A DNA stretch of 25,423 bases, taken from IMG/VR virus record IMGVR_UViG_3300032236_000021, positions 1 through 25,423 of that record. The stretch is one strand, 5' to 3'. Shown here piece by piece: positions 1 to 25,423 of the stretch. Source of the DNA: a virus. The translations under genes were made by a program, and so were the position numbers. Within the stretch, counting starts at the first letter, position 1; every line of letters starts with the position of its first letter. A model generated the notes under the pieces. The model searched no databases. It was not told the origin of the DNA and saw only the letters and a list, made by a program, of their open reading frames with translations.

Positions 1-89
1 AATGGAAGCCACCAAACAGTTCCATCTTCGGTTGTTTTTTTCAAAGATTTAACGCCATCTTCGGCAGTTACGATTTCATATTTAGTCAT
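1..89 (-). CDS. Small fibre-downstream protein, truncated by window edge
   Basis: Only the first 29 or so codons are visible, beginning MTKYEIVTAEDG and running through KKTTEDGTVWWLP. The ATG at 89-87 follows the stop of the fibre gene by one base (TAA-A-ATG), with a GGAG element seven bases upstream, so it is translated with the fibre gene. Short proteins with a 'KTTEDG..WW' segment are often found directly after phage fibre genes. That is a recollection of the family pattern, not a functional assignment. The C-terminus lies outside the window. Confidence 0.65.
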   Translation of the reverse strand, partial: MTKYEIVTAEDGVKSLKKTTEDGTVWWLP

Positions 90-90
90 T

Positions 91-1506
91 TTATAACTCC
101 GCAGAAGCTGAAATTATGCCTGATGTGCCAGTAAATTCTAGTAATGCGGCATAACCAGTAGTAGATGAAGATGCAGTTGCGGCATCAAATTTTACAAAAT
201 TAGTTGTAGGAACAGCAAAAGAAAGTGCATTACAAGTGTTAATACTTCCTAAAGCAAAGTTTCCAACAGCATTAGCTGAAACAGAAGGTGCTGTCCGCAT
301 GGGAACTGGGAAAGAAATAACACCCCTAGCGGCAGTTGAACTATAAAAACGACCTGCACCAATAGGTGCGCCATCAGCAGTAGTTGTAAATGCTGTGAAA
401 TAGCGTTGGCAGTTAGCTAGGCTAGTCTGATAATTAACATACTCAAATCCAGTAGCACTACTTCCTACTTCTAGTTGAACACCAGTAATGTAGAATGTTG
501 CTCCGTTTGTTCCTACTACGGATGTTGCTCCTGTGGCTGAAGCGTAAGTACCACCTGACCATGAACCAGCAGTACCGCTATAAGTAGAACCTACACCAAG
601 ACCAAAAAATACTCCAAGACCAATACCGCTTGTTGTTAGCCAAGTACCGCTTGTATCGCCAGCAATGGTTATTGATTTAGTTTCCCAAGTATTTGCGGCT
701 GAAATTGTGTAAGTAAATGGATAGCTTCTATCCCAAGCACTATTACGCAAAGCACCGCCAAAAGTACCAGTTAATGAACTGCGGACTTGAAATGATAAAG
801 TAACAGTTTTTGCTGATGCAGTACCCCATCCTAAGTCGGCAACATTGTAGCCTTCAATCATTTGATACAGAGCAAGAATATCGCCTGAACCAACGCTATA
901 TGCAGAAGATGAAGTAATTAACGCACTATTTACAAAACCAGCAGGAGCAGTAGAACTTTGAGCAATGGACAATTTGCCTGTTGTTGTAATGTAATTAGCC
1001 CATCTATCAAGAACATATTGCCCGTTTGCTGGGTCAGAAGATGATGTGCCTCGTTGTGCAATAACCATCGCACCATTAATAATGCGATTCTTCATAATAG
1101 AAGCATTACCAGCACCAATTGAAGTATTAGCAACAGAAGTGTTAATTTTATCTATTGTTGGTGTAGTAACTGTAGGGCTAGTAGCCAATACAACAGCACC
1201 AGAACCAGTAGAAGTAGTGCCGCCTGTACCACCGTTAGCAACTGCAAGAGTACCAGCAAGGGTAACTACCCCTGTAGTAGCTGTGCTTGGTGTTAAACCT
1301 GTTGTGCCACCGCTAAATGAAGAAACATTAAGGTTTCCAGCTTTAGAAGCAATAGTTTGTACTACACCGCTTGAGTCTTTATAAAACAACTTACCATCGT
1401 TGGTGTTTATTGCTAATTCACCAGCTACTAGATTACCAGCAGTAGGGACAGCAGCAGCAGTCGTTGTGTAATACAAAGAGATGGGTGTAAATCCTGTTTG
1501 TGCCAT
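91..1506 (-). CDS. Tail fibre protein with lectin-like middle domain
   Basis: A 471-residue fibre or receptor-binding protein expected at the distal end of the short tail. The N-terminus (MAQTGFTPISLYYTTTA, then LAINTNDGKLFYKD at about residues 31-44) is a common phage fibre attachment module. It is followed by a Gly/Thr-rich stretch containing VANGGTGG. From about residue 140 (NRIINGAM) to the LANCQRYF motif (about 366) lies the beta-rich, carbohydrate-binding-like module frequent in environmental phage fibres, including the FYITGVQLEVGS strand. The remaining ~100 residues are a variable C-terminal head. An upstream TTG at 1524 could extend the frame by six codons. The ATG at 1506 is preferred because it follows the upstream stop by one base and has GGCGGGA upstream. 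Host receptor unknown. Confidence 0.85.
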   Translation of the reverse strand: MAQTGFTPISLYYTTTAAAVPTAGNLVAGELAINTNDGKLFYKDSSGVVQTIASKAGNLNVSSFSGGTTGLTPSTATTGVVTLAGTLAVANGGTGGTTSTGSGAVVLATSPTVTTPTIDKINTSVANTSIGAGNASIMKNRIINGAMVIAQRGTSSSDPANGQYVLDRWANYITTTGKLSIAQSSTAPAGFVNSALITSSSAYSVGSGDILALYQMIEGYNVADLGWGTASAKTVTLSFQVRSSLTGTFGGALRNSAWDRSYPFTYTISAANTWETKSITIAGDTSGTWLTTSGIGLGVFFGLGVGSTYSGTAGSWSGGTYASATGATSVVGTNGATFYITGVQLEVGSSATGFEYVNYQTSLANCQRYFTAFTTTADGAPIGAGRFYSSTAARGVISFPVPMRTAPSVSANAVGNFALGSINTCNALSFAVPTTNFVKFDAATASSSTTGYAALLEFTGTSGIISASAEL

Positions 1507-1507
1507 T

Positions 1508-1747
1508 TTAGTATGTCCCGCCAAATATGCCTGTTAAGGCTGTTAGTGTACCAACATTATTAATGTTATTTGTTGCCATATTGAGTGCGCCAGACATAGG
1601 TGTTTGACCATCTGAAGCTACTGATTGAGTAAGTGCGTCTGCTATGTTTTGCATAGTAGTGTTAGCCCAACTACTTGTAATAGTTGTCCCTGTGACTACG
1701 GGATTACCCGCAGGTAAGTTATAGGTACCGCTGCCGTTTCTACTCAT
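1508..1747 (-). CDS. Small fibre adaptor-like protein
   Basis: A 79-residue protein starting MSRNGSGTYNLPAGNPV and containing SDGQTPMSGALNM near residue 50. In many phages this exact type of segment forms the N-terminus of a long tail fibre, where it probably attaches the fibre to the tail. Here it is a stand-alone gene ending in GGTY one base before the large fibre gene. The ATG at 1747 is chosen over a TTG at 1759 because GGAGAAAAAG sits directly upstream as a strong ribosome binding site and the ATG overlaps the preceding stop by eight bases. Function is inferred from family resemblance and position. Confidence 0.8.
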   Translation of the reverse strand: MSRNGSGTYNLPAGNPVVTGTTITSSWANTTMQNIADALTQSVASDGQTPMSGALNMATNNINNVGTLTALTGIFGGTY

Positions 1748-3341
1748 CTTTTTCTCCAAGTGCTTTGTTTACAGCAGGACCAGTAGCGTAAGCTGACTTG
1801 CCTCTTAACATATCTGTTAATTTTCTCACAATTTCAGGTCTATTTGCTAATCCTACATCTGCTAAAGCATAAGGTATTGAAGCGATTGTGCCTGCTGCCC
1901 AGCCAAATGGACTTGCAGCATTGCCTCTGCCTATTGTGCCAGAGTCAGGTACTTTGCTAGGTAATGTAGAAACAGCAGCATCAGATAAGTCTTGCATTAA
2001 TGCTGTGCCTGTTGCTGACCTGTTTTTACCTGCTGACTCGTCTGCTTTTCGTACAGCAGCAGCTAACTGTGCAGGGCTAAACATATCTTGTGTATTAGCT
2101 TTTGAAGCAGCGTCACGCACAATGCTTAATCTAGCAAAAGCAGCGTTAGTTTTAGCTAATTCAGCGGCTTGTTTTGGATTGCTTTCAGCTAATGCAGTAC
2201 GCAAATTAACTAAAGCCTGCTTATATGCGTCACCTAAGTCTTGTTCGCTTGCAATAATAGATTTGCCATACGCTTTGGCTTTTTTAGACAATTCAGACTC
2301 TACTTTTTTAAAGTCTAAACCATCCATTGTGCCTTGTGGCCCAAGTCTTGTACCAATAATTTGTTGAATATTCTTTTTAAATGTGTCGCCTAAATTGTTA
2401 GGCAAACCATCAGCTAATTGAGTTAATTGACTCATGCTTGCTTTAAAATCAGGTGTGGCGCTAAAATTTAACTTAGGTAATAGGTCGTTATAAGCGTGTT
2501 TTACTTGCTGCTCTACTACTTGCATACCTTCTCTGCCAGCTTCTTTTGGCACTACACCATTAATAGGCTCTAATACTTGTTTAAATGCTGCTTTGTCAAA
2601 GCCTTCAATGCTTTTTGCACGACCTCTTTCAATCATGCCACCTACTACAGGATAGCTAGTTAACTTATCTTCTAAAGATTTAAGTACGCCACCCATGCGT
2701 TGGCCAGGTGTTAATTCAACACCTTTGTTAATTAAATTCTGTGCTTCTTTAGTAAATACAGGGCTAATAGCGTTAGTAATTGCGCCACCACCTAAACTTA
2801 AAGCTGCTGGTATTGCTGCGCCAAGAGCCATGCTTTTAGCTTTTTCTTTTGCAAATTCATCTTGTGATAAACCAGTTTTTTCTGGATTAACATACGCTGT
2901 ACCAGCACCTAAAGCTGTGTTTGTTGCAAACATATTGCCAAAACTAGGAATAAAGTTTTTTGCAGCCATAACTTTGTTTGCTACTGCTGTAGGTCCTAAA
3001 TTTTCACCAATTAAAGCCGCAGGTTCAGTAGTAAATTTTGACGCAATAGGACCAGCTTCTGCATTTAGTGCAGCTTGACGCTTATTTAATAAATCAACAG
3101 GGTAATCACCCATATTAGCTACAGATGGCACTACTTTGCCAGCTAATTGCCATGCCGCTTGATTTAAACCATAAAAAGGTTTTGCAGTATTAATTAATAA
3201 AGACGCAGGAATATTCATTGCGCCTTTTTTGACATTTTCCCATGTCAATTCATCAGATTTAGGCGCAGACGGACCTAAATAAGCGTCAGGATTAAATGAC
3301 TGAGGACTTGCAGCTAAATAATTATCTGGGTCAAATGCCAT
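1740..3341 (-). CDS. Internal virion / DNA ejection-type protein
   Basis: A 533-residue protein of the type encoded last among podovirus internal proteins, before the fibres. It starts MAFDPDNYLAASPQSFNPDAY, with a repeated 'FDPDxYL/FNPDAYL' element. It has an Ala/Gly-rich hydrophobic part (about residues 165-190, ALGAAIPAALSLGGGAIT) that could contact membrane. A widespread phage segment follows (GVELTPGQRMGGVLKSLEDK, about 208-227, then SYPVVGGMIERGR), and then an Ala/Lys-rich helical region. Proteins with the 'LTPGQ..GG..K..ED' block are structural or DNA-transfer proteins in other phages. No lytic transglycosylase motif is apparent. The ATG overlaps the upstream TAA by one base (TAATG). 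The exact role is inferred from context. Confidence 0.7.
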   Translation of the reverse strand: MAFDPDNYLAASPQSFNPDAYLGPSAPKSDELTWENVKKGAMNIPASLLINTAKPFYGLNQAAWQLAGKVVPSVANMGDYPVDLLNKRQAALNAEAGPIASKFTTEPAALIGENLGPTAVANKVMAAKNFIPSFGNMFATNTALGAGTAYVNPEKTGLSQDEFAKEKAKSMALGAAIPAALSLGGGAITNAISPVFTKEAQNLINKGVELTPGQRMGGVLKSLEDKLTSYPVVGGMIERGRAKSIEGFDKAAFKQVLEPINGVVPKEAGREGMQVVEQQVKHAYNDLLPKLNFSATPDFKASMSQLTQLADGLPNNLGDTFKKNIQQIIGTRLGPQGTMDGLDFKKVESELSKKAKAYGKSIIASEQDLGDAYKQALVNLRTALAESNPKQAAELAKTNAAFARLSIVRDAASKANTQDMFSPAQLAAAVRKADESAGKNRSATGTALMQDLSDAAVSTLPSKVPDSGTIGRGNAASPFGWAAGTIASIPYALADVGLANRPEIVRKLTDMLRGKSAYATGPAVNKALGEKDE

Positions 3342-4438
3342 TATTTTGCTCCTAAACGCTTCTTAATTTGTGCAGACCTAGGGTCTGAAGGATTAGCGTT
3401 TGCCCATGCCAATGCTTCTTGGTCTTGTTGATTAATTGCTGGTGGTTTTTGATTGCTAATACCTTGTGCGCCATACCAATTTTCGCTACCATATTTAGAG
3501 TTTGCAGCAGCAATCTTGCGCTCAAGTCTTGCGTTTGTGTCATCAACCCATTGCTGCAAATCTTTAGCATTGCCATAACCAGGAAATGAGCTTTTAGCTT
3601 GCATAATGTCTTTATCAGAAGCAGGGCCAGGTGGCAAGTTTTGAAGTGTTTGCATAACAGCAGAAGCATTAACTTTAGCTTGTGCAGCCAAAGCTGGATT
3701 ACCAAATTGACTTGCCAAATATTTTTTGACACCACTTTGAGTAACATCACCTAAAACTGTTTCAGTTGCGGCAATATCTGCAGGCTTTAATTGTTGTAAA
3801 CCTTGACGCAATTCATTTGCAGCATTAATAGCTTCTCTGTCTTTTGCTACTTCAGTTTTGCCAATAAATACGCCACCAGGTGCAATGTAATCGCCTTTTT
3901 TGTTAAAACGACCTTCGCCACCAAAGCCTTCACCATCGCCACCGCCACCAGCATTTTGAAATATAACTTTGCCGTCTGGACCAACAAGTGCGCCACCTTT
4001 GCCAACAACATGAGGCTTTTCAGCAGAAGGAATTGTATGCTCAAGTAAGCGAGGTAAAAATTCTTTGCCAGCGCCTGTTGTAGAGCTGTTGATAAGTTTT
4101 TGTGCAGTAGCAAAATCTTTGTTTGCAATAGCTTGATTAATTGCATCCATTTCAGTAGTGCGGGTGCCACGCAATTCTGCTGCAAGTGCTTTAGCTTGCT
4201 CGTCACCTTTGTTTTGCATATATGCGCCAGTCAGCATATTAGCTACAGGTGCTAAATTCTGAAAGAATGAAGTAGGCACATAGCGCCCGCTTACCATTTG
4301 ACCTTGTGGCTGTTGTGCGCCTTGCGACATTAACAGCTTAGCCATTTGTTGCTTGCGATTTAATTGCTGTTGCTGCTCATACATATCAGGCGACATATTC
4401 ATCGCTTGCATTAAATTAAATTCGTTATCTTGTGCCAT
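3341..4438 (-). CDS. Gln-rich internal virion protein, probable ejection component
   Basis: A 365-residue protein, Gln/Met-rich at the N-terminus (MAQDNEFNLMQAMNMSPDMY, then QQQQLNRKQQMAKLL). It has a predicted helical region with AALAAELRGTRTTEMDAI-like periodicity, a Gly-rich linker (about residues 165-175, GGGGDGEGFGGEG) and a C-terminal helical half containing LPPGPASDKDIMQAKSSFPG. No enzymatic motif is seen. It lies between an S74-tailed protein plus a small Gln-rich protein and the ejection-type protein at 1740, so it most likely belongs to the set of internal or tail-tip proteins that enter the cell with the DNA. The ATG at 4438 is preceded by AGGAAAAGTC, a good ribosome binding site. 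Two open frames inside it on the same strand are Leu/Lys-rich shadows. Confidence 0.65.
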   Translation of the reverse strand: MAQDNEFNLMQAMNMSPDMYEQQQQLNRKQQMAKLLMSQGAQQPQGQMVSGRYVPTSFFQNLAPVANMLTGAYMQNKGDEQAKALAAELRGTRTTEMDAINQAIANKDFATAQKLINSSTTGAGKEFLPRLLEHTIPSAEKPHVVGKGGALVGPDGKVIFQNAGGGGDGEGFGGEGRFNKKGDYIAPGGVFIGKTEVAKDREAINAANELRQGLQQLKPADIAATETVLGDVTQSGVKKYLASQFGNPALAAQAKVNASAVMQTLQNLPPGPASDKDIMQAKSSFPGYGNAKDLQQWVDDTNARLERKIAAANSKYGSENWYGAQGISNQKPPAINQQDQEALAWANANPSDPRSAQIKKRLGAK

Positions 4439-4449
4439 GACTTTTCCTG

Positions 4450-4755
4450 TTAATCGTATGACATAGTGTCAAAATGACTGTTGCTAAAGTTAGGGTTTGT
4501 GCCATAACTTGGGCCAGTATATTTTGCAGGCTCGTCTGGTTTTTTACGCAACATCATAGCCATAGCTAATGGGCTTAAACCCGACATACCACCACCTTGT
4601 TGCTGACCAGCTTCTTGCACTTGTTGATTTTGTTGTGCTAAAGCAAGCTGCTGCATCAATTTTTGTTGAGCAATATCTTGCATAGTAGGCGCATAGCCTG
4701 ACAAGTCTTGCTGACTCATGTACGGGTCTACATTAGTAATATATGGATTAGGCAT
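4450..4755 (-). CDS. Small Gln-rich virion-associated protein
   Basis: A 101-residue protein beginning MPNPYITNVDPYMSQQDLSG. It has a Gln/Leu heptad-like middle (QQKLMQQLALAQQNQQVQEA, about residues 30-49), a short Gly-rich turn and an Ala/Met-rich segment LSPLAMAMMLRKK. It resembles the small helical proteins interspersed with podovirus ejection proteins. The ATG lies within the end of the upstream S74-tailed gene (eight-base overlap), so translation is coupled. No function can be assigned from motifs. Confidence 0.65.
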   Translation of the reverse strand: MPNPYITNVDPYMSQQDLSGYAPTMQDIAQQKLMQQLALAQQNQQVQEAGQQQGGGMSGLSPLAMAMMLRKKPDEPAKYTGPSYGTNPNFSNSHFDTMSYD

Positions 4756-5872
4756 TTAACACCCCATAATCAACCATTTTAATTCCATCAGCACGAGTAA
4801 TAACAGCTTCAGGCATAATTTGCTCAACTTCTTGCGCCATAACACCAATATGTACGCCATGACCTGCTTCATCTTTAAACTCAGGCTTATACTCATATGT
4901 GTAAACAGGCAAGCCATTAGGCAACCAATAAACTTGAGTAATTTTCTCTTTAGTGCGTATGTCAGACATAATTGCTGCTGCGCCTAAAGTGCCACCAAGC
5001 GACATTAAGCCACTATTCATGCCTTGTTGCGCTGCTTGCTGTGCGTTAAAGTTACCCATTTGTGCGTTATAGCCCATTTGAGTGGCGCCTAAAATATCTG
5101 CGCCTTGTGTTGTTGCTTGTTGTGCAGAGTTTACAAAAGACGGGTTTTGCACTTGTGAACCACTACGCAATGCGCTCAATGTATTAAGTGGCAAGTTGTA
5201 ATTTGTAAGTGCTTGGTTATACGCTTGTTGCTGTGCAGTATTACCAAACTGGGCGCCCTGCAGGCCTTGATTAAACAGCGTGCTACCAGCTTGCAAACCA
5301 GTTAACTGTGATTGATTCATTAAATCGTTTTGCTGCATACCAAGACCCATTTTAGCCCTGTTATACGCTTCTGTGCCTGGCACTACACCTTGATTTGCTA
5401 ATTTAGCGTCAAGATTTTCTTGTTGAATTTGCATTTGTGGCTGCAAACGCTGTTGTAGCAACGCATTGGCTCTATCCCAACCTGCCATGCCACCTTGATT
5501 ATCTAAAGAAGTCTGAGTCTGTGGAATATTAGGGTTAAATCCTTGGCCCATTGTGTTTTGCACTTGACCAAGTTGTGCATTAATAGCAGAGCCTAAACCT
5601 AAACTGGTGCTATTTTGATTATTAAGTAATTGTTGCCCTACATCTGAAAGACTTGTTTTGGCAGTCCAAGTAGGATTGCCGTACGGGTCTGCACCAGTAA
5701 TTGAATAATCTAAATTGCCGTAAGGAGTAACTTGATTGACACGATTTGCAGCAGTAGCTAATCTAGCTGCATCCACATTACCTGCGGCAGTTTGCTGTGC
5801 TGCGCCAACATAATCGGGCGCTGCTGGCGCACTTGGCGCTGGGCCTAACCCTAGAAATCCACCACCACCCAT
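4748..5872 (-). CDS. Structural protein with C-terminal peptidase S74 chaperone domain
   Basis: A 374-residue protein. Residues 1-20 are Gly/Pro/Ala-rich and 20-300 are Gln/Asn/Ala-rich and helical, with repeated 'QG' and 'NxA' spacing. From about residue 303 the sequence changes to a typical intramolecular chaperone / peptidase S74 end: MSDIRTKEKI (302-311), VYTYEYKPEF (323-332) and HIGVMAQEVEQIMPEA (341-356), ending DGIKMVDYGVL. In this family the domain assists trimerisation and then cleaves itself off near the Ser of the SD.R.K motif (S303). At roughly 70 residues it is shorter than the endosialidase version, as is usual in small phages. It follows the GNAT-like gene and precedes the ejection-type genes. 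A GAGGAG element directly precedes the ATG. Confidence 0.8.
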   Translation of the reverse strand: MGGGGFLGLGPAPSAPAAPDYVGAAQQTAAGNVDAARLATAANRVNQVTPYGNLDYSITGADPYGNPTWTAKTSLSDVGQQLLNNQNSTSLGLGSAINAQLGQVQNTMGQGFNPNIPQTQTSLDNQGGMAGWDRANALLQQRLQPQMQIQQENLDAKLANQGVVPGTEAYNRAKMGLGMQQNDLMNQSQLTGLQAGSTLFNQGLQGAQFGNTAQQQAYNQALTNYNLPLNTLSALRSGSQVQNPSFVNSAQQATTQGADILGATQMGYNAQMGNFNAQQAAQQGMNSGLMSLGGTLGAAAIMSDIRTKEKITQVYWLPNGLPVYTYEYKPEFKDEAGHGVHIGVMAQEVEQIMPEAVITRADGIKMVDYGVLNA

Positions 5873-5873
5873 G

Positions 5874-6317
5874 TCATTCTCCTCTTGCTGTTCTTAAAGG
5901 GCATTTGATGTCGAGCCAACGACAATCTTCACGCCTCATAGCCATAATCACTAAGTCACCATCCATGTGAGCATCGGGGATTTCGGCTATCACTTTAAAA
6001 CCAAGGTGTCGGTTCAATCTAAGGGCATCTTCATTACTGCCACATATTTGCCCAATTATAACGCTAACTCCAAGAATATTAAAGGGATAATCGAAAGCCG
6101 CCCACAACAAATCTCGACTCATCCAATTCACTTCATCTACTGCCGCAATGTGCATTTGGCACGCTTTTGGCATAAAACTACAATAACCTACGACTGCTGC
6201 TAAATTACCATCTACTTCTTGACCTATACATACTGTTTCTGTAGGTAATGGGTAATTCATCATTCTTACTAACCAATCACCCATGTATTGCTGATTATCA
6301 GTAGTAACTTTTCTCAA
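5874..6317 (-). CDS. GNAT-like acetyltransferase-fold protein, TTG start
   Basis: A 147-residue protein with a GNAT-like layout. It starts (V)RKVTTDNQQ, has a central strand around VVGYCSFMP, and carries an acetyl-CoA-loop-like segment QICGSNEDALRLNRHLGFKV (about residues 90-109), where N..A...N..LGF is the typical GNAT end motif. GNAT-like genes are common between tail tube/hub and internal protein genes of podoviruses, where their role is unproven. The frame begins with TTG at 6317, overlapping the TGA of the upstream tail gene. AGGTGGGG lies about eight bases upstream, and this start preserves the usual N-terminal 'RKVT' strand. The first ATG (6284) would remove it. Catalytic activity is not established. 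Confidence 0.65.
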   Translation of the reverse strand: MRKVTTDNQQYMGDWLVRMMNYPLPTETVCIGQEVDGNLAAVVGYCSFMPKACQMHIAAVDEVNWMSRDLLWAAFDYPFNILGVSVIIGQICGSNEDALRLNRHLGFKVIAEIPDAHMDGDLVIMAMRREDCRWLDIKCPLRTARGE

Positions 6318-8323
6318 ACTACCCCACCTGCTTCCATTACATAGTCAGTTGAAGCCCAATGTAGCTCAATATTTCGACTTGCAGCATTAAGATTTACAGA
6401 ACCTGTGTAGCCTATGCCTGTAACACCTTGCCAAATTTTAGTAGTAACAAGTCCACCAGACCAAACATTATTATCCCATTTAGCTGTGTCCCAAATACCA
6501 TCTTTTTGTATGCTAGGATTAAATGAAACTGCGCCTAACTGTGATTGAGTGTCAAAATCTACGCTAATACCGCATAAAACGCTTGGCACCCCGCCAGTTG
6601 ATTGAAGTATTGGTCTTACCATAGTAAATCGTTTTAATTGACCTGGCGACTCAAAATAACTATATGCTTGTTGTGCAGTTGCGGTAATATTGCCTTCGTC
6701 ATCAGATAAACCTGAGTAAAAATTGCCCACAAATCCATTGCCACCAAAGTGCATATCTGCATCACCACTTACTTCCCAACAATATCCTTGAATATTAGTA
6801 AATCTAGCCCAAGATTTAGTAATGGTGTGCATTACATATTGTTCTATACCGTTAGGAATAGGAATATTAAGAATAAGCATATTTTCGCCAGCAAAATAAT
6901 TAATTTGCCAGCCAAATTCAGCAAAATACGAGCTTGCTGCTTGACTTACTGCAAAATAAATTTTGTCGGTTAAATTAATTCTAGGGTCTAATCTGCTAGA
7001 CTGTAGTGCAGAAGCTAAAGGCACAAGACCGTCTTGAGTAAGCAGCAATAAATCGCCTGACCATTTAAAAAAGCATCTACGACTAAATGTTTGACCTAAT
7101 TGCCATACACCTTTAAGCATCCATGTATCAGCATTATTAGGGTCTGTGCCGTTATAGACAATAACTTCACCCATTGAAGTTACAAATACTGCATAGTCAT
7201 CAGCTCCTTGACCTGCGTCAAGTGTCCATGTACCCATTGCTTGTAAATAGCCCGCATTACGAGCTATGCCACCAAAATAAAGGGGTGAAGCTGCGCCACC
7301 AATAGAATCTACAGGTAAATACCAGCAATTTAAAGTGTCTTTTTGAGTAAAATAAAGTCTGTTTTTAAACAAATTGACATTAATAAATGTGCTTGAGTCT
7401 GCGCCTGTTATGCCAATAGTGGTATAAGAGCCTGTTACAGAAGTGACTGTAGAAGTGCCTGTAGAGGTATAAGTAAAAGTGCTTGCGCCTGTTCTTGTAA
7501 TAACAAAAGTGCCATTAAAAGTGCTTTCAGAAGCACCACTAATAGTTACTCTATTGCCTGTAATTAAGCCGTGTGCTGTTGCAGTTGTTACAGTCGCAGT
7601 AGCAGACGGGCTTGTACGGGCAATGCTTGAAATTGTAGAAGCAGTAGTTGTTGTTGCTACATAAAACCATGCGCTGCCATCGTAAATCATTACAGGGTCA
7701 ACACCATTACACGCTACTAAAAAATGACCTGCTTGATTGCTTAAATTTACTGATTGTAATTTATCGCTAGTAATACCACTAAATACTTTAACAGCAGGAT
7801 TTTGTTTAGTTTCCCATATATCTGTACCTGCTGCGCCAAATAACTTATAACTTGAATTTAATGTGTAATTCATTAGCGTTTTAACAGGGGTTGCAGCTTG
7901 ATTTAAGTACGACCCTACTACTGTTGCATTACCGCTAGGTACAGTTAAAGTTGAATAAGTAAAAGTTGTAGTGCTAGTAACAGTAATTTTAAATACACCG
8001 CTATATGCTGCTGGCGTTGTACCTGAAATAGACACATAAGCTCCCGTAAGTAATCCATGAGCTGTTGCAGTAGTTAAAGTTGCTACTGTATCTACAAAAG
8101 TAATACTGCTAATGGTTTTAACGCCTGTAGATGTAGTCAAAATAGAGCCTACTGTATAGCCCTTACGCATAGTGACATCAGTAGGAGTAGGAAACCAATT
8201 TACTAGCTGTACTGCGTCTGTAGGACTCATGTTTGCAAGTGAATCCCTTGCGTTCCAGCCACCAATAGGTGATGGCACAGAAGCAGTTTTAGCTGTGTTT
8301 TGTTTAGCTCTCTGTAATAACAT
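6314..8323 (-). CDS. Tail hub/tube protein (P22 gp10- or T7 gp12-like role)
   Basis: A 669-residue tail protein. The N-terminus carries the signature found in many podovirus tail proteins: PSPIGGWNARDSLANM (about residues 17-32), VNWFPTPTDV (41-50), then MRKGY. Two homologous beta-rich inserts follow at about residues 70-140 and 230-301. Both read TATAHGL.TG..V.ISG, then F.GTF.IT and STFTY, which suggests duplicated Ig-like domains. The rest is beta-rich with Trp/Tyr (for example TWTLDAGQGADDYAVFVTSM), as expected for a propeller-like tail hub. It lies directly after the adaptor gene (TAATG overlap), which matches the usual adaptor-then-hub order. Likely built into the short tail. Assignment rests on family signature and synteny. 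Confidence 0.8.
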   Translation of the reverse strand: MLLQRAKQNTAKTASVPSPIGGWNARDSLANMSPTDAVQLVNWFPTPTDVTMRKGYTVGSILTTSTGVKTISSITFVDTVATLTTATAHGLLTGAYVSISGTTPAAYSGVFKITVTSTTTFTYSTLTVPSGNATVVGSYLNQAATPVKTLMNYTLNSSYKLFGAAGTDIWETKQNPAVKVFSGITSDKLQSVNLSNQAGHFLVACNGVDPVMIYDGSAWFYVATTTTASTISSIARTSPSATATVTTATAHGLITGNRVTISGASESTFNGTFVITRTGASTFTYTSTGTSTVTSVTGSYTTIGITGADSSTFINVNLFKNRLYFTQKDTLNCWYLPVDSIGGAASPLYFGGIARNAGYLQAMGTWTLDAGQGADDYAVFVTSMGEVIVYNGTDPNNADTWMLKGVWQLGQTFSRRCFFKWSGDLLLLTQDGLVPLASALQSSRLDPRINLTDKIYFAVSQAASSYFAEFGWQINYFAGENMLILNIPIPNGIEQYVMHTITKSWARFTNIQGYCWEVSGDADMHFGGNGFVGNFYSGLSDDEGNITATAQQAYSYFESPGQLKRFTMVRPILQSTGGVPSVLCGISVDFDTQSQLGAVSFNPSIQKDGIWDTAKWDNNVWSGGLVTTKIWQGVTGIGYTGSVNLNAASRNIELHWASTDYVMEAGGVV

Positions 8324-9234
8324 TATGAGCCATAGCCTGTGTCAGGTATATTAGCGTAACCAATAAGCACTCTGCTTGGTTGCGGTGCAAATGACAAATT
8401 AGGTGCGCCCTTATCGTTAGCTTTAGCAATAGTTAATACACGCTGATAATCTTGTGCAACGACTGTAGTATCAAAGCCTTTAATGCCCCAATACTTCATT
8501 TTAGTAAACAAAACTAATAGTCTGTCATCGTAAACAGTTGTGTCTGAGTCAGCAGTAAAGCTATTTTTTACTGTGCCGTCTGCTGCTCTTGCCCAACCTT
8601 TTGACCTGTATTCCCAGCCTAAATACTCTTGAGTATTCATAATAGGCCAAATACAGAATTGGTTATCAAGAATACGCCAACGCACTCTAGGGCCTGTCGA
8701 GATATAACCAGACTTTAGCCATTGCCATTGCTGTGCATCTTCTGGCCCTAACATTTCCCAATGTTTGGATTTATCCCAATGGGTTCTGTTAGTCATTGTT
8801 TCAAAGTCAGCAGGCAAGTCATAAGCAGTCTGAGCGCAGACTACTGACCCAATGCCACTAGCACTAGCTTGTTGACTCATAACGACTACTTTTGTAGTGT
8901 TATTTGCGCTTACAACATAAGTGTCTTGCGGGATGTTATAGCCTGATAACTGCCATTGGCTTGTAACACCACTTAAATCTGTGCCTGCCTCAAAAGTTAA
9001 TGTAGTAGAACCATTAACAGTTGTGGCATTAGCAGTTAAAGATTGTGTGTAAAAACGATACTGCACCTGGAGTGCTTGCCAATCATATTCTTTTAGCAAG
9101 TCATAGCCAGAGCCATTCATCAATGCAAGAATTTGCTGCACATCTTGAGATGTATTGCCGACTACAAAAGAAGGTACAGCCAAGTTTAACTCGGCTGCTG
9201 TCTGTTGCACCATTTGAAGCATCGTTTGGGACAT
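8323..9234 (-). CDS. Tail adaptor protein (P22 gp4- or T7 gp11-like role)
   Basis: A 303-residue protein. The N-terminal helices (MSQTMLQMVQQTAAELNLAV) and VQQILALMNGSGYDLLKEYDW (about residues 32-52) are the recognisable start of podovirus adaptor/tail tube A proteins that bind below the portal. A beta-rich middle follows, with YDLPADFETMTNRTHWD (about 137-153), then RWRILDNQFCIWP and VYDDRLLVLFTKMKYWGIKG. The last motif is typical of this family's C-terminal helix. The ATG follows the upstream stop by one base and a second ATG lies at codon 5. It probably forms a ring between the portal and the hub protein at 6314. Confidence 0.75.
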   Translation of the reverse strand: MSQTMLQMVQQTAAELNLAVPSFVVGNTSQDVQQILALMNGSGYDLLKEYDWQALQVQYRFYTQSLTANATTVNGSTTLTFEAGTDLSGVTSQWQLSGYNIPQDTYVVSANNTTKVVVMSQQASASGIGSVVCAQTAYDLPADFETMTNRTHWDKSKHWEMLGPEDAQQWQWLKSGYISTGPRVRWRILDNQFCIWPIMNTQEYLGWEYRSKGWARAADGTVKNSFTADSDTTVYDDRLLVLFTKMKYWGIKGFDTTVVAQDYQRVLTIAKANDKGAPNLSFAPQPSRVLIGYANIPDTGYGS

Positions 9235-9235
9235 A

Positions 9236-9853
9236 TTAGGCCTCTACTACTTTCGGTTTGCGTGTTTTAGGTTTCGCAACAGTCGCAAGTAGTGCCGACA
9301 CCTGCTCTTGCATAGCAGCCAGCTTCGCCTCTGTTTCAGACTTAATTTTAGCATTTTCTTCTTTTAATGCTTGCAATTCTGCCTCTCTTTGTGCTACTTC
9401 AGCAGAATCATTAGCTAAATTCAAAAAAGCCTTAGCTTTTAGACGAAAATTATGCGGTGACATACCAGCAACCATACCAATTCTCTGAAGTTGTTGGTCA
9501 GAGCAGTCAGCAATAGACTCTACTGTGTGAAACTTTAGGCCACGCAATTCTTCAGCTTGGCTACGAGTAACTTGTGGCCATTGGTCTAAAGGTGTGCCAA
9601 CAATATCTTCATGTCCTGCTGTCTGGTTTTGATAATGCGCCCATTGACGAGGAAAACGCTGTTTATGTGACTCTTGTGCGTAAGTATCAATTTCTGTCAA
9701 ATTATCGCCAGGTATCATAATGCGTACAAAATCAAATTCTTTAAAAATTGGTCTGCCTGCCTCGTTTGAAGCATCTTCTTGCTTCATACTTTTTTTATAG
9801 AATTGGACTGCTAGTCGTGAATCTGCGCCTTGAATATCGCTTTCTATTGCCAT
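9236..9853 (-). CDS. Unknown phage structural-operon protein with C-terminal coiled coil
   Basis: A 205-residue protein that opens the tail block just downstream of the terminator at 9884-9920. The N-terminal half contains FDFVRIMIPGDNLTEIDTYA and FPRQWAHYQNQ. A short helical pair (about residues 108-145, LKFHTVESIADCSDQQLQRI) resembles a helix-hairpin-helix or SAM-like fold. A charged coiled coil (about 150-190, EAELQALKEENAKIKSETEA) and a basic tail KPKTRKPKVVEA end the protein. Similar proteins occur next to capsid genes in many environmental phages without known function. GGAGAAGTAAAAATG gives a strong start. A role in head completion or assembly is possible but not shown. Confidence 0.65.
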   Translation of the reverse strand: MAIESDIQGADSRLAVQFYKKSMKQEDASNEAGRPIFKEFDFVRIMIPGDNLTEIDTYAQESHKQRFPRQWAHYQNQTAGHEDIVGTPLDQWPQVTRSQAEELRGLKFHTVESIADCSDQQLQRIGMVAGMSPHNFRLKAKAFLNLANDSAEVAQREAELQALKEENAKIKSETEAKLAAMQEQVSALLATVAKPKTRKPKVVEA

Positions 9854-9883
9854 TTTTACTTCTCCTAAGTGGTTAGGGTTATT

Positions 9884-9920
9884 AAAAAAAGAAAAAGGGC
9901 TACCCTTTTGAGATAGCCCT
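9884..9920 (-). terminator. Rho-independent terminator after capsid/decoration genes
   Basis: Read on the minus strand, a perfect 7-bp stem AGGGCTA/TAGCCCT (9920-9914 with 9902-9896) encloses an 11-base loop. It is followed at once by a T-rich run interrupted by one C (9896-9884). It lies between the decoration-like gene and the coiled-coil gene at 9236, so it should cut transcription from the abundant capsid transcript before the tail genes. Confidence 0.85.
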
Positions 9921-9957
9921 AGTTTTACTACATATTCAATTTAAGAGGGTTAACCTA

Positions 9958-10257
9958 TTAAACGGAAGCTGCTGAGAACCAACCATAATCACCAGAAGCC
10001 ATTGCGACTGCTGGAGCTAAGTAAGTACCAGCAGAGCCAGTAGCTACAAAGGTTGAAGCGTTGATAGAGCAAGTTGCTGTTGAAGCTGTAATAGCTGCAC
10101 CTGCAGTTGCCCATACATAACGACGGCCATCAGAGCCAAATACTTCTGCTCCCAAAGGACCAAATGTTGGTACTGTAGTGCCGTTAGCTGCTAATTCTGC
10201 AACAGTTTGTGTATCGTTAAAATCAATCCCTGATAGGGGGGTAATGGTATATGCCAT
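9958..10257 (-). CDS. Small protein next to capsid gene, probable head decoration protein
   Basis: A 99-residue protein starting MAYTITPLSGIDFNDTQTVA, with GTTVPTFGPLGAEVFGSDGRRYVWATAG (two pieces, about residues 26-53) and an Ala/Ser/Thr-rich second half ending DYGWFSAASV. It is beta-rich and low in charge. It follows the major capsid gene with a 56-base gap and is closed by the terminator at 9884-9920. Small proteins in this slot often decorate or stabilise capsids, and that role is inferred from position and composition. A good AAGGA ribosome binding site precedes the ATG. Confidence 0.65.
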   Translation of the reverse strand: MAYTITPLSGIDFNDTQTVAELAANGTTVPTFGPLGAEVFGSDGRRYVWATAGAAITASTATCSINASTFVATGSAGTYLAPAVAMASGDYGWFSAASV

Positions 10258-10295
10258 GATATTTTCCTTAAATGTTAAATAGACAAAATTAGAAA

Positions 10296-10307
10296 GGGCT
10301 TTCGCCC
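10296..10307 (-). other. Short GAAA-tetraloop hairpin between capsid and decoration genes
   Basis: On the minus strand the sequence GGGC-GAAA-GCCC forms a 4-bp GC stem with a stable GNRA tetraloop, followed by TTTCT. It begins seven bases after the major capsid stop codon. It may be a weak or partial terminator or an mRNA-stabilising hairpin. The stem is too short for a confident terminator call. Confidence 0.45.
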
Positions 10308-10313
10308 AATCTA

Positions 10314-11288
10314 TTAGGTTGTCAACAAGCCTTGCAAGAAGCTGTTAGATGTAGTCAAGTTACCAGCCCAGCCATACAATTTAACGATGGCATCTTGGTT
10401 GATAGATTGACGCTCACCACCGATAGGTACAAAGTTACGCTCTTTGTGTGGGCGTAAGAAAATGTAGTTGGTGTTAAGCATATACATATAAGTAGCTGTT
10501 TCTTGTGAACCATAACCACCGCCTAATACTACATCGGCTGAAGTACCGCCACCGTAGAATTTGAGGGAAGCAAAACCAGCAGCGCCAGACTCTTCAGCAG
10601 CGATACGCTGAATAGACTGTAGTGCGCCTACATAATATGAATACATTGTGTTACCAGCAACAATCAAGTCAGCTTTGTCTGTGCCACGAATCTGTTTGAT
10701 AGCAGCGTCAGTCATTTTTGACAGGATGTTTGCAGAGGTAGCCCCTGTAGTAATCTGGTTCTGCCAGAAAGTCCATACTGCGCGGTTGATACCACCGTAT
10801 GTGCCAGTTGAAGGTGAAACTGCAACAGCAGCGCCCAAACCATCCAAATTCTTGCCTCCGTTACCAGTTCCATTGCCATACAAGTCACCAGAAATACGGT
10901 TTAACAAGCGGGCTTCAGAAACTTGCATACGACCATCTAACAAGTCAATGATTGCTTCTTTAGAGCTGTTCTGCAACATTTCTAAGCCAGACATTGTAAC
11001 TGCGTCAGCGTACTGAGCAATCTTGTATTGTGCGGCAGAAATAGGGCTATCCGGGGCGATGTTTAAAACCTCGTACCCACTATAGCTGTTTGCATTGTTG
11101 GTGGCGCTGTCATCGTACATTATCTCTTCCAGGATAACATTTCCTCCACTAAAAGGTCTTACATTTCCTTTTTGCTGTAGGCGCTGAAGAATAGCGTTAT
11201 TCTGGGTTAAGTTGTCGGCGAGTTCACCGCTACGACTTTGAATAGTGGTAGCGATAATATCGGTAATAGCTGAGTTAGCGAATGCCAT
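10314..11288 (-). CDS. Major capsid protein (HK97-fold type)
   Basis: A 324-residue major head protein. The start MAFANSAITDIIATTIQSRS, then RPFSGGNVILEEIMYDD (about residues 44-60), a helix with VTMSGLEMLQNSSKEAIIDL (about 96-115, the spine-helix position) and the C-terminal NTNYIFLRPHKERNFVPIGG (about 273-292) are the recognisable pattern of a widespread podovirus capsid family. It follows the scaffold gene and precedes a decoration-like gene, the canonical order. A strong AAGGATATATC ribosome binding site and an upstream hairpin suggest high expression. No protease domain is fused or adjacent, in keeping with assembly on a separate scaffold. Confidence 0.88.
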   Translation of the reverse strand: MAFANSAITDIIATTIQSRSGELADNLTQNNAILQRLQQKGNVRPFSGGNVILEEIMYDDSATNNANSYSGYEVLNIAPDSPISAAQYKIAQYADAVTMSGLEMLQNSSKEAIIDLLDGRMQVSEARLLNRISGDLYGNGTGNGGKNLDGLGAAVAVSPSTGTYGGINRAVWTFWQNQITTGATSANILSKMTDAAIKQIRGTDKADLIVAGNTMYSYYVGALQSIQRIAAEESGAAGFASLKFYGGGTSADVVLGGGYGSQETATYMYMLNTNYIFLRPHKERNFVPIGGERQSINQDAIVKLYGWAGNLTTSNSFLQGLLTT

Positions 11289-11299
11289 GATATATCCTT

Positions 11300-11321
11300 A
11301 AAAAAATGTGCCAAAATTGGC
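11300..11321 (-). other. Hairpin plus T-run just upstream of the capsid gene
   Basis: On the minus strand GCCAA-TT-TTGGC (11321-11310) forms a short stem, followed by ACA and a run of seven T, ending directly at the capsid ribosome binding site. It lies in the 36-base gap after the scaffold stop. It could attenuate read-through, or protect the 5' end of a processed capsid mRNA. The five-bp stem and the three-base offset of the T-run make it a weak terminator. Confidence 0.4.
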
Positions 11322-11324
11322 TAG

Positions 11325-12377
11325 TTAAACCCGACGGCTCATTGCTTCGCCTAATCCTTCGGCAATCAAAGACCGTCTATCCTTTTTATCTTCTGGATTA
11401 CTCACTTTTCCACTAGGTGTAGTGGATTTAGGACTAACCGCAGCAGCCTTAGCCTTCGCTACTTGCTGTGCTTTGAGTGCTGATTGTTTGGCCTCTTTCA
11501 AGAGTCTATCTTGCTCTAATGCCCATACATCATCATTCATACGCACGGCTTTCTTGTAGGCCGTTTCTAGGTCTTGGGCTTTCCCTAGCTCAAGTAATTG
11601 AGCCATTTCTTCCCTTACCACATCAAAATGCGGGAATTTCTCCGCATCACTTCTTACTCTTTCAATTTCATTTGTTAAGCGTTGGTTTTCTTCATGCTGA
11701 AACCGACTCTTAATAGATGAAACTTCTTGATTAACCTGATTTAACTGGTTCATCAGTTGTTGAGTATATGCGTCTTGTTGTATAGGCGCAACACCTTCAC
11801 CATTTAATTGTATACCATAATCTTGTGCAAGTCGCTGAAACATTTGGACTTTCTGCTCGTATGGTGCTTTACTTAATACCATGTGGGCACGACCTAAATT
11901 ATTAATCCATGCAGCAGGGCTAATATTTTGTGCTTGCAGCTCAGGTACAAATGGCGCAATAGCTTCTTCGTAGCCTTTAGCTCTGTCAGCTTCAGCTTTA
12001 TAAGTGCTTACGCCTTTCTTGTATTCTGACTCACGCTGATTAGCGTATTCAGCAAATTTAGTGAAATCTTCTTTACTAATCTGTTCGCCAGCTTCCATCT
12101 TGTCCCAGATAGTGACATATTCTTTTTTCCATGTAGATGGGCGAGTTACTTTCTCCTTCGGCGCCTCATCCTCATCCTTAAATTCAATAGGCTCAGCATC
12201 TTCGGCAGTTTCTTCGTTATCTTGTGCGCTAATTTCCTCTTGAGCGGACTCCTCGGAAATGTCGTCCTTTTCAGCCACTTCAATGTCTTTTTCGATGGGT
12301 GCTTCAAGAGTGCCTTCCTCTGCTGCGTCTAATGCAGCTTCTAATAAATCTCTGCGGTCTAAGTTTTCTTCTGACAT
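11325..12377 (-). CDS. Head scaffolding protein
   Basis: A 350-residue, highly charged, mostly helical protein directly upstream of the major capsid gene. Residues 1-80 are strongly acidic (for example IEKDIEVAEKDDISEESAQE). A Trp-containing motif follows (RPSTWKKEYVTIWDKMEAGE, about 79-98), then alternating Lys/Glu helices with Gln-rich segments (YTQQLMNQLNQVNQEVSSIK) and a basic C-terminal end containing KKDRRSLIAEGLGEAMSRRV. The acidic N-terminus, coiled-coil core and basic tail match scaffolding proteins of podoviruses. It would fill the procapsid and leave or degrade before packaging. GGAGAAACC directly precedes the ATG. Confidence 0.8.
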   Translation of the reverse strand: MSEENLDRRDLLEAALDAAEEGTLEAPIEKDIEVAEKDDISEESAQEEISAQDNEETAEDAEPIEFKDEDEAPKEKVTRPSTWKKEYVTIWDKMEAGEQISKEDFTKFAEYANQRESEYKKGVSTYKAEADRAKGYEEAIAPFVPELQAQNISPAAWINNLGRAHMVLSKAPYEQKVQMFQRLAQDYGIQLNGEGVAPIQQDAYTQQLMNQLNQVNQEVSSIKSRFQHEENQRLTNEIERVRSDAEKFPHFDVVREEMAQLLELGKAQDLETAYKKAVRMNDDVWALEQDRLLKEAKQSALKAQQVAKAKAAAVSPKSTTPSGKVSNPEDKKDRRSLIAEGLGEAMSRRV

Positions 12378-12392
12378 GGTTTCTCCAATGGG

Positions 12393-12785
12393 TTATCGTA
12401 ATTTGGCGTATGCCAGCTCTGCAATTTGACGCTTTCGTGCTTCTTGTGACTGTCTGCTCATTTCTGGTGCTTTTTGCTGCATAGGCACATCGTTGCCTAA
12501 TTCGATACAACCGTTGCGTTTTAGGTTTTCTCTGTGTTTGCTGCGACTATCTACCCATGTGCCATCAGCCATTGAAATATGACCTGGTATGTCAGACATT
12601 ACCATTGGCGCTTCTTTAGGCGACATACTTAACTTTGCTTGCCACGCTTCTTCAGCTTCAGGTGTATTAAATGGGATATTCCAGTAAGCAAGATAATGCT
12701 CTTTGTCATCATATTGCGCTGCGTCATATTCTTCATGGGCAACCTTACAATGCGGGCAAGTTACCGTGACTTTTACTAATGCCAT
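12393..12785 (-). CDS. Small phage protein with single CxxC knuckle
   Basis: A 130-residue protein beginning MALVKVTVTCPHCKVAHEEY, with one CxxC pair (C10, C13) and a nearby His. A central segment DIPGHISMADGTWVDSRSKH (about residues 65-84) is followed by RENLKRNGCIELGND. The 'DI.G..S..DG..V.SRSKHRE.L...' block is common in small phage proteins encoded just before the scaffold. The second metal-binding pair of a classical FmdB zinc ribbon is missing, so zinc binding is uncertain. Its start overlaps the stop of the glycosyltransferase gene (TAATG), and it ends 15 bases before the scaffold ATG. Confidence 0.7.
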   Translation of the reverse strand: MALVKVTVTCPHCKVAHEEYDAAQYDDKEHYLAYWNIPFNTPEAEEAWQAKLSMSPKEAPMVMSDIPGHISMADGTWVDSRSKHRENLKRNGCIELGNDVPMQQKAPEMSRQSQEARKRQIAELAYAKLR

Positions 12786-13693
12786 TACATTCTCCTTATC
12801 AAATCGGGTATTTTGTGCAATTCTTCTTCTTCAACAGTTACTACAGAGTTGTACCATGTGCCGTGTTTCCATCGCCAGCACTTAAATTCTTTTTTAGGCA
12901 TAATCACAATCGTCTTTACACCCAAAGCACCAGCTAAATGTGCTATACCTGTATCTACAGTCACTAGACCTTTGCACGCTTTAAGATGACTTGCAGTTTT
13001 ATTCCAGTCTTTTTGCCATCCGTCTTTAGGAAGTGGTGACCAAAACCTATCTTCTTCAGGATTAAACGAATAAGCGTCAGGACCTACTAGCTCAAGCATC
13101 TTTTCGGGGTGCATAGTGCGTACATAGTGCAAAAGACCTTTTGAAGTAGACCAATTTACTGCGAGTTTTTGAGGAATATTGCTTGGAATAGCGTCTAAAT
13201 AGCCTTCTGAGCCTACAATCTTGTGTAAGTTGCATGGAAACAACGCTCTAGCGTATGCGGGCGCCAAACTAATGTAATAAGGCAAAGAAATTATGCCAAT
13301 CCAGTAATCTGACTCTGTTGCAACACCCTCTTCGGGCATATTTGTGAATGTATCAACACATTCCATTTGACCAAACAGCGTATGTAATGAGCCATGTTGT
13401 AATAAAACAACAGATTTAGCTCCCATCACCTTTAAAAAAGGCAAAAAGCGTGCATATTGAATGATGTCGCCAAAGCCTTGCTCTGCTTGCACAGTAATTG
13501 TCTTGCCTAAAAGACTTTCGCCTCGCCAAACAGGCATTTTTAACTTTTGATGATATGGCTGCGCTTGATTAGCAATAATCTCAGGGTGCCATCTATATTC
13601 AAAGAGTCTAAAACCAGCGTCTAAACGACCAGCGTGCAGGTGTTCGTATGCTTTTTTGTATTCTGTGTGCGGGTTTAAAGTAAGAGTGCTAAT
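12785..13693 (-). CDS. GT9/heptosyltransferase-like glycosyltransferase with probable ATT start
   Basis: The first ATG in frame (13537) gives 250 residues, but the reading frame is open back to a TGA at 13705-13703. The added codons encode a recognisable family N-terminus: LNPHTEYKKAYEHLHAGRLD, then GFRLFEYRWHPE, leading into KMPVWRGESLLGKT. This is the usual TPR-like 'G....F..YRW....P.W.GE.L.GKT' join. No ATG, GTG or TTG lies in the extra part. ATT at 13693-13691, six bases after GAGGA, would give MSTLTLNPH and 302 residues. The catalytic core follows: AEQGFGDIIQYARFLP, later GLVTVDTGIAHLAGALGVKT and VIMPKKEFKCWRW. It should transfer a sugar from an activated donor; the acceptor is unknown. 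It overlaps the upstream gene by 19 bases. Confidence 0.75.
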   Translation of the reverse strand: MSTLTLNPHTEYKKAYEHLHAGRLDAGFRLFEYRWHPEIIANQAQPYHQKLKMPVWRGESLLGKTITVQAEQGFGDIIQYARFLPFLKVMGAKSVVLLQHGSLHTLFGQMECVDTFTNMPEEGVATESDYWIGIISLPYYISLAPAYARALFPCNLHKIVGSEGYLDAIPSNIPQKLAVNWSTSKGLLHYVRTMHPEKMLELVGPDAYSFNPEEDRFWSPLPKDGWQKDWNKTASHLKACKGLVTVDTGIAHLAGALGVKTIVIMPKKEFKCWRWKHGTWYNSVVTVEEEELHKIPDLIRRM

Positions 13694-14154
13694 AGTGCTT
13701 CCTCATCGTCTAATTCTGCTTGACGCTTCACTTCTAAGATTGCTAACTCTTGCTCTAATCTGAGTTTTGCAGCTCTTATCAATACAGCGTTTTGCAAGTC
13801 TTGTTGTTGCGTTACAAGATTAGCGATGTATCGGTCAATATTTGCTAGGTTTGACGGTATATCAACGCTAACTTCTTGATTGGATTGTATATTAGTTTGT
13901 TGTTTCTTTGCAACGGGTTTTGGGTCTACTAAATCAGCAATAGTTTGTTTGCGATTTTCAGCATCAGACTTGAGTGCTGCAATACGCTTTTCTTCTGCTT
14001 GACGCAGTTTCTTCTGAATGCCTTTAAGACGCTTTAATTCTTCTCTTGTATATGGTGCATCATCCCCGCCAAACTTGGTAGGTTCAACAGGGGTAATGAC
14101 AATTTGAAATGCGTCATTTTGAAACGCATTGACTTGGAAAGCAGTTTGAAACAT
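13675..14154 (-). CDS. Unknown coiled-coil protein after fibre gene
   Basis: A 159-residue protein. The N-terminus MFQTAFQVNAFQNDAFQIV shows the 'FQ..FQ.NAFQ.DAFQ' repeat common to small phage proteins in structural operons. The rest is charged helix: REELKRLKGIQKKLRQAEEK (about residues 37-56), a Gln/Asn-rich linker, and a long Leu/Glu/Lys helix ending DDEEALLALLL. A coiled-coil interaction partner is likely, perhaps the fibre encoded just upstream (TAATG overlap). Its last codons contain the GAGGA that would serve as ribosome binding site for the glycosyltransferase. No enzymatic motif is seen. Confidence 0.65.
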   Translation of the reverse strand: MFQTAFQVNAFQNDAFQIVITPVEPTKFGGDDAPYTREELKRLKGIQKKLRQAEEKRIAALKSDAENRKQTIADLVDPKPVAKKQQTNIQSNQEVSVDIPSNLANIDRYIANLVTQQQDLQNAVLIRAAKLRLEQELAILEVKRQAELDDEEALLALLL

Positions 14155-15935
14155 TAGAATGTACCGCCAGACACCCCTACATAGCTTGTAGCGGTAACTG
14201 TAGTAAATGCACCAGTATTGGTGGTTGTAGCGCCCACAGTACCATTAATATTGATTGAGGCCGTACCAGTTAAATTAGTTACTGTTCCGCTAGACGGAGT
14301 ACCCAAAGCACCGCCTACTGAATATTTACCATTAAAAGTAGTCCAATCAGTGCTTGTAAGGTATCCATTTACACTTCCTGTGGCAGCAGCCATGCTAATA
14401 GCTGGAGTTGCACCACCACTACTTACTACTGGGGCAGTACCCGTTACGGAAGTAACTGTTCCGCTACCTTTGTTATTAAATGTAGTCCAATCAGCACTAG
14501 TCAAATAGCCGTTTACGCTACTTGTTGCGGCTGGCATTGAAATGGCAGGAGTATTGCCACCGCTAGAAACTACAGGGCTTGTACCAGTAACGCTAGTAAC
14601 TGTTCCTACTGAAATCGACCCACCAAGGCTTGTGCTTGTGCCGTTAATAGTAATGGCAGAGTTTACAAGGGCTGAATTAGGGATAGAGGTAAGGCTTGCA
14701 CCTGAACCGCTAAATGTTGTAGCAGTTATGGTTGTTCCTGTAATGGCTTTTGGCGTTGTTGCACCAATAGTCATATTGTCCATTGTTCCTACATAAGTAG
14801 GGTTTATTTGGATTGAATTAACGCCAGTAGGATTTATATGGACATGACCAGTACCAGTAGGGCTAATGTCTATTTGTGCATTTGCACCATTAATATTGGT
14901 AGAAACATTGATTGAAGCATTATCGCCACCGCCTGCACCCATGCTAATTTGAGTTGTTCCTGCGGAGTTTTTAAGGGATAAACCACCTGAATTTGATGCT
15001 TGTACTATTGGTGTAGTAAGGCTTGTAGAAGCAGATAGCGTTGTAATTCCTGTGGTTGCGCCTGTGTCACCTATTGTAACTACGCTGTTTTGCAGTAATT
15101 TGCCTGTAGTTGTGTCATAGCGAGCTATTGCGTTATCTGTTGCGCTTGATGGTCCTACTACATCGCCACCTAAAGATGGGCTTGAATTAGTAATCACGCC
15201 TGTACCACTATCGTAGCTAATTCCTGTGCCAGCACTTACAGAAGTCCTAGCCCTAGCAGTTGTGAAGTATTGATTTGTGCCTTCAGCTACATCAGTAGTT
15301 GTTAATACGACTGCGCCTGTAAAGCCATTGACGCTAGTTACAGAGTCAGTATTGTCTATTTTTTGCCATGCTGACCCATTGTAAACAGCCCAGTCACCCA
15401 CTTGCCAATCTGTAACCCCGTTAAGATTAGTGCTACCAGCAACAGATACAACATAGTAGTAGCCCTTAGTACCAACAGACGAAACAAGAGTAGGGATATT
15501 TGTGCTGGCATTCCATGTTCCTTGATAGTTAAGTGCGCCTAAAACTGCTGCGGGTAATTGACTTGTTGGTACTGTACCAGCGCCATCTAATGTAGCTACA
15601 CCATTTGCTACACCTTTTTGTGCAGTCGCAACATAATCGCTAATTGTGACGCCATTCATTGTGCCACCAGTAACAGAAATGTTGTTACTGTTTTGCGTTG
15701 ACATTGTGCCTAAACCTGTAACATCAGTATTAGGTATAGTCGCAGCAGCAGTCATGTTAGCTGTGCCATTGCCTTTTACATAGCCTGTCAATGTAGCTGC
15801 GCCAGTACCACCATTGGCTACAGGTACAGTACCGACTAATTGATGGTCTGCGTTCCAATCACTTGGTCGTACAACACTTGTGTCATCCCCATCAGGTATC
15901 GTTGAAACCTTGGTATGCTTGACTGTAATAGCCAT
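14154..15935 (-). CDS. Repeat-rich tail or head fibre protein
   Basis: A 593-residue Gly/Ser/Thr-rich fibre. It starts MAITVKHTKVSTIPDGDDTS, typical of phage fibre N-termini, and contains VPVANGGTGAATLTGY (about residues 37-52). A globular insert follows (LNYQGTWNASTNIP to QVGDWAVYNGSAWQKID, about 135-194), then TTTDVAEGTNQYFTTARAR (about 212-230), a segment frequent in marine and freshwater phage fibres. Residues 444-491 and 492-539 are two tandem 48-residue repeats (GTVTSVTGTSPVVSSGG..). The end is VGVSGGTF. It lies between portal and scaffold genes rather than with the other fibres, so it may be a head fibre or a second receptor-binding fibre. Start ATG overlaps the portal stop. Confidence 0.75.
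   Translation of the reverse strand: MAITVKHTKVSTIPDGDDTSVVRPSDWNADHQLVGTVPVANGGTGAATLTGYVKGNGTANMTAAATIPNTDVTGLGTMSTQNSNNISVTGGTMNGVTISDYVATAQKGVANGVATLDGAGTVPTSQLPAAVLGALNYQGTWNASTNIPTLVSSVGTKGYYYVVSVAGSTNLNGVTDWQVGDWAVYNGSAWQKIDNTDSVTSVNGFTGAVVLTTTDVAEGTNQYFTTARARTSVSAGTGISYDSGTGVITNSSPSLGGDVVGPSSATDNAIARYDTTTGKLLQNSVVTIGDTGATTGITTLSASTSLTTPIVQASNSGGLSLKNSAGTTQISMGAGGGDNASINVSTNINGANAQIDISPTGTGHVHINPTGVNSIQINPTYVGTMDNMTIGATTPKAITGTTITATTFSGSGASLTSIPNSALVNSAITINGTSTSLGGSISVGTVTSVTGTSPVVSSGGNTPAISMPAATSSVNGYLTSADWTTFNNKGSGTVTSVTGTAPVVSSGGATPAISMAAATGSVNGYLTSTDWTTFNGKYSVGGALGTPSSGTVTNLTGTASININGTVGATTTNTGAFTTVTATSYVGVSGGTF
14319..14606 (-). repeat. Two tandem 144-bp repeats inside the fibre gene
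   Basis: Copies at 14606-14463 and 14462-14319 each encode 48 residues of the form GTVTSVTGT.PVVSSGG, then SVNGYLTS.DWTTFN. The proteins differ at only a few positions while many third codon bases differ, so the duplication is old enough to have drifted. It lengthens the fibre shaft or repeats a folding unit. Confidence 0.75.
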
Positions 15936-18208
15936 TATTGGACTCCAGTTACACGACCATCAGGACCTCTTACGATTGTTCTTGGTCGATTATTTTGCTC
16001 ATTAATTGTGTTAACTAATTGACTGATTGCGCCTGCCATCTCTTGATTACCACGACCAATAGCGTCTGCAATAGGCTGCATAGGATGTTGCATAGCTTGT
16101 GCCATATCTTCTTCATTTGCATAAGCCATTGCGCCATCAGAGTCATCAGAGCCAATACGAGCTACTTCAATCTTAGCGCCATTGTTAATGTGAGCTAACA
16201 GCACTTGAGTGTTGCGCTCTGTCATCATCTTCATTTGTGCTACTTTTAGCTCCATCTCTCTGTCCATCTGATTACGCTGTTCTTCAAGTTGGAATTTAAG
16301 TTGATTTTCTTGTGCTTGGAATTCTTGTTTAGCTTTCTCAACTTCAATCTGAGCCTGCATCTTCTGCTGCTCAAGCTGTGCTTGCATTTGCATTTGCTGC
16401 ATCTTAGCTTGTGATTCCATCTGCGCTTTTTGAATCTCAGGTGCTGGTGGCTTAGGCTGACCTTTAGTCATCTCGTATTGTTTGCGTAAATCATCAGCAG
16501 TTTGGTCAATAATACCTTCTAATTGTTTGCCTGCTTTAAATGCTGTTACGCCAAATTTCAGCATTTCCATCAACATTGGTGTTAATTCAGGTGCTTGTGT
16601 AGCTGCTGGCAAAGCCATTTGCATGAATTGACCTACTGCTGCTAAAAATGCTGTTCTATCAGCTTTTTCTTGCTGCTCATCTTGGTAAATCATTGAGTCA
16701 GAAGTGACCTCAATTCTAAAGTTTTTAGCGCACTCGTCACGCAATAGCGCAATAGCGTCTGGAATTAACTTTCTATCTTGCTCAGAAAGCTGCATTGCAC
16801 CAGAAATCTTGATTAGCGTGTCATCAGTAAAATGATTGCAAATAATCTGCGCTTTAATACTTAACAAGCTAGTAGCAAAGTCAACGACTGCGTGCTGTTG
16901 AGTTTTTAAACGACCTGCCGCATTATTTGATTTAATGATTTGGGCGCCAAGCGTGTCATTAGGGTCAGACTGACCACGCTGAATGTCTGCAATACCCATT
17001 AATTCATAAATTTGACCTTTAACTTGGTCCATTGCTTGATAGCATGACATCAATGCGCTTGCAAATGGCGCTAAATCTACTAAATCAATCGCACCTTTCA
17101 TGCCTTGCTTCTCAGCAAAAGCCATCCAGTTACTTACTGGAATCATGGTGTTGTTTTCGCCTTCAGAGAATAAGCGTTGTAGCTCACTTGCTGAAGCGTC
17201 ATATACACCACGCACTTTCAATGCGTTAATCAAGCCATCAATTCTGTCGCATAAAACATCTAATTCTCTTGCTTGGTCCTGATAAATAGTAAAGTCAGGA
17301 ATAGGCTCTAAAGAGTCAGTTGTTAGTGTTGCATATAGTGGTTTTGGGCATGGCCAGAAGTTTTCAAGACCTAACGGGTCATCTCTTTCGTCAACAATTT
17401 TGCCGAGTGACTTAGAAATCCATAATACTTTGCCTGTTTCTTTGTCCCAGACTTCGTATATCACCGCTTCATATACTCCATCATCAGACTTGTACGACTG
17501 TTTTAAGTCATCAGGCTTTGTATCTAGCGGTATCTTATAACCTAATTCTTCACCAAAACGCTCAACAAGCGCAGGCCTAGACATATACACTCTGCGCCAG
17601 ACTGCTGTTACTTCTTCCCATGTGCGAGCAATCGTATGCCCAAAGTCACGCCAATGGACATAGTCAACAGGGCAGCACTCATACTCAATGCGCTCTTGTG
17701 ACTCAATCTCTGTAGCTTCTGGTGTTTCAGCTTCGTCACTATCTTCAGTTACGCTTAGCCCGTCATCAGGCATATCTTCTGCGCCAGCTTCTTCACCTAC
17801 AATATGTGGCTCATAACGCACCCAAGCTACACCACGACCACCTAACAATCTGTCTAAGACAGCGTTATTCATTGCTGATTTGTAGTCACCGTAATGCTCA
17901 ATCTCAAACTCTAATGCTCTTTCAAGCATCATTGATGCTACACGACCTATTGGGTCATTGTCCCTAAACCTACGGCTAACATCAGGTCGAGGAAGTCTTG
18001 CAAAGATAGCTGGCTGTATAGTCTGCACATTGCTCCAGAGTATGTTGAAGCGTGCATTAGGGTTTCTGTCGTATCGGCTATCATCTTTATATTTCTTTAC
18101 AATGCGGTCTACTCTGGCTTCCCAACGCTTGTAGCTGCGCTCATAGCCCATAATTGTTTTATACCAGTCCTCATAAGTATGATTGACTGTAGCTTTATCA
18201 TTCGCCAT
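15935..18208 (-). CDS. Portal protein (P22 gp1-like)
   Basis: A 757-residue portal, close to the length of P22-type portals. Recognisable parts are YKRWEARVDRIVKKYKDD and NPNARFNILWSNVQTIQPAI near the N-terminus, and RLPRPDVSRRFRDNDPIGRV. LLGGRGVAWVRYEPH (about residue 120) follows, then PVDYVHWRDFGHTIARTWEE. In the wing/stem part is GIADIQRGQSDPNDTLGAQI. Roughly residues 595-700 form a long Gln/Met/Glu coiled coil (for example MQMQAQLEQQKMQAQIEVEK), as in portal barrels. The longest frame starts at a GTG (18247), but the ATG at 18208 is preferred. It overlaps the terminase stop (TGATG) and has GGGAGA upstream. It forms the dodecameric packaging vertex. Confidence 0.88.
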   Translation of the reverse strand: MANDKATVNHTYEDWYKTIMGYERSYKRWEARVDRIVKKYKDDSRYDRNPNARFNILWSNVQTIQPAIFARLPRPDVSRRFRDNDPIGRVASMMLERALEFEIEHYGDYKSAMNNAVLDRLLGGRGVAWVRYEPHIVGEEAGAEDMPDDGLSVTEDSDEAETPEATEIESQERIEYECCPVDYVHWRDFGHTIARTWEEVTAVWRRVYMSRPALVERFGEELGYKIPLDTKPDDLKQSYKSDDGVYEAVIYEVWDKETGKVLWISKSLGKIVDERDDPLGLENFWPCPKPLYATLTTDSLEPIPDFTIYQDQARELDVLCDRIDGLINALKVRGVYDASASELQRLFSEGENNTMIPVSNWMAFAEKQGMKGAIDLVDLAPFASALMSCYQAMDQVKGQIYELMGIADIQRGQSDPNDTLGAQIIKSNNAAGRLKTQQHAVVDFATSLLSIKAQIICNHFTDDTLIKISGAMQLSEQDRKLIPDAIALLRDECAKNFRIEVTSDSMIYQDEQQEKADRTAFLAAVGQFMQMALPAATQAPELTPMLMEMLKFGVTAFKAGKQLEGIIDQTADDLRKQYEMTKGQPKPPAPEIQKAQMESQAKMQQMQMQAQLEQQKMQAQIEVEKAKQEFQAQENQLKFQLEEQRNQMDREMELKVAQMKMMTERNTQVLLAHINNGAKIEVARIGSDDSDGAMAYANEEDMAQAMQHPMQPIADAIGRGNQEMAGAISQLVNTINEQNNRPRTIVRGPDGRVTGVQ

Positions 18209-19551
18209 CAAATTCTCCCTCTTGAAGTCTGTGGCGTCTGTTTCCACAAATCGTTCAAGCTAACATCGGTTTTACCTACAAATACCCCTTTAATCGAGTC
18301 ATCTTTCGAGGGTAACTTAGCTTCTTCTTTCCATGCAATACTCAGCATCCTAAATGCGTCTGCACCATGGCTTGTCCAATCGTGCCTAGGTTTATCTCTA
18401 AACACTTTCTTATCTTCATCGTACTCACGCTGGTACTGCCTTAAACATTCAATGCCATCTTCGCACTTATGGTCAAACCAAGCCCTGGTCAATGCCAATC
18501 TGCTTGCTTGAATTCCATCTTGTAGTGACAAACTTGGCACAATTTTCATTGATTTTAACGCAATTTTGTCTGAAAGTTGCTCAATTATGCTTCTATTTGA
18601 GGCAAGTGTCTTAGCTCGTGCATCGTGAGGTAAGTAATGTGTACCATACACATAGCCTTTTTCTTTCTCTCTCGACTGAATTATGCCTGAGTAAAACGCT
18701 ACAGGCTGCCCATTTGACGAATGATAGTCAAGCATACGAATTTCACCATGCACTACTTGAAACCACCATATTGCCGTATCGTCTGAATAGCCAAGGTCCC
18801 ATGCTGTATGCACAGGAAACATAGGGTCGTACTCAATATCTGTAATTCTGCCTTGGTCTGTGATTTGGCGCATTTCCTTACCATAGAAAGCGCCTAGGAT
18901 TGCGGACTCAAAGTCACATTCAAACTCTTGTAGATATTGGTCCTGCGTCATTGACTTAGCTGCGTCTTGTAACTCAGAAGCTGGTATTAAACCAGTCTGA
19001 CTGGCTCTCAGCGTCTTAGCGTACCAATCGCTGTCTTTAGTCGCATTGTTGTATATGTCCCAGAAAGCATTATGCCCTTTAGGTGTGCCAATGAATACAG
19101 CCCAGCCTAATCTATCTGCAAGCAGCGGGCGAATAATCTCACCCCATATTCTAGGGCGCATATCGGCATACTCGTCTAATACTATGCCATCAAGATACAA
19201 ACCACGGAGACTGTCAGCGTTATCAGCACCAAACAAACGAATCCTTGCACCATTTATTAGCTCTACCCATAATTCGCTTTGGTTTGCTTTAGCCATGACA
19301 GGTCTACTAAAGCGTAATAAGTAGTCCCATGCAATGTTTTTGGCTTGGCTGTAATAAGGCGCCACATAGGCATAGCGACCATCTTCTTTATTCTCTATAA
19401 GTGCTTTGTATACCAGCTCGTTAATGCAGCTTACTGTCTTGCCGCACCTACGATGAGCCACTATTACTGCCCATCGTTGACTTCTTTCGTGAAAGTCTAG
19501 GAATACATCTCTAGGCTTGTAGTCTAGCTCTACATCTATTACTTCTTCCAA
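18208..19551 (-). CDS. terL: Terminase large subunit, TTG start
   Basis: A 447-residue packaging motor. ATPase: Walker A AHRRCGKT (residues 32-39), Walker B IVLDE (123-127) and coupling motif FIGTPKG (153-159). Nuclease (RNase H fold): WDLGYSDDTA (251-260; D252, D257/D258), LDYH (D275), LPHDA (307-311) and SHGADAFRM (394-402; D398). The complete motif set indicates an active ATPase and headful- or site-cutting nuclease. The frame has no ATG before residue 85. The only candidate start after the in-frame TGA is TTG at 19551, which overlaps the end of the TerS-like gene by 13 bases. A strong ribosome binding site is not apparent, so translation is probably coupled. Confidence 0.9.
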   Translation of the reverse strand: MEEVIDVELDYKPRDVFLDFHERSQRWAVIVAHRRCGKTVSCINELVYKALIENKEDGRYAYVAPYYSQAKNIAWDYLLRFSRPVMAKANQSELWVELINGARIRLFGADNADSLRGLYLDGIVLDEYADMRPRIWGEIIRPLLADRLGWAVFIGTPKGHNAFWDIYNNATKDSDWYAKTLRASQTGLIPASELQDAAKSMTQDQYLQEFECDFESAILGAFYGKEMRQITDQGRITDIEYDPMFPVHTAWDLGYSDDTAIWWFQVVHGEIRMLDYHSSNGQPVAFYSGIIQSREKEKGYVYGTHYLPHDARAKTLASNRSIIEQLSDKIALKSMKIVPSLSLQDGIQASRLALTRAWFDHKCEDGIECLRQYQREYDEDKKVFRDKPRHDWTSHGADAFRMLSIAWKEEAKLPSKDDSIKGVFVGKTDVSLNDLWKQTPQTSRGRI

Positions 19552-19865
19552 GACACAACCATTCTTTGTGGTGCTTTCTCATCTCCTACTACTTCAGTAC
19601 GAGCAAGTTTAGGCACATGGTATTCCATTACAGTCTGTAGCATACCAAATGCTTTCTCAGGATTAGGTGCGACTATGTATTTACCTTCATCGTTTTGTAT
19701 GCCGTCAGCAACGCTTTGAAGCCACTCTTGCATTTTGTGTGCATTGCCATCAACAAACTTGGCAATCGCTTCCCTAGCTGCGGTAGTGCTTTTATTGGGC
19801 ACTCCTGGCTTTCTACCTGCTCTATTTAGGTTATCTTCAACAGATTTCGACAGTTTTTTGTCCAT
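19539..19865 (-). CDS. TerS-like DNA-recognition subunit of terminase
   Basis: A 108-residue protein directly before the terminase large subunit. The N-terminus carries NRAGRKPGVPNKSTTAAREA (about residues 14-33), the 'GR..G.PNK.T...R.AI' basic segment typical of this phage family. Downstream are MQEWLQSVADGIQN and PEKAFGMLQTVMEYHVPKLA, ending RTEVVGDEK. This pattern ('EY..PKLARTE') is seen in small terminase-associated proteins. Position and size support a TerS role, in which oligomers bind phage DNA and hand it to TerL. Sequence alone does not prove DNA binding. A 44-base AT-rich gap precedes it. Confidence 0.7.
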   Translation of the reverse strand: MDKKLSKSVEDNLNRAGRKPGVPNKSTTAAREAIAKFVDGNAHKMQEWLQSVADGIQNDEGKYIVAPNPEKAFGMLQTVMEYHVPKLARTEVVGDEKAPQRMVVSWKK

Positions 19866-19909
19866 ATAATCTCAAGTAATTGATTTATAAGGGGTTTATT
19901 CTACAGCAA

Positions 19910-20131
19910 TTATCCTACAATGTCAGGGTCATGGTTTTTGTTCATTGCATCCATTAATGCTTGCTTACGCTTCATGCGTTGATTAGCTTTTCTGTTAAGA
20001 ATGTTGCTGTCATCTAGCTCTAATGGGGGATTATGGTCTTGACGCTTCTTCTGTTGTTTCTCAAGCGTTGACTCTTTGTGCGGGCGCAACATAGCATTTT
20101 CAGGCGGGTAATCTCTTGTCATGTGTTTCAT
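19910..20131 (-). CDS. Small charged phage protein, unknown
   Basis: A 73-residue, very Lys/Arg/Asn-rich protein with PPENAMLRPHKESTLEKQQK (about residues 9-28) and a basic C-terminal helix NRKANQRMKRKQALMDAMNK. It has no hydrophobic core segment and may be a nucleic-acid-binding or virion-associated peptide. Its ATG overlaps the TAA of the next upstream small gene. It is one of four small basic genes placed before the terminase genes. Function not recognised. Confidence 0.55.
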   Translation of the reverse strand: MKHMTRDYPPENAMLRPHKESTLEKQQKKRQDHNPPLELDDSNILNRKANQRMKRKQALMDAMNKNHDPDIVG

Positions 20132-20301
20132 TACATATCTTTCATTTTGTCAGTAATGACTTGTTTTCTTGTTTTTGCTGCTTGTTTAAAGTCTGCTGCT
20201 GTTGGCGCCCCTTTACTGCCAGCTTTACGCATACGCTCACCTGAGCCATGTTTAATGCGCTCTTGTTTTGCATGGATATTTGCATACAGGCCAGGTTTCA
20301 T
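20131..20301 (-). CDS. Small conserved phage protein (KPGLYANIHAK type)
   Basis: A 56-residue basic protein beginning MKPGLYANIHAKQERIKHGS and containing ERMRKAGSKGAPTAADFKQA. This motif pair (GLYANI.AK..RI..GSGE.MR..G.KGAPTAADF..AAKT) recurs in many tailed phages as a small protein of unknown function. The longer frame begins with a TTG at 20313. The ATG at 20301 is better because it overlaps the upstream TGA (TGATG) and leaves the conserved start intact. Basic charge suggests nucleic-acid contact, which is not shown. Confidence 0.7.
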   Translation of the reverse strand: MKPGLYANIHAKQERIKHGSGERMRKAGSKGAPTAADFKQAAKTRKQVITDKMKDM

Positions 20302-20603
20302 CAACAGTTCCAATTCTTTAGTGAGGCTTTAGCTCTTTCAGCAGGGCCTTTAGCGTGAGCTACTACACCTGACATTCTTGCACAAAATGAGGCTTTTCTG
20401 CCTTTGTCTGCTTTTGACTTAGGATGTGGTGCTGGTGCTTTTAAGTTACTGCCATTCTTAGCGTTGTATTCAGCTCTACCTTTTGCTGTCATACCTGCGC
20501 CTTTGTCTGTAGGGTTATAAGTCTTACCCTTACCTGTAGTTTTATGAGCAATAGGCTTATCATGCTTAGCCATCGCACTACGGATTTGGTCTTGCCGACT
20601 CAT
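20301..20603 (-). CDS. Small basic phage protein, DUF6321-like
   Basis: A 100-residue Lys/Ala/Gly-rich protein. The segment GAGMTAKGRAEYNAKNGSNL (about residues 35-54), then KAPAPHP and KASFCARMSGV (about 69-79), matches a small phage family with the signature 'G.GLTAKGRAKYN..TGSNLK.P....RK.SFCARM' (from memory DUF6321). The paired 'SFCARM' and 'GLTAKGR' motifs are the most conserved parts. It ends KASLKNWNC. The function of the family is unknown. The ATG overlaps the upstream stop by four bases (ATGA). Confidence 0.7.
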   Translation of the reverse strand: MSRQDQIRSAMAKHDKPIAHKTTGKGKTYNPTDKGAGMTAKGRAEYNAKNGSNLKAPAPHPKSKADKGRKASFCARMSGVVAHAKGPAERAKASLKNWNC

Positions 20604-20782
20604 TTTGTTTCTAAGTATTTAGCGTAGGATTCTTCTAATTTAGCTTTACGCTTGCCTTTAGCATGAGTACGCTCTTCGGACAATGCAATAGCCATAGCTT
20701 GCTTTTTAGGCTTGCCAGCAGCTACTTCAGTTTTGTAGTTTTTGCCGACTGATTGAGCTGACCCTGATTTGTCCATTGGCAT
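20600..20782 (-). CDS. Small basic phage protein (DKSGS..SVGKN type)
   Basis: A 60-residue protein with MPMDKSGSAQSVGKNYKTEV, then AAGKPKKQAMAIALSEERTH. The layout 'DKSGS..SVGKN...E...GKP.KQA.AIAL' recurs in phages and in some prophage loci as a short unknown protein. A very strong AAGGA ribosome binding site six bases before the ATG suggests good expression. It heads the run of four small Lys-rich genes leading into the terminase genes. Confidence 0.7.
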   Translation of the reverse strand: MPMDKSGSAQSVGKNYKTEVAAGKPKKQAMAIALSEERTHAKGKRKAKLEESYAKYLETK

Positions 20783-20791
20783 GATGAATCC

Positions 20792-21157
20792 TTACTTGAG
20801 ATATTTGAGTTTGTAGATGGTAGAGTCAATTAACTGTTGTATTTCTGCAACAATATTGACTAATTCTTGTTTTTGTGGCAAATCTGCGTTGGCCTCACTT
20901 ACAAAACTCTTTAATGACTCTAAATACTTGAGCGGTTCTTTAGGCTGGTGATATACGCTAGGAAATTCTTTAATTTGCTCGTAACAACCCATGTATGCCT
21001 CTACATAGTTGTCTACCAGCTCAATTATTTCATCATAGTATTTGCCCAAAGCCTTATGCTGTGAGTAAGAATTTGTTGACCAATGAAAAAAATGAGTATT
21101 AGTGCTGCTATGCAAGAGAGTAGCGGCAAACATAGCGACATTTTGTGTTTCATTCAT
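20792..21157 (-). CDS. Dps/ferritin-like helical protein (DUF5856-like)
   Basis: A 121-residue all-helical protein. Residues about 20-50, THFFHWSTNSYSQHKALGKY then YDEIIELVDN, show the Dps-like arrangement of an HW pair (H25, W26), a second His about nine residues on (H34) and acidic residues D42/E43 in the same helix. A second helix begins YVEAYMGCYEQI, and the C-terminus is ELVNIVAEIQQLIDSTIYKL. Phage proteins of this type (DUF5856, from memory) resemble starvation-inducible DNA-binding proteins, but ferroxidase or DNA-binding activity is unproven. GGAG lies six bases before the ATG. It sits nine bases ahead of the small basic gene set. Confidence 0.7.
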   Translation of the reverse strand: MNETQNVAMFAATLLHSSTNTHFFHWSTNSYSQHKALGKYYDEIIELVDNYVEAYMGCYEQIKEFPSVYHQPKEPLKYLESLKSFVSEANADLPQKQELVNIVAEIQQLIDSTIYKLKYLK

Positions 21158-21160
21158 AAA

Positions 21161-21445
21161 TTACTCCATTTTTAACGATTTTAACACTTCTATAGCTTCT
21201 TGCTCATTATTTACTCTGTATAAAAGCCCACCTTTCCAGCTTGCAATAAACTTAATTTGGTCAGGAGTAAATTTCTTGTCTGCACCATCTTTAATTTCCA
21301 TTAAAATAGTGTGTCCTTCATAAGCCACTAAACAGTCAGGTATGCCTTTTCCTACCATGTGAAGTAAATGCACATCAGCGCCATAATCCCGTAGTGCCTT
21401 TACAACATCATTCTGGTTTTTATCTACTTTTTTCGCAAATGTCAT
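21161..21445 (-). CDS. VRR-NUC-type PD-(D/E)XK endonuclease
   Basis: A 94-residue stand-alone nuclease domain. It begins with KVDKNQNDVVKALRDYGADV, then HMVGKGIPDCLVAYEG with the catalytic Asp D37, and ILMEIKDG with E50 and K52 (the ExK). KKFTPDQIKFIASWKGG with Q63 follows. The order PD...ExK...Q matches minimal VRR-NUC/Holliday-junction-resolvase-like phage nucleases. It would cleave branched or flapped DNA during phage replication or packaging. It is the first minus-strand gene after the divergent region at 21446-21492. Confidence 0.78.
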   Translation of the reverse strand: MTFAKKVDKNQNDVVKALRDYGADVHLLHMVGKGIPDCLVAYEGHTILMEIKDGADKKFTPDQIKFIASWKGGLLYRVNNEQEAIEVLKSLKME

Positions 21446-21492
21446 ATTTTTCAGTTAGTATTCAGTAACTTATTGATTATATAGGAATATTC
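21446..21492. promoter_or_regulatory. Divergent intergenic region with candidate promoter and operator-like repeats
   Basis: These 47 bases separate the only plus-strand genes from the minus-strand left block. On the minus strand a perfect TATAAT lies at 21481-21476, about 30 bases before the VRR-NUC ATG, but no good -35 box is visible at 16-18 bases. TTCAGT occurs twice on the plus strand (21450-21455 and 21461-21466) with an 11-base period, and AGTTA/TAACT form a small dyad (21453-21457 and 21466-21470). On the plus strand AGGAAT before the ATG at 21493 is a good ribosome binding site. Promoter activity is inferred. Confidence 0.4.
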
Positions 21493-22452
21493 ATGCCTGG
21501 CTACCACTTAACAGATGAAGAATGGATAGAGTCTTGGAATAAGGTTGGCAGTCCTGCTGAGTTTGCAAAAATACATGGTATAGCAGTCAGAAATGTAATG
21601 TCTAGACGCAGGTCAATAGAAAATCGTTTAAAAATTGAGCTGCCTACTTTTGCAAGTCAAAACCCAGCTTACGCTAAAAAAATTGAGCAAACACCAGGTC
21701 ATGTACGCAGAGGCATGGACATAGAAAAAGGGCGAGTTATTGTATTTAGTGACGCTCATTTTTGGCCTGACGAAACCACTACAGCGTTTAAAGCACTCAT
21801 AGAGATGATTAAAGAATATAAGCCTACTGCCATAGTCTGCAATGGTGACGCATTGGATGGTGCAAATTTGAGTCGTTTTCCTAGACAAGATTGGAATAAA
21901 GTACCTACTGTCAAAGAAGAATTAGACGCTTGCCAATATTATTTAGGCGAAATTGAGTCAGTAGCAAGAGGAGCTAAATTGTTTTGGCCAATGGGCAACC
22001 ACGACCAAAGATTGGAAATGTCAATCATTGCTAATTTGCCTACTTTTGAGGGTGTGTTTGGCACATCGTTGCGTGACTACTTTCCTATGTGGTCACCTTG
22101 CTGGTCATTTTGGGTAAATGAGGACACTTGCATTAAGCATCGTTGGAAAGGTGGCTGGACTGGTGGCAGAAACAATGCGGTTAACTCAGGGGTCAATATG
22201 ATTACTGGCCATACTCATGTTTTGAGCGCCATTCCATTTAATGATTACAATGGGACAAGGTGGGGTGTGCAAACAGGCACGCTTGCTGACCCTAACGGGC
22301 AACAGTTTTCATATACTGAGGACACGCCTAAAGACTGGAATAGTGGCTTTGTAATGCTGTCGTTTGAGCGCAGCAAACTATTGCAGCCTGAAATGGTGCG
22401 TGTATGGGGCGATGATGAAGTTGAGTTTCGTGGCAAAATACATAAAGTATGA
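21493..22452 (+). CDS. Calcineurin-like metallophosphoesterase with N-terminal HTH-like region
   Basis: A 319-residue two-metal phosphoesterase. Motifs in order: DAH (D87, H89), NGDALDG (G118-D119), GNHD (168-171), H216 in KHRWKGG, and GHTH (239-242). All metal ligands expected of the family are present, so it should be active on phosphoesters. Substrates of phage members are mostly unknown but may be nucleotides or DNA ends. Residues 1-50 (TDEEWIESWNKVGSPAEFAK, then GIAVRNVMSRRRSIE) form a helix-turn-helix-like module frequently fused to phage versions. It is the first gene of the two-gene plus-strand unit and overlaps the SprT-like gene by four bases (ATGA). Confidence 0.85.
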   Translation: MPGYHLTDEEWIESWNKVGSPAEFAKIHGIAVRNVMSRRRSIENRLKIELPTFASQNPAYAKKIEQTPGHVRRGMDIEKGRVIVFSDAHFWPDETTTAFKALIEMIKEYKPTAIVCNGDALDGANLSRFPRQDWNKVPTVKEELDACQYYLGEIESVARGAKLFWPMGNHDQRLEMSIIANLPTFEGVFGTSLRDYFPMWSPCWSFWVNEDTCIKHRWKGGWTGGRNNAVNSGVNMITGHTHVLSAIPFNDYNGTRWGVQTGTLADPNGQQFSYTEDTPKDWNSGFVMLSFERSKLLQPEMVRVWGDDEVEFRGKIHKV

Positions 22453-22802
22453 AATTAAATTCAGAGGTTGTTAAAAACCTTTACGCTTCTCTTTATTGCT
22501 GTTATCCATTTACTAAATGGAAAATGCCTGTACCTGAAGAAATTGACTTTGTTGTGACTGCTGACCCAGAAACCATGGGTACTTACTTATACGACACAGG
22601 CGAGGATTACGAGCATACCATTACAATTTCGTCTGCTCGCTGCGGGCATTACTACACAGTCATTACTACATTAGCCCATGAAATGGTGCATCTCAGCTTT
22701 CATCGTCAAAAAGGCGACAAATGGATGCAGCATGGCAAACCATTTAGAGTTCGTTGCAAACTTGTAGCTACTGAATTAGGCTTTGACCCCTTAGAATTGT
22801 AG
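22449..22802 (+). CDS. SprT-like zinc metalloprotease domain protein
   Basis: A 117-residue protein with the zincin motif LAHEMVHLSF (HEMVH at residues 77-81: two His ligands and catalytic Glu). A further His follows in the MQHGKPFR segment (H95), as in the SprT/Spartan 'HG..F' third-ligand region. The C-terminus is ATELGFDPLEL. SprT-type proteases in cells digest proteins crosslinked to DNA, and the phage role is unknown. It is shorter than cellular SprT and lacks the C-terminal zinc ribbon. It is translated with the metallophosphoesterase through an ATGA overlap. Confidence 0.8.
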   Translation: MKLNSEVVKNLYASLYCCYPFTKWKMPVPEEIDFVVTADPETMGTYLYDTGEDYEHTITISSARCGHYYTVITTLAHEMVHLSFHRQKGDKWMQHGKPFRVRCKLVATELGFDPLEL

Positions 22803-22807
22803 CCAAT

Positions 22808-22835
22808 ACTTTACAAAAACCAAGGATTGTAAAGT
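22808..22835. terminator. AT-rich dyad in convergent region, possible bidirectional terminator
   Basis: A perfect 9-bp inverted repeat, ACTTTACAA (22808-22816) and TTGTAAAGT (22827-22835), has a 10-base loop and lies between the converging plus and minus units. The stem has only two GC pairs and no long T-run follows, so termination would be weak. A further TTGTAAA at 22849-22855, 22 bases after the one at 22827, would also fit a protein-binding site. Confidence 0.4.
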
Positions 22836-22842
22836 TTAAGAG

Positions 22843-22923
22843 TCAAAATTGTAAACTTATCCATACAGCTATTGCGGGCAGCAACAAAACTAACACGCCA
22901 AAAGCAAGCAATATGTCATTCAC
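22843..22923 (-). CDS. 26-residue single-span membrane peptide, GTG start
   Basis: A short frame reading MNDILLAFGVLVLLLPAIAV then WISLQF. Residues 4-24 form one continuous hydrophobic helix with a Pro in the middle, and there is a short polar N-terminus. The GTG start (22923-22921) overlaps the TGA of the Ref-like nuclease gene by four bases. AAAGGGAT lies about seven bases upstream as a plausible ribosome binding site. It ends before the convergent dyad. A strongly hydrophobic run with coupled start is unlikely by chance but not proof. It could be an inner-membrane phage peptide (holin, antiholin or regulator of unknown type). Confidence 0.5.
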   Translation of the reverse strand: MNDILLAFGVLVLLLPAIAVWISLQF

Positions 22924-23207
22924 TCATATCCCTTTCCAAGTTTCTGATTGACGCACTCCAAGAGCCTCTCCTGGGTAATGCCCCATTTATTTTCAAAACC
23001 TTTTGCACCCAGTCCGTGAAGGCCGGTGTTTCCACGATGGTGTTCTGGGCAAAGTGGCAGGACAGGGGATGTAGCCCGTTTAGTTCCATACCGGCGCACA
23101 TGATGGAGTTCTGCCGGAGTGCCTTCAAACCCAAGGATTTCGGAACACAGAATACATCCGAGTCTTGCAATCTTATCAAGTGACTTCTTTTCATCTTTAG
23201 TTGCCAT
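22920..23207 (-). CDS. Ref-like HNH nuclease (RecA-dependent nuclease family)
   Basis: A 95-residue protein with GCILC (C18, C21), AELHHVRRYGTKRATSPVLP (HH at 35-36), LCPEHHRGNTGLHG (C53, H56, H57, H64) and KWGITQERLLECVN. Zinc-binding Cys/His pairs and the 'HH..R.G..R....VLPLCP.HHRG..G.H' core match the phage P1 Ref family, whose members cut DNA at RecA-formed displacement loops. In phages they may promote recombination. The longest frame starts with a TTG at 23252. ATG 23207 (MATKDEKK) is chosen because it overlaps the upstream stop by 11 bases and leaves a normal N-terminus. ATG 23219 is an alternative. Confidence 0.75.
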   Translation of the reverse strand: MATKDEKKSLDKIARLGCILCSEILGFEGTPAELHHVRRYGTKRATSPVLPLCPEHHRGNTGLHGLGAKGFENKWGITQERLLECVNQKLGKGYE

Positions 23208-23568
23208 CAGCCCATTCATACCATTGTTTGTAAAATTGTTTAAAAGACTCAAACCCTACACCTGTTTTGACAGGTACACCATGAGGCGTAAGCAGCCAAT
23301 ATGAATTTATAACAGTTTCGTCATCTGTGTTGCCATAAATAATTATTACCATAAAATCAGATTTAGCCGCTAATGCTTGCAGCATAATCTTTTGCCCTAC
23401 ACTTACTTTTTCGCCTGGTCTTTTCCATTCAAGAATTAAAAATTTACCTTTGCGCTCAAGCATACCATCTACATTGCTAGGCACTAACGCAGGATTTGCA
23501 GGAATTAAACCTTTAAATTCTGCATAGTCTGTGTGCGTAGCATACGCATTACGCATTAGCTTAGCCAT
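23197..23568 (-). CDS. PD-(D/E)XK superfamily nuclease-like protein
   Basis: A 123-residue protein with the residues of a minimal PD-(D/E)XK nuclease: SNVDGMLERKGKFLILEWKR (D34, then E47 and K49 in EWK), followed by VSVGQKIMLQALA with Q59. A beta-strand DFMVIIIYGN and a C-terminal helix FESFKQFYKQWYEW follow. The layout resembles phage nucleases of recombination modules. The substrate is not evident from the sequence. It overlaps both neighbours (11 and 13 bases). The first ATG has a second ATG four codons later, and either could be used. Confidence 0.68.
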   Translation of the reverse strand: MAKLMRNAYATHTDYAEFKGLIPANPALVPSNVDGMLERKGKFLILEWKRPGEKVSVGQKIMLQALAAKSDFMVIIIYGNTDDETVINSYWLLTPHGVPVKTGVGFESFKQFYKQWYEWADGN

Positions 23569-23732
23569 TGCTTTCTAACTTGGTCATAAGTAGCAAATTC
23601 TAGTTTAATGGTTTCTTCTGCTAAATCATGCGCTATTTTGGTGGCTTTTTCGTACTGATTTTTAAGTGTTGCATTGTGATAGCACTTCAACAGCTTTTGT
23701 ATGCGTAAATAGTTTTCAGAGTAGTCTGTCAT
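23556..23732 (-). CDS. Small helical protein of unknown function
   Basis: A 58-residue helical protein starting MTDYSENYLRIQKLLKCYHN and continuing KNQYEKATKIAHDLAEETIK. This is an amphipathic, charged helix pair of the kind seen in many small phage proteins. A longer frame from ATG 23780 adds a very basic 16-residue N-terminus. ATG 23732 is preferred because it overlaps the upstream TGA by four bases (ATGA), the pattern used by its neighbours. No motif indicates a function. Confidence 0.6.
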   Translation of the reverse strand: MTDYSENYLRIQKLLKCYHNATLKNQYEKATKIAHDLAEETIKLEFATYDQVRKQWLS

Positions 23733-24058
23733 TTTGTTAATCTTTCTATGTTTCTGTTGCTTGCTTCTTGAGTGCGCCATGCTTCAAAGCGCATCTTAGC
23801 TGCTTCTAGCTGCCATCTAAGCGCCTCAGCTTGTTCCGTTGCAGTTCCAATAGCTTTGCATAAATCTTGGTACTCTTGGCTGCGATAAGCCTCTCGCTCT
23901 TGGGCGCCCAGACTTTGTTCGTCTGTTTGCGCCATTTTAATCGCCTTAAGACTACTTTTAAAAGCCTCAAGCTCTGCCAATCTGCCCTTTGCAGCCGCAT
24001 AATCTGGCGCTTTCTTGAAAATGAAGTCGATTGCGTCATTTGGGTCGTAGTCTTTCAT
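23729..24058 (-). CDS. Coiled-coil phage protein linked to recombination genes
   Basis: A 109-residue helical protein beginning MKDYDPNDAIDFIFKKAPDY. It has AAAKGRLAELEAFKSSLKAI (about residues 20-39), then SLGAQEREAYRSQEY and ALRWQLEAAKMRFEAWRTQE. The pattern 'A.AKG....LE.F.KS.KA......GAQER.AY....Y.......A...E..RW.....A....WR..EA.NR' recurs beside phage recombination and nuclease genes. Its role is unknown. ATG 24058 overlaps the TGA of the hidden membrane protein gene at 24055 (ATGA) and is chosen over ATGs at 24073 and 24106. Confidence 0.7.
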   Translation of the reverse strand: MKDYDPNDAIDFIFKKAPDYAAAKGRLAELEAFKSSLKAIKMAQTDEQSLGAQEREAYRSQEYQDLCKAIGTATEQAEALRWQLEAAKMRFEAWRTQEASNRNIERLTK

Positions 24059-24204
24059 TTTAAATTCATCCATAAGCCAATTTGAGCTGCTGCGTAACCT
24101 AACCATATAAATGCGTTAGATGGCGAGCCTTTGAAGTATTGAGCTAGACCTACTACTAAATATCCAAGCCCTGTTGCTGCGACAATGTATCTTTCAATAT
24201 CCAT
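24055..24204 (-). CDS. 49-residue small membrane protein with two predicted spans
   Basis: The frame reads MDIERYIVAATGLGYLVVGL, continues AQYFKGSPSNAFIWLGYAAA and ends QIGLWMNLK. Two hydrophobic stretches (about residues 6-24 and 31-48) are joined by the polar turn FKGSPS, a hairpin layout seen in small phage membrane proteins. GGGGAG lies about ten bases before the ATG. The gene ends in an ATGA overlap with the following coiled-coil gene, which is a strong sign that it is real. Its first 49 bases overlap the C-terminal codons of the gene at 24156. Whether it is a holin is not known; no lysis genes are nearby. Confidence 0.68.
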   Translation of the reverse strand: MDIERYIVAATGLGYLVVGLAQYFKGSPSNAFIWLGYAAAQIGLWMNLK

Positions 24205-24371
24205 TTGTTTGTTTCTCCCCTATTTCCTAATTCCCATTGCTCAACAAAATCTGCAATAGTTTGTTTGTCAAAATTGTATTTAGCTAAATATGCTCTAAAT
24301 TTTTCTCTGCCCCATTCCTTTCTGTATTTAAGTAATTGCCTCACCTTGCATTGATGCTTGTATATTTCCAT
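24156..24371 (-). CDS. Small conserved phage protein (C.VRQLL...QWELGNRG type)
   Basis: A 71-residue protein with HQCKVRQLLKYRKEWGREKF at the start and TIADFVEQWELGNRGETNKW near the end. The 'C.VRQ.L..R' and 'QW..GNRG' blocks together mark a small phage family of unknown function. The start ATG lies 44 bases inside the end of the glycosyltransferase gene, and the C-terminal part after GNRGE overlaps the hidden membrane gene. Both overlaps are unusually long for this window. An Arg/Lys-rich helical make-up suggests nucleic-acid or protein binding. Confidence 0.65.
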   Translation of the reverse strand: MEIYKHQCKVRQLLKYRKEWGREKFRAYLAKYNFDKQTIADFVEQWELGNRGETNKWILKDTLSQQQGLDI

Positions 24372-25227
24372 TCTTCTTAAACTTTTCTGAAATAATCTTA
24401 GGCACAGTTGTGTCCCAATTAATGCTATGGTGCAAGCGTTTATTGCTTTGACCCATTTGTCTTATTTTAACGCTAGACGGGTTATACAAAACAGTATAGA
24501 AACTTTTGACATAGGTGCCATAGTTTAAATAAATATCTGTCAAACCACCCGCATTTGACTGTGTTTGTTTCTGTTCTAGTCGTAATTGTGCAACAGTCAT
24601 AAATAAATGACCCTTAAAACCAAAGCTACAGTAAGCATTGACATCTTCATTAATTCTACCTACAAATTGAAATGGCCTGTCAGTTGAACATAAAAAGCTA
24701 TTCATTACTTTGCGTGAAATTTGACCATCTAAGAATGTTTTGCTTAAACCACTGCCTGCGCCACCAATAAAATCACCACCTTGCGCCATGCAAATTGAAG
24801 TAAATGGTGTTGACTTGTAAAACTTCAGCATAATTGCAAAAATTTTGTCTAAATTGTTAACATATTTGTTAGTCACATATTTGCGCTCATTTGTGAATGA
24901 CCAACGAAAGTCTGTGTAGTCATCGTCTAACACCATGAAGTATTTGCAGCCAATACCTTTAGCTAAGTCAAAAACAGCGTTTCTAGCGTACACAACAGCA
25001 CGCTTGTCTGTAAAGTTGTCCCCTACATCAAAAGTCTTGGCCACCTCGTTTTTAGAAAATGTCAGAATATCGTTAGCGTACGCTTTTTCGTACTCATCAA
25101 TAGTCTTATCTTCATCATCTAAAACTAAGTAAATTTTGCCTGTATAACCTTTTTCACGCAGCGTATTGTAAGTAAACACTCTGTCAGGGCGAGCATGAGT
25201 CAGAATAAACACACACAAATTATCCAT
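24328..25227 (-). CDS. TET-associated-type glycosyltransferase (TAGT-like)
   Basis: About 299 residues from ATG 25227 (MDNLCVFILTHARPDRVFTY). Motifs in order: ILTHARPDRV, GYTGKIYLVLDDEDKTIDEY, VGDNFTDKRAVVYARNA, then FMVLDDDYTDF (the DxD-type metal/nucleotide-sugar site), MAQGGDFIGGAGS, CSTDRPFQFVGRINEDVNAY, QTQSNAGGLTDIYLNYGTYV and KRLHHSINWD. This combination matches phage glycosyltransferases predicted to act on modified DNA bases with TET/JBP-type oxygenases. The longest frame begins with a TTG at 25308, which would overlap the upstream gene by 89 bases. ATG 25236 (MSKMDN) is an equally possible start. Neither a TET-type gene nor a C5-methyltransferase is visible in this window. Confidence 0.75.
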   Translation of the reverse strand: MDNLCVFILTHARPDRVFTYNTLREKGYTGKIYLVLDDEDKTIDEYEKAYANDILTFSKNEVAKTFDVGDNFTDKRAVVYARNAVFDLAKGIGCKYFMVLDDDYTDFRWSFTNERKYVTNKYVNNLDKIFAIMLKFYKSTPFTSICMAQGGDFIGGAGSGLSKTFLDGQISRKVMNSFLCSTDRPFQFVGRINEDVNAYCSFGFKGHLFMTVAQLRLEQKQTQSNAGGLTDIYLNYGTYVKSFYTVLYNPSSVKIRQMGQSNKRLHHSINWDTTVPKIISEKFKKNGNIQASMQGEAIT

Positions 25228-25423
25228 TTTGCTCATCCAAGTAAGCATTAGACAATTCGTTATTGAGTGTTGCAAACCCGTTTTCAATAGCTTTGTCAAA
25301 GTCAACAATGACTAATGCTGACTGCTCCATTAAATTTTGCATCTCTGCGCTTGAGTGTGCGTAGTAGTCTGCAATCTTTGAGAAGTTAAAGACAATATGA
25401 CGCTGTGCAGCATAAATAAGAAA
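25220..25423 (-). CDS. Partial unknown protein, C-terminal 67 residues
   Basis: The frame is open to the window edge. It reads FLIYAAQRHIVFNFSKIADY, then YAHSSAEMQNLMEQSALVIV, then DFDKAIENGFATLNNELSNA and YLDEQNG before TAA at 25222-25220. It has a clear secondary-structure rhythm and overlaps the glycosyltransferase start by eight bases, so it is a real gene and is co-translated. I do not recognise the family with confidence. Its position beside a TAGT-type enzyme makes a DNA-modification or ParB-like role conceivable, but the N-terminal part is needed. Confidence 0.65.
   Translation of the reverse strand, partial: FLIYAAQRHIVFNFSKIADYYAHSSAEMQNLMEQSALVIVDFDKAIENGFATLNNELSNAYLDEQNG

Follow-up and report, generated by a model that had tools for sequence, protein, structure and literature searches.

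The closest described relatives of the locus analysed here are glycosyltransferases of the TAGT family (PF20691), which Iyer et al. are said to have defined in 2013 through linkage to TET, and the TET/JBP-associated TAGT systems employ the same glycosyltransferase family as the enzyme described below. The wider family also includes two eukaryotic proteins, GREB1 and the kinetoplastid J-base glucosyltransferase (JGT), the latter requiring the hydroxymethyluracil made by JBP. To our knowledge, the characterised relatives that act on DNA, namely the TAGT of phage T6 and the kinetoplastid JGT, require a hydroxymethylated or glucosylated pyrimidine. The T2/T6 TAGT is a phage-encoded enzyme of GT-A type from the same Pfam family; that of T6 adds a second glucose to alpha-glucosylated hydroxymethylcytosine (HMC) (PMC13216743, PMC13390438), and the acceptor is supplied in this phage by a dCMP hydroxymethylase and an alpha-glucosyltransferase. 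GREB1 carries its TAGT domain beside a helicase domain of nucleic-acid-binding type (PMC6163654), and O-GlcNAcylation of ER-alpha by this protein has been reported, as cited in PMC10908778. In addition, a 2026 paper counted, among 753 phage genomes with glycosyltransferase homologs, 288 with a solitary TAGT whose role is unknown (PMC13216743).

The window, that is, the whole stretch of DNA that was analysed, is the entire IMG/VR record of 25,423 bp, which stops at position 25423. The features of concern lie at its right end:

24328..25227, minus strand: TAGT-family glycosyltransferase P0002, 299 aa, ATG at 25227, matching PF20691 and phrog_842
24907..24927, minus strand: DDDYTDF (residues 101-107), metal/nucleotide-sugar motif of DxD type; D, D and Y at 102-104 do not vary among 32 diverse homologs
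24637..24660, minus strand: GRINEDVN, putative active-site loop (residues 190-197); G190, N193, D195 and V196 invariant, N197 almost so
24499..24549, minus strand: GGLTDIYLNYGTYVKSF motif (residues 227-243); G228, Y233, T238 and K241 invariant
25220..25423, minus strand: C-terminal half of a partner domain, P0003, 67 aa, matching the partner HMM with E=1.5e-31

The mechanically called open reading frame covers 24328-25308 with a TTG start at 25308, which was dropped as being without homolog support, the internal ATG at 25227 being backed by all homologs. The original prediction of a TAGT-type glycosyltransferase holds for this minus-strand frame, which was matched by the Pfam profile PF20691 with E=6.7e-36 and 124.6 bits (curated cut-off 27.5) and by PHROG_842 with E=3.7e-75, and which is under purifying selection, as indicated by dN/dS values of 0.04-0.14 in comparisons with six relatives. 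Judged by these profile matches, the protein belongs to PF20691 and is a fresh member of a known family. All three motifs named in the prediction were found, and they are kept across 32 homologs with identity down to 42%. An AF2 model of the protein (pLDDT 82, pTM 0.83) matched GT-A/GT2 enzymes in a Foldseek search against the PDB, with E-values down to 4e-5, and the enzyme is thus predicted to be a glycosyltransferase of GT-A fold with a DxD-type motif.

Because the record ends at 25423, the contig could not be extended and near relatives were examined instead. In one of them, G001 (33,917 bp), the TAGT is 97% identical to that of the window, the aligned blocks mostly show 87-96% nucleotide identity, and both ends map to overlapping window positions, 5945 and 6023. 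By this alignment G001 is the window genome in near-complete, circularly permuted form, so that the sequence past the window edges is represented by about 7.7 kb of G001. Pfam searches of the ORFs of at least 90 aa in this part identified a PD-(D/E)XK nuclease, an ERF recombination protein and a DUF1376 protein, the last being followed by a 132-aa ORF without matches and then by the partner gene; no TET, C5-methyltransferase, pyrimidine hydroxymethylase or alpha-glucosyltransferase was detected there, the TET model being one without a working positive control.

The search was also made in further records, among which HHTV-2, Nocardia phage NTR1 and Lactobacillus phages c5 and phi jlb1 are complete genomes. 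The C5-methyltransferase profile PF00145 had no match in 32 records, G001 included, and was positive in 10 control genomes. The thymidylate synthase/hydroxymethylase profile PF00303, positive in the T6 control, had no match in G001 or in 30 of the 31 other records, its sole match being a thyA-like gene in the 191-kb Vibrio phage pv27, which was also its only match among carriers in the run with T6 as control. The alpha-glucosyltransferase profile PF11440, likewise positive in T6, matched none of 23 carriers. The TET profile PF12851 had no match in the 32 records and was equally silent in Send513, P-SSM2 and PSS2, which were tried as positive controls; its sensitivity in phages is unproven, and because it was silent in every control its silence falls short of fully excluding a divergent TET.

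The suggestion that TET and methyltransferase genes might lie just outside the window was therefore not borne out either in the 7.7 kb of G001 or in the 31 further records, with the TET model uncontrolled, and such partners were dropped from consideration on the evidence of G001 and the complete isolates. The alternative offered with that suggestion, that the enzyme works with host or other base precursors, may hold. We consider it very improbable that the canonical TET pathway operates here, with TET and a C5-methyltransferase encoded elsewhere in the genome and the TAGT glycosylating 5hmC. The name of the family, the Pfam description of PF20691 and the definition of TAGTs through TET linkage, reportedly given by Iyer et al. 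in 2013, speak for that pathway, but G001, HHTV-2, NTR1, c5 and phi jlb1 are without any enzyme of C5-methyltransferase or thymidylate-synthase type and gave no TET match with the uncontrolled model. Compared with TET/JBP-TAGT systems, the clade has an obligate partner domain, has no C5-methyltransferase and yields no match to the same uncontrolled TET/JBP model.

The PHROG name 'beta-glucosyl-HMC-alpha-glucosyltransferase' implies instead a T-even-like transferase adding a second sugar to already glucosylated hydroxymethylcytosine, a role that we find scarcely credible in this clade. It is true that the T6 TAGT belongs to PF20691 and is described as the adder of the second glucose (PMC13216743, PMC13390438); however, the HMM of the clade misses the T6 protein, which is too divergent for it and matches PF20691 with E=3.7e-9 as against 6.7e-36 for the window TAGT, no partner domain is encoded next to the T6 gene, and the carriers have no AGT (23 carriers) and no dCMP-hydroxymethylase-type gene (the thyA-like gene of pv27 apart), T6 being positive for both. 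Since the clade HMM misses the T6 TAGT and the acceptor-forming enzymes are missing, the T6 function is not transferable, and the database name is misleading for this clade. A T6-like second-glucose function was dropped, being already largely refuted by gene complement as well as by divergence.

The gene that constantly accompanies this TAGT clade encodes the partner domain, and not a TET or methyltransferase. The co-translated neighbour noted earlier as running off the right edge of the window is real (25220-25423, minus strand, 67 aa); it shares 8 bp with the start of the TAGT gene, and its N-terminal half falls past the record end. The accompanying statement that the 25 kb hold no TET, methyltransferase or ParB-like gene was incomplete with respect to ParB, given that this neighbour matches phrog_620, a 'ParB-like partition protein', with E=9e-6. 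The match is made through the C-terminal domain, which in other viruses is fused to ParB; in the nearest relatives of the window the ParB N-terminal domain is absent from the partner, and the full partner is a stand-alone 134-aa ORF in three relatives of 96-97% identity (L002-L004).

The partner domain comprises about 108 aa, with invariant positions in the pattern YT...P.Y...FL..A..RH...A..Y...E....V..D...A...G, and lies 5' of the TAGT in 189 of 196 loci. The seven misses are five contig-end cuts, which account for all failures of the partner HMM 5' of the TAGT among the loci gathered through the TAGT (72 of 77 matched), together with a partner remnant (L187) and a cut TAGT (L200), the two exceptions among 39 TAGT loci of GTDB genomes (partner at 37). 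A scan made with the partner only gave 80 loci, 79 of them new, and a TAGT lies downstream in every one of the 79 new loci, while among 50,697 phage records the partner was found in 28, all within the 34 that carry this TAGT clade. The partner of a Porphyromonas phage is divergent (HMM E=3e-12). In two cases the partner has been lost: ORF1 of LL-Ku (L213:90-938) is a deletion chimera joining a ParB start to the C-terminal part of a TAGT, and in Ld17 (L212:75-833) the TAGT has decayed.

No model of Pfam, NCBIfam or PADLOC covers the partner domain above threshold, and a fold search with its model, of moderate quality (pLDDT 71), matched no solved structure. Below the cut-offs there are weak profile matches of the window partner to PF23887 (phage L5 gene 47-like) and of the partner domains at L056:9574-9993 and L071:7193-8002 to UPF0262/NF002769; on these sequence matches, both could possibly be distant relatives of the domain.

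The ParB N-terminal domain is optional in this group. Among the 196 loci, 98 partners are stand-alone, 88 are fused to a ParB N-terminal domain and 3 are cut. The annotation of E. coli AMR2684 shows a split ynaK next to an intact TAGT reading frame. ParB was thus dropped as an obligate partner, since it is missing from half of the loci and the TAGT frame stays intact beside the split ynaK. On the TAGT tree several switches between the fused and stand-alone states are needed (8 by parsimony, at least 2 of them forced). After removal of the outlier L076, the distance correlation is r=0.53 between partner and TAGT and 0.26 between ParB and TAGT; a first mirror-tree value of r=0.79 had been inflated by this outlier, and r=0.53 was taken instead.

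The genomic setting differs with the fusion state. In loci with enough flank for counting, ParB-fused pairs lie at most 4 kb upstream of TerL in 27 of 39 cases, compared with 2 of 22 for stand-alone pairs (Fisher p=4.5e-6), and the stand-alone pairs are found near replication genes (DnaB, DNA polymerase A, beta clamp). The ParB domain of the E. coli fusion protein YnaK matches the N-terminal part of the PADLOC model MTase_II (PDLC03229) with E=2e-38, indicating that this ParB module also occurs in DNA methyltransferases. YnaK therefore shares its N-terminal domain with phage DNA methyltransferases of ParB type, but YnaK systems have the partner domain and a glycosyltransferase in place of the methyltransferase.

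The hosts of viruses carrying the pair include Haloarcula, Nocardia, Lactobacillus, Vibrio and Escherichia, and prophage-like loci occur in Bacteroidota, Bacillota, Pseudomonadota, Verrucomicrobiota, Spirochaetota and others. Of 5,426 complete E. coli genomes, 885 (~16%, about one in six) contain 80% or more of the ynaK-TAGT sequence. In intact Rac-type prophages the lysis genes come first, then the gene for YnaK, which consists of ParB plus partner, then the TAGT gene and, directly next to it, terminase. In contrast, the Rac prophage of K-12 type (H74-H76) matches no more than the first 254 bp of the query, a stretch annotated ynaK/ydaY, so that in these strains partner, TAGT and terminase are missing and only the start of the ParB-partner gene is left.

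Taken with the predicted GT-A fold, these associations lead us to lean, with modest confidence, towards a two-component, TET-independent system in which partner and TAGT would transfer sugar to the phage's own DNA, the partner domain keeping the glycosyltransferase on its substrate. In the lineage of the window this partner would act as a stand-alone protein of 134 aa whose gene has genes of replication and recombination as neighbours, and in many other viruses as the C-terminal part of a DNA-binding protein of ParB-like type whose gene adjoins the terminase, settings that suggest that the sugar would be put on the DNA at replication or shortly before packaging. The glycosylation would probably shield phage DNA from host nucleases. 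The acceptor would not be the product of any TET, C5-methyltransferase or thymidylate-synthase-like hydroxymethylase of the phage, and might be an unmodified or host-modified base, or one prepared by the partner. We infer DNA as the acceptor, an adaptor function for the partner and a protective role from the gene associations; the adaptor function is a guess, because the partner fold (pLDDT 71) matches nothing known. A more specific proposal, possible though doubtful, is a self-sufficient chemistry in which the pair glycosylates DNA bases not hydroxylated by any phage enzyme, be they unmodified or those of the host, or in which the partner is itself a base-activating enzyme, in a system common to bacterial and archaeal viruses and to ~16% of complete E. 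coli genomes.

No source of a hydroxymethylated or glucosylated pyrimidine acceptor was seen in the carriers, which counts against the DNA reading, and the literature search returned nothing on modified DNA for HHTV-2 and no biochemical or mass-spectrometric report of modified DNA for any carrier. The main rival, which we regard as rather unlikely, is protein glycosylation: the target of the pair would be a protein of phage or host, such as one of packaging or replication, or else the partner. RefSeq labels the E. coli TAGT 'GREB1-related protein' in some genomes ('hypothetical protein' in others), and GREB1 is reported to glycosylate a protein (cited in PMC10908778), an activity that sets GREB1 apart from the DNA-directed role proposed for the window TAGT. 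That the TAGT has one small protein as its constant companion (1:1) would likewise be in keeping with an acceptor or a chaperone, and no base-hydroxylating enzyme was found in the carriers, the thyA-like gene of pv27 apart and the TET model uncontrolled. On the other hand, the fusion to ParB and the siting by replication and terminase genes point to DNA, the ParB domain of YnaK is also part of a DNA methyltransferase model (PADLOC MTase_II), and the accessory enzymes near the pair look like those of base hypermodification.

These accessory genes, between or beside the members of the pair, vary from locus to locus. A second TAGT follows in tandem after one ParB-partner gene in five loci (L172, L173, L189, L195 and L196), and a radical SAM enzyme is encoded after the TAGT in L189 and L191. 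A PAPS-reductase-like gene lies between partner and TAGT in L017:9162-9998 and upstream of the pair in L112:2697-3554, and a SAM methyltransferase adjoins the pair in L005 and L180, with similar ORFs in L013 and L098. In many loci, among them L070:8790-9839 and L057:4283-5251, a histidine-phosphatase/cytidylyltransferase fusion is encoded between partner and TAGT, the gap between the two genes recurring at ~0.93-0.97 kb, which suggests a dedicated nucleotide-activated donor. The TAGT at L192:5446-6849 carries a P-loop nucleotide-binding/kinase-like domain as an N-terminal fusion, and Mom (PF25680, E=5e-38) is encoded just downstream of the TAGT in L034:11129-12073 (plus strand), the only one of 24 records tested in which it is present. 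By analogy, these genes appear to resemble the enzyme sets of base hypermodification. Separately, L048 encodes, downstream of its TAGT, a class II ribonucleotide reductase (12356-14230).

Some other small or macromolecular target, for instance a nucleotide, a tRNA or a host envelope glycan, with the enzyme serving as an infection-control factor, seems improbable to us. In its favour, the structural matches among GT-A/GT2 enzymes include cell-wall and small-molecule transferases, but the strict pairing with a partner that can be fused to ParB and the linkage to genes of DNA metabolism and packaging speak against it.

As far as the literature searched shows, the partner domain and the fixed, apparently TET-less two-component arrangement are undescribed; no paper linking ParB and TAGT was found in it, and Iyer et al. 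2013 may mention a ParB link. If the product of the proposed DNA glycosylation is glycosylated DNA formed without TET or hydroxymethylase, it would represent a new chemistry of phage DNA protection. With this clade, a group of solitary TAGTs acquires a constant partner that can be put to the test. Because intact pairs reside in Rac-type prophages of 885 of the 5,426 complete E. coli genomes, the question of which target is modified can be answered in a laboratory organism. Elsewhere in the window, the capsid and portal proteins encoded at 10314-18247 are closest to those of Myxococcus phage Mx8 and Bradyrhizobium phage ppBjS10J-1 (34-51% identity).
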